Assembly: GCF_016405145.1 (NCBI RefSeq)
Contig: NZ_JAEKIA010000001.1
Span: 62,001-126,000, forward strand
DNA length: 64,000 nt
DNA from: Schaalia cardiffensis
Lineage (GTDB): Bacteria; Actinomycetota; Actinomycetes; Actinomycetales; Actinomycetaceae
Direction: 5' to 3'
Below are positions 1 to 64,000 of this stretch, one piece after another (positions within the stretch are counted from its first letter, which is position 1; each line of letters starts with the position of its first letter). The translations under genes and the position numbers were made by a program. Under the pieces are notes generated by a model. The model did no database searches and was not told the origin of the DNA. It worked only from the letters and a program-made list of their open reading frames with translations.

Positions 1-292
1 GAACCGTGCGAGTCGTGATGGTGAAGGTGTCCCCCACCTCAAGAGCCTGCGGCCCCTCCTCGAAAGTTTCGAGGCGGATCTTCGGTCCTTGAAGGTCGAC
101 GAGGACGGCTACCGCCCGACCGGAGGTGGCAGCAGCTTTACGGACTTTCTGGATGACTGCTTCATGCTCTTCAGGCTTGCCGTGAGAACGGTTAATGCGG
201 GCGACGTCCATGCCGGCGTCGACGAGCGCTTGAACCTGTTCTGAAGAATCTGTGACGGGCCCGATGGTGCAGACAATTTTAGCTCGGCGCAT
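1..292 (-). CDS. pyk: pyruvate kinase, N-terminal part (window edge)
   Basis: Last step of glycolysis: transfers phosphate from phosphoenolpyruvate to ADP in the cytoplasm. Only the first 97 codons are visible; the gene continues beyond the left edge. Translation of the minus strand from the ATG at 292 begins MRRAKIVCTIGP and continues with AGMDVARINRSHG and AVLVDLQGPKIRLE, which are the hallmark N-terminal pyruvate kinase segments (the R/N/S/H substrate loop and the DLQGPKIR strand before the B domain). It lies downstream of lgt, the same order as lgt-pyk in mycobacteria. No domain judgement is possible for the missing three quarters. Confidence 0.93.
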   Translation of the reverse strand, partial: MRRAKIVCTIGPVTDSSEQVQALVDAGMDVARINRSHGKPEEHEAVIQKVRKAAATSGRAVAVLVDLQGPKIRLETFEEGPQALEVGDTFTITTRTV

Positions 293-407
293 GGAACCCA
301 TCCTAGCCGTTGCCAGCATTCTTGAGGAGCCCTGACTCGCCCGCTTCACAGTGATCGCACCCATGAGAATCCCCCAGGGACGAGAGGGCTGTCACTTCTT
401 CCTTCTC

Positions 408-1418
408 TTATCGCCTGGTCTCCGCATCTGCTTGCGAATCGCTGCTCGTATCCGATTCCAAGTCGACGCTCGTATCCGATTCCAAAACACTGCCCCCTGC
501 CGCCTCGACGCCCGCCCCTGAGACAGCGTCCTCATCTGCTTCCGGGTCGGCGCCCGCGTCCCCATCAGGGGCCTTCACGGGTTCGTCCGCCACATAGCGT
601 TCATCGCCCACAAGGCAGGTCGAACGGTTAAGGCGCGCTGCAACAACGAAGATGACGAGCGCGAGGACGAGCATCGCAATGGATGTCCACGCGTTCAAGC
701 GGATCCCGAGGAAAGAGCGGGCCTCGTCCAGGCGCATCGTCTCCATCCAGATTCTCCCGATCGGATAGGCGATGAGATACAGGCTGAACACCTGCCCGGA
801 TTTGAAGCGGAAACGACGATCCGCCCAAGCGATGAGCGCCGCCATCGTGAGGTTCCACATCGACTCGTACAAGAAAGTCGGATGGAACAAGGTCCCAGAG
901 GCGTACCCGGCTGGCAAGTGCCGATCATCAATCTCAAGCCCCCAGGGGAGCGTCGTCGCCGAGCCGAAAAGCTCCTGGTTGAAGTAGTTGCCCCAGCGTC
1001 CAATGCCTTGAGCCATGATGAGAGCAGGCGCAACAGAGTCCGCGATTGGCCCTAAGCGCTGTCCCTTGCGTTTAACCGCAATGAAGACGCCCAGCGCCCC
1101 GAAAGTGACGCCACCCCATATCGCGAGACCTCCCTCCCAGATCCTCAGGATCGCCCAAGGATCGCTTCCAGGGGAGAAATAGCCGTGAGGGGTTGTCACC
1201 ACGTGGTAGAGGCGTGCACCAATGATGCCCAGGGGTATCGCCCACAGGGCGATGTCGTACATGAGTTCAGGGTCTCCCCCGCGTCTGGCATAGCGCTTCC
1301 CAGTCCACCACAACGCCAGAATCATTCCGGTGACGATGATGATCCCATAGGCGCGAAGAGGGATCGGCCCGAGATACCAGACCCCCTGAGGCGGTGAGGG
1401 CAGTGATGCGACGAACAT
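408..1418 (-). CDS. lgt: prolipoprotein diacylglyceryl transferase
   Basis: Integral membrane enzyme that transfers diacylglycerol from phosphatidylglycerol to the lipobox cysteine of prelipoproteins, the first step of lipoprotein maturation. The 336-aa product is polytopic and carries the Lgt signature GRWGNYFNQELFG (around residues 140-152) followed by HPTFLYES. I chose the ATG at 1418 because GGAAGGA lies 6 nt upstream; an in-frame ATG at 1466 would add 16 residues without a ribosome site. The last ~60 residues are an acidic, Asp/Glu/Ser-rich tail (DTSVDLESDTSSDSQ) that extends beyond the usual Lgt core and contains a short duplicated stretch in its DNA. Neighbours are trpC upstream and pyk downstream. 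Confidence 0.96.
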   Translation of the reverse strand: MFVASLPSPPQGVWYLGPIPLRAYGIIIVTGMILALWWTGKRYARRGGDPELMYDIALWAIPLGIIGARLYHVVTTPHGYFSPGSDPWAILRIWEGGLAIWGGVTFGALGVFIAVKRKGQRLGPIADSVAPALIMAQGIGRWGNYFNQELFGSATTLPWGLEIDDRHLPAGYASGTLFHPTFLYESMWNLTMAALIAWADRRFRFKSGQVFSLYLIAYPIGRIWMETMRLDEARSFLGIRLNAWTSIAMLVLALVIFVVAARLNRSTCLVGDERYVADEPVKAPDGDAGADPEADEDAVSGAGVEAAGGSVLESDTSVDLESDTSSDSQADAETRR

Positions 1419-1522
1419 GCAGTTCCTTCCAGCACGAGACAGCGGTCGCCCCAAAGTCCCGGGCATTGCGCACGGTACTCCTCAGCTTTTTGGCCGCGTC
1501 AAAGTGTTCTTCGGCCGCACCC

Positions 1523-2368
1523 CTAGTGGTCTTCGAGGGCGCGGCGGACCCTGGCCTTCCGGTCTTTCAACAAAGCCGGATGCGATCCGGCACTTACCAT
1601 ATCCTTCACATCCGCCAAAGGGTCGGCTGAGGTGACGAGGGCCTCTCCGACGAGGACGGCGTCGGCACCCCACTTCGCGTATTGGAAGACATCTCTGGGG
1701 CCACGCACCCCTGATTCAGCGACCGCTACGACCTCAGGGGGAATAACGTCGAGGACCTGCTCAACTTTGTCGCGGTCAACCTCGAAAGTATGCAAATCTC
1801 TTGCGTTCACACCAATGATCTTCGCTCCTGCTTCCAGGGCGCGCAGAGCCTCCAGACGGGAGTGGACCTCAACGAGGGCGTGCATTCCGAGGGAGTGAAC
1901 CCGGTCGAGGAAGCACACGAGCGCAGGGTCTTCTAAGACACTTGCGAGGAGGAGGACAAGGTCGGCTCCGTGCGCCCTGGATTCGTGGATCTGATAGGGT
2001 GTCATGATGATGTCCTTGCGCATGATCGGCAAGTCAACGGCTTTCCTCACCGCGTCGAGGTCTTCGAGGCAGCCTCCGAAATGATGGGATTCAGTGAAGA
2101 CGGAGACCGCTGAGGCGCCCCCGACCTCGTAAAGGGAGGCGAGTGCTCCCGCGTCGGGAATCGGCGAGAGACGATCCTTGGGGGGCATGTTTCGTTTGAT
2201 CTCAGCGATGATGGAGACCGCGCCAACGCGTCCTTTGAGCTTGGCGAGTGCATCGAGTGCGTCAGGGGCGCGAAGTGCCCGCTCTTTGATCTCATCCATC
2301 GGCACGAGTGCCTCACGCCGATGCAGATCCGCGAGGACGTCCTTGATGACCTCGTTCAAGAAGCTCAT
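1523..2368 (-). CDS. trpC: indole-3-glycerol phosphate synthase
   Basis: Converts carboxyphenylamino-deoxyribulose phosphate to indole-3-glycerol phosphate in tryptophan synthesis; TIM-barrel enzyme, 281 aa. The expected catalytic residues are present: Glu and Lys in AEIKR, Lys in IMRKD, Glu in LVEVH, Asn in GVNARDL, Ser in VAESG. The first loop reads NMPPKDRL rather than the common SPSKGD form, a divergence in an otherwise conserved segment. The start at 2368 has AAGGAGG 11 nt upstream; the longer reading to 2500 lacks a ribosome site. In related actinomycetes trpC is followed by trpB and trpA before lgt; here lgt follows directly, so the pathway partners must be elsewhere or lost. Confidence 0.95.
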   Translation of the reverse strand: MSFLNEVIKDVLADLHRREALVPMDEIKERALRAPDALDALAKLKGRVGAVSIIAEIKRNMPPKDRLSPIPDAGALASLYEVGGASAVSVFTESHHFGGCLEDLDAVRKAVDLPIMRKDIIMTPYQIHESRAHGADLVLLLASVLEDPALVCFLDRVHSLGMHALVEVHSRLEALRALEAGAKIIGVNARDLHTFEVDRDKVEQVLDVIPPEVVAVAESGVRGPRDVFQYAKWGADAVLVGEALVTSADPLADVKDMVSAGSHPALLKDRKARVRRALEDH

Positions 2369-2402
2369 GGATCGCTCCTCCTCCTTGACGACAGGTGAGG
2401 CG

Positions 2403-2426
2403 ATAGTATCCCGGTAAGTGCGAGAC
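2403..2426 (-). promoter_or_regulatory. candidate trpC promoter
   Basis: On the minus strand a TACTAT hexamer (2403-2408) is preceded by TTCAGC with an 18-nt spacer. Transcription would begin about 28 nt before the chosen trpC ATG and just before its ribosome site. This also argues against the longer trpC reading. Motif match only. Confidence 0.35.
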
Positions 2427-2515
2427 GCTGAAATCTGTTCAGGATACGAAGCGGAATCACCGAGGCGGAACAGTTCGTGGATGCTTCGAGCATCGTTCAC
2501 GAAAAACGGCGATTT

Positions 2516-2881
2516 TTAGCCATTCTTTGCACTTCCGACAACGGCTCCCAAATCCCCTCCTTCGAGGAAGCACGTGCGTTTACCCGTATGACATGCGGCA
2601 CCGACCTGGTCGACTTCGATGAGCAGAGCGTCCCCATCGCAGTCCAAAGACACGGACTTCACGTACTGGACGTGTCCGGAGGTGTCGCCCTTGCGCCAAT
2701 ACTCCCTGCGCGAGCGCGACCAAAATGTGACCCTGCCGGAGTTGAGGGTCCGGTCGAGTGCTTCTTCGTCCATCCAGCCGAGCATGAGCACCTCACGAGT
2801 GTCGTACTGCTGGATCACTGCAGCGACAAGCCCGTTCGGGTCTCTTTTCAAACGCTGGGCGATCTGCGGATCAAGAGCCAC
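2516..2881 (-). CDS. hisI: phosphoribosyl-AMP cyclohydrolase
   Basis: Third step of histidine biosynthesis: opens the adenine ring of phosphoribosyl-AMP; cytoplasmic zinc/magnesium enzyme, usually dimeric. The 121-aa product has the full signature: DCDGDALL supplies Mg-binding aspartates D80, D82 and D84, and cysteines C81, C97 and C104 (CHTGKRTCF) are the zinc ligands. The length is typical of the stand-alone HisI form without the HisE pyrophosphohydrolase domain. The start is GTG at 2881 with AAGGAGG 6-7 nt upstream. A 147-bp gap separates it from trpC. Confidence 0.96.
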
Positions 2882-2909
2882 GTGCTCCTCCTTAACGCTC
2901 GACGGATTC

Positions 2910-3626
2910 TTATGACAGGAACTTCGACCAATCGGGGATGAACACCCAGATCACGTGCGAGACCGCTGCGCCGAAAATCAGCCAGGGCCCCAGGGGCATG
3001 CGGGCATGAGTTCCCGCAGAACCAACGATGATGCGCCAGGTCGCGGCAAATCCCGCGGCGAGGAAGGAAAAAATGAGACCGCCGACAGCTGCTTCGACGC
3101 TTACTGCTCCGAGCATTGCACCCAGGACGGGGGCGAGCTTCACATCCCCGAAACCGACTCCCCCTGGGAGTCGTGACAGCAGCCATAGGGGAATGAGCCA
3201 GGCGAAGAGTCCGGCGAAGACCTCGAAAAGGACTCTAAGTGGAGTGGCGGAGAGGGCGATCGTGCATCCGACTCCGAAGAGAACTCCAAGGGCCATTGCC
3301 GCCGTGTAGGCGTTCGGTAATCGATGCGTTCGGTAGTCCGTTATCGCTGAGAGCACCCCGATCATTGAAACTGCGACGATCGCTGGTGCTGAGGGGCGAA
3401 GGTGGGAGGCGATGATCGCGATGACCCCGATGATCGCGGACGTCCATACGATGCCGTTGCGACGATAAGGGGTGAGCGTCGCTTCAATGAGGTAGCGGCG
3501 TTGGACTCGCCAACCGGAACGCCACAGCCAGGCGACGACAATGCACCAGACCAGGAAAGCCGAGGCGAGGGAAAGATCGTCAAGAACGGGTTTGAGGATC
3601 GAGTCTTGGACGGGTTCTAGGAGCAT
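2910..3626 (-). CDS. prepilin peptidase (A24 family), short form
   Basis: Membrane aspartyl protease that would cleave type IV prepilin-like leader peptides. Both catalytic aspartate motifs are present: [10 protein letters not shown] (D97) and GFGDVK (D161). The 238-aa protein has about seven hydrophobic segments but lacks the N-terminal cysteine-rich methyltransferase domain of classical PilD, as is common in actinobacteria. I chose ATG 3626, which overlaps the end of aroE by 10 bp; no good ribosome site is visible, so translation is probably coupled to aroE. An upstream ATG at 3752 would place 42 non-hydrophobic residues inside aroE and is unlikely. No pilin genes are in the window, so its substrate is unknown. 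Confidence 0.85.
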
Positions 3627-4450
3627 TGCCGAACCGCGGCTTTCATTGAAGCAAGATCCGGGTCTCTTCCGGTCATGAGGCGCACCTGCTGGTGGGCTTG
3701 ATGGACGAGCATGTCCAGGCCCCAGGCGATCACTCCCCCGCCACGGTTCCACGCTCTCACGAGGCCCGTTTCTCGTGGCATGTAGACGACGTCAAGGAGA
3801 GTTTGGCTCTCTCGGATCTTCACATGCTTGGCAAGCTCGTCTGCGACACCAACGGGCAGGGTCGAAATGACAATGTCTGAAGCTTCAATACTTTCTGCGA
3901 CTGCATCCTCATCGGCCCACATGACCTGGTGGATCTCAACGCCCAGGCGCGAAGCTGTGGCGAGGATCGAGCCGGGGCCTGCGAAGCGCCTCGCCGCGAC
4001 GGTTGAACTCGTGATCCCCAATTCTCCGAGAGCGGCGAGCGCTGAAGCTGCGGTCGCTCCCCCTCCAAGAATCGTCGCCCTGCGCGCTTCGTAAAGCCCT
4101 CGGCGTGAGTGGGCCTCACGGATCGCACTGACGATCCCATGCACATCGGTGTTGAAGCCCGTGAGGAGCCCCTGGGAGGGGATGAGAGTGTTGATCGAGC
4201 CGACTGCCGCTGCCATGGGGTCGACAATGTCCAAGAGCGGGATGATCGCCTGTTTGCAGGGCATCGTGACCGAGAGGCCGAGGCAATCGGTGTCAATCGA
4301 GTTCACAAGCTGGGGTAGGGCTTCGACGCTCGTCTCATAACGTTCGTAGCGCCAGCCCTCCCCCAGGCCCAGTGATCGCCATGCTGCGCGGTGCAACTGG
4401 GGTGACAAGGAATGCTTGATCGGCGATCCGATGACCGCAGCCCAGGGCAC
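3617..4450 (-). CDS. aroE: shikimate dehydrogenase
   Basis: NADP(H)-dependent reduction of 3-dehydroshikimate to shikimate in the aromatic amino acid pathway. The 277-aa sequence begins with the substrate motif VIGSPIKHSLSPQLH; catalytic K66 lies in LSVTMPCK and D102 in GFNTD. The position before VT is serine (S60) where asparagine is usual (NVT.P.K). The nucleotide-binding region has GGGATAASALAAL. GTG start at 4450, only 3 bp after the mltG stop, so it is part of the alaS-ruvX-mltG-aroE-prepilin peptidase transcription unit, an order shared with mycobacteria. Confidence 0.95.
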   Translation of the reverse strand: MPWAAVIGSPIKHSLSPQLHRAAWRSLGLGEGWRYERYETSVEALPQLVNSIDTDCLGLSVTMPCKQAIIPLLDIVDPMAAAVGSINTLIPSQGLLTGFNTDVHGIVSAIREAHSRRGLYEARRATILGGGATAASALAALGELGITSSTVAARRFAGPGSILATASRLGVEIHQVMWADEDAVAESIEASDIVISTLPVGVADELAKHVKIRESQTLLDVVYMPRETGLVRAWNRGGGVIAWGLDMLVHQAHQQVRLMTGRDPDLASMKAAVRQCS

Positions 4451-4453
4451 AGC

Positions 4454-6262
4454 TCAGCACTTCCCGGGGTTTGCGGTGCAGTATTCCCTGAAACGCGCAG
4501 TGTTGGCCTCTTGTTCGGCAAGGGTTTGCGCGAAGAGGGTTTCTCCCGTTTCCAGGTTGACTGTCACGTAGTAGAGCCACGGACCGTCAGCCGGTTTGAG
4601 GACCGCTTTGATAGCCGCTTCAGAGGGTTGAGCGATCGGAGTCGGCGGCAGTCCCTTGTGAAGGTAGGTGTTGTACGGGTTGTCGTCGGCCATGTCATCA
4701 GCTGAGGGAACTCCACCGGTCTTGCCCACTCCGTACAGGACTGAGGAATCCATTTGCAGATATCCCATGGTCTCCGCGTCTGGATTGTTCAGACGGTTCT
4801 CGATCACTCGGGCAACCTTGGGCAGATACTCGTCGATGTTGACCTCGCGCTCCAGGATTGACGCTTTGTTGAGGATGAGCTCTCGTTGGTCTTTCGGAAC
4901 TCCCAAAGCGTCAAGCTCTCCGATTGTCTGTTTGATCATTTGAGACAGGAGGGTCGTGGGAGTGTCTGATGAGGACACCTCGTAGGAGCCCGGAGCCAAC
5001 CAGCCTTCAACATTGCCTCCGGCTTCCTCGGGCAGACCGATTGCCGTGGTGTCCTTCAAAGCGGCGTTGACCTCGTCGGCTGTGAAGGATGTGACTGAGG
5101 TGATGCGCTCGACGATCTGCCAGGTCGTTTGCCCCGGCGTGACCGTGACCGTGTTCTCCGAACGGTTCTTCTCATCAAGGAGTGCAGCGATCGCGTCTGA
5201 TGCGCTCATCTCTTTCTTCAGACGGTAGGTGCCGGGCCGGATCGAGGGCGCAGCCTTATTCGCTGCGAAAGCCCGGTTGAAAGCCTCAGTGGATTTCACG
5301 ACACCGGCTTCGACGAGTGTTTCGCCGATGGAAGTTCCAGTTGCACCGATATCGATCGTGACTTCCACTTGTCCGGTACCGGGCCCGGGGTAGTCGTCGG
5401 TGTAGGCGGAACTTTGTTGGCCTGTGAGGTCGAGTTGTTTGAGGGCGAACCATCCGGCCCCGCCGAGAAGGACGAGGACGAGGAGGATGATGAAAAAGGA
5501 GCGGATGCGCCGATTGCGGCGCCGTTTGCGAGCTCGGCGCCGTTCATATTCGAAGCGGCGCGAACGCATTCCCGTGGTTTCAGCGGGAAGAGAAGAGGTC
5601 TTCTTCGCTCGAGCGGACGTCGATTCGCTGGGCCGGGGGGTTGCTGTGCTACGTGAAGGCGCGGCCTGAGAACGGGAGGAAGCTGCTTCACGGCGCGAGG
5701 ATGCGAACTCTCGACGCGAAGGGGGTGCCTCACGACGAGAAGCGGGAGCCTTGGGCTGCGAAGAAGATGAAGAGACCCGATCACGGGGTGAAGAGGTGCT
5801 CGATGCCCTAGACGCGGCTGCTTGCGAACGCGAAGGCGGCATCTCACGACGCGAAGCTGGTGCCGTACGAGCTGAAGCGGCGCTCCCAGCCTGAGGCGCG
5901 GTCGCCTGGGAAGAAGAAGGGACATCGGCGCGAGAAGATGCTCCCTCTCGGCGTGAAGGGAGTGTCCCACGGCGTGAAGGAGGCGGGGTCCTGCGTGAAG
6001 GGGGCGTCTCAGCGCGCGACGCTCCCCTCTGATACCGAGAGCTCGCCGTCTGAGAACGCGAATGCCATGTCGGCGCAGCGGAGGAAGGCCCCTGAGAGCG
6101 AGAATCCCGTGCCTTCCGAGAAGAATCCTGTGCCTCGGGGCGGGAAGAGGTGGCCTCCGGGCGAGAAGAGTCCGTCTCAGGAGTTCGACGAGAAGTGGGG
6201 GCCTGCCCGTGGTGAATTTCTCGACGAGACTTGAACGGAGGACGTGGGGTCGGAGTCGTCAC
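4454..6262 (-). CDS. mltG: endolytic murein transglycosylase MltG with long S/R-rich cytoplasmic domain
   Basis: Cleaves nascent glycan strands in the membrane-proximal wall and terminates their elongation. Domains: residues 13-215 are a low-complexity Ser/Arg/Ala/Pro region of degenerate 7-residue repeats (SRREAPP, SRREFAS, SRREAAS, SRSQAAP); 233-254 is strongly basic; 255-274 is the single transmembrane helix (SFFIILLVLVLLGG); the rest is the extracytoplasmic YceG fold. The catalytic glutamate lies in ASILEREVN (E471 or E473), followed by LQMDSSVLYG and GLPPTPI typical of the family. At 602 aa it is much longer than E. coli MltG (about 340), all due to the N-terminal domain, which topology places in the cytoplasm. 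GTG start overlaps the ruvX stop by 4 bp (GTGA). Confidence 0.95.
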   Translation of the reverse strand: MTTPTPRPPFKSRREIHHGQAPTSRRTPETDSSRPEATSSRPEAQDSSRKARDSRSQGPSSAAPTWHSRSQTASSRYQRGASRAETPPSRRTPPPSRRGTLPSRREGASSRADVPSSSQATAPQAGSAASARTAPASRREMPPSRSQAAASRASSTSSPRDRVSSSSSQPKAPASRREAPPSRREFASSRREAASSRSQAAPSRSTATPRPSESTSARAKKTSSLPAETTGMRSRRFEYERRRARKRRRNRRIRSFFIILLVLVLLGGAGWFALKQLDLTGQQSSAYTDDYPGPGTGQVEVTIDIGATGTSIGETLVEAGVVKSTEAFNRAFAANKAAPSIRPGTYRLKKEMSASDAIAALLDEKNRSENTVTVTPGQTTWQIVERITSVTSFTADEVNAALKDTTAIGLPEEAGGNVEGWLAPGSYEVSSSDTPTTLLSQMIKQTIGELDALGVPKDQRELILNKASILEREVNIDEYLPKVARVIENRLNNPDAETMGYLQMDSSVLYGVGKTGGVPSADDMADDNPYNTYLHKGLPPTPIAQPSEAAIKAVLKPADGPWLYYVTVNLETGETLFAQTLAEQEANTARFREYCTANPGKC

Positions 6263-6741
6263 TGAGCGCTGCTCCCTTCCAAAGTGATCTCTTTACCCGG
6301 TGCGCGCCCGGACATGCGCTCTTCTTCGAGGGCCTGTTCGAGGATAATCTGTGCTGCCACCTGGTCAATGATCGGTCGATGGTCCTTCTCGGAAATACCT
6401 GAGGCTCGCAGCCGAGCATGCGCCTGATTCGAGGTCAGGCGCTCGTCGACAAGAGCAACACGGATCTCCGGTCTGAGAGTCTTGATCCTTAGAGCGTACC
6501 TGCGTGCCGCTTTCGCTGAGACCCCTTCGCCGCCTTTCAAGTGCCGTGGCAAACCAACGATCACTTCGATTGCGCAATACTCGTCGACAATCTCACCAAT
6601 GCGATCAATGTCGGAGCGGTCCTCTTGGCGAATGAGTGTCTCAACGGGCATCGTGAGGATGCCGTCCGGATCGCAGCGAGCAACCCCGACCCGGACGGTT
6701 CCAACATCAACGCCAATGCGTACGCCCTTGCGCTCGATCAC
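6259..6741 (-). CDS. ruvX: Holliday junction resolvase-like / pre-16S rRNA nuclease YqgF
   Basis: RNase H-fold nuclease implicated in 16S rRNA 5' end maturation and annotated as putative Holliday junction resolvase. The 160-aa product has the N-terminal GVDVGTVRVGVA strand with catalytic Asp, a VGLPRHLKGGEG segment, VDERLTS and IDQVAAQIILE with the C-terminal Asp. GTG start; 4-bp GTGA overlap with the end of alaS and another with mltG, so the three are translationally coupled. The conserved alaS-ruvX-mltG-aroE order supports the assignment. Confidence 0.95.
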   Translation of the reverse strand: MIERKGVRIGVDVGTVRVGVARCDPDGILTMPVETLIRQEDRSDIDRIGEIVDEYCAIEVIVGLPRHLKGGEGVSAKAARRYALRIKTLRPEIRVALVDERLTSNQAHARLRASGISEKDHRPIIDQVAAQIILEQALEEERMSGRAPGKEITLEGSSAQ

Positions 6742-9437
6742 GAGTCAGCGACCTCGCGGCGAATCGCTTCCAAGGCCTCTGCGATCGCGTCCAGGCGAGT
6801 GCCACCGCCCTGGGCGATGTCATCACGGCCCCCGCCGCCACCGCCAAGGTAGGAACCGACGGCTCTCACAATCTTGCCGGCCTTGATCTTCGCGTCGCGA
6901 GCACGCTGATTCGCGGCGACAACGATCGAGGGCTTGCCGGAAACCCTGGCAATGAGGGCGACCACTGCGGGAGCCTCTCCCATCCGGTCGCGCACCTCCA
7001 CAGCGAGGCCGCGAAGCGCATCGGCGGAGGGAAGCTCACCAGCGTCCTTCGCGACCAGAGCAATGCCATTCAATGACTCATGAGCTTGAGCCAAAGTGGC
7101 CGCCTGGGCGAGGGCCTGCTGAGTGCGGATCTTGTCGAGTTCCTTCTCCGACTCCTTCACACGCGCAAGCAGAGCCTCAATTCGAGCGGGCAGCTCTTCA
7201 GAACGCCCCCCGAGAAGAGCGGAGATCTGAGCGACCAGGGCATGCTCCTTCGCTTGGAAGGAATAGGCGCCCTCACCGACGAGTGCGTCAATTCGACGGA
7301 CACCCGAACCGATTGAGGCCTCACCGAGGAGCGCGATCCGCCCGATGCACCCCGTCGAAGCGACGTGAGTGCCACCGCACAGCTCCTTATCGAAGCCATC
7401 ACCGATGGTCACGACACGGACCTCGGCGCCGTACTTCTCACCGAAGAGGGCGATTGCGCCACTCTTTCGGGCCTCGTCAATCGACATGATCTCGGTCGTG
7501 ACGAGCAGATCTTCAGCAAGCTTCTCATTGACGAGAGCCTCAAGATCCGAAAGCTGCGACTGCTCAAGAGCTGAGGAGTGACGGAAGTCGAAACGCAGAC
7601 GCGAGGGCGAGTTCTCAGAACCGGCCTGCTCCGTGTCCTGCGACAACACCCTGCGCAAACCCCCGTACACCATATGAGTCGCCGTGTGTGCGCGAGCGAT
7701 CGCCAGGCGGCGTTCAGAGTCGATCTGCGCCCACGCCTTCTGGCCGAGCGCAGCGACGCCTTCGGTGAGGGTGCCACGGTGAACCGACAGGCCTTTCAAA
7801 GGCGCTTGGACATCGTGAACCTCAATGATGCCGCCATCTGCGAGGCGGATCGTCCCGTGGTCTGCGAGCTGGCCACCCATCTCCGCGTAGAAGGGGGTTT
7901 TGTCGAGGACGACCTCGACCTCGGCAGGAGCGCTCAGCGCGGGCACGGGCACACCATCAACGAGAAGCCCCGTAATCGTCGCCTCGAGTGCACTCTCCGT
8001 GTACCCGAGGAAGAGAGATCCGCCCTTCATTTCCCGTTCAATGTCTTGGAAGACACGAACATCCGTATGCCCGGTCTTCTTCGCTCGGGCGTCAGCGCGG
8101 GCGCGATCCTTCTGCTCTTGCATGAGAGTCTTGAAAGCGTCCTCATCGACTGCGACTCCCTGCTCTCCAGCCATTTCGAGGGTGAGGTCGATGGGGAAGC
8201 CATAGGTGTCGTGAAGGGCGAAAGCCGAAGCCCCATCGAGGATCTTCGTGCCCTTCTCCTTCGCCTGGGCGACTGCGGTATCGAGGATGGTCGTCCCGGC
8301 GCTGAGAGTACGGCGGAAAGCATCCTCCTCCGCGTAGGCGACATCCTGGATGGTGTCCCAGTTCGAGTTCAGCTCGGGATAGGACAAGGACATGACATTC
8401 TTCGATGCGGTGAGCAGGGTCGGCAGTGCCGCGTCCTCGACTCCGAGGAGGCGCATGGAACGCACGGCGCGGCGGATCAGCCTGCGCAACACATAGCCTC
8501 GTCCGTCGTTTCCGGGGCGCACTCCATCATTGATGAGCATCAGGGCGGAGCGAACATGGTCTGCGACGACGCGCATGCGCACATCATCCTCGTAAGCATT
8601 CCCAGCGCTGGGGCCCGCAGCGCCAAGGCCGTAGGTCTTGCCGGACATCTCCTGGGCTGCAGCGATGACGGGGAAGACCTCGTCGATCTCGTACATGTTC
8701 GGCTTGTCCTGCATGATGAAGGCGAGGCGTTCAAGGCCAGCGCCCGTATCGATCGCGGTCTTGTCGAGTTTGCCGACAAGTTCGAAGTTGTGGCCCTCTC
8801 CCTCGCCTCGGACGAACTCGTCGAAGACGAGGTTCCAGATCTCAAGGAAACGATCGCCGGCGACATCAACAATCGGCCCGCCTTCGGGACCGTAGTCGGG
8901 ACCACGGTCGTAGTGGATCTCACAGCACGCACCGGCCGGTCCTGGCTGTCCAGTCGACCAGGAGATCTCTTCGAAGGGGAGGCGCTGAATGCGCTCGGGG
9001 TCGACGCCGATGGTCTTCGTCCAATGGTTGAAGGAGACCTCGTCCTTCTCCCAGATCGTCATCCACAAACGATCGCCATCCAGGCCGTAGCCGCCCTCGG
9101 CCTCGGGCTTCGTCAGGAGCTCCCAGGCGTAATCGATCGCCCCCTCCTTGAAGTAGTCCCCGAAGGAGAAGTTACCGTTCATCTGGAAGAAAGTGCCGTG
9201 ACGTGTTGTCTTGCCGACATTGTCGATGTCATTGGTGCGGATGCACTTCTGGACGGATGCGGCCCTCGGCCAGGGGGCCGCCTCGGTTCCGAGGATGTAA
9301 GGGATGAAGGGCACCATTCCCGCGACGGTGAAAAGAATGGAGGGCTCGGGCGAAATGAGCGACACGGAAGGAGCCACGTGATGGTCCTTGGACGCGAAGT
9401 AGTCGAGCCATCGGGAACGGATCTCAGAGGTGCGCAT
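6738..9437 (-). CDS. alaS: alanyl-tRNA synthetase
   Basis: Class II synthetase charging tRNA-Ala, with editing of mischarged Ser/Gly. The 899-aa protein has the standard layout: catalytic N-terminus (EIRSRWLDYF, motif 2 and 3 region to about residue 460), an editing domain with the zinc-binding HTATH and CGGTH motifs around residues 570-680, and a C-terminal DHHA1-like domain ending in a GGGGG run. The ATG at 9437 begins the family-typical MRTSEIR. First gene of the run alaS-ruvX-mltG-aroE-prepilin peptidase. A strong hairpin separates it from rpsD. Confidence 0.98.
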   Translation of the reverse strand: MRTSEIRSRWLDYFASKDHHVAPSVSLISPEPSILFTVAGMVPFIPYILGTEAAPWPRAASVQKCIRTNDIDNVGKTTRHGTFFQMNGNFSFGDYFKEGAIDYAWELLTKPEAEGGYGLDGDRLWMTIWEKDEVSFNHWTKTIGVDPERIQRLPFEEISWSTGQPGPAGACCEIHYDRGPDYGPEGGPIVDVAGDRFLEIWNLVFDEFVRGEGEGHNFELVGKLDKTAIDTGAGLERLAFIMQDKPNMYEIDEVFPVIAAAQEMSGKTYGLGAAGPSAGNAYEDDVRMRVVADHVRSALMLINDGVRPGNDGRGYVLRRLIRRAVRSMRLLGVEDAALPTLLTASKNVMSLSYPELNSNWDTIQDVAYAEEDAFRRTLSAGTTILDTAVAQAKEKGTKILDGASAFALHDTYGFPIDLTLEMAGEQGVAVDEDAFKTLMQEQKDRARADARAKKTGHTDVRVFQDIEREMKGGSLFLGYTESALEATITGLLVDGVPVPALSAPAEVEVVLDKTPFYAEMGGQLADHGTIRLADGGIIEVHDVQAPLKGLSVHRGTLTEGVAALGQKAWAQIDSERRLAIARAHTATHMVYGGLRRVLSQDTEQAGSENSPSRLRFDFRHSSALEQSQLSDLEALVNEKLAEDLLVTTEIMSIDEARKSGAIALFGEKYGAEVRVVTIGDGFDKELCGGTHVASTGCIGRIALLGEASIGSGVRRIDALVGEGAYSFQAKEHALVAQISALLGGRSEELPARIEALLARVKESEKELDKIRTQQALAQAATLAQAHESLNGIALVAKDAGELPSADALRGLAVEVRDRMGEAPAVVALIARVSGKPSIVVAANQRARDAKIKAGKIVRAVGSYLGGGGGGRDDIAQGGGTRLDAIAEALEAIRREVADS

Positions 9438-9502
9438 GGGTCCTCATCGTAATGGGTTGGAGGTGGCCCGAGCACATCCGTCCCGGGCGGGAAGCAACAG
9501 CG

Positions 9503-9532
9503 AGACCCCGGGAACCAAGATTCCCGGGGTCT
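9503..9532 (-). terminator. hairpin between rpsD and alaS
   Basis: Perfect 12-bp stem (AGACCCCGGGAA / TTCCCGGGGTCT) with a 6-nt loop, 13 nt downstream of the rpsD stop codon. The T-tract on the minus strand is poor, but position and stability fit a terminator or attenuator for rpsD ahead of alaS. Confidence 0.7.
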
Positions 9533-9544
9533 TTAAGAAGAAGA

Positions 9545-10168
9545 TCAGCGCGAGTAGTGCTCGACGACCATCTGAACGTCACAGGTCACGGGGACCTCAG
9601 CGCGCTTCGGGCGGCGCACAAGGGTCGCCTTGAGGCGCTCGAGCTCGACATCAAGGTAGTCGGGGACGGCAGGGAGAACATCGCGGTGGATGCCCTGCGC
9701 GGCGATCTCGAAAGGCACGGTGGTCTGCGACTTGGGCTTGACCTGGATGGTCTGGCCGGGCTTGACGCGGAAGGAGGGGCGGTCGACGATCTTGCCGTCA
9801 ACGAGGATGTGACGGTGAACGACGAACTGGCGGGCCTGCTGGATCGTGCGGGCGAAGCCTGCGCGAAGAACGAGGGCGTCAAGACGCATCTCGAGGAGCT
9901 CGACGAGGTTCTCACCGGTCAGACCGGCGGTGCGGCGGGCCTCTTCGAAGGCGCGGCGCAGCTGCGATTCGCGGATGCCGTACTGTGCGCGAAGACGCTG
10001 CTTCTCCTTGAGACGAACCGCGTAGTCGGATTCCTGGCGGCGACGCGAACGTCCGTGCTCGCCCGGGCCGTAGGGGCGCTTCTCGAAGTAGCGGACGGCC
10101 TTCGGGGTGAGGGCGAGGCCGAGGGCGCGCGACTCGCGCACCTGCTTGCGGGAACGGTTTTGAGCCAT
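9545..10168 (-). CDS. rpsD: 30S ribosomal protein S4
   Basis: Primary 16S rRNA-binding protein of the small subunit and, in several bacteria, a translational autoregulator. The 207-aa sequence contains the S4 core (KRPYGPGEHGRSRRR, LRAQYGIRESQLRRAFEEA) and the S4 RNA-binding domain (LEMRLDALVLRAGFARTIQQARQ). The N-terminus lacks the four-cysteine zinc finger, so this is the 'C-minus' paralogue type. ATG at 10168 with AGAGGAA upstream. It stands alone, outside the ribosomal protein operons, and has a structured leader. Confidence 0.98.
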   Translation of the reverse strand: MAQNRSRKQVRESRALGLALTPKAVRYFEKRPYGPGEHGRSRRRQESDYAVRLKEKQRLRAQYGIRESQLRRAFEEARRTAGLTGENLVELLEMRLDALVLRAGFARTIQQARQFVVHRHILVDGKIVDRPSFRVKPGQTIQVKPKSQTTVPFEIAAQGIHRDVLPAVPDYLDVELERLKATLVRRPKRAEVPVTCDVQMVVEHYSR

Positions 10169-10291
10169 TTCCTCTTTCTTTCCTGTCTCGTGGGTCGTGG
10201 TCCGAGATTCTCTCGGGTCACGGGGTCGACTCCCGGAACAGGTGTTCCTTCGGCTAAGACCCCAGGGTTGCCTAATGGCAACTCGAACACC
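10169..10291 (-). promoter_or_regulatory. structured rpsD leader, candidate S4 autoregulatory element
   Basis: The 123 nt upstream of rpsD fold into several compact stems, all readable directly: GTTGCC/GGCAAC with a 4-nt loop (10267-10282); GGGGTC (10222-10227) pairing with GACCCC (10258-10263) and enclosing GGAAC/GTTCC (10235-10248); CCGAGA/TCTCGG with a 3-nt loop (10202-10216). S4 represses its own mRNA through leader structures in other bacteria, so autoregulation is a reasonable inference. No match to a known S4-leader family can be claimed by eye. Confidence 0.5.
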
Positions 10292-11635
10292 CTACCTCAT
10301 GGTGAGGAGTTCTCTAAGCGCAGCAAGACGCTTCGTGATGAGGGCCTCATGCCCGATCTGCGTCGGCTCGTAGTAGCGAGTGCCCCTGAGGTCCTCGGGC
10401 AGATACTGCTGAGCTGCGACGTGATGCGGGGCGTCGTGAGCGTAGACGTAGTCTTGGCCGTGCCCGATCCTCTTCGCTCCCGAATAGTGGGAGTCGCGAA
10501 GATGCATCGGCACCGCTTCCCCCTTGCCGTGTCGAAGGTCCGCGATCGCCCGATCAATGGCGAGGTATGCGGCGTTGGATTTCGGTGCGGTCGCAACGGC
10601 GATCACCGCCTCGGACAAAATGATTCGAGCTTCGGGCATGCCGATCATAGCGACCGCTTGAGCTGCGGCAACTGTGGTTGCCAGGACTTCGGGAGCAGCC
10701 ATTCCCACGTCCTCGGAGGCGCAGATCATGATGCGCCTGGCGATGAACCTCGGGTCCTCCCCCGCTTCGAGCATCCGCGCCAGGTAGTGCACGGCAGCAT
10801 CGACATCCGAGCCGCGCATGGATTTGATGAAGGCGGAAACGACATCGTAGTGCTGGTCTTGATCCCATCTGACGAGGGCGGAGTCTGCTGCCGATTCGAC
10901 GTGCGTCAGGCCGATTGTCTCGCATTGGTCCTGTGCGGCGGCTCCGGCGGCCGCTTCCAGGAGTGTTAAGGACTTGCGCGCATCCGAGCCCGCGACCCTG
11001 ATGAGCGCGTCTTTGGCGTCCTTGTCGATGCGAAGGAGGCCTTTGAGTCCGCGTTCGTCAACGAGGGCGCGATCAATGAGTTGACTGATCGCCTCCTCCT
11101 CAAGGGGTTCGAGGGTGAGGAGCAAAGAGCGCGACAAGAGCGGGGAGATGACTGAGAAGGAGGGATTTTCGGTTGTCGCGGCGATGAGTGTGACCCACTG
11201 GTTCTCGACTGCGGGCAGCAGGGCGTCTTGCTGTGACTTGGAGAAACGGTGAACCTCGTCAATGAAGAGGATGGTGTCCTCACCCTTGGCGGCAGTGTTC
11301 CTCCGAGCGGCCGATACGACATCGCGGATGTCTTTCACCCCGGACGACACTGCGGAGAGTTCTTCGAATCTTCTCCCACTGGCGCGTGCGACGAGGTAGG
11401 CGAGGGTTGTTTTCCCCGTTCCCGGAGGGCCCCACAGGATCACAGAGGACACCTTCGGCGCCCCCGGTGCGGGAGCTTCGAGGAGTCGACGCAAAGGAGA
11501 ACCCTTGGCGAGGAGGCGTTCTTGCCCGAGGACTTCGTCAACGCTCAAGGGACGCATCCGCACGGCAAGGGGAGCATCCGGATCGAATGCTGGAGCTCCG
11601 CTGGGCTCTGTGCTCAGTGATTCGAAGAGGTCCAC
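10292..11635 (-). CDS. rarA: replication-associated recombination protein A (AAA+ ATPase)
   Basis: AAA+ ATPase of the RarA/MgsA/WRNIP1 family acting at stalled replication forks. The 447-aa product has Walker A GPPGTGKTTLA, Walker B LFIDEVHRF, a sensor-1 region IAATTENPSFS and the RarA C-terminal tetramerisation region (YARDYVYAH-type segment, here HGQDYVYAHDAP). GTG start immediately follows the stop of a possible 45-codon small ORF, suggesting coupling. Length and motifs are typical of the family. Confidence 0.96.
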   Translation of the reverse strand: MDLFESLSTEPSGAPAFDPDAPLAVRMRPLSVDEVLGQERLLAKGSPLRRLLEAPAPGAPKVSSVILWGPPGTGKTTLAYLVARASGRRFEELSAVSSGVKDIRDVVSAARRNTAAKGEDTILFIDEVHRFSKSQQDALLPAVENQWVTLIAATTENPSFSVISPLLSRSLLLTLEPLEEEAISQLIDRALVDERGLKGLLRIDKDAKDALIRVAGSDARKSLTLLEAAAGAAAQDQCETIGLTHVESAADSALVRWDQDQHYDVVSAFIKSMRGSDVDAAVHYLARMLEAGEDPRFIARRIMICASEDVGMAAPEVLATTVAAAQAVAMIGMPEARIILSEAVIAVATAPKSNAAYLAIDRAIADLRHGKGEAVPMHLRDSHYSGAKRIGHGQDYVYAHDAPHHVAAQQYLPEDLRGTRYYEPTQIGHEALITKRLAALRELLTMR

Positions 11636-11773
11636 TCACACCTTCTTCTCTTTGAGGGCCAGCCCCGGACACCCGCACGCGGCCCCCACAGGGAGCGCGA
11701 CGGCATCAAGTGGAACACCGGGGAAAGTGAGGGCGGCGCGAAGCCCGACGAGGCATGGACCTCTGTCCTTCAT
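11636..11773 (-). CDS. possible small protein, 45 codons, upstream of rarA
   Basis: Unrecognised. The ATG at 11773 is preceded by AAGGAGG, a perfect though close ribosome site (3 nt spacer), and the ORF stops directly at the rarA GTG. The peptide is hydrophobic/neutral with three cysteines (one near the N-terminus and ACGC near residue 34) and a basic end (KEKKV). Third codon positions are mostly G or C, as in neighbouring genes. It could be a leader peptide coupling translation into rarA or a genuine small protein. No function is implied. Confidence 0.4.
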   Translation of the reverse strand: MKDRGPCLVGLRAALTFPGVPLDAVALPVGAACGCPGLALKEKKV

Positions 11774-11856
11774 GATCCTCCTTGGACGTGCCGCGTTCGA
11801 AGCTGAAGATGTCCCTCCAAGGCTAACAGCGGGCACTTTCAGGAGGACAGATCGGA

Positions 11857-12474
11857 CTATTCGAAGAGTGAGGTGTCTCCGGCTCCGCGCCTGGCGATCA
11901 CACCCGATCCTTCGGTGAAGTCAATGACCGTCGTCGCCTCGTCTCCGCCGACCGGACCGACGATCACCAGATCAACGAGCTTTCCGATCGCCTCATCGAC
12001 CTCGTAGCCATTGATCAGGGGAAGCTCTTCACCCGGCAGGATCAGGGTCGAACACAAGAGGGGTTCGCCGAGAGCTTCAACGATCGCCTGAGTGATGACA
12101 TGATCCGGGATGCGAACGCCGACCGTGTGCTTCTTCTTGTTCAAGGTCATCCTGGGCACTTCCTTCGTTCCGGGCAGAATGAAGGTGTAGGCGCCGGGAG
12201 TCAGTGCCTTGATCGTGCGGAACTGCGAGTTGTCGACGAGGACGAGTTCACCGAGCTGGGCGAAGGAGTGGCACAGCAGGGAGAAGTTGTGTTTCTCATC
12301 GAGTTTGCGGACTTGGCGGATGAGGTCCATTCCTGTTTTGTTCCCCAGCGCGCAAGCGATCGCATAGCCGGAGTCTGTAGGCAGGGCGATTACTCCCCCG
12401 CTGCGGATGATCTCGACGGCTTTCGAGACGAAACGGGCTTGGGGATTCACCGGATGCATTTCCACGTACGACAT
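11857..12474 (-). CDS. YciO-type Sua5/TsaC family protein
   Basis: 205-aa member of the YrdC-like fold family whose TsaC/Sua5 members make threonylcarbamoyl-AMP for tRNA t6A37. It has the VIALPTDSGYAIAC entrance strand and a GVRIPDH segment. The positively charged motif after the first helix reads RKLDEKHNFSLLC, matching the YciO branch (…HNFTLMC in E. coli YciO) rather than the KxRxxxKP pattern of TsaC proper. Annotation as L-threonylcarbamoyladenylate synthase is common but the precise activity is uncertain. ATG start at 12474. Confidence 0.85.
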   Translation of the reverse strand: MSYVEMHPVNPQARFVSKAVEIIRSGGVIALPTDSGYAIACALGNKTGMDLIRQVRKLDEKHNFSLLCHSFAQLGELVLVDNSQFRTIKALTPGAYTFILPGTKEVPRMTLNKKKHTVGVRIPDHVITQAIVEALGEPLLCSTLILPGEELPLINGYEVDEAIGKLVDLVIVGPVGGDEATTVIDFTEGSGVIARRGAGDTSLFE

Positions 12475-12493
12475 GCATCTATTGTGCCGCTTT

Positions 12494-13987
12494 TCACAGT
12501 GCCCTTGGGAGTGAATGAGAGGTGCTCTGCGTGTCCACTGGGATGCGTTTACGCACGGTCCAGACTCTGATGATCACCAGGAGGCTAAGGAGCGGATTGA
12601 AAAAGAAGGGCGTGCCCATGATGATGAAGAAGGAGATGAAGAACCAGGCGAACGCGACGAGGACGGCACTCAAGAGACGAATCGGCAGAGCCTTGGGAAG
12701 GAAACGGTCGACCATCCAGATGACCGCCGCAGTCGAAGCGGGAGCGAAGCACACGATGATCGCCCCGAAACCTTTCGGGTCCCCTGTGACCGGTTCAAGC
12801 GCGTCGTAAAGGTGGTGCACCAATGGGCTCGAGTTCATTGGTGGGACCGTCATGATCGTGACCATCACCCAGGAGGCCATGAGTAAGATGATCGGCCCCC
12901 AGATGTGCAGACGCGAATCTTCGCGTTGAGCAGACTCGCCTACACCCCACGCCGCGAGCATGGGGAATACGCCGATCCAGGCGCAGGCGGAGATCACGAG
13001 TGAAGCCACTTCCCCGCTGTGCTCCTCTGCTCCTGCATGTCCAGCGATGAGATGGATCAGACCGGGAAAGAAGCCGAATGCGCTGTCCATGAAGGCAAGG
13101 ACGAGCGCGAGGGCGGCGAGCAGGGTGACTGCGATACGAGTGCTGAGCGCGAGCTTCACAGGGCGCATTCGCATGCTCGGCCGATCCGTTTCATCCGCCG
13201 CAACTCTGCGCCGCTTGTCCACCTCCATCATCACTGAGGCGAGGAAGAGTGGAACAGCGAAGACGAGCCAGGCGAGGGGAATCTCCACGAGGGCGGCACC
13301 CATGACTGCGAAGGACACGCCGATGAGCACAGCGAACACCCACCGCAAGAATGTGGAAGACACGCGAGCTTCGAGGAGTTGATCCACAAGCAGGGCGACA
13401 GCAATGGCGAGGGTGAGCATGCCCGCCCACCACAGGCCATTGCCGACTTTCTCCATCGTGTGATCGGGCAGGCCTTCGCCTTTTCGGGCGGCAAGGATCC
13501 ACATCATTCGCGTCATCATGTGGACGAGCGAGGCAAGGGCCGCCACTGTGGTGGATGCCAATGCTCGCGGTGGAGTGAGAAGGGATCGTCCGGCGATGAA
13601 ACAGACCGCTGCAGTCATGACGAGGATTGGAAGGAGCAGATTACCGACAAGAAGCTCAACGACTCTCAGAAGCGGCTCGTACGGCAAGTCCTCCGGGTTC
13701 AATGGAAGAGCGCCCAAGCTGTCGAACAGGGCTCGCGAGTACACGGCCTGGTAGAGCACAGCCAAGGGGATCGAGATTCCCGACAGGATGATTGCCATTT
13801 TCGAGCTCAGCCGCATCCCCCAAGCGTGAACGATTGCGGACGCCCACAGAGCAGCGTCAGGTCTGCTCAGACCTTTGGCACGAGCATCATCTGTGACGGT
13901 GGCGAGGAACACCTCACCATTGGCTTCGCGCCAAGGTTTGGGATAGAGGCGCAGGAGACGCTCAAAAGCTTCGTCTTCGACTGGCAT
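12494..13987 (-). CDS. polytopic membrane protein paired with PadR regulator
   Basis: Unrecognised function. The 497-aa protein starts with a cytoplasmic segment (FERLLRLYPKPWREANGEVF) resembling the prefix found on PadR-associated permease-like proteins, followed by about 12 hydrophobic helices in two blocks (roughly residues 60-260 and 290-480). No ATPase, transporter or enzyme motif stands out. GAGGAGGGG precedes the ATG at 13987. It lies 55 bp downstream of padR on the same strand, so it is probably the regulator's target and could act in envelope stress or export; that is inference from context only. Confidence 0.75.
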   Translation of the reverse strand: MPVEDEAFERLLRLYPKPWREANGEVFLATVTDDARAKGLSRPDAALWASAIVHAWGMRLSSKMAIILSGISIPLAVLYQAVYSRALFDSLGALPLNPEDLPYEPLLRVVELLVGNLLLPILVMTAAVCFIAGRSLLTPPRALASTTVAALASLVHMMTRMMWILAARKGEGLPDHTMEKVGNGLWWAGMLTLAIAVALLVDQLLEARVSSTFLRWVFAVLIGVSFAVMGAALVEIPLAWLVFAVPLFLASVMMEVDKRRRVAADETDRPSMRMRPVKLALSTRIAVTLLAALALVLAFMDSAFGFFPGLIHLIAGHAGAEEHSGEVASLVISACAWIGVFPMLAAWGVGESAQREDSRLHIWGPIILLMASWVMVTIMTVPPMNSSPLVHHLYDALEPVTGDPKGFGAIIVCFAPASTAAVIWMVDRFLPKALPIRLLSAVLVAFAWFFISFFIIMGTPFFFNPLLSLLVIIRVWTVRKRIPVDTQSTSHSLPRAL

Positions 13988-14042
13988 GTCGATCCCCTCC
14001 TCATCAAGGCTTTCTCGGTGTGTGAACTCACCAGGCGTGTAC

Positions 14043-14408
14043 TCAGGGGGTGACGCAGGGGATGCTCGGCCAAGCGCCTGCGCCCAGGCTCCTCCTGCTG
14101 ATGAGTCGCGCTTTCGCGATCGAGGCTCGCATTTCTAAAGCATTGGCTTCATCATCGAGGGCGTCGGCTCCCTCGTCGCTGAGGCGGTAGTAGCGACGCG
14201 CTCGTCCGTCAACGATCTCTTCGCCGTCTTTGAGGATGAGTCCTTCGGCTTCGAGGCGGTCGAGGGCCGCGTACAAAGTGGTCGCTTTCAAGGCGACGGA
14301 GCCCCCGGAGAGTTTTGCGGCCTCTCGCATGATGTCGTAGCCGTGTCTGCGTCCTCGGGCGAGGACGGTGAGGATCCAGAAGGAGTTCTGCGTCATTGAA
14401 GCGCCCAT
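14043..14408 (-). CDS. PadR family transcriptional regulator
   Basis: 121-aa winged-helix repressor. Family features: NSFWILTVLARGRRHGYDIMREAAKL (first helices), LKATTLYAALDRLEAEGLI (recognition helix) and the wing DGRARRYYRLSDEG. It has a short C-terminal dimerisation helix as in subfamily-2 PadR proteins. Two in-frame ATGs (14408 and 14396) are possible; I favour 14408 because a TATAAT box sits 5 nt upstream and no ribosome site precedes either, which fits a leaderless mRNA. It is followed by the polytopic membrane protein gene it presumably controls. Confidence 0.92.
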   Translation of the reverse strand: MGASMTQNSFWILTVLARGRRHGYDIMREAAKLSGGSVALKATTLYAALDRLEAEGLILKDGEEIVDGRARRYYRLSDEGADALDDEANALEMRASIAKARLISRRSLGAGAWPSIPCVTP

Positions 14409-14413
14409 AGCAC

Positions 14414-14450
14414 ATTATATGCACAGGAATAGTCCCACCGTTGGACTATT
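14414..14450 (-). promoter_or_regulatory. padR promoter and palindromic operator
   Basis: A consensus TATAAT (14414-14419) lies 5 nt before the padR ATG. Just upstream, covering the -35 area, is an 8-bp perfect inverted repeat AATAGTCC-N7-GGACTATT (14428-14450). PadR proteins usually repress their own promoters by binding such dyads, so this is the likely autoregulatory operator. Confidence 0.65.
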
Positions 14451-14454
14451 GCGG

Positions 14455-14499
14455 AAAGAGAGAAAGAAGTGGGACGGCACCTTTACCGTGCCGCCCCAC
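14455..14499 (-). terminator. aspS intrinsic terminator
   Basis: Stem GTGGGGCGGCAC / GTGCCGTCCCAC on the minus-strand RNA (12 bp with one G-U pair, 7-nt loop; 14469-14499) followed by the T-rich TTCTTTCTCTTTC. It lies 55 nt past the aspS stop and upstream of padR. Confidence 0.85.
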
Positions 14500-14553
14500 A
14501 GCCCCTCAGCTCAGGTGCGAATCACACGAAGACGAGCAAAGGAAAAACACAAT

Positions 14554-16353
14554 TCACTCTGCAGCCTCAGCCTCCTCGCCACGCTTCTTCGGTGCCGCGT
14601 CAACACCGGCCTCTTTACGCTGCAGCGGGGTGATCGGAGCCGGAGCCTCAGTGAGCGGGTCAAAGCCCCCGCCCGACTTCGGGAAGGCAATGACATCACG
14701 GATCGACTCCGACTTCGTCAACAAAGCGACGATCCGGTCCCAGCCGAATGCGATACCGCCGTGCGGAGGAGCACCGAACTTGAACGCATCAAGCAAGAAG
14801 CCGAACTGCGTCTGCGCCTCCTCAGCGTCAATCCCCATGACATTGAAGACGCGGTTTTGGATATCGCGGCGGTGAATACGGATCGATCCTCCGCCGATCT
14901 CATTGCCATTGCAGACAATGTCATAGGCGTAGGCGAGGGCGTTACCCGGATCCTCATCGAAATTGTCGAGCCATTCGGGCTTCGGCGAGGTGAAAGCATG
15001 ATGGACCGCAGTCCAGGCGCTATGCCCGAGGGCGACATCGCCCTCGGCCTCGGCTTCACCAGTCGCTTTGAAGAGCGGAGCGTCAACGACCCAAGTGAAA
15101 GCCCAGGCATCAGGGTCGATGAGACCGCAGCGCTTGCCGATCTCCAGGCGGGCCGCACCAAGAAGCTCCCTCGAAGCAGTGGGCTTGCCGGCGCCGAAGA
15201 AGATGCAATCACCGGGTTTCGCACCGGTCGCGGCCGCCAGCCCCTCGCGTTCGGCCTCGGTGATGTTCTTCGCGACCGGACCGCCAAGAGTGCCGTCCTC
15301 GCCCACAGTGACATAGGCGAGACCCTTCGCCCCACGCGCCTTCGCCCATTCCTGCCACTTATCGAAGGTACGACGCCCCTGCGAGGCACCTCCCGGCATG
15401 ACCACGGCACCCACATAAGGGGCCTTAAAGACGCGGAAACTCGTGTCCTTGAAGTACTCACTCAGGTCCGTCAATTCGAGCCCGAAGCGAAGATCCGGCT
15501 TATCCGAACCGTACTTCTCCATCGCATCCTTGTATGTCATGCGCGGCAGCGGAGTGGGCAGCTCATAGCCGATGAGCTTCCACACGTTCTTCAAAACATC
15601 CTCAGCAACCGCGATCACATCGTCCTGGTCGACGAAGCTCATCTCAATGTCAAGCTGCGTGAACTCGGGTTGACGGTCCGCACGGAAATCCTCATCGCGG
15701 TAGCAGCGCGCGATCTGGAAGTAGCGCTCCATCCCGGCGACCATGAGCATCTGCTTGAACAACTGCGGAGACTGGGGCAGCGCGTACCACGATCCGGGAG
15801 AAAGACGGGCCGGGACAATGAAGTCGCGCGCCCCCTCGGGAGTCGAACGAGTCAGGGTCGGGGTTTCGATCTCAACGAAATCGTGCTCGTAGAGAGTGTC
15901 GCGGGCAGCTCTCGACACTTTCGAGCGCAGTCGGAGGGCGTTTTGCTCCACCTCGCGACGAAGATCCAGATAGCGGTACTTCAGCCGAGTTTCTTCGCCG
16001 ACATTGCCGGAGTCTTCAGCGTGCGAGGAAACCTGGAAAGGAAGCGGCGCGCAGGTGTTGAGGATCTCAATGTCATCTCCCATGACCTCGATCGCACCCG
16101 TCGACAGATTTGGGTTCTCGTTGCCTTCGGGGCGGGCACACACCTCGCCGGTCACCTTGAGGACGAACTCGGAGCGCAGCTCGTGAGCGACAGATTCATC
16201 GCGGACAACGACCTGTGCAATACCGGAGGCGTCACGAAGATCAATGAATGCAACCCCGCCATGATCACGTCGGCGGTCAACCCAGCCGGTGAGAGTGACG
16301 GTCTGTCCAATCAGATCGACCCCGAGAGTGCCGATGTTGTGAGTGCGGAGCAC
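14554..16353 (-). CDS. aspS: aspartyl-tRNA synthetase, predicted non-discriminating
   Basis: Class IIb synthetase charging tRNA-Asp. The 599-aa bacterial-type enzyme has the OB-fold anticodon domain (residues 1-110), class II motif 2 region ([20 protein letters not shown]), the bacterial GAD insertion (about 290-420) and motif 3 ([10 protein letters not shown]). Two positions reported to set discrimination in Pseudomonas AspRS, His31 and a Gly (G83 there), are matched here by H31 (RRDHGG) and G77 (RPEG), suggesting it also aspartylates tRNA-Asn for later amidation by GatCAB; that partner is not in the window. GTG start at 16353 with GAAAGGAAG upstream. The C-terminus is a short acidic/Ala tail. 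Confidence 0.97.
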
Positions 16354-16404
16354 GTGTGTCTTCCTTTCATCATCGCCATCCGCGAGACAGGCGGCGGCCC
16401 CAGA

Positions 16405-16410
16405 AGTCTA
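16405..16410 (-). promoter_or_regulatory. candidate aspS -10 box
   Basis: TAGACT on the minus strand about 50 nt before the aspS GTG, in the divergent aspS/MFS intergenic region. The same GTAGACT string recurs before the DUF349 gene and thrS, supporting it as a real -10 element. No clear -35 is visible. Confidence 0.4.
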
Positions 16411-16456
16411 CGCCCGTCGATTGGCCGCAAGAGAGCCGACATGACACCATTCCTGA

Positions 16457-17827
16457 GTGACTGCTGTCCCATCCTCACGCACGCCTTGGACTCCCCTGGA
16501 GGTCTCCCTCCTCATCGGATCCGTCCTGCTCATCACCCTCGCAGCTTTCGAGGGGCTCGCAACGACGACAATCATGCCGAATGTCGTGCAAGATCTGGAT
16601 GCGGAATCCTGGTTTTCTCTTGCCTCCGGGGCGACTCTGGCAGCGCAGATCGCGTCAACAGTTGTGGCCGGTGGCCTCGCCGATTCCAAAGGACCGAGGG
16701 CGGTCCTCGTCGCCGGCCTCGTGTTCTTCACCACGGGACTGCTCGTGTCCGCATTCTCACCGACGATCGCCCTTTTCACCCTAGGGCGCCTCATCCAGGG
16801 AATCGGGGGCGGCCTCGTCATCGTGCCCCTCTATGTCTTCATTGGCGCGATCGCAGACCCCTCGCATCGGCCCTTCTTCTTCGCCGCGTTCTCCCTGGCG
16901 TGGGTCTTTCCCGGCCTCGTCGGCCCCGCAATCGCCGGATGGGTGGCGGCGTCGATCGGTTGGCGCCCCGTCTTCTGGGCGGTGCCGATCCTCGCCGCTT
17001 TCGCGGTCATTCCGCTCATCTCGGCGCTGCGTAAGCTCCGCACACAACACCTCACCCCCGCACCATTGAAGCGACTGCTGTTCCTCGCACTGCTTGCGGG
17101 CACGGGCGTGCTTCTCCTTCAACTCTCCGGGGCTCTTGGCGGCACAGAGCTCATCCTCTTGTCATTGAGTGGGCTCTTTCTGAGTGCTTTATCCCTGCCC
17201 AAGCTCCTGCCCAAGGGAGCCCTCCGACTTCGCAGGGGCGTCCCCTCAGCAATCATGACGAGGCTTGCGGCAATGGGCGCGCAGGCGGGTGGGGCAGCGT
17301 TCTTGCCTTTAATCCTCCAAAGGGTCCATCACTGGGAAGCAGACTCCGCTGCCCTCGCGGTCACGATCGGTTCCATTTCCTGGGCGACCGGAGCGACCCT
17401 GCAGTCCCGTTTCCGTGATCCCGCGATCCGTATGCGCCTGCCCCTCATCGGCACGATCCTGCTCGCTGTCGGACTCACCCCGACTCTGCTCCTCGTCGCC
17501 CCGACGATGCCCGTGTGGCCCTCAATGCTCGGCTGGTTTCTTTGCGGCGCGGGAACCGGTCTGATGCATTCGACCCTGTCCGTCCTTGCCCTCGAGCTCA
17601 CTCCATCTCGTGAACACGGGAAGGTCTCGAGCTGGCTCCAGGTCGCGGACTCGGCTGGAAGCGCCGTCGAACTTGCCCTCGCCTCCATTGCCCTGTCCGT
17701 GTGGGGATTCTTCGGTGTGACGGGTGCCGTGTCTTATCTTCCTGCCCCGGTCATCGCCTTGCTCGTCTCCGTATTCGCAATTGTCTCCGCCACGAGAATT
17801 GCGCCTGAACAGGCCGAGCAGCACTGA
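16457..17827 (+). CDS. MFS transporter, DHA-type drug exporter family
   Basis: 456-aa major facilitator with roughly 12-14 transmembrane helices. Motif A appears as GGLADSKGPRAVLVAG between helices 2 and 3, and an antiporter motif C-like segment (WVFPGLVGPAIAGW) lies in helix 5; both are typical of proton-coupled drug:H+ antiporters. GTG start at 16457, with no convincing ribosome site; an upstream ATG at 16441 is out of frame. It stands alone on the plus strand between two minus-strand genes. The substrate cannot be read from sequence. Confidence 0.88.
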   Translation: MTAVPSSRTPWTPLEVSLLIGSVLLITLAAFEGLATTTIMPNVVQDLDAESWFSLASGATLAAQIASTVVAGGLADSKGPRAVLVAGLVFFTTGLLVSAFSPTIALFTLGRLIQGIGGGLVIVPLYVFIGAIADPSHRPFFFAAFSLAWVFPGLVGPAIAGWVAASIGWRPVFWAVPILAAFAVIPLISALRKLRTQHLTPAPLKRLLFLALLAGTGVLLLQLSGALGGTELILLSLSGLFLSALSLPKLLPKGALRLRRGVPSAIMTRLAAMGAQAGGAAFLPLILQRVHHWEADSAALAVTIGSISWATGATLQSRFRDPAIRMRLPLIGTILLAVGLTPTLLLVAPTMPVWPSMLGWFLCGAGTGLMHSTLSVLALELTPSREHGKVSSWLQVADSAGSAVELALASIALSVWGFFGVTGAVSYLPAPVIALLVSVFAIVSATRIAPEQAEQH

Positions 17828-18116
17828 TCCCGACCGGGCCCACTAGTTCGCTTTTTCACCTGCGGCTGTGCGGTATCTGCTCGGGCAGGCCGAAAGAAAC
17901 ACGATCACGAGCAAAACCCCCCCTTCGGGTTCGAAACAGAAAGTCGCAACCAATAGTTCGTCCTGCGTTCCTCCCTGGGAGTCTCCACCCACGACGTGAG
18001 AACACGTCTCGGCCCCCTCATCGAAAGCTCTGCGCAATGCGGAGATCTCCTCTGATTCCATGTGGAAGTCAGCCGCGAGACACTCACCAGCCCATCCCAG
18101 TGTGCAGTGAATCACA

Positions 18117-18164
18117 TTAAGGGGGAACAATAGCACCCAGTTAAGGGGGACCAATAGCACCCAG
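18117..18164. repeat. tandem 24-bp direct repeat
   Basis: Two adjacent 24-bp units (18117-18140 and 18141-18164) beginning TTAAGGGGGA and ending AATAGCACCCAG differ at one base. It might be a remnant of an insertion-sequence end or a recent duplication; no transposase fragment is recognisable nearby. Confidence 0.75.
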
Positions 18165-18195
18165 AGGACTCCCCTAATCCACCTACTCAGCATGC

Positions 18196-18228
18196 TCGGC
18201 GGCACCGCTCAAAGCGCGATGCCGCCGA
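18196..18228 (-). terminator. hairpin downstream of DEAD-box helicase
   Basis: 9-bp perfect stem TCGGCGGCA / TGCCGCCGA, 52 nt beyond the helicase stop. There is no T-tract on the minus strand, so it is only a candidate terminator. Confidence 0.45.
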
Positions 18229-18279
18229 AAACTCTGGAAGTGAAGAAATGAAAGCTCCGAAATGCTGAGCTAGGGCCTC

Positions 18280-20574
18280 TCAGCGATCACGCGGGCCGAA
18301 TTCCCGGCCGCCGCGCTTTTCACGGTCCTTTTTGCCGAAGCGACGCTGGGATGCACCCCGATCGAAACGCTCTCGTCGTTCCTCGTCACGGAACCGGGAA
18401 GAAGCGCGCTCTCCACGAATCCCACGTCGATTCTCAAAACGCTCCGCTTTCTGATCCGCATGCCTCTTGCGATCCTTCAGGCCGCGACGCCCATCATGGT
18501 CCCGGTCTCGATCTGAACCCGTGAAACCCTCACCTTTCTCATAGCGACGGGGATGCTCCCGCTTTGCGCGTTCGCGTTCCGAACGATCAAAGCGTCGAGC
18601 CTTATCGAAAGAGCGCTCCCTCTCGGCGCGGCCCTTCCCGGGGCCCTCATCCACGCGGATGCGCAGAGGACGGCCCTGGACGTAGCCCCTGCCGATCCGA
18701 GACAGCTGATCTTCACTGAGCTCACCGGAAATCTCAACGAGTGAGAAACTCGGAAAGATTTCAATATGCCCGATATCGCGGCCTTCCACGCCTCCTTCAC
18801 CTGCGATCGCACCGACGATCGAACCAGGTTTAACGTGATCCTTCTTCCCGACCTCAACGCGGTAGCGGACAGCAGAGCCCAAGGATCTTGGCGCGCATCG
18901 TCGAGACGAATCCCGACCGGCCTTAAGAGGACGGTCCTTGTCCCGTCCTTCGAAGCTCGCACCCAGGAATTCACCACTCTCGTCGAGTTCGCCCTCGTCC
19001 TTCGAACGCTTCGGGCGAGAATCCTTCACGACGCGCGGCTTGGGGCCGCCATCGCCCACCGCGTTCGCCATGAGCGCGGCTGCGAGGTCGAGGATCGAGT
19101 TGTCCCCCTCTTCGCTCGCTTTTTCCAACAGCCCCTTGTACAACTCGAGGCGCCCCTTTTCGATGCGGGCGTTCAAGCCTTCAAGCAGACGGGTCGCACG
19201 GAACTCCGAAACCGCCGCCGGTGAGGGGATCTGCACTTCTTCCATGCGAGTGCCGGTCAGCTTCTCGATCCTGCGGAGTCGGCCGTGCTCGCGGGGCGTG
19301 AAGAATGTAAGGGAACGTCCCTCTCGTCCGGCGCGGCCCGTACGGCCAATGCGGTGAACATAGGCTTCCGGCTCGCGGGGAACATCGAAATTCACCACAA
19401 GAGAGATGCGTTCCACGTCAAGTCCGCGAGCGGCAACATCCGTCGCGACGAGGACGTCGAGGGTGCCCGCGCGCAGACGCTCAACCATGCGTTCTCTTTC
19501 GGTCTGCGCGACATCACCGGAAATGCCCGCCGCCCTAAAACCCCGGGCGGACATCTCCAAGGACACTTCCTCAACATCGACGCGGGTGCGGACGAAGACG
19601 ATCGCAGCGTCGGCGTCTTCCTGTCCTTCAGCGATGTGTTGAGCGCGGGTCGCAAGAACACGGGTCAAGGCCCCGAGCTTGTGCTTGAAAGGCACGACCG
19701 CGTAAGTCTGGTGGATCGTATCGACCGTTGAAGACTCTTCAGAAACAGCGATCCTCACGGGGTTCTTCAGGTGAGTGTTCGCGATCCGTTCAATCACAGG
19801 AGGCATTGTCGCGGAGAAAAGCGCCGTCAAACGATCATCGGGGGCGGAGGCCGTGATTGTCTCCACGTCCTCGGCAAACCCCATGCGCAGCATCTCATCT
19901 GCCTCGTCGAGGACGAGCATACGGATCTGAGACAGATCAAGGGCGCCCTTCTCAATGAGGTCGATGATGCGACCGGGCGTGCCGACAACGACCTGGGCTC
20001 CACGCTTAAGGGCGGAGATTTGCGGGCCATAAGGTGAGCCGCCGTAGACGGGTACCACGTCCAGGCCCCGCGTCATCGAGGCGAAGTCGTCAATCGCCTG
20101 CGCGGACTGCATGGCGAGTTCTCTCGTCGGTGCGAGGACGAGGGCTTGTGCCTCGCGCTCTTGGGCGTCCACGATCGCGAGCATCGGCAAAGCGAAAGCT
20201 GCTGTTTTCCCTGTTCCGGTCTGGGCGATGCCCACCACGTCGTTGAGCTCGAGGAGCGCCGGGATCGCCTCAGCTTGAATCGGAGTGGGTGTCGTGAAGC
20301 CCATTCGGGTCACGGCATCAAGGATCTCCTCGGGCAGACCGAGATCGGCGAAAGCAACACCGGCCTCCTCATCTGCTGGAGTCTCTTCCTCTTCGGCGAG
20401 GGCGTCTTCCTCTTGAAGGTCATCGTCTTCGGCACAATCATCCTCGACGTGAACGTCGATTGGCTCGCAGTCGACAACAGGATCGTCCTGCACAGTCGTG
20501 GCTTCGGTGTTCTGGGTGGATTCCTCCGCCTCGAAGCTGGTGTCCGCGTGGAGATCTGAGGTGGAGTCGGTCAT
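18280..20574 (-). CDS. deaD: DEAD-box ATP-dependent RNA helicase, DeaD/CsdA type
   Basis: RNA helicase for ribosome assembly and RNA turnover, often cold-induced. The 764-aa protein has an acidic N-terminal region (Asp/Glu-rich, residues 1-75), the Q motif, Walker A AQTGTGKT (about residue 117), DEAD, SAT and HRIGRTGRAGREG motifs, a DbpA-like RNA-binding domain (YRVEVGKKDHVKPGSIVGAI) and a long Arg/Asp/Lys-rich tail (about 110 residues). Start uncertain: ATG 20574 has no ribosome site, while an in-frame GTG at 20598 has TAGGA upstream. It stands alone on the minus strand with a long upstream region. Confidence 0.95.
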   Translation of the reverse strand: MTDSTSDLHADTSFEAEESTQNTEATTVQDDPVVDCEPIDVHVEDDCAEDDDLQEEDALAEEEETPADEEAGVAFADLGLPEEILDAVTRMGFTTPTPIQAEAIPALLELNDVVGIAQTGTGKTAAFALPMLAIVDAQEREAQALVLAPTRELAMQSAQAIDDFASMTRGLDVVPVYGGSPYGPQISALKRGAQVVVGTPGRIIDLIEKGALDLSQIRMLVLDEADEMLRMGFAEDVETITASAPDDRLTALFSATMPPVIERIANTHLKNPVRIAVSEESSTVDTIHQTYAVVPFKHKLGALTRVLATRAQHIAEGQEDADAAIVFVRTRVDVEEVSLEMSARGFRAAGISGDVAQTERERMVERLRAGTLDVLVATDVAARGLDVERISLVVNFDVPREPEAYVHRIGRTGRAGREGRSLTFFTPREHGRLRRIEKLTGTRMEEVQIPSPAAVSEFRATRLLEGLNARIEKGRLELYKGLLEKASEEGDNSILDLAAALMANAVGDGGPKPRVVKDSRPKRSKDEGELDESGEFLGASFEGRDKDRPLKAGRDSSRRCAPRSLGSAVRYRVEVGKKDHVKPGSIVGAIAGEGGVEGRDIGHIEIFPSFSLVEISGELSEDQLSRIGRGYVQGRPLRIRVDEGPGKGRAERERSFDKARRFDRSERERAKREHPRRYEKGEGFTGSDRDRDHDGRRGLKDRKRHADQKAERFENRRGIRGERASSRFRDEERRERFDRGASQRRFGKKDREKRGGREFGPRDR

Positions 20575-20774
20575 TTTCGCATCGTCAAAATCGGGCACAG
20601 TGGTCCTATCAGGATCGAAGGTCAATCGAGGCCGGCACACTGCCGGGCCGGGCCCTTGTGGGCCTTCGGCGCTGCCTCTCTCCCACAACACTCACCGCAC
20701 GGGTGCCCATCACAACATGGAGGCGCGCCTTATCGCCCCTCAAGACTAATCGCCACTCACCTGAACACAGAACT
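20575..20774 (-). promoter_or_regulatory. long upstream region of the helicase gene
   Basis: 200 nt without a gene. On the minus strand it contains the stem CCGGCA/TGCCGG and a TAGTCT box near 20745 that might be a -10. Helicase genes of this type often have long structured 5' untranslated regions. Nothing more specific is recognised. Confidence 0.3.
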
Positions 20775-20804
20775 GTGCCCCGGTGAGATCACTCACCGGG
20801 GCAC
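20775..20804 (-). terminator. strong hairpin, likely hisS operon terminator
   Basis: Perfect 13-bp stem GTGCCCCGGTGAG / CTCACCGGGGCAC with a 4-nt loop, about 220 nt past the hisS stop and before the helicase promoter region. The T content after the stem is modest on the minus strand. Confidence 0.7.
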
Positions 20805-21024
20805 GCGCGCCTCTTCAAGCTCGAACCGCTCAACCTGCCCTTGAAAAGTTCGGATCTTCGGGAAGACGAGTCATCCTTCTTCACGGCTTTGCGTCCATTT
20901 CAGCGCCAGCGGGCCGTTCCTCAGCGCTGCGGCCAATCTGCACAGCCGTGGGCGTGCTCCGAAGTCTTCAGCCTGCTTCGAGGTCTGCGCTCCGCTCTAA
21001 GGCCTTCACCCCACTGAAAAGACT
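20805..21024. other. intergenic, no feature recognised
   Basis: 220 bp between the hisS stop and the strong hairpin. Several short open frames exist but none has a ribosome site or recognisable product. A short CTGAA/TTCAG stem sits just after the hisS stop. Confidence 0.4.
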
Positions 21025-22383
21025 TCAGTCGAGCGCAAGGACCCGGGGCCTCAAATCCTCCTGCGATGGCATCCACGTCGAAGAATCCGCGTCAACCTGG
21101 AGGCCTGAACGAATATCCTTCACCGTGTCCCCCTGAGCATCTGTGCCGGGGAACCACACGAAGGGGATTCCCCTCTTATCTGCGAACTTGATCTGCTTGC
21201 CGAACTTCGCGGCCGTCGGAGCGATATCCGCAGCAATCCCCCTGCTTCTCAGCGCAGCGGCGATGTCCTCCGAACGAGCACGATCCGCCTCATCATTCAC
21301 GGCAACGAGCACAACGCTCGGCACTTTCCGAGTCGTCTTCACCATCGGCGCAGAAATCATCCGCGACACGAGCCTTGACACACCAATCGACAGACCCACA
21401 CCCGGGTACGTGCGTTTGCCGTCCTTCGCAAGAGAATCGTAACGACCACCCGAGCAGATCGAGCCGAGGTCCTCATGCCCCTCAACGACGGACTCATACA
21501 CGGACCCCGTGTAATAGTCGAGGCCCCGCGCGATCTTCAAATCCGCGAGGATCGCTCCGGGCATACGCCTGGCCGCCGATTCGAGGAGAGCACACAACTC
21601 TGAGACACCGTCGTCCAGGAGTTTTCCGGAAACACCAAGAGCGTCAATCTGGTTTCGGATCACCGCCGGATCAGCTGAACGGATCTGAGCCATCGCTAAA
21701 AGCGTCTCGGCCTGCTCGCCTGAAATACCCGATTCCGCCAGTTCTCGGGCCACGCCCTCGGGACCGATCTTGTCGATCTTGTCGAGGCCGCGCAACGCCG
21801 CCTCTACATCGTCAACCCCAAGGGACTCACACACCCCTTGGACGACCTTGCGATTGTTCACGAGGACCGTGACCTTCGGGATGGGAAGACCCGCGAGGGC
21901 TTGGGCCATGACGAGCGGAAGATCAATCTCGAAGTGGAAAGGCAGCGAACCCTCACCCACAACATCAATGTCCGCCTGAGTGAACTCGCGGAAACGCCCC
22001 TCTTGTGGGCGTTCTCCACGCCACACCTTCTGAATCTGGTAGCGCTTGAAGGGGAAATCCAGTTCATTCGCGTTCTCGACAACATAGCGCGCGAAAGGAA
22101 CAGTGAGGTCGAAGTGGAGTCCCATGCGGCGCTCTTTCGAGGAACGACGCCCCGCTTCCGCTTCCTTCACCGCCTGGAGGCGGTCGAGGACGTAGACCTC
22201 CTTCGAGGTCTCCCCCTTTGCTTCGAGTTGTTCGAGAGTCTCTACCGCCCTCGTCTCGATCCCGGAAAAGCCGTGGAGTTCGAAAACCTCACGAATGTGG
22301 TCGAGAAGGAACTGTTCAATGATGCGGCCCTCGGGGAGCCATTCGGGGAAGCCGGAAAGAGACGTGCGTGCCATGGAAGCCAT
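21025..22383 (-). CDS. hisS: histidyl-tRNA synthetase
   Basis: Class II synthetase for tRNA-His. The 452-aa product has motif 1 near the start (GFPEWLPEGR), motif 2 (WRGERPQEGRFREFTQADIDVVG), the HisRS-specific ARGLDYYTGSVYE loop and a C-terminal anticodon-binding domain (ADIAPTAAKFGKQIKFADKRG). Start chosen at ATG 22383; a second in-frame ATG is at 22374 and a GTG at 22437. Both ATGs lie inside a long hairpin. Third gene after DUF349 and the MBL hydrolase; hisS with an MBL hydrolase upstream is conserved in actinobacteria. Confidence 0.96.
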   Translation of the reverse strand: MASMARTSLSGFPEWLPEGRIIEQFLLDHIREVFELHGFSGIETRAVETLEQLEAKGETSKEVYVLDRLQAVKEAEAGRRSSKERRMGLHFDLTVPFARYVVENANELDFPFKRYQIQKVWRGERPQEGRFREFTQADIDVVGEGSLPFHFEIDLPLVMAQALAGLPIPKVTVLVNNRKVVQGVCESLGVDDVEAALRGLDKIDKIGPEGVARELAESGISGEQAETLLAMAQIRSADPAVIRNQIDALGVSGKLLDDGVSELCALLESAARRMPGAILADLKIARGLDYYTGSVYESVVEGHEDLGSICSGGRYDSLAKDGKRTYPGVGLSIGVSRLVSRMISAPMVKTTRKVPSVVLVAVNDEADRARSEDIAAALRSRGIAADIAPTAAKFGKQIKFADKRGIPFVWFPGTDAQGDTVKDIRSGLQVDADSSTWMPSQEDLRPRVLALD

Positions 22384-22403
22384 TGTTCCACGACACGCAC
22401 GTC
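22361..22403 (-). promoter_or_regulatory. 43-nt hairpin enclosing the hisS start codon
   Basis: GACGTGCGTG and CACGCACGTC form a perfect 10-bp outer stem; inside, after a symmetrical 3-nt bulge, TGGAA pairs with TTCCA around a 7-nt loop. Both candidate hisS start codons and the upstream ribosome-binding area are within it, so translation initiation could be regulated by folding. Confidence 0.6.
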
Positions 22404-22446
22404 CACAAGAATCCGACCCCGAGAAGGGCCTTGTCACTCCCCCGGC

Positions 22447-23163
22447 TCAGCCGATCTGGCGTGCCCTTCGCAGATATGGGTTCGTTTCGATCTCACGGGC
22501 AAGAGAAGTGATCGGACCGTGCCCGGGGATGAGGAGCGTTTCCGGGTCGAGAGCATTCGACAGCGTCCTGAGTGAATGACGCATCTGATACTCATCCCCA
22601 CCGGGAAGGTCCGTGCGTCCCACAGAACCGGCAAAAATCACATCACCGGCAAGAGCCCAGGGCGCAGGCACCTGCGAAGAGGCGATGACGCGCTCCTTGG
22701 CGAGCACCTCGAAATCGCAGTGGCCGATGAACACGGACGAGCCCTCCGTGTGTCCGGGCGCGGGGACCATCTTCATCCACAAGCCCTCAACCAGTTCGAC
22801 CGAGCCCGCAGGGAAATCACGAAGATCACTCGGCTCACGCCAAGTGCACAGCTCCAAGGGGGCCGGCATGCCCACATGAGCGAGAGGATCTTCCATACGG
22901 TATCGATCCGGTCCAGGGATCCACACGGGAGCAGGTACTTCACCCGCCCACGATGCAATCTCGGCACAATCCCACACATGATCGGGATGCCCATGCGTCG
23001 CCAGGACCCCGGCCACCGAAGCGCCCTCAGCCTCAAGGACCGTGCGGATCTCTTTGCGGATGCCCGCAGAAGGATCCACGACGAGCGCACGATCCGAATC
23101 CTGCGCGACAATCACGACGCAGTTCGCCGCGAAGAATCGCGAGGTAATGACGTGGAGACGCAT
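22447..23163 (-). CDS. MBL-fold metallohydrolase, glyoxalase II-like
   Basis: 238-aa metallo-beta-lactamase fold hydrolase. Metal ligands are visible: THGHPDH (HxHxDH), PGHTEGS, the GDVIFAGSVGRTDLPGGD segment and the final His in IPGHGPIT. The pattern fits the hydroxyacylglutathione hydrolase-like group common next to hisS/relA in actinobacteria; the natural thiol substrate is unknown. Start ATG 23163 overlaps the DUF349 stop by one base (TGATG), indicating translational coupling; the longer frame to 23196 lies within DUF349. Confidence 0.9.
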   Translation of the reverse strand: MRLHVITSRFFAANCVVIVAQDSDRALVVDPSAGIRKEIRTVLEAEGASVAGVLATHGHPDHVWDCAEIASWAGEVPAPVWIPGPDRYRMEDPLAHVGMPAPLELCTWREPSDLRDFPAGSVELVEGLWMKMVPAPGHTEGSSVFIGHCDFEVLAKERVIASSQVPAPWALAGDVIFAGSVGRTDLPGGDEYQMRHSLRTLSNALDPETLLIPGHGPITSLAREIETNPYLRRARQIG

Positions 23164-24503
23164 CACTGGATGGAGGAGTTGATCTGAGCGAGCCACGCGC
23201 GCTTCGTCTCGATGGCCTCCGACAAGGACTTCGCCTTCTTCTCGTCGCCACGTTCCTCAGCGGCCTTGAGTTCTGCTTCGAGAGAGGCGAGCTGGGATTC
23301 GAGTTGGCCGAGCATGCCCTGGGCGCGTGCACGAGTCTCCGGGTTCGAGCGACGCCATTCAGACTCTTCGGCGTCGCGGATCGCCGTTTCGACCGCGCGT
23401 AGGCGTCCCTCGATACGATGCAGGTCCGAAGAAGGAACGCGCCCCACCTCATCCCAACGATCCTGAATGGAGCGCAGCGCAGTCTTCGCAGCCTCAAGAT
23501 TCTCAATCGGGAGGATCTTCTCAGCCTCGTCAGCGAGGGCCTCCTTCGCGAGGAGATTTTCCCGGTACTCCAAGTCCGTAGCCTCATCCTTCGCGCGGCG
23601 AGCATCGAAGAAGACCTGTTGAGCGGCGCGGAAGCGCGCCCACAAAGCGTCGTCTTCCTTGCGGGAGGCGCGCGGCGCGGCCTTCCAACGGTTCATCAGC
23701 TCCCGGTAGGCTCCTGAAGTCGCGCCCCAATCAGTTGAAGTCTGGAGGGCCTCGGCCTCGGCGATGAGGGCCTCCTTGATGCGCTTCGCCTCAGACTGGG
23801 CCTGGTCGAGGGCGGAGAAGTACTGGCGACGATGACGATCGAACTGGGTGCGAGCAGCTGAGAAACGCTTCCACAGTTCGTCCTCGGTCGATTTGTCGAG
23901 GCGCGGGCCCTTGCGCTGCAGGTTCTTCCATTCTTCGAGTAGATCACGCAGCTCTTGGCCCGAGCGCTTCCAATGAGTGTGCTCAGGATCCTGGGCGACG
24001 ATCTCTTCGGCCCGCTCAACGACCTTCGTTCGTGCTGCGAGGGCCTCTTCGCGGGCGGCGGCGCGTTCAGCTCGGGCCTGTTCCTTGCGTTCAACGGCTC
24101 GAAGCGCGACCGCTTCGACGCGGGCACGCAGAGCCGCAAGATCGCCGAGGGCCTGCGGAGCTTCAACAGCCTGTTTGATGGTCTCCAGTGTCGAGTCGAT
24201 GTCCTTCGGAGACAGTGTCGCCAAACGGTCCTCGAAAAGCTTCACCGTCGCCTCAAGATCGGCGAAACGACGCTCATAAAGGGCGAAAGGCTCTGCGGGA
24301 ACGCCCTCCGGATAGGCACCGATCACGCGTTCGTTCTCACCCTCACGGACGTAGACCGTTCCGGCCTCGTCAATCCGACCGAACTCGTGGGTCCGGGGTT
24401 CGCTGGGAGCCGCTTGGGGAGCGTCGACTCCGAGAGTGGGGGCGGCGGGCTCAGTGGACTCGGGAAGCGAAGCGGTGGTCTGCTCGTTCGGCGTCGTGGT
24501 CAC
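23163..24503 (-). CDS. DUF349 domain protein, coiled-coil rich
   Basis: 446-aa cytoplasmic, highly charged, mostly helical protein with several DUF349 repeats (WKRSGQELRDLLEEWKNL, WKAAPRASRKEDDALWARF, QDRWDEVGRVPSSDLHRIE). The first ~40 residues are Pro/Ala/Thr-rich and probably disordered. Function of the family is not established. GTG start with GAAGGAAC upstream; first gene of an operon with the MBL hydrolase and hisS, driven by a TAGACT-type promoter about 100 nt upstream. Confidence 0.9.
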   Translation of the reverse strand: MTTTPNEQTTASLPESTEPAAPTLGVDAPQAAPSEPRTHEFGRIDEAGTVYVREGENERVIGAYPEGVPAEPFALYERRFADLEATVKLFEDRLATLSPKDIDSTLETIKQAVEAPQALGDLAALRARVEAVALRAVERKEQARAERAAAREEALAARTKVVERAEEIVAQDPEHTHWKRSGQELRDLLEEWKNLQRKGPRLDKSTEDELWKRFSAARTQFDRHRRQYFSALDQAQSEAKRIKEALIAEAEALQTSTDWGATSGAYRELMNRWKAAPRASRKEDDALWARFRAAQQVFFDARRAKDEATDLEYRENLLAKEALADEAEKILPIENLEAAKTALRSIQDRWDEVGRVPSSDLHRIEGRLRAVETAIRDAEESEWRRSNPETRARAQGMLGQLESQLASLEAELKAAEERGDEKKAKSLSEAIETKRAWLAQINSSIQ

Positions 24504-24599
24504 AATGTTCCTTCAGGGGTTTGGGGTGCTCAGCACCCGTGCATGGATGAGGCTCCACGCTGTGTAGCGCTCGGCGCGCCAATGTGGCGCACTTCTCCT

Positions 24600-24629
24600 A
24601 GTCTACGGCCCACGGGCCCGAGTATTGAA
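24600..24629 (-). promoter_or_regulatory. promoter of the DUF349-MBL-hisS operon
   Basis: Minus-strand -35 TTCAAT (24624-24629) and -10 TAGACT (24600-24605) separated by 18 nt. The GTAGACT form matches the aspS and thrS upstream regions. Confidence 0.5.
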
Positions 24630-24671
24630 CCCCGTTTTCTCCTTCGAGACTTCTTCAGGGCGTTCAGCGCG

Positions 24672-26978
24672 TCACACGCCGTTCTCGCCGGTCAAACGAA
24701 CAGCCTCAAAAACACTATCGACTCGCCGAAGCGCAGCGAGCACAGCATTCAAATGCCCCATATCCGCCATTTCGAAAGAGAAGCGCGCAACTGACACCTG
24801 ATCGGCGGAGGTGTTCATCGAGGCCGAGACAAGATTGACCCGATAGTCGCTCATGACCTTCGTCAGATCGGAAAGCAAACCTGCACGGTCCAGAGCACGC
24901 ACCTGGATCCGCACCCTGAAGACCTGGCCGCTCACGCCCTCGGCCCACTTCACATCAACGAAACGTTCAGGCTGAAGCTCTTTGAGACGCACGGCGTTAT
25001 GGCACGAGGCGAGGTGAACAGAAACCCCCTGCCCACGCGTAATAAATCCGACAACCTCATCGCCTGGAACCGGGGTGCAGCATTTCGCGAGCTTCACCCA
25101 GATGTCTTTCGCATCCATTCCCGCGACACTAATCCCCGAATCGCTTCCGATCTGCGGGTTCGGACGCGTCAGCCCCGGGGTGATGCCCTCCGACAGGGTC
25201 TCTTCAGTGCCGTCTCCCCCGCCCAGGTTCTCCACGAGCTTCGAGACGACGTTCTGCGGCGATACCTGGTTCTCACCGACAGCCGCATACAGCGCAGAAA
25301 CATCCGGGTAACCCAAAGAATTCGCCACCGACAGGATCGACTCATGGTTCATGAGTCGCTGCAGGGGAAGGTTCTGCTTGCGCATCGCCCTCGCAAGCGC
25401 TTCCTTCCCGTCCTCGGTCGCCTCCTCACGCCGTTCCTTCGAGAACCACGACTTGATCTTCGAGCGCGCCCGAGGCGAAGCCACGAAAGCCAGCCAATCG
25501 CGTGAAGGGCCGGCCTTATCCGACTTAGAGGTCACGACCTCCACCGTCTCCCCGGACTCGAGACGCGTATCGAGGGAGACGAGGCGACCATTGACCTTCG
25601 CACCAACTGTGCGGTGGCCGACCTCGGTATGAACCGCATAGGCGAAGTCAACGGGGGTCGAACGTGCAGGAAGGACCACGACCTCGCCCTTCGGCGTGAA
25701 GATGTAGACCTCATCGCCGGCGATCTCATAACGCAAAGAGTCGAGGAACTCCTCAGGGTCGCCGGTCTCCCTTTCCATCTCGACGAGGGCGCGCAGCCAA
25801 TTCGCCTGCTCATCGGAAGTCATCCGATCCCCGTCCGCACCTGTCGCATTCGGGTTCTGCTTGTACTTCCAGTGCGCGGCAACACCATGCTCGGCGCGCT
25901 CATGCATTTCGAAAGTCCGGATCTGAATCTCCACCGGTTTGCCGCCCGGGCCCACGACCGTCGTATGCAAGGACTGGTAGAGATTGAACTTCGGCATCGC
26001 GATGTAGTCCTTGAAGCGGCCAGGAATTGGGTTCCAATGGCCGTGCAGAGCACCCAGGACCGCGTAGCAGTCCTTCACGGACTCCACAAGAACCCTCACC
26101 GCGACAAGGTCGAAGATCTCGTCGAAAGCTTTCCCCCTGACGATCATCTTCTGGTAGATCGAATAGTGGTTCTTCGGTCGTCCGCTCACCGTTCCCTTCG
26201 TTCCCGAGCGGCGCAAATCCTCTTCAATCTGAGAGATGACATCGCGCAGGTAGACGTCGCGCTGCGGGGCGCGCTCGGCGACCAGGCGGTCGATCTCAGC
26301 GTAAATCTCCGGATACAGAGTTTTGAAGGAGAGCTCTTCGAGTTCCCACTTCACCATGTTCATTCCGAGGCGATGTGCGAGTGGAGAATAGATCTCGAGG
26401 GTCTCTCGGGCTTTCGCCTGTGCAGATTTGGCGGGCACGAAACGCCAGGTCCTCGCATTGTGGAGGCGGTCGGCGAGTTTGATGAGGAGAACTCGAATGT
26501 CGCGGCTCATTGCGACGAGCATCTTGCGCAGGGTCTCCGACTGAGCGGCGGAGCCGTATCGGATCTTGTCGAGCTTCGTCACCCCGTCAACGAGTTGCGC
26601 GATGGCATCGCCATACTCCGCGCGAAGCTGATCGAGTGTGTAATCCGTATCCTCCACCGTGTCGTGCAGGAGGGCGGCAACCAGGGTGGGGGTCGTCATC
26701 CCCATTTCCGCGAGGATCGTTGCGACCGCAACGGGATGGGTGATGTAAGGTTCACCCGATTTGCGCACTTGAGTGCGATGTTGTTTCTCCGCCGTGCGAT
26801 ACGCGCGTTCGATGACAGAAACATCAGCCTTCGGGTGGTTCGCCCTCAAGGCCCTGACCAGGGGATCGATCTCAGGAATTGTCTGGCGCGAGCGCGCCCC
26901 GAACCACACGAGGCCGGATCTCACAAGAGATCCGGCCACGGGCGGCTTTGAAGCTGGGGCCGAGTTCTGGTCTGTCAT
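24672..26978 (-). CDS. relA: bifunctional (p)ppGpp synthetase/hydrolase
   Basis: Makes and degrades the stringent-response alarmone. The 768-aa protein has the HD hydrolase domain (ALLHDTVEDTDYT), the synthetase domain (GRPKNHYSIYQKM; YQSLHTTV), TGS (IFTPKGEVVVLPARSTPVDFAY), the conserved-cysteine region (KCCTPVPGDEVVGFITRG) and a C-terminal ACT domain. The RFKD motif in the synthetase matches the charge pattern of bifunctional Rel enzymes. ATG 26978 has no ribosome site but a TATGAT box 6 nt upstream, so it may be leaderless in addition to co-transcription with apt 46 bp upstream. The longer frame to 27194 runs into apt. Confidence 0.96.
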   Translation of the reverse strand: MTDQNSAPASKPPVAGSLVRSGLVWFGARSRQTIPEIDPLVRALRANHPKADVSVIERAYRTAEKQHRTQVRKSGEPYITHPVAVATILAEMGMTTPTLVAALLHDTVEDTDYTLDQLRAEYGDAIAQLVDGVTKLDKIRYGSAAQSETLRKMLVAMSRDIRVLLIKLADRLHNARTWRFVPAKSAQAKARETLEIYSPLAHRLGMNMVKWELEELSFKTLYPEIYAEIDRLVAERAPQRDVYLRDVISQIEEDLRRSGTKGTVSGRPKNHYSIYQKMIVRGKAFDEIFDLVAVRVLVESVKDCYAVLGALHGHWNPIPGRFKDYIAMPKFNLYQSLHTTVVGPGGKPVEIQIRTFEMHERAEHGVAAHWKYKQNPNATGADGDRMTSDEQANWLRALVEMERETGDPEEFLDSLRYEIAGDEVYIFTPKGEVVVLPARSTPVDFAYAVHTEVGHRTVGAKVNGRLVSLDTRLESGETVEVVTSKSDKAGPSRDWLAFVASPRARSKIKSWFSKERREEATEDGKEALARAMRKQNLPLQRLMNHESILSVANSLGYPDVSALYAAVGENQVSPQNVVSKLVENLGGGDGTEETLSEGITPGLTRPNPQIGSDSGISVAGMDAKDIWVKLAKCCTPVPGDEVVGFITRGQGVSVHLASCHNAVRLKELQPERFVDVKWAEGVSGQVFRVRIQVRALDRAGLLSDLTKVMSDYRVNLVSASMNTSADQVSVARFSFEMADMGHLNAVLAALRRVDSVFEAVRLTGENGV

Positions 26979-26984
26979 GACCAC

Positions 26985-26990
26985 ATCATA
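26985..26990 (-). promoter_or_regulatory. candidate leaderless relA promoter (-10)
   Basis: TATGAT on the minus strand, 6 nt before the relA ATG, in the apt-relA gap. No -35 consensus is obvious. The spacing places the transcription start at or next to the A of the start codon. Confidence 0.4.
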
Positions 26991-27024
26991 CTCAGTTGTG
27001 ATCTGCCATATGCCCCGGACGAGT

Positions 27025-27570
27025 TCAGACGAGGAGCGCCGATTCCACCGAAACTCCCTTGTCCGCAAGGACTTTCCGACCCGAGAAAGCCTCGAGTTCA
27101 AGGAGGACCGCAACCGTAGCGACCTCAGCTCCGCATTGACGCAGCAGATCCACTGAGGCTCCGGCCGTGCCTCCAGTCGCGAGAACATCATCAACGATGA
27201 GGACCCTGGCCCCCGGAGTCACCGATTCGGGGCGGATCTCCATGCGTGCGCTCCCGTACTCCAAAGCGTAGTCAACACCGATCACGTGGCCCGGGAGCTT
27301 GCCCGCTTTGCGGATCGTCAACATGCCGATCCCCAATTCGGTGGCCAGCGGAGCACCGAGGATGAAACCGCGGGATTCAAGTCCGGCAACGGCGTCGATC
27401 TTGCCCGCGTAGCGCTCCCCCAGGACCTGCATGAGTTCCCTAAAGGCGGTGCCGTTCGCAATCAAGGGGGTGATGTCGCGAAACAGGACTCCCGGCTCGG
27501 GAAAGTCCGGGATCAGTCCGAGGTTCGCTGAGACCAGTTCGCCGACGTGGTCGCCGAGTTCACCGCTCAT
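27025..27570 (-). CDS. apt: adenine phosphoribosyltransferase
   Basis: Purine salvage enzyme converting adenine and PRPP to AMP. The 181-aa sequence has the PRPP-binding motif VLIVDDVLATGGTA, the FPEPGVLFRDITPL segment typical of bacterial Apt and ESRGFILGAPLA. ATG start overlaps the secF stop by 4 bp (ATGA), and relA follows, an order conserved from secD-secF-apt-relA of mycobacteria. Confidence 0.97.
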   Translation of the reverse strand: MSGELGDHVGELVSANLGLIPDFPEPGVLFRDITPLIANGTAFRELMQVLGERYAGKIDAVAGLESRGFILGAPLATELGIGMLTIRKAGKLPGHVIGVDYALEYGSARMEIRPESVTPGARVLIVDDVLATGGTAGASVDLLRQCGAEVATVAVLLELEAFSGRKVLADKGVSVESALLV

Positions 27571-28652
27571 CGTTGAGTCTTCTTCCTCTTGGGTTGGTGT
27601 GCATTCGAGAGACGACGTCCCGCAACGACGGGCGCGACCTTCACAGGGGCGGGAGTCCCCTGAGAGGAATCAGCTGCGCGGGCCTGACGGTCCTTCGCCA
27701 CGATCCCATCATGCTCACGCGTCTTCTTCATCCGCTCCTGCAGCATAACGAGCAAGGGTGAGGCGATGAAGATCGAAGAGTACGTCCCCGCGATCATGCC
27801 GACAAAAAGCGCCAGGGAAATGTCCGTGAGGGTGCCTGTGCCTAAGAGCAGCGAACCGATGATGAGGATCGCGCCGACGGGCAAGAGGGCAACCACCGAG
27901 GTGTTGATCGAACGCACCATCGTCTGATTCACCGCAAGGTTCACGAACTCCGCGAAGGTGAAGCGCTTCTGGTCATACACGTCACGCGTAAGCTCACGGA
28001 CCTTATCGAAGACCACGACAGTGTCGTAGAGCGAGTATCCGAGGATTGTGAGGAAACCAATCACCGTCGCCGGGGAGACCTCCACCTGGGTAATGACGAA
28101 AACGGCGAAGGTCACCGCGATGTCGTGCACGAGCGCGAGGAGCGCTGCGGCGGCCATCGTCCACGAGCGGAAGTACACGGTCATGAGCACGGCGATCAGG
28201 GCCATGAAGATGACAAGTGATTGAAGGGCCTTCGTCGTCACCGACTTACCCCAGGAGGGGCCGATTGTCGAGGACTGCACATCGGAGGCGTCCACTCCGT
28301 AGGCGGAAACAAGGGCGTCTCGGACTTGGGCGGTCTGATCCGAATCGAGAGATTCGGTTTGGATGCGGACCCCGTTTGTGCCGACCCGCGTGACCTTCGC
28401 GTTCGGCACGAGGCCGGTTCCCGTCACGATGTCAGAAGCCTTCGCCTCAGACTGGTCGGAGACATTCGTGACATCGAATTGTGCGCCGCCGGTGAACTCG
28501 ATCGAACGATTGAATCCGATCGCGGCTGCGAGCATGAGCCCCACGACGATGACTGCGGCCGCCAGGGAGACGAAAACCTTGCGCTTCGGAACGACAGCGT
28601 AGGACTTGTCACCGGAGTAGAGGGCGTTGCCCCACTGGGCGAAGGACATCAT
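27567..28652 (-). CDS. secF: protein translocase subunit SecF
   Basis: Accessory proton-motive-force-driven subunit of the Sec translocon. The 361-aa protein has six predicted transmembrane helices, the extracytoplasmic P1-like domain after helix 1 (FTGGAQFDVTN…) and the conserved helix 4 region TILGYSLYDTVVVFDKVRE. The C-terminal ~45 residues are basic and probably cytoplasmic. Start ATG 28652 overlaps the secD stop (ATGATGA arrangement); a second ATG follows immediately. Confidence 0.96.
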   Translation of the reverse strand: MMSFAQWGNALYSGDKSYAVVPKRKVFVSLAAAVIVVGLMLAAAIGFNRSIEFTGGAQFDVTNVSDQSEAKASDIVTGTGLVPNAKVTRVGTNGVRIQTESLDSDQTAQVRDALVSAYGVDASDVQSSTIGPSWGKSVTTKALQSLVIFMALIAVLMTVYFRSWTMAAAALLALVHDIAVTFAVFVITQVEVSPATVIGFLTILGYSLYDTVVVFDKVRELTRDVYDQKRFTFAEFVNLAVNQTMVRSINTSVVALLPVGAILIIGSLLLGTGTLTDISLALFVGMIAGTYSSIFIASPLLVMLQERMKKTREHDGIVAKDRQARAADSSQGTPAPVKVAPVVAGRRLSNAHQPKRKKTQR

Positions 28653-30616
28653 CGCTTATCCCCTTGCGTGTCGGTGGTGGAAACTCCGCCTTTAGCTTTC
28701 AAGGCCTCCTGACGAGCCAGTCGCTCTTGGCGGCGACGGGCCGCAATGGACGTGCCCGCCTCGCTGCCCTTGGGTGAAGCAGAGGAAGAGTCTGAGGAGT
28801 CGAGGGAGCCTCGCGACACCACCCGGCCCCGCCCCGCGTACACGAGGCCGCTCTTCGCGCCCAGGTGCTCAGGGTCAAGACCTGAAAGAGGATGTCCTTC
28901 ACCGAAGAAACGGGTTGCGATGAGAAGCTCCATCATCGGATGGGTGAACATGAAAATCACGAAAAGGTCGATGACGGTCGTCACGCCAAGGGTGAAGGCG
29001 AAACCTTGAACGCCACCGACGGCGAGCAGGTAGAGAACAACAGCGGCGACAATGTTCACCATGTCGGAAACGACGATCGTGCGTTTGGCGCGATCCCAGC
29101 CCTCGTCGACCGCTGCTTGGAGGGGGCGTCCGTCACGGACCTCGTCCCTGACTCGTTCGAAGTAGACGATGAAGGAGTCCGCCGTCACGCCGACCGCCAT
29201 GATGAGGCCCGCGACGCCCGCGAGGGAAAGCCGGTATCCGATACCGCCCGAGAGCAAGGTGATGACGAGGTAGGTTGCGACCGCGGCAACGACAAGCGAA
29301 CCACCCGAGATGATCGCCAGACCACGGTACTGCCAGATCAGGTAGACGATGACGAGGAGGAGGCCGATCAACCCGGCAAGGAGGCCCTTCTCGAGATGAT
29401 CAGAACCGAGGGTCGCGGAAATGCGCTGCTCGGACTGGACCTCGAAGTTCAAGGGCAGCGACCCAAAGCTCAGCTGGTTGGCGAGGGCGGACGCCGACTT
29501 CGCGGTGAAGCTTCCTGAGATCTGTGCTCGACCATCAGAAATGATCGCATTCATGGAAGGAGCTGTGATGACGGTGCCGTCGAGCACGACCGCGAAGTGA
29601 TTGCGGTCGGGGGTGTTCATCAGGGATTTACCTTGAGGATCCTGATCGTGGAAGGAATACAGGATCTTCGACGACTCGGCGAAAGCTTGAGTGCCCTCGG
29701 AGTCGAATTGGAGGTCCACGCCCCACTGTCCGGTCGTCTGACCAGTGGAGTTCGTGATCTGCCCTGCCGAGGCGGTGTCGAGATTCGCACCTGCGACCGT
29801 CACCGGGCCAAGAATGTACTTGATTGAGCCGTTCTCATCGCAGGCCGCGAAAGGCTTATCGGCCGGGCCCTCCTGGTTGGAGGCCTGAGCCGTGCAGTCC
29901 AGGGTGAAAAAGTCGAAGAGCGCCTGTTCGGTCACCCACGCCAGCGAGGAGGCGTTCTCCGGTTCAGATTCGGGAGTGTCGGAAAGGACGCCATCTTGAT
30001 TGCGGTCGGCAAGAGTCATTGCGCTCGCCTCGTCGAGGGCGGTGGAGATCATCTCATCAGATTGACCCGAATCTGCGGACTGGCCGGATTGGGCGGACTG
30101 AGCCGAATCCTGTGCAGAGGGATCGGACTGGCTAGCCTCGTCACCTGATTGTGCCTCCGGCTGAGCGCCATTGCCCGAAGCATTCGCCTCAGCCTGCTTG
30201 AGAGCAGCCGCACTCGTCTGGGCGACTCCCATCTGGAGGACCGGTCGGAAGTTCATCTGCGAAGAGGAGCGGATCAGGTCCAAGGTCTCCTGTGAGGGAG
30301 TTCCCGGGATCGAAACAACGATGTTCTCCGAACCCATCGAGGTGATCTCGGATTCGGATACGCCAGAAGCGTCGATCCTATTGCGGATGATCGAGATCGC
30401 CTGATTGAGGTCCTCTTCGGTGATCGCCCGCTCATCAGCCTGAGTGGAGGTCGGCCTCAGAATAAGCTGGGTGCCACCTTGAAGGTCGAGCGCGAGTGAG
30501 GGGACCAGTGGTGTCCCCTTGGTTGTGTTGCCGATAACGAGCGCCGCCACTGCCGCGAGCATCGCGACGATCAGTGTGACGAGCGAGCGCACGGGTCGGC
30601 GCTTACGAGTTGACAC
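28649..30616 (-). CDS. secD: protein translocase subunit SecD
   Basis: Partner of SecF in late protein export. The 655-aa protein begins with a signal-anchor helix, then LALDLQGGTQL, the P1 domain and six C-terminal helices with AGLIMAVGVTADSFIVYFERVRDE-type helix 4/loop. Residues 140-189, in the extracytoplasmic domain, are a low-complexity Ser/Gln/Ala/Asp insertion (SAQSAQSGQSADSGQ) absent from compact SecD proteins. GTG start at 30616 preceded by TGGAGAA; yajC lies 33 bp upstream. Confidence 0.96.
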   Translation of the reverse strand: MSTRKRRPVRSLVTLIVAMLAAVAALVIGNTTKGTPLVPSLALDLQGGTQLILRPTSTQADERAITEEDLNQAISIIRNRIDASGVSESEITSMGSENIVVSIPGTPSQETLDLIRSSSQMNFRPVLQMGVAQTSAAALKQAEANASGNGAQPEAQSGDEASQSDPSAQDSAQSAQSGQSADSGQSDEMISTALDEASAMTLADRNQDGVLSDTPESEPENASSLAWVTEQALFDFFTLDCTAQASNQEGPADKPFAACDENGSIKYILGPVTVAGANLDTASAGQITNSTGQTTGQWGVDLQFDSEGTQAFAESSKILYSFHDQDPQGKSLMNTPDRNHFAVVLDGTVITAPSMNAIISDGRAQISGSFTAKSASALANQLSFGSLPLNFEVQSEQRISATLGSDHLEKGLLAGLIGLLLVIVYLIWQYRGLAIISGGSLVVAAVATYLVITLLSGGIGYRLSLAGVAGLIMAVGVTADSFIVYFERVRDEVRDGRPLQAAVDEGWDRAKRTIVVSDMVNIVAAVVLYLLAVGGVQGFAFTLGVTTVIDLFVIFMFTHPMMELLIATRFFGEGHPLSGLDPEHLGAKSGLVYAGRGRVVSRGSLDSSDSSSASPKGSEAGTSIAARRRQERLARQEALKAKGGVSTTDTQGDKR

Positions 30617-30649
30617 GGTTGTTCTCCAGGTATCCCGTTTCGCGGGAGT

Positions 30650-31042
30650 TCACTTGTTCTCAGAGGCGCCAGTCGACGTCTCGGGGTCGTTCATGCCGAG
30701 GATCGGAGTGTCCGACTCAGCCTCATCAAGCTCTTCGTCCTCATCGGTCGCGAAAGGCGGTTCAACTCCGACCTCGCGGATCATCTGTCGGTCCCAGTAC
30801 ATTTCGGTGCCGTCAGAGGTTTCAAGGACGATCACATCGCCGTCCTCGTCAACGAAACGCCCCCAGAATCCGACGGCGGTGTGGACCCAGGCTCCCGGAA
30901 CGAGCTTCTCGGCGAGCGTCTTCCTCCGTTCTTCCTGCTGGGCAGCCATCTTCTGGCGTGAACGGCTCGAGAACCAGAACATGGCGATGAGCCCGATGCC
31001 GATGAGGATCAGCGTGGAGTATTGCTGAAGGAACGATGCCAC
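30650..31042 (-). CDS. yajC: preprotein translocase subunit YajC
   Basis: Small single-pass membrane protein associated with SecDF. 130 aa: hydrophobic N-terminal helix (STLILIGIGLIAMFWFSS), a basic stretch, then the YajC core ending with an acidic, likely disordered tail. GTG start at 31042 with GAAAGAGG upstream. First gene of yajC-secD-secF-apt. Confidence 0.93.
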   Translation of the reverse strand: MASFLQQYSTLILIGIGLIAMFWFSSRSRQKMAAQQEERRKTLAEKLVPGAWVHTAVGFWGRFVDEDGDVIVLETSDGTEMYWDRQMIREVGVEPPFATDEDEELDEAESDTPILGMNDPETSTGASENK

Positions 31043-31131
31043 AGGGTGCCTCTTTCGTCGTCAGGGTGCGCGTAGTGCGCCCGCGCCAGTGTAATGCCCT
31101 AAGCGGTCTCGCGCGAAGACAGCGTACGTAA

Positions 31132-32172
31132 TTAGCCGAAAAGTGTCGATTCTTGCGGAGGCGTCAAGCCCAGATGAGCCCAAGCTTTCCCCGTTGCCGC
31201 GCGCCCCCGGTTGGTGCGTACCAGGAAGCCCTCGCGCACGAGATACGGTTCGGCAACGGTCTCAACCGTTTCTGCTTCCTCTCCGACAGTCACCGCGAGA
31301 GTTGTCAATCCGACCGGCCCACCGGCGAAGCGCCGACAGATCGCCTCAAGAACAGCACGGTCCAAGCGATCCAAGCCTGATCGGTCCACTTCGAAAAGCT
31401 CAAGCGCCCCCTGGGCGGCTTCAAGGTCAAGAACGCCACTTCCCCGAACCTGCGCATAGTCGACAACCCTTCGCAAGAGACGGTTCGCGATTCGGGGCGT
31501 GCCGCGCGAACGCGAAGCGATCTCATGGGCTGCCTTCGCATCCAGGGGCGCTCCGAGTAGCTCCGCGGAGCGGGTGACGACCGACTCCAACTCACTCGTC
31601 GTGTAAAACTCCAGGTGGGCGGTGAAGCCGAAACGGTCACGCAGCGGTGCGGGAAGCAAGCCCGAACGAGTTGTCGCGCCTACGACGGTGAAAGGAGGCA
31701 GGGTCAGAGGGATCGAGGTCGCACCCGGCCCCTTGCCGACGACGACATCGACACGAAAGTCCTCCATCGCGAGGTAGAGCATCTCTTCGGCAGTGCGTGC
31801 CAGGCGGTGGATCTCGTCAATGAACAGGACATCACCTTCTTGCAGACCCGAGAGGATCGCTGCGAGATCACCAGCGTGCTGGATCGCAGGTCCCGAGGTG
31901 AGGCGCAAAGAGGTTCCCATTTCGGCGGCGATGATCATTGCCAAGGTCGTTTTTCCCAGGCCCGGTGGTCCTGCGAGGAGCACATGATCCGGTGCCACTG
32001 CCCTGCCCCTGGCGGCGTCGAGGACGAGTTGGAGTTGGTTGCGCACGACCTGTTGGCCAACGAATTCACTCAGGCGTTTGGGCCTCAGTGCTGCTTCTGC
32101 GGCGCGCTCGAGTTCACCCGCGTCCGGGGCGACAATCCGGGTGGCCTCGGAGGTCTCGTCGAATTCAGCCAC
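31132..32172 (-). CDS. ruvB: Holliday junction branch migration helicase RuvB
   Basis: AAA+ motor that drives branch migration with RuvA. The 346-aa product has Walker [12 protein letters not shown], Walker B LFIDEIHR, sensor GATTRSGLL and the C-terminal winged helix ([17 protein letters not shown]). GTG 32172 is preferred (GGTGG 5 nt upstream, 8-bp overlap with ruvA); GTG 32181 in the same frame is an alternative. Confidence 0.97.
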
Positions 32173-32767
32173 GATCACCACCGAGCTTCACGAGGGCAGC
32201 GCGCAAAAGATCCGAGGCTCCCAGGCCCTGGCCGCCCAGAGCGTCGATGGCTCCCTGGGCTTGTGACTCCGACCAGCCGAGGGAGACAAGGGCGCTCTTC
32301 ACCTCCGACTCGACTGCGCCGAAGTGGGGGGCGCTCGTCGCTGGGCTCGGCGAGTCCAGGTGCGCGGGCATTCCGAGTTTGTCGCCGATTTCGAGGGCCA
32401 TCCTTTGAGCGGACTTCTTTCCCACCCCGGGGATCTTTTGAAGAGTGGGAAGATCCTGATCGCGCACGGCTCGGCGCAGTTCATCGGGAGACAGGACCGC
32501 GAGGGCCGCAAGGGCGATCCTCGGTCCAATACCGGAGACCGTGAGCAGGGTCGTGAATACCTCTCGTTCATCTGCGGAAGCAAAACCCATGAGGGTCATT
32601 GAGTCTTCTCTGACGATGAGGCTCGTGTGGACCGTCGTTTCCTCTCCCCTGCTGAGTGTTTGTGCGAAGGCCGGTACGACGTGGATTGAAAAGCCAATCC
32701 CTCCGACTCCGAGGATGAGTGAATCGAGGCCAGTGTGAAGGACTCGACCGGTGAGTTGAGCGATCAC
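32165..32767 (-). CDS. ruvA: Holliday junction DNA-binding protein RuvA
   Basis: Tetrameric junction-binding subunit of RuvAB. The 200-aa protein shows domain I ([13 protein letters not shown]), helix-hairpin-helix motifs ([34 protein letters not shown]) and a C-terminal domain III ([17 protein letters not shown]) that contacts RuvB. GTG start with AAGGGAA upstream. Coupled to ruvB by overlap. Confidence 0.97.
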
Positions 32768-32812
32768 GGGTGATTCCCTTCTTCAACTCCTGATACGAAC
32801 ATATGTACGATC

Positions 32813-33442
32813 CTAGCTTCGGCGCAGCCTCGGGTCGACGGCACCCGTACGGCGTTGCGCGGCCTGTGCCTCTGCCCAGGCTTTTTGCGCCGGAGTCATC
32901 CTCCCCTTCGAGGTCAGACGCCCGGACAGCGACACCGTCACCGATGAGTCATCCCCAGCGCCAAGCAGACCGGTCCCCCGCCACGCGTGACAGATCGCGA
33001 TCGCGAGAGCATCAGCAGCGTCAGCTGGTTTGGGCGGCGTATCGAGACCGAGGATCCTTTGGACCATCGCCTGCACCTGTGTTTTCCCTGCTTTCCCATT
33101 GCCCGACACCGCTGATTTCACCTCCGAGGGCGTATGCACCGCCATCGGCAGGCCTGCACGACCAACGCAGGTCATTGCCGCACCCATCACCTGCATCGTT
33201 GTCGTCACGGACTGGAGGTTCTCCTGAGCGAAAACTCGTTCAATCGCAACGACCTCAGGCTTGTACATGCGGATGACCTCGTCGATCGCATCCGCGATCG
33301 TGCGCAGCCTGAAATGGGTGGCAAGATCCTTGTCCGAGCGGGCAACGTCGACGTGCACGAGCCTGGCCCGACGCGAAGCATCAACGTCAACGACACCAAG
33401 TCCACAGCGCGTCAGTCCCGGGTCGATGCCCATGACCCTCAC
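32813..33442 (-). CDS. ruvC: crossover junction endodeoxyribonuclease RuvC
   Basis: Resolves Holliday junctions. Catalytic acidic residues are all present: D7 (GIDPGL), E68 (AIERVF), D141 and D144 ([12 protein letters not shown]). 209 aa, longer than E. coli RuvC by a C-terminal extension (about residues 160-209) with Ser/Arg-rich sequence. GTG start overlaps the pdxT stop by 4 bp (GTGA). Confidence 0.97.
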
Positions 33443-34038
33443 CTGGTTGACTCCTCCACGATCGAAATGAAAAGAGCGTGCATACGGTCATCTCCCCCAA
33501 GTTCGGGGTGGAAAGAACATGCCATGAAAGGTCCCTTGCGCACCGCGACAATCGGACCATCCTCGCTGTTGTCGGCCCTGGCGAGCACCTCGACGCCCTC
33601 GCCGAGGGATTCCACCCAGGGCGCGCGGATGAAGACAGCGTGAAAAGGGCCCCCTTCGACTCCCCTGATCTGAAGGTCCTCCTCGTAGGAGTCGAACTGT
33701 CGGCCAAAAGCGTTGCGCCTCACCACCATGTCGAGCGCCCCGAAACTGCGCTGATCCTCACGACCGTCGAGGATGCTTGAGGCCAGCATGATCATGCCCG
33801 CGCAGGTACCCCACACGGGAAGGCCGGAACGGATCCGCTGCGCGAGGGGGTCAAACAGGCCGAAGGAGGTCAAGAGCTTCGACATGGTCGTCGACTCCCC
33901 ACCGGGGATGATCAGACCTTCGATCTGCTCGAGTTCATCTGCTCTGCGGACGCGAAGCGCGCGGGCGCCGGATCTCTCCAGCGCCCGCATATGCTCATCG
34001 ACATCGCCTTGCAGGGCGAGAACACCGATGGTCACCAT
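33439..34038 (-). CDS. pdxT: pyridoxal 5'-phosphate synthase glutaminase subunit
   Basis: Glutaminase that feeds ammonia to PdxS for vitamin B6 synthesis. 199 aa with PGGESTT, the nucleophile motif WGTCAG and the catalytic HPE (FHPELGGDD), a class I glutamine amidotransferase triad. It overlaps pdxS by 7 bp at ATG 34038 (GTG 34035 is the alternative) and is coupled to ruvC downstream. Confidence 0.97.
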
Positions 34039-34931
34039 CCGCGTTCCGCCAGACGGTGGCTCACCGGCACATCGTCAACGTTGATGCCGACCATCGCCTC
34101 ACCCAGGCCCCGTGAAACCTCTGCAATGACCTTCGGATCGTCGTAGAAGGTCGTCGCCTTGACGATCGCGGCGGCGCGCTTCGCCGGGTCCCCGGACTTG
34201 AAGATGCCAGAACCCACGAAAACGCCCTCCGCGCCGAGCTGCATCATCATCGCCGCATCCGCTGGGGTGGCGATGCCTCCTGCGGTGAACAAGACGACGG
34301 GCAGGCGTCCCTCGCGGGCCACCTCGGCGACGAGCTCATAAGGAGCCTGAAGTTCCTTCGCGGCCACGTAGAGCTCATCTTCGGGCAGGCTCGTCAAGTG
34401 ACGGATTTCGTCGCGGATCTGACGCATGTGGGTCGTCGCGTTCGAGACATCACCGGTCCCGGCCTCGCCCTTAGAACGGATCATTGCTGCGCCCTCGTTG
34501 ATGCGACGCAGAGCTTCGCCAAGATTCGTCGCACCGCACACGAAAGGAACCGTGAAGTTCCACTTGTCGATGTGATGCGTGTAGTCGGCGGGGGTGAGGA
34601 CCTCGGACTCGTCGATGTAGTCAACTCCGAGGGACTCGAGGACCTGTGCTTCGACGAAGTGGCCGATGCGGGCCTTTGCCATGACGGGGATCGAAACGGC
34701 GTCAATGATGCCCTCAATGAGATCCGGGTCGGACATGCGGGCCACGCCGCCCTGAGCGCGAATATCGGCGGGCACGCGTTCAAGTGCCATAACGGCGACC
34801 GCACCGGCGTCTTCCGCGATCTTCGCCTGCTCGGGGGTGACGACATCCATGATGACGCCGCCCTTGAGCATCTGCGCCATTCCCCGTTTCACCTGGGGAG
34901 TTCCAATTTCGCGAGTGCTGGTGGCGACCAT
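34032..34931 (-). CDS. pdxS: pyridoxal 5'-phosphate synthase lyase subunit
   Basis: TIM-barrel synthase assembling PLP from ribose 5-phosphate, glyceraldehyde 3-phosphate and PdxT-derived ammonia. 299 aa, highly conserved: [42 protein letters not shown] (catalytic Lys), and [11 protein letters not shown] 34931 has AGGAGG with a 7-nt spacer; GTG 34937 is too close to it. It follows yebC with a 2-bp gap. Confidence 0.98.
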
Positions 34932-34933
34932 CG

Positions 34934-35695
34934 TCACTCCTCCTCTTCGAGTTGGGCCCGGACCTCATCCGAGACCGTCATATTGTGGTAGATGTTCTGC
35001 ACGTCATCGGAGTCTTCGAGGGCGTCAACGAGGCGCTGAACCTTCACAGCACCCTCAAGGTCGAGCTCGACCTCGGTTGCGGCAACGAATTGGACTTCGG
35101 CCGAGTCGTAATCAATGCCCGCCGCCTGAAGGGCCTTGCGGACCTCGACGACATCGGAAGGATCAGATTCGATGACGAAGCCGCCTCCCAGGTCCTCAAC
35201 TTCTTCAGCTCCAGCCTCGAGGACAGCCTCCATAATGGAATCTTCATCAACGCCCTCAGCCGCTGCGACCTCGACGATGCCGCGGCGGGAGAAGAGGAAG
35301 GCCACCGAACCGGGGTCGGCCATGGAACCGCCCGCGCGAGTGAAGGCGAGGCGAACATCGGAGGCCGCGCGATTGCGGTTATCGGTGAGGCACTCGACGT
35401 AGAAGGCGACGCCGCCCGGGCCGTAGCCCTCGTACATGATCGTCTCGTAGTTCGCGCCACCGGCTTCAGCGCCCGAGCCGCGCTTGACGGCGCGCGTGAT
35501 GTTGTCGGCGGGCACCGAATTCTTCTTCGCCTTCTGGATTGCGTCGAACAGGGTCGGGTTGCCTGCGGGGTCGCCGCCTCCGGTGCGGGCCGCGACCTCA
35601 ATGTTCTTGATGAGGCGTGCGAAGAGTTTGCCACGCTTGGCGTCGATCGCTGCTTTCTTATGCTTGGTGGTCGCCCACTTAGAGTGTCCCGACAT
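34934..35695 (-). CDS. yebC: YebC/PmpR family transcriptional regulator / translation factor
   Basis: 253-aa cytoplasmic protein of the YebC/TACO1 family. It begins with the hallmark [23 protein letters not shown] and contains [20 protein letters not shown]. The family is described both as DNA-binding regulator and, more recently, as a factor relieving ribosome stalling. ATG 35695 has GGGAG upstream; an upstream frame to 35755 has no support. First gene of the yebC-pdxS-pdxT-ruvC-ruvA-ruvB string. Confidence 0.96.
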
Positions 35696-36074
35696 CAGTG
35701 CTCCCTTTTGGGGTGGATTGAATACTTGCCCATAGTAGCCGGACCTTCCTCGCATCCTCCTTCCAGCGCTTGAAAAGTGGAAGGTTTTCCTTGAAAGATC
35801 ACAGGAAGTGCCTGAACGCTACGCGGCTGGCAGGCCGGGCTTCTCTTGATGCTCGTCGAGGAAGGCCGGGATTCTCTTTGTGCCAGTCGAGGGGATGTCC
35901 GGGCCTTCCTTAGGCGATGCTCGAAGGTCTTCGCCCCTGTGGACGCCAACTTGCCCCCCTCAGCACAGTGCACCTGTGCCCTCAGCACACCGCGCTCTAT
36001 CCTTGAGGTCTTCGCACTTTTCCTAGCCCCGGCTTGGCGCTTGCCTCAACAAGCCCTCCCTCTTCACGAAGGGT
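35696..36074. other. intergenic region upstream of yebC
   Basis: 379 bp with no recognisable gene. It holds a TACTAT box (minus strand, 35732-35737) about 37 nt before the yebC ATG that may be its -10, and imperfect 31-bp repeats. Confidence 0.5.
35832..35893. repeat. imperfect 31-bp tandem repeat
   Basis: Units 35832-35862 and 35863-35893 share AGGCCGGG, TTCTCTT, GC and GTCGAGG at the same positions; a more degenerate third unit may follow to about 35925. Function unknown. Confidence 0.6.
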
Positions 36075-36566
36075 TCACAAGCGCGTGGGGGCGCATAGGG
36101 TTTCAACACTCAGTTCTGCGCCAATCAGAGGACGGCTCGCATCGGGGATCTCAATGATGAGGGCCGTTGCGGTTTTCACTCCCCTGCGCAGCTCTTCCTT
36201 CGCCGAATCATCTCCAATGAAGTAGCCGGTTTCAGAAATCGTCGGCTCATGTCCGACGATGAGCAGGGTCCGGGCGTGAGACTCCACTGCCATGTCAATA
36301 AGTTCAGGAGCGTCCGCTGTGTAGAGGGCGCATTCGATTTGGGTGTCAGCGACCGGCAGATACTCTCGGATCTTTTCAAGAGTACGCCTGGCCCTGAGCG
36401 CATCCGAGACGAGTGCGAGGTCCGCTTTTTGGATCCGCGTCTCAAGGAGGGCTCCCAAATGTTGAGCCCGAAGCCGCCCCATGCCCGTGAGATCGCGTTG
36501 CCTATCGGAGGCAGCATAATGTTCCGCGTCAGAGTGTCTGACGAGGACAAGGGTTTGCAAGCTCAT
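36075..36566 (-). CDS. SixA-type phosphohistidine phosphatase
   Basis: 163-aa member of the histidine phosphatase superfamily, cytoplasmic. The catalytic motif reads LVRHSDAEH (RH present; Ser in place of the usual Gly) and the second conserved His is in LIVGHEPT. Length and the DLTGMGRLRAQHLGALL segment are typical of SixA, which dephosphorylates phosphohistidine proteins, but the substrate is unproven. No ribosome site; TAGTGT lies 6 nt before the ATG, so it may be leaderless. Divergent from the small zinc-ribbon-like gene. Confidence 0.88.
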   Translation of the reverse strand: MSLQTLVLVRHSDAEHYAASDRQRDLTGMGRLRAQHLGALLETRIQKADLALVSDALRARRTLEKIREYLPVADTQIECALYTADAPELIDMAVESHARTLLIVGHEPTISETGYFIGDDSAKEELRRGVKTATALIIEIPDASRPLIGAELSVETLCAPTRL

Positions 36567-36572
36567 GGCCGA

Positions 36573-36582
36573 ACACTACAGT
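36573..36582. promoter_or_regulatory. overlapping divergent -10 boxes
   Basis: Minus-strand TAGTGT (36573-36578) serves the sixA-like gene, 6 nt from its ATG; plus-strand TACAGT (36577-36582) lies 23 nt before the ATG at 36606. The two hexamers share two bases, so the promoters could be mutually exclusive. Motif-based only. Confidence 0.35.
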
Positions 36583-36605
36583 GCATCAGTGCAGGAGGTA
36601 AACGA

Positions 36606-36830
36606 ATGGCATTGGCTCGTGGCCCCGAAGATGGGATCTGCGCGGCGAGGGAATGTTCCCGGCCCGCGACTTTGCAGATCACCTGGACAAATCCGAAGAT
36701 CCCCTGGTCGGATTCCAAGACCTGGCTGGCCTGTGAGAATCACCGCGAGGAATTGTCCGATTACATGCGGTATCGGGGCTTCCCTTTCACTGTGACTCCC
36801 CTGGGCGAGCAGACGAAGCCCACTTCGTGA
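36606..36830 (+). CDS. small conserved actinobacterial protein, zinc-ribbon-like
   Basis: 74 aa. It has cysteines C12 and C17 (CAAREC) and a later CxxH (C43, H46 in WLACENH), with NPKIPW and MRYRGFPFTV between and after, resembling a widespread small actinobacterial protein often mis-annotated as 'acetone carboxylase'. Its real function is unknown; the Cys/His set suggests metal binding. ATG 36606 is certain: AGGAGG with a 7-nt spacer. The frame is open further upstream but that part lies within the divergent gene. Confidence 0.85.
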   Translation: MALARGPEDGICAARECSRPATLQITWTNPKIPWSDSKTWLACENHREELSDYMRYRGFPFTVTPLGEQTKPTS

Positions 36831-37022
36831 CAGGGAGGCGACGCTGGCCCGGGCTCTCCTCCGCGCTCGACCTGCACACCTCCCCCGCGCCGCCCCGGCC
36901 CCGCGCTCGACCTAGACTCGCCCTTGCGTTTCGCTTCGGTTCTTGTGCCACTATTTTTCAGGCGACCTCTTCTTCGGTTTTCCGCCGTTTCTCAGCCTCT
37001 TCTTACTGAGCTGTTCCCCCGC

Positions 37023-37694
37023 TCAGTATTCCCAGTCTTTGACTCTTCGATCATTCCACGTCAGGGCTGTGAGTGCCCCGAGCAGCTGCCCCGCCTGCTT
37101 TACCTCCAAGTCTTCGGGCCATTGCAGGACAACGGTTCCGGTATTCCCCATGTAATGGGTCATGACGAGTTCGCCCTCGATATTGTCCGCGAGGGATGAG
37201 GCGAGGAGACGCAGCATCGCGCCATGAGCGACGATCACCCCAACTCCCCTCGGATCTTCTTCTTTGACAATGTGGGCCACTTCAAGGACGACGGGGAGAG
37301 CCCGGGCGAGGGCCTCCACACCGTTTTCTCCCCCGCCCATGCGGTAGTGCTTCAGGCCATACGCCCAGGCGCCGGTACCCTCGATGTAGACGGAATCGGA
37401 AAACGCGTTGGCGTTCATCTCGATATCACCGGAACGCAGCTCACGAATCCCCGGTCTGATGAGCGGCTGGAGACCGTATTTGCGTGCCAGAGGCGCAGCC
37501 GTCTGGCGTGTGCGCGTCAAAGGGGAAACAGCGATCACTGTTGGCGGCTCAGCCACTTCCTCTTCCCAGCGCTGAGCCAAGGCCTCGGCTTGTGAAAGGC
37601 CCTCTTCGGTGAGTGGCAATCCTGGTCGGGCAGTGTCCAGGGCATGCGCCCGATTCGCCGCGGTCTGTCCGTGCCTGACGAGGACGATCTTCAT
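37023..37694 (-). CDS. histidine phosphatase family protein (phosphoglycerate mutase-like)
   Basis: 223 aa with the RHG motif (LVRHGQTAANRA), SPLTRTRQTA and the second catalytic His in IVAHGAMLRLL. It belongs to the broad-specificity branch rather than glycolytic GpmA, which is longer and has different surrounding motifs. ATG 37694 is chosen over 37724 because GAAGGGG and AAGGAG lie just upstream. Cytoplasmic; substrate unknown. Confidence 0.9.
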   Translation of the reverse strand: MKIVLVRHGQTAANRAHALDTARPGLPLTEEGLSQAEALAQRWEEEVAEPPTVIAVSPLTRTRQTAAPLARKYGLQPLIRPGIRELRSGDIEMNANAFSDSVYIEGTGAWAYGLKHYRMGGGENGVEALARALPVVLEVAHIVKEEDPRGVGVIVAHGAMLRLLASSLADNIEGELVMTHYMGNTGTVVLQWPEDLEVKQAGQLLGALTALTWNDRRVKDWEY

Positions 37695-37801
37695 TGCCCC
37701 TTCTCTCCTTATTCCCAAATCCATGAGCCTTGCGCCTGATGCGAAGCTCAGGCTCCCCTACGCGATGCCCCACAAGTGCATAAGCAGCGCCAATACTCCC
37801 A

Positions 37802-40744
37802 CTATTCCCAGAACAGACGATCCATGACCTTTCGGGCTCTTCTCGCACAGCGCATCCAATCCTCTTCCACGTCCCCCTCGTGCCCCGCCCGATAGCCCAG
37901 GGCACGGGCAAGAGACTTCAGATCGCGCAGATCACGGGGCAGTATGTCGAGTTTGACCCCCGACATGCGCCCGCTCGTTAAAACATTACCCGCACGAATC
38001 CTCGATGCTAAAGACCACGCGTCCTCAAGGGTGGAGGCGTCCTCGAAGGAGATTCTTCCGCTCTCGCGCAAGGCTCTGAGCGCATCGAGGGTTGAAGTCG
38101 TCCTCACCACAGGGCATTCGGGTCCGTATCTGAGTTGGAGGAGCTGGACGACCCACTCGACATCGCTGAGCCCTCCCCGTCCGAGTTTGACATGACGCTC
38201 AGGCTCCGCGCCTCGTGGAAGACGCTCGGATTCCATTCGGGCCTTGAGGAGTCGAATCTCTTTGAGTTCTTCCTTCGTCACCGGGTTCCCGTATCGAATC
38301 GAGTCGATCAGTACCATCATCTCTTCGAGGAGGGGCTCTGGCCCCGCGATCGGGCGGGCCCGCAGGAGTGCTTGTCGTTCCCAGGTTGAGGCCCACTTGC
38401 CGTAGTAGTCGGCGTAGGACTGGGGGGTGCGAGTCATGGGGCCCGAGCGCCCCTCGGGGCGAAGTCCAAAATCGACGCTGATGCTCATTTGTGTGGTGAC
38501 CGATCCGAGCAGGGCTTTCACCCGGTTAACGATTGCGGTCGCCGATTCAGCCGCTTCCGCCTCACTCGCCTCCCCTGCGCTCCGGTGGCAGGCGATCACA
38601 TCAGCATCTGAAGCGTAGGAGGACTCTCGGCCCCCGTAGCGGCCCATGGCGATGAGTCCCACTTCAGCGCGCACTCTGCCGTGGCGCTCCTCGTCTTCAC
38701 GAGAAGCAATGGCGAGGGCTCCCAGGAGCGCAGCATCCGTCGCATCTGAGATCGCGGGCCTTCTGGGGCTGATCGCACTGTGCAGATCAGACATTGCTGC
38801 TCGAAGGAGTTCCCGCGAGCGGACCGCCCTCACTCGTGAGGCCGCATCTTCAGGATTCGCATGCCGATCAATGAGAGAGGCGGCCTCGCCTTTGAGAGCC
38901 TGAGGATCGGGCGCTTCAAGCTCCCGATCCGAATCGAGCCACGCGATCGCCTCGGGCCGATTGGAAAGAGCCTCGGCAACCCACTTGGAGTTCGGGAGCA
39001 TCTGGCACAGCCTGGCGGCCGCGACACCGGAGTCGCGCAAAAGCGCAAGATACCAGTGCGAATCTCCGATCTGCTCGGACAAAGCTCTGAAACTCAAAAG
39101 ACCGAGGTCGGGGTCCGCGCCATCGGCGAGCCAGGAGATGAAGACCGGCAGCAGATGGCGTTGAATCATGGCGCGCCTGCTCGTTCCCCTCGTCAGGGCT
39201 GAAATATGCGAGAAAGCCCCATTCGGGTCGATGTATCCGATCGCTTCGAGTCTGGCACGCGCCCCCTCCTCGTCGAGCGCGGCAACATCGGGGGACAATC
39301 CTGCGGTCGCCTGAATGATCGGCCGGTAGAAAACCTCCTCGTGAAGTTCACGAACCCGCGTTCGTACCTGCTCCAGTTGGGAGATGAACGCCTCGGTATC
39401 GAAGAAAGCGTCAAGGTCGAGGGAGCGTCCAATGACGCGGACTTCGTGTGTGGAAGCGGGAATGAGATGCGTGCGGTGCATCTTCGCGATCTGTGCGCGA
39501 TGCTCAACGCTCCTGAGGAATCGGTAGCACTCTTCGAGTTCATCAGCATCTTTGCGGGCGATGTAGCCTCCCGCACGCAGCGCCTCAAGGGCGTCAATGG
39601 TTGAGCGGACCCGAAGTGACTCATCGCTCCTGCCGTGAACGAGCTGGAGAAGTTGGACAGTGAACTCGACGTCACGAAGTCCTCCCCGGCCAAGTTTCAG
39701 ATCCCGATCAACCTCGCGCCTGGGAATGTTCTCCTCGACACGTCGGCGCATCGCCCGGGCATTCTCAACGAATCCGGGGCGCCCCGCCGCACTCCACACG
39801 TATTGAGCGGCCACAGCGTGGAATCTATTCCCGAGTTCCAGGTCCCCTGCGGCGCAGCGAGCCTTGAGGAGGGCCTGGAACTCCCAGGACTGCGCCCACT
39901 TGTTCCAATAGCTCTCATAGGATTCGAGGGTGCGCACGAGGGCACCGTTGCGCCCCTCGGGGCGCAGATTCGCGTCAATGGTCCACAGAGGCTGTTCTGC
40001 TCCAGAACCTGAACAGGCCTGGGCGGCCATGGCGGCGAGCCGCGTGCCGATTTCAACGGCTTCGCGCTCCTCGACACCGTCTTTTGCTCCGACGACATAG
40101 AGGACATCAACATCGGACATGTAGTTCAGTTCCTGCGCCCCGCATTTGCCCATCGCGATGATGGCGAAGTTGACGCGCAGCTCAGGGTCGATATCTCGCC
40201 TTGCGAGGGCGAGAGCCGCTTCGAGTGCCGCATCAGCCAGCTCTGCGAGCCTCGATCCGACTTCCGGCATATATGCACTCGGATTGCCTCGGGCAAGGTC
40301 ATCTGCGACGAGGTCAAGGAGGACTTCGCGATATGCGCGCCGAAGATCATCCCCATTCCTCGTGGGGCCGGCAATGGGTGAGAGGGAAGCAGGATCAGCG
40401 TCGACGGCTCTCAAGAGGGCCTGGCGGGCTTGGCCTGGTTCAACCCATAGTCTTTCGGCCCGCGAGGGTTCGGCGATCAGATAATCGCCCCACCAAGCTG
40501 AGCCGCCCAAGAGAAAGAGGAGGCGGGCGAGGCGGTCACCCCCCTCGGTGATCACCCGTTCCAAAAGATCGGGGGCTGCCTCGTGAAGGCGCAGCACCTG
40601 GAGGACCGCCAAGTCCGGATCTGCGACTTTCCTCAGGAGCGGCACCCAGATCTCAGGGGTCCCGGGCAATCCTTCGAGCCGTGTGGCAGCTCTCGCGGGG
40701 TCGAGGAAACCCTCGCCGCGCAGATCCTTGGCGCACAGCTCCAT
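37802..40744 (-). CDS. glnE: bifunctional glutamine synthetase adenylyltransferase/adenylyl-removing enzyme
   Basis: Controls glutamine synthetase by adding or removing AMP. The 980-aa protein contains two nucleotidyltransferase domains: GKCGAQELNYMSDVD near residue 200 (adenylyl-removing half) and GRYGGRESSYASDAD near residue 690 (adenylylating half), each followed by a helical domain (KLGRGGLRDVEFTVQLLQL and KLGRGGLSDVEWVVQLLQL). ATG start at 40744, 16 bp after glnA. Same glnA2-glnE arrangement as in mycobacteria. Confidence 0.97.
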   Translation of the reverse strand: MELCAKDLRGEGFLDPARAATRLEGLPGTPEIWVPLLRKVADPDLAVLQVLRLHEAAPDLLERVITEGGDRLARLLFLLGGSAWWGDYLIAEPSRAERLWVEPGQARQALLRAVDADPASLSPIAGPTRNGDDLRRAYREVLLDLVADDLARGNPSAYMPEVGSRLAELADAALEAALALARRDIDPELRVNFAIIAMGKCGAQELNYMSDVDVLYVVGAKDGVEEREAVEIGTRLAAMAAQACSGSGAEQPLWTIDANLRPEGRNGALVRTLESYESYWNKWAQSWEFQALLKARCAAGDLELGNRFHAVAAQYVWSAAGRPGFVENARAMRRRVEENIPRREVDRDLKLGRGGLRDVEFTVQLLQLVHGRSDESLRVRSTIDALEALRAGGYIARKDADELEECYRFLRSVEHRAQIAKMHRTHLIPASTHEVRVIGRSLDLDAFFDTEAFISQLEQVRTRVRELHEEVFYRPIIQATAGLSPDVAALDEEGARARLEAIGYIDPNGAFSHISALTRGTSRRAMIQRHLLPVFISWLADGADPDLGLLSFRALSEQIGDSHWYLALLRDSGVAAARLCQMLPNSKWVAEALSNRPEAIAWLDSDRELEAPDPQALKGEAASLIDRHANPEDAASRVRAVRSRELLRAAMSDLHSAISPRRPAISDATDAALLGALAIASREDEERHGRVRAEVGLIAMGRYGGRESSYASDADVIACHRSAGEASEAEAAESATAIVNRVKALLGSVTTQMSISVDFGLRPEGRSGPMTRTPQSYADYYGKWASTWERQALLRARPIAGPEPLLEEMMVLIDSIRYGNPVTKEELKEIRLLKARMESERLPRGAEPERHVKLGRGGLSDVEWVVQLLQLRYGPECPVVRTTSTLDALRALRESGRISFEDASTLEDAWSLASRIRAGNVLTSGRMSGVKLDILPRDLRDLKSLARALGYRAGHEGDVEEDWMRCARRARKVMDRLFWE

Positions 40745-40760
40745 CAGTCGACCTTGCCCA

Positions 40761-42095
40761 TCAGTAAACCTTGAGGAACTGCCGAATCTCCTGAGGAGTC
40801 ACCTGGCGGCGGTACTCATGCCATTCCTTCTCCTTATTGCGCACGACGTAGGCGAAGACTTCCTCGCCGAGCGCCTCTGCGACAAGATCCGACTCGCGCA
40901 TCCCCCGAACCGCAGAGGACAAGGAGGAGGGCAGTGCGCGAATACCGAGGACCTGGCGTTCACGATCCGTGAGGTCCCATACATTGCCTTCCGCTTCGGG
41001 CATGAGTTCACGCTTCTTCTCGATCCCATCGAGGCCCGCCATGATCAAGACGGCGAGCGCAAGATAAGGGTTCGCCGCAGGATCGAGCGCACGATATTCG
41101 ATCCTGGCGGCGCGGCGCTTATCCGGCTTGTACAGGGGAACTCTGACGAGCGCGGAACTGTTGTTGTGCCCCCAGCACACATAGGCAGGCGCCTCTGCCC
41201 CGCCCCACAGGCGCTTGTAGGAGTTCACGTGCTGGTTGGTCACGGCCGTCAGCTCATAAGCGTGCTCAAGCAGACCGGCGATGAAACGCTTCCCGGTCAA
41301 GGAGAGCTGGTATTCACCGGAAGGCTCGTAGAATGCATTCTCATCGCCCTCGAAAAGGGAGATGTGCGTGTGCATTCCCGAACCCGGGTGGTCGATAAAA
41401 GGCTTGGGCATGAAGGTGGCGACGAGGGATTCGCGCAGCGCCACTTCTTCAATGACGGTGCGGGCCGTCATGATGTTATCGGCGGCCGTCACCGCGTCCA
41501 CTGCACGCAAGTCGATCTCGTTTTGACCTGGGCCGCCCTCGTGGTGGGAGAACTCGACCGCGATGCCCATGTCTTCGAGCATTCTGACGGCCTGTCGGCG
41601 AAAATCGTTGGAATCTCCGCGTGCGACATGGTCGAAGTAGCCGGCGTTGTCGACCGGGATCATGTGGTCAATGGAGACAGGCTGACGCAAAAGGTAGAAC
41701 TCGATCTCCGGGTGCACCATGACGGTGAAGCCGAGGGCGCGGGCCCGCTCCACGGCGCGTTGGAGGACGGCGCGAGGATCTGAATGTGCTTTCTGCCCGT
41801 CCGGGGTGTGCACATCGCAAAACATCCTCGCGACCGACTCCTTCGCGTTCCTCCACGGCAGGAGTTGGAAAGTCTGGGCGTCGGGGACGAGAAGCATGTC
41901 GGACTCGTGGACGCGCGTGAGGCCCTCGATCGAAGAACCGTCGAAACCAATGCCTTCGGTGAAAGCATCCTCAAGTTCGCCCGGGTCGATCGCGAGGGAC
42001 TTCAACACGCCTGCAACATCCGTGAACCACAGGCGGATGAAGCGGATGTCGCGTGCGGCGACCTCGCGCAAGACGCGCTCCTGGTGCTGGTCCAT
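40761..42095 (-). CDS. glnA: glutamine synthetase type I (GlnA2-like)
   Basis: ATP-dependent ligation of ammonia to glutamate (or a related amine ligase reaction). The 444-aa GSI has GFDGSSIEG, HPEIEFYL, the metal/ATP segment GPGQNEIDLR, KPFIDHPGSGMHTH and NNSSALVRVP. Where adenylylated GSI enzymes carry the target tyrosine (NLYDLP) this protein has Trp373 (NVWDLTDRE), so it should not be a GlnE substrate. ATG start with AAAGGGGAG upstream. GlnE therefore probably modifies a second GS encoded elsewhere; a role for this one in polyamine or other amine glutamylation is possible, as for some actinobacterial paralogues. Confidence 0.93.
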   Translation of the reverse strand: MDQHQERVLREVAARDIRFIRLWFTDVAGVLKSLAIDPGELEDAFTEGIGFDGSSIEGLTRVHESDMLLVPDAQTFQLLPWRNAKESVARMFCDVHTPDGQKAHSDPRAVLQRAVERARALGFTVMVHPEIEFYLLRQPVSIDHMIPVDNAGYFDHVARGDSNDFRRQAVRMLEDMGIAVEFSHHEGGPGQNEIDLRAVDAVTAADNIMTARTVIEEVALRESLVATFMPKPFIDHPGSGMHTHISLFEGDENAFYEPSGEYQLSLTGKRFIAGLLEHAYELTAVTNQHVNSYKRLWGGAEAPAYVCWGHNNSSALVRVPLYKPDKRRAARIEYRALDPAANPYLALAVLIMAGLDGIEKKRELMPEAEGNVWDLTDRERQVLGIRALPSSLSSAVRGMRESDLVAEALGEEVFAYVVRNKEKEWHEYRRQVTPQEIRQFLKVY

Positions 42096-42141
42096 TCCCG
42101 CTCCCCTTTCAGGAGATTCTCTTCAGGCCCAAGCCTTCCGA

Positions 42142-43038
42142 TCAGTTCTGATCCTCGCCCGAGCCTTTGAAGCCCTTCGTGATCGCATCGAGGGCGGCGG
42201 TCAGTTCCGTCGGCACGACCCAGACCTTGGAGGCATCGCCCTTGGCGATCTCCGGCAGTGTCCGCAGGTACTGGTAGCTCAAAAGATCCGGGGTCGGTTT
42301 GCCCTCGTGGATGGAGGTGAAGACCGTGTTAATGGCCTCAGCCTCGCCCTTCGCGCGCGTGATGGCGGCCTGGGCCTGGCCCTCGGCGCGCAGGATCGCG
42401 GACTGTTTCTCACCTTCTGCCTGAAGGATCTGAGATTCGCGCACGCCCTGCGCGGTGAGGATCGCGGCGCGCTTATCGCGCTCGGCGCGAAGCTGCTGTT
42501 CCATGGCGTGCTGGATCGAGGGCGGCGGGTCGATCGCCTTAAGCTCAACGCGGTTGACGCGAATACCCCAACGGCCGGTCGCCTCATCGAGGACGCCGCG
42601 CAGCTGTGTGTTGATCGAATCACGGCCCGTAAGCGTCGCTTCCAGATCGAGGGAACCGATGACGTTACGCAAAGTCGTGACGGTGAGCTGTTCGATGGCC
42701 TGGATGAAGTTTGCGATCTCGTAGGTCGCATACATTGGGTCGGTGACCTGGTAGTAGATGACCGAGTCAATGGAGACGACAACGTTATCCGCTGTGATGA
42801 CGGGCTGGGGCTGGAAGCTCGTCACCTGCTCGCGAAGGTCCACTCTCGCGGCGATGCGGTCGATGAAGGGGACGAGGACGTGCAGGCCGCCGTACATGAC
42901 GCTGTGGAACTTTCCGAGGCGTTCAACGACGAGGGCTCTGGGCTGGGGGACGATCTGGATTGCCCGTACAAGAGCGACGACGACTAAGACAATGAGGAGC
43001 AGCCCGATGATGCTCCCCGCGGACAAGAAGAAACTCAT
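42142..43038 (-). CDS. SPFH/band 7 membrane protein (QmcA-like)
   Basis: 298-aa stomatin-like protein: N-terminal membrane helix (IIGLLLIVLVVVALVRA), SPFH domain (PRALVVERLGKFHSVMYGGLHVLVPFID) and a coiled-coil region (residues ~190-240, RAEGQAQAAITRAKGEAEA). Such proteins scaffold membrane microdomains and act with NfeD partners, and indeed an nfeD-type gene is directly upstream. ATG with AAAGGA. Confidence 0.92.
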   Translation of the reverse strand: MSFFLSAGSIIGLLLIVLVVVALVRAIQIVPQPRALVVERLGKFHSVMYGGLHVLVPFIDRIAARVDLREQVTSFQPQPVITADNVVVSIDSVIYYQVTDPMYATYEIANFIQAIEQLTVTTLRNVIGSLDLEATLTGRDSINTQLRGVLDEATGRWGIRVNRVELKAIDPPPSIQHAMEQQLRAERDKRAAILTAQGVRESQILQAEGEKQSAILRAEGQAQAAITRAKGEAEAINTVFTSIHEGKPTPDLLSYQYLRTLPEIAKGDASKVWVVPTELTAALDAITKGFKGSGEDQN

Positions 43039-43067
43039 AAGAATCCTTTCACTGCGGTCAGGGGTGT

Positions 43068-43496
43068 TCAGAGGAAAAGTGGCTCGATGACCGCGGTCGC
43101 GCCGTCAATCCTTACAACTCGTGCTTTCGCTCCCACACCGAGGGGCTCGGAGCAGGTGGCGGACCAGACTTCACCTTGAAGGCGGACCCTGCCACCATTG
43201 GCGTCCACGGCCTCGAGGACCCTGACTTCCTCGCCAACTAAGCCTGCCGCGTTCGTCTTCACGTTCGGAGTCGATTTGTCGAGGCGAGTCTTGATCCAGG
43301 GGCGAAGCGTGAAGAGGAGCAGGGAGGACATGACAACGAAAACACCGGTTGACATGAGAGGCTCGGCGCCCGCCCAGGTTGCCGCTGACGCTCCGAGCGC
43401 ACCAATGGCGAGCATGAGGAAAGTCAGATCGACGGTCGCCAGCTCAACCAATCCGAGGAGCAGGGCTCCGATCAACCACCACACAGCGAGAGACAT
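43068..43496 (-). CDS. NfeD family protein
   Basis: 142-aa protein with about three to four transmembrane helices and a C-terminal OB-fold (GEEVRVLEAVDANGGRVRLQGEVWSA), the normal short NfeD partner of SPFH proteins. ATG 43496 is chosen: GAAGGAAG precedes it, while the longer frame to 43535 overlaps the ABC gene. Pairs with the SPFH gene 29 bp downstream. Confidence 0.9.
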   Translation of the reverse strand: MSLAVWWLIGALLLGLVELATVDLTFLMLAIGALGASAATWAGAEPLMSTGVFVVMSSLLLFTLRPWIKTRLDKSTPNVKTNAAGLVGEEVRVLEAVDANGGRVRLQGEVWSATCSEPLGVGAKARVVRIDGATAVIEPLFL

Positions 43497-43507
43497 GATC
43501 ACTTCCT

Positions 43508-44299
43508 TCAGCTTCGCTTCAGGCCACGCGCCCACCAGCGGCCCGCGTCACAACCGGCGCTCAGTGGCAGCTCGTAGGCATGGGAAAGATTGACGCCCGT
43601 GAGCGTCTCGTCAATGGGTCCCTGGGCGATAATACGTCCCTTCGCCATGATCGCGGCGTGGGTGATCCCGGCGGGAATGTCTTCCATCTGGTGGGTGACG
43701 AGCACGACCTGGGGCGCGCGCGTACCGCTCATGATCTCCTCAAGAGCACACAGGAGTAGTTCTCGGGCCCCGAGGTCGAGGCCTGCGCCGGGCTCGTCGA
43801 GGATGAGGACCTCGGGGTCCGACATCAACGAACGCGCAAGGAGAACCCGTTGAGCCTCCCCCTCCGACAGGGTGCGGAACTCGCGCTGGGCCAGATGGGA
43901 GATCCCGAAGACCTCGAGCAGATCCTGGCAGCGCGTCTCGTCCTCGGCCTCGTATTCCTCCCCCCGGTGGACGCTGATCCCCCAGGCGGCGGTGCGCACA
44001 AGGTCGAGGACCCTCTGGCCGCCACGGATCGAGGGCGCGGAGGACTTCGAGACGAGCGCCACCCGCGTCGCCAATTCTGCAGGGTCAATCCCCTTGAGAT
44101 CCTGAGAATCCAGGGTGGCGTTTCCTCTGTTCAAGGAGAGCCTGCCGGAGGCCGCGCGCACGAGCGAGGTTTTGCCCGCGCCGTTCGGGCCGAGCACGAC
44201 CCAGTGCTGCCCCGTTTCGGTCTTCCAGCAGACACGATCCAGGAGGGTCGTAGCGCTCTTGACGAGTTCGGCGTTGACGAGTTCGAGCACAGCATCCAT
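43508..44299 (-). CDS. ABC transporter ATP-binding protein (orphan ATPase)
   Basis: 263-aa ABC ATPase: Walker A GPNGAGKTS, signature LSEGEAQRVLLAR (a variant of LSGGQ), Walker B VLILDEP and H-loop LVTHQ. No permease or binding protein gene is adjacent; the neighbours are NfeD/SPFH and glgA. The sequence resembles ModF/iron-type stand-alone ATPases. Function unassigned; cytoplasmic unless partnered elsewhere. Confidence 0.88.
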   Translation of the reverse strand: MDAVLELVNAELVKSATTLLDRVCWKTETGQHWVVLGPNGAGKTSLVRAASGRLSLNRGNATLDSQDLKGIDPAELATRVALVSKSSAPSIRGGQRVLDLVRTAAWGISVHRGEEYEAEDETRCQDLLEVFGISHLAQREFRTLSEGEAQRVLLARSLMSDPEVLILDEPGAGLDLGARELLLCALEEIMSGTRAPQVVLVTHQMEDIPAGITHAAIMAKGRIIAQGPIDETLTGVNLSHAYELPLSAGCDAGRWWARGLKRS

Positions 44300-44340
44300 G
44301 CCCTTAGCCTACCCGCGAGGCCCGGCCTCGTCCCGAGGAC

Positions 44341-45564
44341 TCAGACCAGCTCAAAGTACAAGGCGGCAGTCTTTGCGCCGATTGCATCCCAGGAGAAGGA
44401 GTCACGGGCTCTGGCGAGTCCAGCCTCCCCCATGCGCTTGGCGAGAGCCTCATCATCAAGGACGGCAATGAGACGTTCAGCCATGTCATGTTCGAAGCGC
44501 TCGGGGTCGAGAGGCGTGCCCGTCCCATCGGTCATTTGCTCGATCGGAACGAGATAGCCGGTCTGCCCGTCGACGATGACATCGGGGATGCCGCCGGTGG
44601 CGGTGCCGACGACGGGTAGGCCCAGGGCCATCGCTTCGAGGTTGACGATGCCGAGGGGCTCGTACACGGAGGGGGTGATGAACACATTCGCACTATCGAG
44701 GATCGCCGCTACCTCGGGTTGGGGCAGCATCTCGGAGATGAGAACCACCCCGGAGCGGGTCTCTTTGAGCTCATTGACGAGCCCGTCGACTTCAGCGGCG
44801 ATCTCCGGCGTGTCGGGCGCTCCCGCACACAAGACGATCTGCACGTCCTCGGGGAGCAGGCGGGCTGCGCGCAGGAAGTGGGGCAAGCCCTTTTGACGGG
44901 TGATGCGCCCAACGAAGACGACGGTGCGCCGACTCGGGTCGATGCCGTGTTCAGCCAGGACGCGCGCTTTAAGTTCACGTCCTTCTTCCCCTTCGGGGGC
45001 CTTCCATTTTGCCAGGTCAATGCCGTTGTGGATGACTCGGACCTTCGCGGGGTCGACCTTCGGGTAGCAGCGCAGAATGTCATCGCGCATGCCATTGGAG
45101 ACGGCGACAATCGCCGCTGCGGCCTCGTAAGCGGTCTTCTCCACGTACGAGGAAACGCGGTAGCCGCCGCCGAGCTGCTCGGCCTTCCAGGGGCGCAGGG
45201 GTTCGAGGGAGTGTGCGGAGATGACGTGGGGCACGCCATGGAGAAGCGAGGCGAGGTGTCCGGCGAAGTTCGCGTACCAGGTGTGGGAGTGGACGAGGTC
45301 CGTGCCCTCGCAGGCTGCAGCGATCGAAAGGTCGACGCCCAGAGTCTTCAAGGCAGCATTTGCGCCTTCGAGTTCTGCAAGCGGCGCATGTCCAGTCACT
45401 CCCGGGTCTGCGCCTTCAGTCCCCGGCTCGCGAGGGCCGTCGAAAGCCTGGACGCGAAGGTCCTCAATACGAGGACGGAGCACCTTCGCTAGTTCGAGGA
45501 CGTGAACGCCAGCTCCTCCGTAGACGAAGGGCGGATACTCGCGAGTGAGCAGATCAACGCGCAT
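44341..45564 (-). CDS. glgA: glycogen synthase / GT4-type alpha-glucosyltransferase
   Basis: 407-aa GT-B glycosyltransferase. N-terminal EYPPFVYGGAGVHVLELAK, then GRITRQKGLPHFLRAARLL and the donor-site PSVYEPLGIVNLEAMALGLPVV. This is the actinobacterial type annotated GlgA or GlgM; the mycobacterial homologue makes maltose 1-phosphate from ADP-glucose, so either elongation or that reaction is possible. It is divergent from glgC, which supplies ADP-glucose, as in mycobacteria. ATG 45564 has AAAGGACC upstream; 45606 does not. Confidence 0.92.
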   Translation of the reverse strand: MRVDLLTREYPPFVYGGAGVHVLELAKVLRPRIEDLRVQAFDGPREPGTEGADPGVTGHAPLAELEGANAALKTLGVDLSIAAACEGTDLVHSHTWYANFAGHLASLLHGVPHVISAHSLEPLRPWKAEQLGGGYRVSSYVEKTAYEAAAAIVAVSNGMRDDILRCYPKVDPAKVRVIHNGIDLAKWKAPEGEEGRELKARVLAEHGIDPSRRTVVFVGRITRQKGLPHFLRAARLLPEDVQIVLCAGAPDTPEIAAEVDGLVNELKETRSGVVLISEMLPQPEVAAILDSANVFITPSVYEPLGIVNLEAMALGLPVVGTATGGIPDVIVDGQTGYLVPIEQMTDGTGTPLDPERFEHDMAERLIAVLDDEALAKRMGEAGLARARDSFSWDAIGAKTAALYFELV

Positions 45565-45671
45565 GATTAGGGTCCTTTCAAGGCGGCGGGCCATCACGTC
45601 GAGCATAGCGCGTCGTGACGGCGCTCACGGGTTGCTCGGGTCGAACACCTGCGAGATTCCCTATGCACCCG

Positions 45672-45677
45672 TAATCT
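45672..45677 (+). promoter_or_regulatory. candidate leaderless glgC promoter (-10)
   Basis: TAATCT on the plus strand, 6 nt before the glgC ATG, with no ribosome site in between. An identical TAATCT at the same distance precedes the DUF3000 gene. Confidence 0.5.
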
Positions 45678-45683
45678 TGGACC

Positions 45684-46922
45684 ATGGCCAAATACAACGT
45701 CCTCGCTATCGTTCTCGCTGGCGGCGAAGGCAAGCGCCTGATGCCCCTCACCGATGATCGTGCCAAGCCCGCGGTCCCCTTCGGCGGCCACTACCGGCTC
45801 ATCGATTTCGCTTTGTCGAACATCGTGAACTCCGGGTATCTCAAGATCGTCGTCCTCACCCAGTACAAGTCCCACTCCCTGGACCGCCACGTCACGAAGA
45901 CCTGGTACACCTCCCCGCTCCTGGGCGATTTCATCGCGCCAGTGCCCGCCCAGCAGCGCCGCGGGCCGCACTGGTACCTCGGCAGCGCCGACGCGATCTA
46001 CCAGTCCTTGAACATCGTCGATGACGAGAAGCCCGACTACATCGTCATCATCGGTGCGGACAACATCTACCGCATGGATTTCTCCCAGATGGTCGATGCC
46101 CACATCGCCTCTGGTCTTCCGGCCACGGTCGCGGGAATCCGTCAACCGATCGAACTGGCCCCCGCCCTGGGTGTCATCGACTCCAAAGATGGGGTCATCA
46201 AGGAGTTCCTCGAAAAGCCCCAGAACCCCCAGGGCCTGGCGGACGATCCGACGAAGGTCCTTGCCTCCATGGGCAACTACGTGTTCACGACGAAGGATCT
46301 TGTCGAAGCCCTGCGCGCCGATGGGCACAATCCCGATTCGAAGCACGACATGGGCGGCAACATCATCCCCTGGTTCGTCGAACGAGGAGAATGCGGCGTC
46401 TACGACTTCAAGGACAATGACGTTCCAGGCTCGACCGACCGCGACCGTAACTACTGGCGAGATGTGGGTACTCTCGACGCTTACTACGACGCGAACATGG
46501 ACCTCATCTCCGTCCACCCGGTATTCAACCTGTACAACCGCGCGTGGCCGACGATGACGATGATCGACGGCGCCCTGCCGCCCGCGAAGTTCGTCTACGG
46601 CGAGGAGCATTCGCGGATGGGTCATGCGGTCGACTCCTTCGTCTCGCCCGGCGTCATCATCTCCGGCGGCGAGGTCTACCATTCGATCGTTTCGCCGAAC
46701 TGCTACGTCCACTCCTGGGCGCAGGTCACGGACTCCGTCGTCATGCACGGATGCCGGATCGGCCGCCACTCGGTCGTCTCGAAGGCGATTCTTGATAAGA
46801 ACGTCGTCTTGGAGGAGGGTGCGACCGTCGGTCTCGACCTCGAGCATGATCGTCAGCGCGGATTCACCGTCACCGATTCGGGCATCACGATCGTCCCGAA
46901 GGGCATGGTCATCACCCGTTGA
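45684..46922 (+). CDS. glgC: glucose-1-phosphate adenylyltransferase
   Basis: Makes ADP-glucose, the committed step of bacterial glycogen synthesis. 412 aa with the N-terminal activator/nucleotide loop [42 protein letters not shown] and a C-terminal left-handed beta-helix with hexapeptide-like repeats. ATG 45684 has no ribosome site; a TAATCT box 6 nt upstream suggests a leaderless mRNA. It is followed by a 15-bp hairpin and serB. Confidence 0.97.
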
Positions 46923-47617
46923 ATCACCTGAACACTGAGGTCCTCCCGAACGCCGAATCGTTCGGGAGGACCTCGTTATCTCCTCATCCTCTCCTCATCG
47001 TCACGGATGTTGATTCGACCCTCATCGCGGAAGAAGTCATCGAAGAACTCGCCGAACGAGCAGGCACGCGCAGACTCGTTGCCGAGGTGACCGCCCGGGC
47101 GATGAACGGGGAGATCGACTTCGCGCAGTCCCTTCGCGAGCGCGTCGCAACCTTGAAGGGTGTGCCCGAGTCTGTCTTTGGCGAGGTTCTCGCTCAGGTC
47201 CACCCGACTCCGGGTGCCCAAGCTCTCATTGATGCTCTTCATTCGAAGGGCGGCTTCTTCGGTGTAGTCTCCGGGGGCTTCGTCGAGGTTGTCGCTCCCC
47301 TGTGCGAGCGCTTGGGAATCGATCATTTTCTTGCGAATCGCCTCGAAGTCAAAGGTGGGCGCCTAACCGGTCGGGTGCTGGGTGATATCGTCACCGCCGA
47401 GTCGAAGGTCCAGGCCCTGAGCCGTTGGGCCAAGGATCATAAGATCGACCTGTCCCGAAGCGTCGCGATCGGCGATGGCGCGAACGATGTGCCAATGATG
47501 AAGACGGCGGGTCTGGGGATCGCTTTTTGCGCGAAGCCCTCAGTCCAAGAGGCGATGGAGTATTCCCTCAATATTCGCCGCCTCGATGTCCTCATCGAGC
47601 CGCTCGGACTGTCCTGA
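46919..47617 (+). CDS. serB: phosphoserine phosphatase, N-terminus uncertain
   Basis: HAD-superfamily phosphatase for the last step of serine synthesis. Core motifs are clear: VTDVDSTLI (nucleophile Asp), SGGF, and [10 protein letters not shown]. It lacks the N-terminal ACT domains of mycobacterial SerB2. The start is unclear: no ATG, GTG or TTG lies in frame between the motif and TTG 46919, which overlaps the glgC stop (TTGA). Taking TTG adds about 27 residues encoded across a 15-bp inverted repeat; CTG at 46928 is another possibility. 232 aa with TTG. Core assignment certain, start not. Confidence 0.85.
46937..46974 (+). terminator. hairpin after glgC, inside the apparent serB 5' end
   Basis: Perfect 15-bp inverted repeat GAGGTCCTCCCGAAC / GTTCGGGAGGACCTC with an 8-nt loop, starting 15 nt past the glgC stop. 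It looks like a terminator or attenuator but has no clear U-tract, and it lies within the only open serB reading frame. Confidence 0.5.
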
Positions 47618-47761
47618 AACGCCCCAGGTGGCGGCTTTCTTCGCCCTCCCTGAGCCCCAAGACGCGCATCGGAGTCTTCGCCGCTTAAGCTGAGGCGCGC
47701 CTCCTTGTGCGAGAGCGATCCATCAGGAGGATGCCGTTTCGGCTTTTACGCTCGAGCTTGT

Positions 47762-48349
47762 TCAAGATTGCGCGGCCTCGTCCATCTTCTTTGCAGGTTC
47801 TTCGCAGCTTGAACGCCTAGGAGCGCCCACCTCAATGATCCGCTTCACCACCCCATCCCAGCCTGCGAGCCACGCCCTCGCGAACTCGGTGAGGCGCCCG
47901 GGGTAGATTTCGCATTCCTCGGCGTCGATCTCATCAAGACCCCACCAGCGCTGCTCATCAATGACATCGCGTTCGAGTTCCGTCCACCCATCATCAACAA
48001 GGACGAGGCTGGTCCGGGTCCGAGCGATGAAGAACCACTCGTCCTGACGGGCAGTCACCGCGAGGAAGTCGAATTCGGCGCTCCGATAGGCGACGGGGCC
48101 CACAAGCTCCTTCTCATCAAGCCTGATGCCGGTCTCTTCGAAGAGTTCACGAACCGCAGCCTCACGAGGGCTCTCCCCCGCCATGATTCCACCGCCGATC
48201 GTGAACCACCAGCTCCGCTCGGGCTCGTCGCGGTCGTGGCCTCGGGCGAGGAGCAGGCGATCCTCCTCATCGAAAAGGACGACCCTGGCGGCCTCGCGAT
48301 GAGGATAGCCCTCGGAATCCACCGGCCATTCGTCACCCAGAGCGCTCAT
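47762..48349 (-). CDS. NUDIX hydrolase
   Basis: 195-aa NUDIX protein; the Nudix box reads G(5x)E(7x)REL(x)EE(x)G, with GGGIMAGES, AAVRELFEE and TGI visible around residues 53-76. Substrate unknown; phosphoanhydride hydrolysis of nucleoside diphosphate derivatives is typical. ATG start overlaps the PrsW stop by 4 bp (ATGA). Mycobacteria have a Nudix gene at the same end of the thrS-HIT-pgsA cluster. Confidence 0.9.
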   Translation of the reverse strand: MSALGDEWPVDSEGYPHREAARVVLFDEEDRLLLARGHDRDEPERSWWFTIGGGIMAGESPREAAVRELFEETGIRLDEKELVGPVAYRSAEFDFLAVTARQDEWFFIARTRTSLVLVDDGWTELERDVIDEQRWWGLDEIDAEECEIYPGRLTEFARAWLAGWDGVVKRIIEVGAPRRSSCEEPAKKMDEAAQS

Positions 48350-49641
48350 CGTCGCCCGTGGTGGAAATGCGGGGCGGAAAGGATCTGCTGGCGATGGGCT
48401 GTCATGGAGCGCAAAACCTCCTGATCGCGCAGAACACGCAAAGGATGCGGACCGACCCTCATCTGAAGATCCTGATCAAGACCAAGAAGGGAGAGCTCGA
48501 CCAGGAAAGCATTCATAATGCTTTTGCGTTCTTTACCGATCCAGCGCTTCGCGAAACGACGAGCACTCGAAGAGGAAGCCAACTCCGCTTCAGCGGGAAG
48601 GACCCAGCCGGCCACAACATAAGGGGCAAGACCTCTGCGAATCCGCAAGGCATCACGAGAGGAGATGACGAGGAGGGCGGACATCCACGCGACGAAGAGC
48701 GGTACTTCGATGAGCAGGTAGCTCAGCAGCCAGTTCTCATTGCCGATCGTGCCGAGCAGATTCCACAGGGAGTGGACGAGGATAGCGCCAAGCCAGCCAA
48801 GAATCGGAACCATGATGCGTGCGCCTGGGTTCTTCGCTCGCACGACCGCCCACGCAAGTGCAAAGCCGCTCAGGGAAGTCGCCATCGGATGAATGAAAGG
48901 ACTGAAAACTCCGCGCATGATGACAGTGAGTGTGAGCATCGCAGCCGACTCTTGCGAAGCCTCGATGAAGTACTGCATATTCTCAATGAATGCGAAGCCC
49001 GCTCCAATGACCCCCGCGTAGACGATCCCGTCAACGATGGAGTTGATTTCATTGCGCCGCCAATACACCACGAGGAGCACGCCCAGCCCCTTCATGGTCT
49101 CCTCAACGACGGGTGCGACTGTGACCGCAGTGAAAGCCATCGCACTGTATTCATCCTGGAGTCGAAGGCTCGCGCCGACATAGGCGAAAGAATTGGCGAA
49201 GGACGCGCCAATGATCGCAACCCCTGCTCCCCACATGAAGGCGGCGACAAGGGTCTGCGGGGGTTCTCTCTCCCATCGGTCGAGGTAGATGAAAAGGGTG
49301 AGGACCGCAACGAGGGGGCCGATTGCGAGGAATGCAACGAGCCCGACGGTGAGCACATTGGACAGGAGGACATAACCGATCACGGAGAATTCGACACAGA
49401 ACAAACCGATGATGCCCAAGACGAGTTCGAAGACCGGAATGGCAGGTGAAGGCACACGAGGAAGCGCCCATGCGGGGGGCGGAGCCGTGGGTGCCTGCCT
49501 GGTGTAGGCAAAGTCCGGATGGGCAGCTAAGTTCGGGCGCTGAAAAGGCGCGCCTGGTCCGCTGGGCTCAGCGGAGTGCGGGAAAGCGTGATCCCCTCCG
49601 CCTCCGTTTAGGCCGTTTGGGATCGTTCCTTGGCCTTTCAT
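48346..49641 (-). CDS. PrsW family intramembrane metalloprotease
   Basis: 431-aa polytopic membrane protein: a Pro/Gly-rich cytoplasmic N-terminus (~65 residues), then about eight helices with the PrsW motifs VVEETMKGLG (EE), FAFIENMQYF and the His of IHPMATSL and LVHSLWN. Homologues cleave anti-sigma factors, so a signalling role is possible. Start at ATG 49641 with GAGGAGG upstream; the same frame stays open to 50385 but that part is antisense-like overlap with pgsA and does not look coding. Confidence 0.88.
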   Translation of the reverse strand: MKGQGTIPNGLNGGGGDHAFPHSAEPSGPGAPFQRPNLAAHPDFAYTRQAPTAPPPAWALPRVPSPAIPVFELVLGIIGLFCVEFSVIGYVLLSNVLTVGLVAFLAIGPLVAVLTLFIYLDRWEREPPQTLVAAFMWGAGVAIIGASFANSFAYVGASLRLQDEYSAMAFTAVTVAPVVEETMKGLGVLLVVYWRRNEINSIVDGIVYAGVIGAGFAFIENMQYFIEASQESAAMLTLTVIMRGVFSPFIHPMATSLSGFALAWAVVRAKNPGARIMVPILGWLGAILVHSLWNLLGTIGNENWLLSYLLIEVPLFVAWMSALLVISSRDALRIRRGLAPYVVAGWVLPAEAELASSSSARRFAKRWIGKERKSIMNAFLVELSLLGLDQDLQMRVGPHPLRVLRDQEVLRSMTAHRQQILSAPHFHHGRR

Positions 49642-49676
49642 TCGTCCTCCTCGGGGCGAGAGGTTATTCCCCCACG

Positions 49677-50306
49677 TCACGCCTGAGTCTCCTCTTTCAC
49701 GGTCTTGGCGGTGAAGATGATCCTTTGGATGACTGTGATGAAAGAAGCGAAGGCAACCCATCCAAGACCGATGACGAGCCACCACGCACCCCATCCACAG
49801 TCGGTGAATACGGCGCTGAGGAGGCCGATCAGGAGACGGTCGGTCCTTTCTGCGATCCCCAGTTTCGCTTCGACCCCAATGGACTCGGCGCGCGCCCTCG
49901 CGTAGGGAACCGTCCCCGCGCCAACAATCGCTGCAAGCCCGAATCCGATCGCAAGAGTGCGTGGGAGTCCTTCGGGAAAAGAGAAAACCACCCAGGCTGT
50001 GAGCGAAGCGAAAACAGCACCATCTGCGATGCGGTCGAGAGTCGAGTCCAAGAAGGCTCCGAATCGCGTTCCGCCGCTCGTCATCCTCGCCAAAGTGCCG
50101 TCCACAGAATCTGCGAAGAGGACGAGGGCGAGGGCGAGGGCCCCCTGCCAGACGTACCCGAAAGGCAAAGTGGATACGGCGATCCCCACCGAGAGCAGTG
50201 TTCCCGTGACCGTCACCTGATCTGGAGTGATCCCCGCTTTGGCGAGGAGACGCGCAAACGGGGTGAAGACCCTTCGGGTGATGGAGCGCCCGTGGTTGCC
50301 GAGCAT
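49677..50306 (-). CDS. pgsA: CDP-alcohol phosphatidyltransferase, phosphatidylinositol-phosphate synthase type
   Basis: 209-aa membrane enzyme with about six helices joining CDP-diacylglycerol to an alcohol. The CDP-alcohol signature D-x2-D-G-x2-A-R-x8-G-x3-D-x3-D is complete (DSVDGTLAR, then G, D and D at the required spacing). Location between a HIT hydrolase/thrS and downstream genes matches mycobacterial pgsA1, which uses inositol phosphate, so the PIP synthase role is favoured. ATG 50306 overlaps the HIT stop (TGATG) with GGAG upstream; GTG 50309 possible. Confidence 0.88.
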   Translation of the reverse strand: MLGNHGRSITRRVFTPFARLLAKAGITPDQVTVTGTLLSVGIAVSTLPFGYVWQGALALALVLFADSVDGTLARMTSGGTRFGAFLDSTLDRIADGAVFASLTAWVVFSFPEGLPRTLAIGFGLAAIVGAGTVPYARARAESIGVEAKLGIAERTDRLLIGLLSAVFTDCGWGAWWLVIGLGWVAFASFITVIQRIIFTAKTVKEETQA

Positions 50307-50869
50307 CACTTCTCCTTCGGCCAGGCCGCAGCCAGGCGCGAGCGTGCATCCTCGAGGAGTTCAGGAACGGCTTTCGTCCTCGCAATGATCGGAAGGAAGT
50401 TCGCGTCCCCGAGCCAGCGGGGCACGATGTGCTGGTGAAGGTGAGCGGCGATACCTGCGCCCGCGACCTCGCCCTGATTCATGCCGATGTTGAAACCTTG
50501 GGGTTTGGCCGTTTCCTTCTCGACGAGCATCGCTTGCGCGGTGAGCTCGCCGAACTCGATGCGTTCTTCCTCGTTCAAGTCCGTGTAGTAGGAGACGTGA
50601 CGGTAGGGGCAGACGAGAAGGTGGCCCGAGTTGTAGGGGAAGAGGTTCATGATGACGAAGCAGCTTTGACCCCTATGGACGATGAGGCCCTCCTCGTCCG
50701 TTTTTTCGGGGGCGGCGCAAAAGGGGCATTGAGCGTCACTCGAATCGCTGGGTTTGCCCTCCCGGTGGATGTAGGCCATCCGGTAGGGCGTCCAGAAGCG
50801 ATTGAATCCGTCGGGCACGCCCGCAAGAGTGCGGGCGTCCTCGGTCGGGAGGGGCTCTTCGAGGGACAT
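50306..50869 (-). CDS. HIT-family nucleotide hydrolase/phosphorylase
   Basis: 187-aa histidine-triad protein: CPFC zinc pair, HLLVCPYRHV and the triad HLHQHIV. The mycobacterial orthologue at this locus is reported as an Ap4A phosphorylase; the same activity is plausible. ATG 50869 follows the thrS stop by one base (TGAGATG), so translation is coupled; the frame upstream lies inside thrS. Confidence 0.92.
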   Translation of the reverse strand: MSLEEPLPTEDARTLAGVPDGFNRFWTPYRMAYIHREGKPSDSSDAQCPFCAAPEKTDEEGLIVHRGQSCFVIMNLFPYNSGHLLVCPYRHVSYYTDLNEEERIEFGELTAQAMLVEKETAKPQGFNIGMNQGEVAGAGIAAHLHQHIVPRWLGDANFLPIIARTKAVPELLEDARSRLAAAWPKEK

Positions 50870-50870
50870 C

Positions 50871-52898
50871 TCAGGCCCCGGTCTCGAACAGATCAGCATT
50901 GTTTCGGCTCGCGATGTGGCGGTGGATGCGCTCCACGGCCTCCTCGACGGGCACACCATTGTCCTGGGAGCCGTCGCGGAAGCGGAAGGAAACAGCTCCA
51001 GCTTCGACGTCCTCGCCACCGGCGATGAGAATGAAGGGGACCTTCTCCTTCGTGGCGTTGCGGATCTTCTTGCCGAAGCGGTCGTCCGAATGGTCGACCT
51101 CGACGCGGACCCCTCGGGCGCGCAACTTCGAGGCGAGCTCAAAGCAGTAGTCGTCGAAAGCATCGGCAACCGGGACGATCTTGACCTGGACCGGACTAAG
51201 CCAGGCCGGGAATGCGCCCGCGTAGTGTTCGGTGAGCACGCCGATAAAACGTTCAACAGAGCCGAGCTTGGCGGAGTGGATCATGATGGGACGCTGATGG
51301 GTGCCATCGGCGGCCGTGTACTCGAGGTCGAAACGTTCGGGCTGGTTGAAGTCGTACTGGATGGTCGACATCTGCCAGGTGCGCCCGATGGCGTCCTTCA
51401 CTTGGACGGACACCTTTGGTCCGTAGAAGGCGGCGCCGCCCGGATCGGGGACGGTCTGAAGTCCGGAGGCTTCGCAGGCATCACAGAGGGCCTTGGTCGC
51501 GCTCTCCCAGTCCTCGTCAGAGCCGATGAACTTGTCCTTGTGGGCACCTTCGGTATCGCGAGTGGAGAGTTCGAGGTAGAAGTCGTCCAAGCCGAAGGCC
51601 TTGAGGATCGACAAGAAGAAGTCGATCTGCTTGCGGATCTCCTCGCCCGCCTGTTCGGGGGTGCAATAGGTGTGCGAATCGTCCTGAGTGAATCCGCGCA
51701 TGCGGGTCAGACCGTGGACGACACCGGACTTCTCGTAGCGGTAGTCGTGTCCCATTTCGAAGAAGCGGACGGGCAGTTCACGGTAGGAGCGTCCTCGTGA
51801 GCGGAAGATGAGGTTGTGCATCGGGCAGTTCATGGCCTTGAGGTAGTACTCCTGGCCTGCCTTCGTGATGTTCCCCTCCTTGTCGCGCTCCTCATCGACG
51901 TTCATCGGGGGGAACATCGTGTCCGCGTAGTAGGGCAAGTGACCGGAGGTGTGGAAGAGCCCGCCCTTGGAGATTTCTGGGGTGTGCACGAAGTCGAAGC
52001 CGAACTCCATGTGGCGTTCGATCACGTACTTCTCGATCTCGTGGCGCAGCATCGCGCCCTTCGGGTGGAAGACGACGAGGCCGGGGCCGATCTCCTCGGG
52101 GAAGGAGAAGAGGTCGAGCTCTGTTCCGAGTTTGCGGTGGTCACGTTTGGCGGCTTCGGCCATGCGGTCCTGGTAGGCCTTGAGGTCCTCCTTCGACGCC
52201 CAGGCGGTTCCGTAGATGCGTTGGAGGGAGTCGCCGGACTGATCGCCCTTCCAGTAGGCGGAGGAGGACTTCGTCAGGGCGAAGCCATTGCCGATGAGTC
52301 TCGTGGAGGGCAGGTGCGGGCCTCGGCACAGGTCTTTCCATGCGACGCTTCCGTCACGGCGCACATTGTCGTACATGGTCAGCCCGCCTGCGCCAACCTC
52401 GACATTCGCTCCTTCAGCGCCTTTGCCCTTGGTGGTGACGAGTTCAAGCTTGTAGGGCTGCTCGGCGAGTTCGATGCGCGCCTCCTCCTCGGTGATGGTC
52501 CGGCGCCTAAAACGCTGCCCCTCTTTTACGATGCGCTTCATACGCTTTTCGAGTTCGCGCAAGAGCTCGGGGGTGACCGCGTCAATATTGCCGAAGTCGT
52601 AGTAGAAGCCGTCGGTGATGAAGGGCCCGATTCCGAGGTTCACATCGGGGAACATGTCCTGAACGGCCTGAGCGAGCACGTGGGTTGTGCTGTGGCGGAG
52701 AATGTCGAGTCCCTCCGGGGAGTCGAGGGTGATCGCCGTAACCTCGCAATCGGCCAGGAACGTGGAGTCGAGGTCGATGGGGGTACCGTCGACCATGATC
52801 GCGACAACGTCCTTGCGGTTCTCATACCAGGTCGTGCCCGTGGTGCCAGTCGCAACGCTCTGTTTCACTCCGTCGATGACGAGCTCGATCTCGGGCAC
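50871..52898 (-). CDS. thrS: threonyl-tRNA synthetase
   Basis: Class IIa synthetase charging tRNA-Thr. 675 aa: N-terminal TGS and editing domain ([13 protein letters not shown]…), catalytic core with zinc ligands in [14 protein letters not shown] and the His of [13 protein letters not shown], and the C-terminal anticodon domain. GTG 52898 has AAGGAGG with 5-nt spacing. First gene of thrS-HIT-pgsA-prsW-nudix. A TAGACT -10 box lies about 40 nt upstream. Confidence 0.97.
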
Positions 52899-52936
52899 GA
52901 GGTCCTCCTTATGGTTGGTGATTCCAGGCTCCCGAA

Positions 52937-52942
52937 AGTCTA
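52937..52942 (-). promoter_or_regulatory. candidate thrS -10 box
   Basis: TAGACT on the minus strand, about 40 nt before the thrS GTG, preceded by G as in the aspS and DUF349 promoters. No T-box leader features were recognised. Confidence 0.4.
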
Positions 52943-53039
52943 CTCGTTCGACTCCCCCTTCTCCGAGTTCACCCAGCCTTGCGCACCGACAAGAGTCGAT
53001 CCGAAGACGTGTAGGCGGGCACTCAGAGTCTGCCCCCTC

Positions 53040-53071
53040 CCCTTGCCCGAGTAAAAGTCACCGGGCAAGGG
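53040..53071 (-). terminator. hairpin downstream of the FemAB-like gene
   Basis: Perfect 10-bp stem CCCTTGCCCG / CGGGCAAGGG with a 12-nt loop, 12 nt past the stop codon on the minus strand; weak T-tract. Confidence 0.6.
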
Positions 53072-53082
53072 TCGGATGGGGC

Positions 53083-54114
53083 TTAGCGAGAGGAGGAGGG
53101 CTTTGTCAGTGTGCGCTTGACTCCCATAAGGGTGCGCACCAGCTGGTACTGCGCGGTCGAGACCGGCAGATCCCAGGCTCCTGCGACATCGGTGAAGGAT
53201 TGGGCGAAACTGCGCTTGTACTTTCCGACGGTGAAGAGTTCGGGGACACGAACCGAATGGGCACCGCGAAGATCAAGGCCCGTGTAGCCCTCGGATCCGA
53301 GGAGGACCGCGAGTTCGAAGTCGAGGAGCACGGGGGCGCCCATCTGGCGCGAACGAGCCGTCGAAGCACCGTATTCCGCCTGTGCTTTCTTGCCGTTGAG
53401 CAAGACGAGATCCCAGCACAAAAGCTCGCCCTCGCCGTCGCGCGCGACGAACAATCTGGCGTGCTCCTCACCGAGACTGGAGAGCAAATCCGAGTAGGTT
53501 TCACTCACGTGCGGACGGAAACCGTCGCGCTCAGCGGTCTCCACCATGACCCGATAGTATTCGGAGAAATCGTCGCGAGCCTTGTCCGTCTCCTCCACGA
53601 TCTGCACTCCCGCAGCTTCACACTTCTTCACTGCTCGGCGCACAGAGCGCTTGCCGTCATTGGGCATTGAAGCAAGGACCACTTCACGCTCGCCCTTGGC
53701 GCAGTCGATGATGACCGTCCGGTCGTAGGTGATCGTCTGGAGGACATCTTCGAGTTCGGGGGCGCTATACCACGCGTGCAGGCGCACGAAAACGATGCCC
53801 CGGTCCTTTTTACGGACCCATTCGACAAGATCGCGGCGAAATGCCACCTCGCGATCCGGTGTCGCCTCCTTGATCCACACCGGACCGTTCTTCGCCCACA
53901 GGTATCGCCAGGAGCGCAGGCGGTGCTCGTAGAGGGCGATGACGGCGAGGCACTTCTCGCCCTCGTACCAGCCGAGTAGGCCCCACAGGCTGTGACCTTG
54001 AGTAGTGGCGAATGCCTCCCAGTGTTCGGACTGCTCAACGGGCAGACCCCCGATTCCTGAGGCTGCGCGCCTCATGTCCTCGGCCGAGAGTTCTCGAATC
54101 TGCGTCGTGGGCAT
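53083..54114 (-). CDS. FemAB/GNAT-type peptidoglycan bridge-like acyltransferase
   Basis: 343-aa protein of the FemAB/BioF2-like GNAT double-fold family: N-terminal LWGLLGWYEGEKCLAVIALYEHRLR, a central DGKRSVRRAVKKCEAAGV segment, and the second GNAT half with YGASTARSRQMGAPVLLDFE and TGLDLRGAH. Homologues add amino acids to the lipid-linked peptidoglycan stem, often from aminoacyl-tRNA, but some have other amine-acylating roles. ATG with AAAGGA. It sits 11 bp downstream of the ATP-grasp gene, suggesting a joint function. Confidence 0.82.
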   Translation of the reverse strand: MPTTQIRELSAEDMRRAASGIGGLPVEQSEHWEAFATTQGHSLWGLLGWYEGEKCLAVIALYEHRLRSWRYLWAKNGPVWIKEATPDREVAFRRDLVEWVRKKDRGIVFVRLHAWYSAPELEDVLQTITYDRTVIIDCAKGEREVVLASMPNDGKRSVRRAVKKCEAAGVQIVEETDKARDDFSEYYRVMVETAERDGFRPHVSETYSDLLSSLGEEHARLFVARDGEGELLCWDLVLLNGKKAQAEYGASTARSRQMGAPVLLDFELAVLLGSEGYTGLDLRGAHSVRVPELFTVGKYKRSFAQSFTDVAGAWDLPVSTAQYQLVRTLMGVKRTLTKPSSSR

Positions 54115-54125
54115 ACTGGATCCTT

Positions 54126-55373
54126 TCAGAACGACCGATCGGTCGCCTCGGGGTAGTAGCGGGCGAATTTTCGATGATGGTTGAGTTTTTGCAGGCGAAT
54201 CGTGAGATTTCGCCGAAGGTCCTTCTCCACGGGATTGAGGAGAGGATCGAAGCGGAGCCCCGAACGGATGAGTCCCTTCACATGGGCGCGCAGCGAGTCC
54301 TCCCGAATGTACTTGAGGAGCAGGGAGTCTGGGACCATCGAGTAGAGAATCTCACGACTGATCCTCCCTGGTTCGACCCGGCGGTGCTCAACGAGGTCGG
54401 CGACCATGACTGTCATCGGGTTGAGTCCGGCGGCGCTCATATACCAGTTGTTGCGCCCGATGCGCGGGTTGACTTCGAAGAAGACCGCCCGACCATCACG
54501 AGGGTCAATCTTCACGTCGAAATTCGCAAAACCACGGTAGCCGGAGGAGGTGAGGAGGCGTTCAGCCGCGTCCCACAGCGCTGGGAAATCCTCCGTGATC
54601 ATCGCGACGGGGTTGCCGATCATTGTTGGGGCGTGATCTTCGAGGAGGACGCGCGCCGAACCGATGAGGGTCACCTCCCCGTGCGAATCCACGTAGGCGG
54701 TGATGGAACGCATCGCCGTATTGTCCCCGGGGATGAGTTCTTGGACGAGGAAGACGTCGTCAAAGCCTGCCCGGGCGAGCATCTCCCACAGTTCTTCGAG
54801 CTGCTCAGCGGACTCGATGAACCAGATCTTGCGTTTTCCTTCGAAGTGGAGGCGATCATAGGGCTCGCCCTTCGCGGCCTTCGCGACCACGGGGAAGGCG
54901 AAAGGGATCTCGGGCGGGCGCCAGTTCTCGTCGTAGTGAGCGAAATCAGCTTCAACGCTTCTGGGCGTGTCAATGCCGAGCTGCGCACAGGCGCGGGCGA
55001 ACCCCGCTTTATCCGTCAGCTGGTCGATGATCTCCTGGGAGGGGAAGGGCAAGGCGTAGACGCGGGCGAGGGCGTCGAAGTTTCGTGCGATGAAACTCGA
55101 GTGCAGATCATGATTCGCCATGAGCACCAGCTCTCGGCCCTCGTTCGCTTGGGCAATGGCGAGGAGCGTAGCGAGCAGGTCGGCATCTGAGATTCCGGCT
55201 GTGATGTGGTGGACATCGAAGAAGTTCGAGCGGGTAATGGCCACAGCCGGCGAGTTCGACACGCACAGGCACCGACAGCCGAAAGCCTCGTTGAAAGAGC
55301 GGCCGATCCCGTAGACGCCGAAGTCTCCTCCAAGAATGACGGGCAGGAGCGCTGTTGAAGCGTTCGAGGGCAT
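54126..55373 (-). CDS. ATP-grasp carboxylate-amine ligase (D-aspartate ligase-like)
   Basis: 415-aa ATP-grasp enzyme beginning PVILGGDFGVYGIGRSFNEAFG, with the ATP-binding region FPVVAKAAKGEP and QELIPGDN and the metal/catalytic motif VFFEVNPRIGRNN. Size and N-terminus resemble the Aslfm type of ligase that adds D-Asp to the peptidoglycan stem lysine in some Gram-positive bacteria; the exact substrates are unknown. Start ATG 55373 with AAGGTGG. It forms a two-gene unit with the FemAB-like protein. Confidence 0.82.
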   Translation of the reverse strand: MPSNASTALLPVILGGDFGVYGIGRSFNEAFGCRCLCVSNSPAVAITRSNFFDVHHITAGISDADLLATLLAIAQANEGRELVLMANHDLHSSFIARNFDALARVYALPFPSQEIIDQLTDKAGFARACAQLGIDTPRSVEADFAHYDENWRPPEIPFAFPVVAKAAKGEPYDRLHFEGKRKIWFIESAEQLEELWEMLARAGFDDVFLVQELIPGDNTAMRSITAYVDSHGEVTLIGSARVLLEDHAPTMIGNPVAMITEDFPALWDAAERLLTSSGYRGFANFDVKIDPRDGRAVFFEVNPRIGRNNWYMSAAGLNPMTVMVADLVEHRRVEPGRISREILYSMVPDSLLLKYIREDSLRAHVKGLIRSGLRFDPLLNPVEKDLRRNLTIRLQKLNHHRKFARYYPEATDRSF

Positions 55374-55478
55374 GACACCACCTTGATTGATGAGAGGACA
55401 GCCGATTGAGCGCCCCAGCTAAGGATATGGGGCCTGAGCCTGATCCAGCCCGAGGATCGGCAGCGATGAATCAAAATG

Positions 55479-55517
55479 AGAGAAAAACCCGGAACCGATG
55501 GCTCCGGGTTTTCTCTG
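55479..55517 (-). terminator. terminator of the tRNA cluster
   Basis: Stem AAAACCCGGA / TCCGGGTTTT with extended A/T flanks (AGAGA…TCTCT), one bulged A and a T-rich run on the minus strand (TTTTTCTCTCATTTTG). It lies between the tRNA-Val and the ATP-grasp gene and would terminate the tRNA operon. Confidence 0.85.
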
Positions 55518-55518
55518 G

Positions 55519-55590
55519 TGGGCGATACTGGGATCGAACCAGTGACCTCTTCCGTGTGAAGGAAGCGCGCTACCCCTGCGCCAATCGCCC
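55519..55590 (-). tRNA. tRNA-Val (CAC)
   Basis: 72-nt cloverleaf on the minus strand: acceptor GGGCGAT/ATCGCCC, D-loop AGGGGTA, anticodon stem CTTCC/GGAAG with loop TTCACAC giving anticodon CAC, T-arm ACTGG-TTCGATC-CCAGT. No encoded CCA. Confidence 0.95.
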
Positions 55591-55591
55591 G

Positions 55592-55662
55592 AGGTGGGTA
55601 CGGGATTCGAACCCGTGTATACGGCTTTGCAGGCCGCTGCCTCGCCTCTCGGCCAACCCACC
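55592..55662 (-). tRNA. tRNA-Cys (GCA)
   Basis: 71-nt cloverleaf: acceptor GGTGGGT/ACCCACC, discriminator U as expected for Cys, anticodon loop CTGCAAA giving GCA, T-loop TTCGAAT. One nucleotide separates it from the Val(CAC) gene. Confidence 0.95.
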
Positions 55663-55701
55663 ATGTTCTCACCGGAACCGCGTGGGAGTCCGGATTCAAC
55701 G

Positions 55702-55774
55702 AGCGGATGACGGGACTCGAACCCGCGACCCTCACCTTGGCAAGGTGATGCTCTACCAACTGAGCCACATCCGC
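55702..55774 (-). tRNA. tRNA-Gly (GCC), copy 1
   Basis: 73-nt cloverleaf: acceptor GCGGATG/CATCCGC, anticodon stem TCACC/GGTGA, loop TTGCCAA giving GCC, discriminator U. The sequence is identical by eye to the second Gly gene. Confidence 0.95.
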
Positions 55775-55835
55775 GACTGATCGTTATGCGATCTGTGGAA
55801 ATACCTCGTCGAGTCCGAAGGAACCGGAACGACAG

Positions 55836-55907
55836 TGGGCGATACTGGGATCGAACCAGTGACCTCTTCCGTGTCAGGGAAGCGCGCTCCCGCTGCGCCA
55901 ATCGCCC
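55836..55907 (-). tRNA. tRNA-Val (GAC)
   Basis: 72-nt cloverleaf sharing acceptor and T-arm with the Val(CAC) gene; the anticodon loop CTGACAC gives GAC and the D-loop differs (GCGGGA). A close paralogue within the same cluster. Confidence 0.95.
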
Positions 55908-55908
55908 G

Positions 55909-55981
55909 AGCGGATGACGGGACTCGAACCCGCGACCCTCACCTTGGCAAGGTGATGCTCTACCAACTGAGCCACATCCGC
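55909..55981 (-). tRNA. tRNA-Gly (GCC), copy 2
   Basis: 73-nt cloverleaf identical to the copy at 55702-55774, first gene of the cluster in transcription order (Gly-Val-Gly-Cys-Val). A TAGTGT box on the minus strand about 40 nt upstream (near 56025) may be its -10. Confidence 0.95.
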
Positions 55982-56565
55982 GTCTCGCTCCGCTCCCCGA
56001 AGGGCTCGTTGCGAACAGGGAAAACACTAACAGGCATTTGAGGAAAAGGCGAAATTGAGAGCGAGTTACCCGTGTCACAAGCGGGTGAAAAGTGCAAGAT
56101 TCCGCGGTTTTCGCGCCGACCGAAACTCTTGGGCAGTTCCGCCTGCGCTTCGAGCGAGCACAAGGTTTTCACCTTCGAAGACGAGCTTGCTGGAACTCAA
56201 AGAGCGATCAGAAGCGGACCTTTCCACAGCTGCCGTGATGCACGCTCGTTCCTGGGGTGAAACGATGAGGTACAACAGTCTTAGCGAATGTGTGGTGACA
56301 CGCACTCATGCTCAGGCAGGAAGCCCTCTACAGCCTTAACACAACCTTCGACACCGTGACGCACACCCTGGCAGGTATCGATGGCACGAACACCGCCAAT
56401 TACTGGAAAGGGTGACGCACGCCCACCCGGGTAGGAGACTCCTGCCCCCGCTTGCTTATGGCCACAAGCACCCCCGGCCGCTTTTGAGCGCCGATTCACA
56501 GCTCATCTGCTCCGGGGGCGGCGCGCCGGAGGAGGCTGAGAGCCTAAGAATCGTAATCTGAGGCG
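55982..56565. other. 584-bp region without a confident gene
   Basis: Upstream of the tRNA cluster and of the DUF3000 gene. It holds the presumed tRNA promoter area and several short unconvincing frames: a plus-strand 35-codon frame (56308-56415) with good third-position GC but no ribosome site, and a minus-strand 72-codon Cys-containing frame (56281-56499). Parts are GC-rich with local inverted repeats (AGGAGACTCCT near 56432). I cannot assign any of it. Confidence 0.4.
56554..56559 (+). promoter_or_regulatory. candidate leaderless promoter of the DUF3000 gene (-10)
   Basis: TAATCT on the plus strand, 6 nt before the GTG start, matching the glgC arrangement. The intervening GAGGCG could act as a weak ribosome site instead. 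Confidence 0.45.
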
Positions 56566-57117
56566 GTGGACGAGCACGCACTGCCCGATGACTTCGTTCA
56601 GGCTCTGCTCAGCCTGCGCGAAGCACCCTGCCACCCCAAAGTCGTTCTCGCAGAGGCTCCCGGCCCCTCCAGGCTCGCGCCTTACACAGCGGCGATCGTC
56701 ATGCGGACCCTCGATGAAGAATTCGACGAGCCCTTAGCCACTGGACGTTTCGTGATCCTCTATGACCCCGAGGGCAGCCCCGGTTGGAACGGCACCTTGC
56801 GCCTCGTCGCCCAATTCCGCAGCCATATCGACCCTGAAATGAGCGCAGATCCTCTCCTCGCAGAAGCCCTGTGGGCGTGGACGGACGAATGCCTCACTGA
56901 AGCCGGAGCCGACTACCACGACCTCAGCGGTACAGTCACCCGGGAAATCTCCGAATCCTATGGGGGCCTCGTTTTGCGAGGCTCCACAATGAATGTTGAA
57001 ATGCGGGCCTCGTGGACGGCCGCCTCCTGCGCCCTCGGCGAACACCTCAACGCGTGGACGGATGTCATGCTGCGAACCTGCGGGGTGTCGTCCCAACGTT
57101 TCCTCGAAGGAGTGTGA
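56566..57117 (+). CDS. DUF3000 domain protein
   Basis: 183-aa cytoplasmic protein of unknown function restricted to actinobacteria. Family-like stretches include LAPYTAAI, GRFVILYDPEGSPGWNGTLRLVA and ISESYGGL…RGSTMNVEMRASWT. GTG start at 56566. The rnd gene follows after 3 bp, and dxs is convergent, the same DUF3000-rnd-dxs neighbourhood as in mycobacteria. Confidence 0.85.
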   Translation: MDEHALPDDFVQALLSLREAPCHPKVVLAEAPGPSRLAPYTAAIVMRTLDEEFDEPLATGRFVILYDPEGSPGWNGTLRLVAQFRSHIDPEMSADPLLAEALWAWTDECLTEAGADYHDLSGTVTREISESYGGLVLRGSTMNVEMRASWTAASCALGEHLNAWTDVMLRTCGVSSQRFLEGV

Positions 57118-57120
57118 GGC

Positions 57121-58365
57121 GTGAGAATCGCCAATATGGATGGGCTTCCCCTCGGGGACACCGAAAACCCCGAGCTCATCGTCACCCCGCGCGGCGGCGT
57201 GCCCGCCGTCATCGACACCCCCGATCATTTGAAGCGCGCCGCCAGAGCCCTGAAGAAGGGGCGCGCACCCGTCGCCCTCGATGTGGAACGCGCCCAAGGA
57301 TTTCGATACGGTAACGATCCTTATCTCGTGCAAATCCGCCGCGAAGACGTCGGCACCTATCTCATCGACACGCACGCCCTCACAGACCTCACGATCTTGA
57401 ACGAAGGCCTGAAAGAAACGTGGCTCCTGCACGATGCGGCGCAGGATCTGCCCAATCTTCGTCAACTCGGGCTCGAACCGCCCCTGCTCTTCGACACGGA
57501 GATCGCGGCGCGACTCATCGGCTTGGAACGCTTCGGATTGGCCGCGGTGTGCGAACAGGTCCTCGGCCTTGGCCTCGTGAAAGATCACCAGGCCTCCGAC
57601 TGGTCGCTGCGCCCGCTGCCCAAGGACTGGCTGCGCTATGCGGCGCTCGACGTTGAACTTCTCACCGAGTTGTATCGCAGGCTCTCGCACCGTTTGGATC
57701 AACTTGGCCGCTGGGAGTGGGCCGTCGAAGAATGCGCATATATTGCTTCGCTTCCCGCGCCAAAACCGAAGAAGGAGAAGTGGCGTTCCCTTCCTGGGGC
57801 TGGGAAGATCCGCAATCGCCGTGGTCTCGGTGTTCTTGAGGCCCTGTGGAGGACTCGCGAGGAGATCGCACAGGACATCGACCTCGCTCCGGGGCGTCTC
57901 GTACGCAATGCTGCTCTTGTTCGAGCTGCGATGGTACCCCCGCGCAATAGACGCTCCCTTTTGCAGATCAATGAGTTCCGCTCCCCCGTTGCCCGCCCCT
58001 ACACCGATCAGTGGCTACGAGCAATCACTCGGGTGATGACCGCCTCAGAGGAAGAGCTTCCCGAAGTGAAGAAGCCTCGCGCTCCAGGTGCCATCCCTGA
58101 GCCCCGCTCTTGGGCGCGCATCGACGAGGACGCGGCCCAACGTTTGCAGGTGGTCCGCACCGCCCTCCTGAAAGTGTCAGAGCGGATCGGCATTGCGCCC
58201 GAGGTGATTCTCGAGCCGAGGATTCAACGCTTTGTCGCGTGGGCACCCCTGGAGGTGAATCGTCCCTCCGGGGATGAGATTGAGGAACGCATGTACGAGC
58301 AGGGGGCGAGGAACTGGCAGATGGACTTGTGCCTCGACCCGCTCGCCGACGCCCTCGAGGGGTGA
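57121..58365 (+). CDS. rnd: ribonuclease D-like 3'-5' exonuclease
   Basis: 414-aa DEDDy exonuclease: exo I ALDVERAQGFRYG (D, E), exo II LLHDAAQDL (D), exo III YAALDVELL (Y, D). C-terminal HRDC-like helical domain (RNRRGLGVLEALWRTREEIAQDIDLAPGRL). Likely acts in tRNA or structured RNA 3' trimming. GTG start with GGAG upstream, coupled to DUF3000. The GTG at 57121 is the only clear start. Confidence 0.93.
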   Translation: MRIANMDGLPLGDTENPELIVTPRGGVPAVIDTPDHLKRAARALKKGRAPVALDVERAQGFRYGNDPYLVQIRREDVGTYLIDTHALTDLTILNEGLKETWLLHDAAQDLPNLRQLGLEPPLLFDTEIAARLIGLERFGLAAVCEQVLGLGLVKDHQASDWSLRPLPKDWLRYAALDVELLTELYRRLSHRLDQLGRWEWAVEECAYIASLPAPKPKKEKWRSLPGAGKIRNRRGLGVLEALWRTREEIAQDIDLAPGRLVRNAALVRAAMVPPRNRRSLLQINEFRSPVARPYTDQWLRAITRVMTASEEELPEVKKPRAPGAIPEPRSWARIDEDAAQRLQVVRTALLKVSERIGIAPEVILEPRIQRFVAWAPLEVNRPSGDEIEERMYEQGARNWQMDLCLDPLADALEG

Positions 58366-58380
58366 AAGTGAGGCGGGGCC

Positions 58381-60270
58381 TCAGCCCGCCCGCACATCAC
58401 CCAGGCTTTCACGCACGCGCTGGGCAATCGACTCTGGATCCAGGCCGAGGGCAGCGAGAATATCCGAGCGATCCCCATGCTCGAGGAATGTCTTCGCAAT
58501 GCCGAGCGTGAGCACCCGAGTTCCCACGCATTTGTCACGCAGGGCCCATCCGAAGCCGCCATCGACGAGGCCATCTTCAATAGTGACAACAAGATCAGCG
58601 TCTTTGGCGCATTCGAGCAGTCCTTCTTTCAGGGGAAGCACTCGAATCGGATCGACGACCCGGACCCGAATGCCCTGCTCTTCCAAGATACGAGCCGCTT
58701 TCAAGCCCGAAGGAGCGAGAGCCCCCGTCGCAACGACAAGCACATCAACTGCGCCCGGATCAGGTTCGGAAAGGACATCGACTCCTCCCACGGCGCGCAG
58801 CGCGGGCATCGCCTCGGGAAGAGATCCCTTGGGATAACGCACCACCGTGGGCCGATCCTCGGCCGCGATGGCCAAACGAAGTGAGTGGCGCAAGCTCGCC
58901 TCATCGCGCGGAGCGTAGAGTTCAAGCCCGGGGATGATCTGGCACATCGCAATATCCCACATGCCGTTATGCGAAGCACCATCAACCCCGGTGACCCCAG
59001 CCCGGTCGAGCACGATCGTCACCCCCGCCTGATGCAGGGCGACATCCATGAGGAGCTGATCGAAAGCCCTATTGAGGAAGGTCGCGTAGAGGGCGACAAC
59101 CGGGTGCGCGCCCTCGTAAGCCATTCCCGCAGCCGAGGCGAGCGCTTCTTGCTCCGCGATACCAACATCCACAACCCGCTCGGGGAACTCCTTCTTCATC
59201 GGAGCCAAGCCAACGGGCTCCATCATTGCGGCGGTGATCCCCACCACCTTCGAGTTCTCTCGAGCGATTTTCACAATCTCTTCAGCGAAGACGCTCGTCC
59301 AGCCGAATCGGGCGGGAGCGACCGGCAAACCCGTCTCAGGGTGGATCGGGCCGACGGCGTGGAATCGGTCGGCGATGTCCTCTTCCGCGGGCGTGTAGCC
59401 CCTGCCCTTTTGGGTAATCGCGTGCAGGATCACCGGACTGTGCTGCGTTTTTGCGAGCATCAGTTCGTTTTCGAGGGCGACGATGTCGTGTCCGTCGACC
59501 GGGCCGAGATACTTCAAGCCGAGATCTTCGAACATGACCTGTGGGACAAGAGCGTCCTTGAGTCCCGTCTTGACGGCGTGCAAAGCATCAAAAGCCGCTC
59601 GCCCCGGTTCCCCGAGGGAGAGGAGTTGGCGCTTGCCCCAGGACAGAGCACGCTCATAGCCTTCGGAGGTCCTGAGCGCATCAAGGTGAAGCGCAAGCCC
59701 CCCGATAGTCGGAGCATAAGAACGCCCATTGTCGTTGACAATGATGAGGACACGCCGATCCTTCGAAGCGGCGAGGCGGTTGAGCCCCTCCCAGGCCATT
59801 CCGCCCGTCAGAGCACCATCACCGATGATCGCGATTGTCCAGGAGTCGTCCCCTTGGCGTCGCTTCTCCACAGAGATCCCATCGGCCCAGGCGATTGAGG
59901 AGGAGGCGTGCGAAGATTCGAGGACGTCATGAATGGATTCTTCGCGACTCGGATAGCCCGAAAGACCGCCCGCTTCGCGCAAACGCGTGAAATCCTTACG
60001 GCCCGTGAGCATTTTGTGCACATAGGACTGGTGTCCGGTGTCGAAAACGAAGGTGTCCTTCGGGGATTCAAAGACCCGGTGCAAGGCGATTGTCAGTTCG
60101 ACGACTCCAAGATTCGGGCCGAGATGCCCGCCCGTCTTCGAGACGGAGGAGATGAGAAACTCGCGAATCTCGCGGCAAAGATCAACGAGTTCGGTCGGCG
60201 TGAATGCCTGAAGATCCGAGGGCGATTCGATCCGGTCGAGCAGACCGTGTTCCTCTTCCTTCGTGTGCAT
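58381..60270 (-). CDS. dxs: 1-deoxy-D-xylulose-5-phosphate synthase
   Basis: Thiamine-diphosphate enzyme for the first step of the MEP isoprenoid pathway. 629 aa: GGHLGPNLGVVELT, TPP/Mg motif GDGALTGGMAWEGLN, the transketolase central domain with DRAGVTG, GASHNGMWD, and the C-terminal domain. ATG 60270 has no ribosome site but a TAGAAT box 7 nt upstream, so it is a candidate leaderless gene. The frame is open to 60384 but overlaps the upstream region of the peptidase. Confidence 0.97.
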   Translation of the reverse strand: MHTKEEEHGLLDRIESPSDLQAFTPTELVDLCREIREFLISSVSKTGGHLGPNLGVVELTIALHRVFESPKDTFVFDTGHQSYVHKMLTGRKDFTRLREAGGLSGYPSREESIHDVLESSHASSSIAWADGISVEKRRQGDDSWTIAIIGDGALTGGMAWEGLNRLAASKDRRVLIIVNDNGRSYAPTIGGLALHLDALRTSEGYERALSWGKRQLLSLGEPGRAAFDALHAVKTGLKDALVPQVMFEDLGLKYLGPVDGHDIVALENELMLAKTQHSPVILHAITQKGRGYTPAEEDIADRFHAVGPIHPETGLPVAPARFGWTSVFAEEIVKIARENSKVVGITAAMMEPVGLAPMKKEFPERVVDVGIAEQEALASAAGMAYEGAHPVVALYATFLNRAFDQLLMDVALHQAGVTIVLDRAGVTGVDGASHNGMWDIAMCQIIPGLELYAPRDEASLRHSLRLAIAAEDRPTVVRYPKGSLPEAMPALRAVGGVDVLSEPDPGAVDVLVVATGALAPSGLKAARILEEQGIRVRVVDPIRVLPLKEGLLECAKDADLVVTIEDGLVDGGFGWALRDKCVGTRVLTLGIAKTFLEHGDRSDILAALGLDPESIAQRVRESLGDVRAG

Positions 60271-60277
60271 GATTCGG

Positions 60278-60283
60278 ATTCTA
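60278..60283 (-). promoter_or_regulatory. candidate leaderless dxs promoter (-10)
   Basis: TAGAAT on the minus strand with 7 nt to the dxs ATG and no ribosome site between them. Confidence 0.45.
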
Positions 60284-60445
60284 ACGGTCCAATGCCGATC
60301 CGGAGGAATGGAGCATTCCGCTCGCCCCGCTCGGCACCTGATGATGGAAGCTTCCGACGAGCAGCCGACCGCGCAGGACTTCATCCGACTAGGATGTGCA
60401 TCACGAAGCGAAAGACACTTCGAAGCGTTCTTCCAAGGAGGAAGT

Positions 60446-62446
60446 ATGTCCGTGAACGTCGCTCCTTACGGCGAGTGGAAGTCCCCTATTACCGGTGAAT
60501 CCTTCACGGCGAGGAGCGTGACCCTATCTCAGGTCCGAGTCGACGGTCCGGACACCTACTGGGTCGAGGGCCATCCCAAAGAGGATGGACGAGGAACCCT
60601 CCTGTGCCGCTCCGCTTCGGGCGTCACCTCCGAGGTCCTCCCCCTCATTGACGGCGTCCGCCTTCCCGATGTTCGCACCAAGGTCCACGAGTACGGCGGA
60701 CGCGCCTACGCGGTCCTTGACGGCTTCGTCGTCTTCTCAGACGGTTTTGACTCGCGTGTCTACCGTTTCGACTCGAAAGATCCGCATCGAACGGTCACCC
60801 CGCTGACGACCCTGTCGAAATCGCGTTTCGGTGACTTCGAAATAGACGAGGTCCGGGGCCTCGTCTACGCCGTAAGAGAAGACCACTCGGGGGTCGGCGA
60901 CCCCGTCAACACCCTCGTCGCAATCCCCCTCGATGGGAGCGCCGCCAGAGATGACTCCGCAATCATCACTGTTTTCGAAGGCACTGACTTCGTCGCCTCC
61001 CCGGTGATCTCCCCCGATGGCACGAAGCTCGCCTGGTTGAGCTGGAATCAGCCGGAAATGCCCTGGACGCGCAGTGCCCTGCATGTGGGCGCCCTCGACT
61101 TTGAAGGCCGAATCGGGGTTTCCACGGTCCTCGTCGATACGCCGGATGTGTGCGTGTACGAGCCGCGTTGGACCCTCGATGGCGACCTCATCCACGTTGA
61201 TGACACGACCGGTTGGGCGAATCTTTTCCGCACGGAGGGCTTCGCCTGGCATGAGGGGGATCCTGCGGATGCGTGGGTGTCGAAGACGCGCACCCGGGCC
61301 CTGCATCCGGGTACTCAGGCCTTCTCCCACCCGCATTGGCAACTCGGCCTGCATTCCTACGACAACTTCGACAACAACTATCTCGTGTGCTCATGGGCCG
61401 AAGACCTCACCTGGCACATTGGTGCGGTCTCCATCTCTAATGGTTTGGCTGAGGAATGGGCGACCGGCTGGTGGCCCATCGGCAATGTGGCCTCCGCTGA
61501 TGGGCGCGTCGTCTTCCTCGCAGACTCTGCGACCCATACTCCCGCGATCGTGGAGGTCAAGAACGGCAAGACGAGCATCATCCGTCCCTCCTCAGAAGCG
61601 GAGATCCCGCCCTCGTTGATCTCCCCCGCTCAGATCGTGTCTTGGCCGACCTCGGATGGCGCCCTCGCCTACGGCTTCTACTATCCGCCGAAGAACCCCG
61701 AGTTCCAGGCCCCCGCTGAGGATCTGCCTCCGCTCATCGTCAACGTCCACGGTGGCCCGACCTCCTCGACCCGCCCGGGATTGTCGGTTCCGACCCAGTA
61801 TTGGACGAGTCGCGGCTTCGCGGTCCTCGACGTCAACTACCGTGGTTCAACCGGTTTTGGCCGCGCCTACCGTGAACGCCTCAACGGGAACTGGGGCGTC
61901 ATGGATGTGCAGGACTGTGCGGACGGCGCGAAGTCTTTGATCGAACGCGGGCTCGCCGACCCGAAGCGCATCGCGATCCGTGGCGGCAGTGCTGGAGGCT
62001 TCACCACTCTCAATGCTCTGGTCCGATCTGATGTCTTCACCGCGGGCACCTCCTTCTATGGGATCGCCGATTTGAAGATGCTCGAGGCGGAGACCCACAA
62101 GTTCGAGGCCGGTTATTCTTTCCGTCTCCTCGGCTCTTCCGATTTGTCCGATCCGGTCTGGGAGGATAGATCCCCCCTTTTCCACATCGACGAGATCACG
62201 GCTCCGCTCCTGCTCCTGCAGGGTGCTGATGACCGTGTCGTCCCGCCGAGCCAGGCGCACGCCATGTATGACGCGCTCGTCGCGAAGGGCAATGCCGTCG
62301 CTGTGAAGATCTACGAGGGCGAAGGGCACGGTTTCAGGCGCGCAACAACGATCCGGGATGCCTGGGCCGCTGAACTCGCCTTCTACTCGCGGGTCTGGGG
62401 ACTGGATGTGGAGGTCGAATCCGACCTGGTCGTCACGAACCTGTGA
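60446..62446 (+). CDS. S9 family (prolyl oligopeptidase-like) serine peptidase
   Basis: 666-aa cytoplasmic peptidase: beta-propeller-like N-terminal ~400 residues and a C-terminal alpha/beta hydrolase. The catalytic triad is in GGSAGGF (Ser, S9C type), GADDRVV (Asp) and EGHGF (His). Substrate specificity is unknown; acylaminoacyl or dipeptidyl peptidase activity is possible. ATG 60446 has AAGGAGG 4 nt upstream; the open frame starting at 60263 is not supported. It overlaps the CLC gene by 4 bp (GTGA). Confidence 0.93.
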   Translation: MSVNVAPYGEWKSPITGESFTARSVTLSQVRVDGPDTYWVEGHPKEDGRGTLLCRSASGVTSEVLPLIDGVRLPDVRTKVHEYGGRAYAVLDGFVVFSDGFDSRVYRFDSKDPHRTVTPLTTLSKSRFGDFEIDEVRGLVYAVREDHSGVGDPVNTLVAIPLDGSAARDDSAIITVFEGTDFVASPVISPDGTKLAWLSWNQPEMPWTRSALHVGALDFEGRIGVSTVLVDTPDVCVYEPRWTLDGDLIHVDDTTGWANLFRTEGFAWHEGDPADAWVSKTRTRALHPGTQAFSHPHWQLGLHSYDNFDNNYLVCSWAEDLTWHIGAVSISNGLAEEWATGWWPIGNVASADGRVVFLADSATHTPAIVEVKNGKTSIIRPSSEAEIPPSLISPAQIVSWPTSDGALAYGFYYPPKNPEFQAPAEDLPPLIVNVHGGPTSSTRPGLSVPTQYWTSRGFAVLDVNYRGSTGFGRAYRERLNGNWGVMDVQDCADGAKSLIERGLADPKRIAIRGGSAGGFTTLNALVRSDVFTAGTSFYGIADLKMLEAETHKFEAGYSFRLLGSSDLSDPVWEDRSPLFHIDEITAPLLLLQGADDRVVPPSQAHAMYDALVAKGNAVAVKIYEGEGHGFRRATTIRDAWAAELAFYSRVWGLDVEVESDLVVTNL

Positions 62447-64000
62447 ACACTGAGCTCCCACGCTTGAAGGGCCTCGAAGCCTTCGGGGCCCTTCTTGGGC
62501 GGCATCGTTTCCTCATCGGCCTCGTCGCGGCTCTCGTTGGCGCGGTCGTCGGAGGTGCTGCCGTCCTCTTTAACCTCATGATCCGAGGCTGGACCTGGGT
62601 GTCGACGGGCTATGAGGAGTACACGACGCACACAGGCGCCCCTCATGGTGTTCTCGGGATCGCCTCGTGGGTGTTCCTCCTTCTCTCCCCTGTGATCGCA
62701 GCCCTCATCTACGGGCCTCTCGTCCAAAAGTTCGCTCCCTCGGCGCGCGGGCACGGGATCCCCGAGGTGATGCTCGCAGTGAGGCGCAAGGGTGGGAAGA
62801 TCCCGGGGCGCATCGCCTTCATCAAACTCATCGCCTCCTCCCTCACGATCGGTTCTGGTGGCTCTGCGGGAAGGGAGGGGCCGATCGTCCAGGTCGGCGC
62901 TTCCATTGGTTCCTCCTTGGCTTCGAGTCTTCGTCTCCCTCCCTCCAGGGTCGTGCTCCTCGCCTCTTGCGGCGCCGCCGGCGGTATTGCCGCGACCTTC
63001 CACGCGCCTCTTGCGGGCGCGGTCTTCGCCCTCGAAGTGATTCTGACGAGTTTTTCGGCGGAGACCTTCGGCTATGTCGTTATCTCCTCGGTGATGGCTT
63101 CCCTTGTCGCCAGGGCTCTTCAAGGCGATGAGGCTGTGGTGCGCGTCGGCGGGGATTTGACTTTCACGCATCTTGCGGACATGTGGTGGGTCGTCGTTCT
63201 CGGCCTCGTCACAGGCCTGGCCGGTTTGGGTTTTTCAAAACTCCTCTACGCGGTCGAAGACCTCATTGACGTCCTGTGGAAGCCCTTGCATCTTCCCGAA
63301 TGGTCGCGCCCCGCCGTCCTCGGGATTGTTCTCGGCATCGGCCTCCTGGTCTTCCCCGAAATGTACGGCTCGGGGTATCCAATCCAAGAGGCCGCGATCG
63401 CTGGAGAGTATTCACTCGGCTTCCTTCTCCTACTCGTCTTGGGGCGTGCGCTGTACACCTCTTACACGATCGGCATTGGTGGTTCGGGAGGTGTTTTCGC
63501 GCCGACCCTTTTCATCGGTGCGGCCGCTGGCGCCGCTTTCGGGCAGCTCATCGCTCCCCTGACGAATACTCCTGCCGCAGTATTCGCCGTCATCGGGATG
63601 GGTGCCGCTTTCGCCGGTGCCGCCCGCGCCCCCATGACGGCGGTGCTCATCATTGTGGAAATGACCGAACAATATTCGCTCATTTTGCCGATGATGCTTG
63701 CCGTGGTCCTCGCCACTGGGATCTCCCGTTTCCTCACGCGCGCAACGATTTACACGGAAAAGCTGCGGCGCCGCGGCGATATTCTCGACGATCCCGTGGA
63801 TTCGACGCTCCTGGGGCCTCGGCCTGTACGTGAATGGATGGGGCAAGTCCCCGATTCTCTTCTCGCCTCAACGAGTATTGGTCGGGCGATTTCGAAAATG
63901 CGCGCTGCACACCTATCCGATCTGCCCGTGGTCGATGAGGATGGGCGTTACCTCGGGCTCGTGTCCGCAATCGATCTTGCTTTGGCCCGCCAAGCGGATT
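62443..64000 (+). CDS. CLC-type chloride channel, C-terminus beyond window
   Basis: Partial, at least 519 codons. Polytopic membrane protein with CLC signatures: GHGIPE (H104 where Ser is usual), GREGP with gating glutamate E145, GGVFAP and an IYTEKL tyrosine Y437. At the internal proton site the sequence is FALEVIL, giving E198 followed by V199 where H+-coupled antiporters usually have Glu; this favours channel or uncoupled behaviour. A C-terminal CBS domain begins near residue 465 (GRAISKMRAAHLSDLPVVDEDG). GTG start coupled to the S9 peptidase; the gene runs off the right edge. Confidence 0.92.
   Translation, partial: MNTELPRLKGLEAFGALLGRHRFLIGLVAALVGAVVGGAAVLFNLMIRGWTWVSTGYEEYTTHTGAPHGVLGIASWVFLLLSPVIAALIYGPLVQKFAPSARGHGIPEVMLAVRRKGGKIPGRIAFIKLIASSLTIGSGGSAGREGPIVQVGASIGSSLASSLRLPPSRVVLLASCGAAGGIAATFHAPLAGAVFALEVILTSFSAETFGYVVISSVMASLVARALQGDEAVVRVGGDLTFTHLADMWWVVVLGLVTGLAGLGFSKLLYAVEDLIDVLWKPLHLPEWSRPAVLGIVLGIGLLVFPEMYGSGYPIQEAAIAGEYSLGFLLLLVLGRALYTSYTIGIGGSGGVFAPTLFIGAAAGAAFGQLIAPLTNTPAAVFAVIGMGAAFAGAARAPMTAVLIIVEMTEQYSLILPMMLAVVLATGISRFLTRATIYTEKLRRRGDILDDPVDSTLLGPRPVREWMGQVPDSLLASTSIGRAISKMRAAHLSDLPVVDEDGRYLGLVSAIDLALARQAD

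Follow-up and report, generated by a model that had tools for sequence, protein, structure and literature searches.

The mltG gene of Schaalia cardiffensis raises the question of whether the long Ser- and Arg-rich stretch that its product carries ahead of the membrane is a genuine heptad repeat and, if so, whether that repeat forms a conserved domain, serves the enzyme in some other way or is a mere spacer. A preliminary description of the DNA had called the stretch a Ser/Arg heptad-repeat domain of MltG, placed it in the cytoplasm ahead of a single membrane helix, and suggested that it could be phosphorylated, bind nucleic acid or tether elongasome partners. Here we analysed the window, by which we mean the whole stretch of 64,000 nucleotides; the features of the locus are collected in Table 1.

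Table 1. Features of the mltG locus, with positions in the window and residue numbers of MltG.
Feature	Position	Strand	Basis
mltG, endolytic transglycosylase, 602 aa	4454..6262	-	Pfam YceG 4.1e-67; NCBIfam TIGR00247 7.8e-39; Foldseek top match is MltG crystal structure 8yoa
YceG catalytic domain, residues 301-589	4496..5362	-	Pfam; E473 invariant in 30/30 alignment rows
Transmembrane helix, residues 256-278	5429..5497	-	Hydropathy; AlphaFold2 helix 236-278
Basic juxtamembrane segment, residues 228-255 (ETTGMRSRR...)	5498..5581	-	Motif [TS][TS]GxR[STA]RR
Ser-Arg heptad array, residues 22-209 (approx.)	5636..6199	-	Lag-7 autocorrelation; predicted coil, ten-residue pLDDT means 42-55
Well-phased block 3, residues 173-208	5639..5746	-	5/8 Arg in one phase, other 3 in the next
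Well-phased block 2, residues 135-156	5795..5860	-	3/4 Arg in one phase
Well-phased block 1, residues 66-115	5918..6067	-	7/11 Arg in one phase
N-terminal anchor, residues 8-17 (PPFKSRREIH)	6212..6241	-	Arg13 kept in at least 90% of the 30-row alignment; predicted short helix 13-17, pLDDT about 62
Upstream ORF, presumably ruvX	6259..6741	-	ORF list; 4-nt overlap with mltG start

The mltG gene and its heptad array

The protein that bears the array is an otherwise normal MltG of the YceG transglycosylase family. Its Pfam YceG score was 227 bits against a curated cut-off of 32.4, it was the only YceG match in the whole genome, and its AlphaFold2 model (run on 30 sequences) matched solved MltG structures in Foldseek (8yoa, E 4.3e-19). 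The invariant E473 lies in the AS[IV]xxxE region, whose Glu we take to be the catalytic residue of MltG. Hydropathy revealed a lone N-terminal hydrophobic segment preceded by an Arg-rich stretch, which fits the single, N-in membrane helix that had been proposed after the repeat; since the array precedes this only membrane helix, it is most likely cytoplasmic, and the catalytic domain would lie outside the membrane. We considered whether the array could be an artefact of a wrong start, a wrong frame or an assembly error, which is very improbable: although our crude gene calling missed mltG, the gene, taken from its first start codon (GTG), shares 4 nt with the end of the ORF upstream, the same overlap occurs in 24 of the 34 MltGs of the genus (where starts were picked for closeness to ruvX), the frame is open through to the catalytic domain, codon positions 1 and 2 of the MltG frame carry the strongest period, and the anchor at residues 8-17, which precedes the array, is conserved, indicating a translation start ahead of the array.

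The interval 5618-6226 corresponds to codons 13-215 of the MltG ORF, for which a degenerate 7-residue unit had been claimed. Over these residues (25% Ser, 18% Arg, 16% Ala, 12% Pro), we counted 72 lag-7 identities compared to 27.6 in shuffles (z 9.6; none of 5000 shuffles reached 72), with harmonics at lags 14, 21 and 28; many other lags showed a deficit. When SR and SRR tokens were kept whole during shuffling, the lag-7 maximum in 5000 shuffles was 49, still below the observed value. Twenty SR dipeptides fall between residues 24 and 203, spaced by exactly 7 in 13 of 19 cases, and five heptad units read SRRE, the same as the N-terminal anchor. Tandem-repeat analysis of the protein thus found the claimed 7-residue period, confirming that it is real and that there are about twenty degenerate copies of a Ser-Arg unit, arranged in three well-phased blocks, with the phase broken twice and the start irregular. 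The extent of the repeat had to be narrowed, however, since codons 13-15 belong to the conserved anchor and the array itself begins only at about residue 22. The 21-nt DNA periodicity that had also been described was found in part: lag-21 identity was present at all codon positions, but it was weaker at the third, indicating that the period is mainly one of the protein, and Tandem Repeats Finder saw in the array DNA only a single short 21-nt array (5708-5751, 2.1 copies, 82%). Elsewhere in the window, short tandem repeats were found at 18117-18164 (24 nt x 2.0, 95%) and 35832-35892 (31 nt x 2.0, 83%).

In the AlphaFold2 model, ten-residue pLDDT means were 42-55 over residues 21-230, with no helix; ahead of the catalytic domain, most of which had pLDDT >90, helices were predicted at residues 13-17 and 236-278 only. 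The array is predicted to be a disordered coil in the cytoplasm. A coiled-coil heptad was also considered and excluded, as the model is helix-free between residues 18 and 235 and there are 25 Pro in 203 residues.

Relatives and the conserved ends of the tail

MltG was found in 34 of 35 genomes of the genus, and all 34 tails, the window's included, were parsed. The other-family sample gave 70 parsed MltGs from 112 genomes, 40 of them picked to add genera and to favor long frames, and its tail lengths are therefore no fair sample. We also used 80 named loci, which are 80 of 535 relatives and partly overlap the sampled genomes, giving 154 distinct sequences overall. The lag-7 test covered the 63 of 104 parsed tails that have at least 60 residues, the only genus tail left out being that of L010 (57 residues); one relative, L003, was counted in shortened form in the lag-7, catalytic-domain tree, charge, anchor-pattern, juxtamembrane, dN/dS, SRxxR(R/K) and 154-sequence pattern tallies. 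Besides the window's, the genus has 33 MltGs, and none of the 32 that could be tested showed the heptad period (highest lag-7 z 3.3, in L034); among the 80 named loci, of which 23 were long enough, the highest z was 1.9. A search of 35 genomes with the array alone returned the window's own locus and, at E about 0.006, two matches interrupted by stops, one on the opposite strand of the array DNA and the other, with three stops, the sole match in the 34 other genus genomes; a search for a second array in the window's own genome gave two weak matches only, on the opposite strand of the array DNA and with stops inside. A conserved heptad domain is excluded, since lag-7 z was at most 3.3 in all tested tails but the window's. 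The term domain does not hold for a region that is predicted to be disordered and whose period is absent from 32 testable genus relatives and from the array search of 35 genomes; this goes much of the way to the refuting outcome named beforehand, a family alignment with a random disordered linker and no conserved period. Among the relatives examined, the array is an expansion seen in one species only.

The shortest of the 34 genus tails has 57 residues and the longest about 477. In the catalytic-domain tree, the window's MltG, with a tail of 255 residues, adjoins those of L010 and L022 and then that of L019, with tails of 57, 76 and 100 residues, respectively. When the L019 linker was compared to the early array units, 15 of 21 columns were identical in the best stretch, and 1 of 5000 shuffles reached the score obtained with window residues 18-50, one of six array slices tried; the five other slices gave nothing. 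Since this linker resembles the first units at the same place, a seed may have predated the expansion, to grow into the array here and be lost in L010 and L022. In comparisons of the whole array with the linkers of 52 relatives, the best z values were an unconvincing 2.93 (L081) and 2.73 (L002), with L019 outside the top 12, and no sensible DNA alignment was obtained between the tail starts of the window and L019.

The two ends of the tail are conserved. Many relatives carry YPFRSRREIH or near variants at the N terminus; [STP]RR[EDQ] occurs within the first 45 residues of 24 of the 34 genus MltGs and 26 of the 70 others, and the genus misses of this strict pattern include the variants PFPKRASIH and FRSRSEIH (the latter in L003). 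Ser12 of the anchor varies among relatives, being Pro in L010 and L022 and Lys in some others. At the other end, the juxtamembrane motif was present in 33 of 34 genus MltGs (the window's included) and in 5 of the 70 of the other-family sample. As a general N-terminal signal, [ST]RR[EDQ] was looked for in 238 crudely called genes from 282 kb of contig C1 (~13% of the genome), where it gave 5 matches in 84,996 residues; neither of the two early ones (within the first 120 residues) came with a membrane helix, and one early match lies in a wrong plus-strand ORF that was called over mltG. These genes thus gave no sign of such a general signal.

Age, retention and turnover of the repeat

At the codon level, lag-21 excess identity in the array was 0.26, 0.26 and 0.13 at codon positions 1, 2 and 3, respectively, in a test that took in every codon, as the SR units had been selected for having SR. 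The difference between positions 1 and 2 and position 3 was 0.13 (bootstrap 95% interval 0.017 to 0.247, with 1.06% at or below zero), indicating that the residues of the array have been kept better than its silent sites. In the SR units, Ser is encoded by TCN in all 20 cases, and the pairwise identity of these codons was 0.263 compared to 0.308 expected from genome usage, while that of the Arg codons was 0.38 compared to 0.355 expected, both values being for units that were selected for SR. Among all lag-7 same-residue pairs, the same codon was used in 31 of 72 (22.3 expected). Overall, these results indicate that the heptad units probably descend from duplications, with silent sites that are well diverged and residues that are better kept. 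The array appears to be an old tandem expansion, and the data fit, with modest strength, weak purifying selection to maintain the spacing of Ser-Arg. As to codon usage in the same stretch, TCT makes up 21 of the 50 Ser codons in residues 13-215 (positions 5618-6226) compared to 11% in sampled genes.

Such a pattern has to be weighed against a near-neutral repeat expansion, in which the tail is a mere spacer turned over by replication slippage and the heptad has no function of its own. This is a close rival of the docking reading set out below and may be the correct account, although we put it at less than even odds. In other species the linker contains tandem repeats unrelated to the heptad (lag 18, z 9.4 in L034; lag 19, z 7.6 in L078; lag 6, z 5.1 in L075; lag 10, z 4.9 in L085) and the sister species lack the array, both of which speak for drift of a spacer, yet in the array Ser-Arg has been kept though the silent sites of its units, which were selected for SR, are near random, and codon positions 1 and 2 have decayed less than position 3. 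The substitution rates bear on both sides: linker dN/dS was 0.17-1.42 compared to 0.01-0.25 for the catalytic domain, a ratio of about 2 to 20 in the 11 of 13 pairs that gave both values, as drift would have it, but it was below 1 in 10 of these 11 pairs. In the pair L012 and L014, whose catalytic domains are near-identical (dN 0.003), the linker value of 1.42 comes from few changes.

Possible roles of the tail

The reading that we favor, at a rough probability of 0.4, is that a hypervariable disordered tail tethers MltG, with the anchor docking, the repeats adding docking and DivIVA as the partner. The tail would be a flexible tether joining the Arg-centred anchor at the N terminus to the basic juxtamembrane segment, and the conservation of both ends of a disordered tether suggests that these do the work and that the variable middle provides reach. 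The anchor would most likely serve to dock MltG to some cytoplasmic protein that organises wall growth, for which DivIVA/Wag31 is the foremost candidate, and the heptads, since they carry the anchor's Ser-Arg core again and again, would give the tether more length and also further, weak binding sites, hence avidity near the growth zone. The genome encodes a DivIVA in which a Tyr is followed at a distance of six residues by an Asp (GYDQVEVD), which is presumably the spacing found in GpsB. In the MltG model, Ser12 of the S12-R13 core directly precedes the predicted helix 13-17, although pLDDT is only ~62 there and the Ser varies in relatives.

We infer docking by the anchor, docking by the repeats and DivIVA as the partner by analogy with systems described in other bacteria. 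GpsB, a DivIVA homologue, binds Ser/Thr-Arg motifs of wall enzymes in which the Ser/Thr is a helix N-cap, and its Tyr/Asp dyad is conserved in DivIVA/Wag31 according to the authors (PMC6335420). Like the mini-domains of the GpsB-binding PBPs, the MltG tail has an N-terminal cytoplasmic Ser-Arg motif with a short helix predicted after the Ser; in contrast to them, its second Arg is misplaced, its putative partner is DivIVA and the motif is far from the membrane, with the anchor ~240 residues before the membrane helix, whereas the motif in GpsB partners is described as membrane-proximal (PMC6335420). In Streptococcus suis, MltG is an interaction partner of DivIVA, which also influences where MltG is placed, the part of MltG that binds being unspecified in the excerpted report (PMC10269899), and in Corynebacterium glutamicum RodA is localised by DivIVA; in pneumococcus, however, RodA and PBP2b keep their localisation without DivIVA, which counts against the docking reading (PMC11481917). 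The short sister tails of 57 and 76 residues, which lack the array, also count against it. The strict GpsB motif SRxxR(R/K) was absent from the window's tail and from 33 of the 34 genus tails, only that of L008 having one, and the four transpeptidase-domain proteins found in the genome are without SRR, TRR or [ST]RxxR from the first start codon on. That the tail forms a polyvalent docking arm, whose ~20 weak anchor copies would engage a DivIVA/Wag31 lattice and so concentrate MltG at the growth zone, we regard as unlikely. Among the three functional guesses made beforehand, the tethering of elongasome partners appears the best supported, with the conserved anchor a likelier means of it than the repeats alone.

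Phosphorylation of the tail by Ser/Thr kinases, tuning MltG, has a precedent in Enterococcus faecalis, where the disordered tail of MltG is phosphorylated by IreK in a manner that requires T20 (PMC12369325), and the genome of the window has six kinase-domain matches (five strong, one partial). However, the E. faecalis site is a Thr whereas the array is Ser-rich, no conserved Ser/Thr site was seen in the linker across the genus (leaving aside the Thr pair of the juxtamembrane ETTG), and L010 and L022 have Pro where the anchor has Ser12; we therefore consider a phospho-regulated tail improbable, and of the proposed phosphorylation of the S/R repeats there remains what the precedent allows, with no site indicated. 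Binding of the Arg-rich array to RNA, the nucleoid or anionic lipid is likewise a long shot. The window's tail is Ser/Arg-rich and carries a net charge of +27 in 227 residues, but across the 33 of 34 genus tails tabulated the charge runs from -25 to +27, and in the 32 others it does not exceed +12. This lack of conservation argues against a conserved role in binding nucleic acid or membrane lipid, so that the earlier suggestion of nucleic-acid binding gains no support; moreover, a conserved basic segment already lies at the membrane.

The protein resembles MltG/YceG elsewhere (MpgA in pneumococcus) in its YceG domain, its one membrane helix and a gene adjoining ruvX, and differs in a 255-residue tail with a Ser-Arg heptad array that was unseen in the relatives tested. 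MltG of E. faecalis also has an extended disordered N-terminal cytoplasmic segment before the helix, although the excerpted report mentions neither a heptad repeat nor an Arg anchor; it describes such a segment in a few MltG homologues, with a function unknown to its authors (PMC12369325). The heptad array is thus a lineage-specific expansion within a known kind of disordered tail. Searches by title and the start of the abstract found no literature on the placement or restraint of MltG, or on its tail, in actinobacteria, and none was found on Schaalia MltG or on serine-arginine heptads. Together, the Arg anchor, the variable tether and the juxtamembrane segment make a concrete docking hypothesis, of which the array would be a natural multivalent version. 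If the docking arm is true, tandem repetition of a docking motif would be a way to tune the recruitment of wall enzymes in bacteria; should the array be no more than a neutral spacer, it would illustrate well how repeats turn over in the disordered tail of a bacterial protein.

Tails of at least 100 residues occur in 50 of the 154 distinct MltGs, which are not a fair sample. By pattern, the N termini of these 154 sequences show two designs: an MSDLFD-like start in 73, with short tails (median 41), and an Arg anchor with a longer tail in 59 (median 130, a tail >50 being part of the definition); none has both designs, and 22 have neither.
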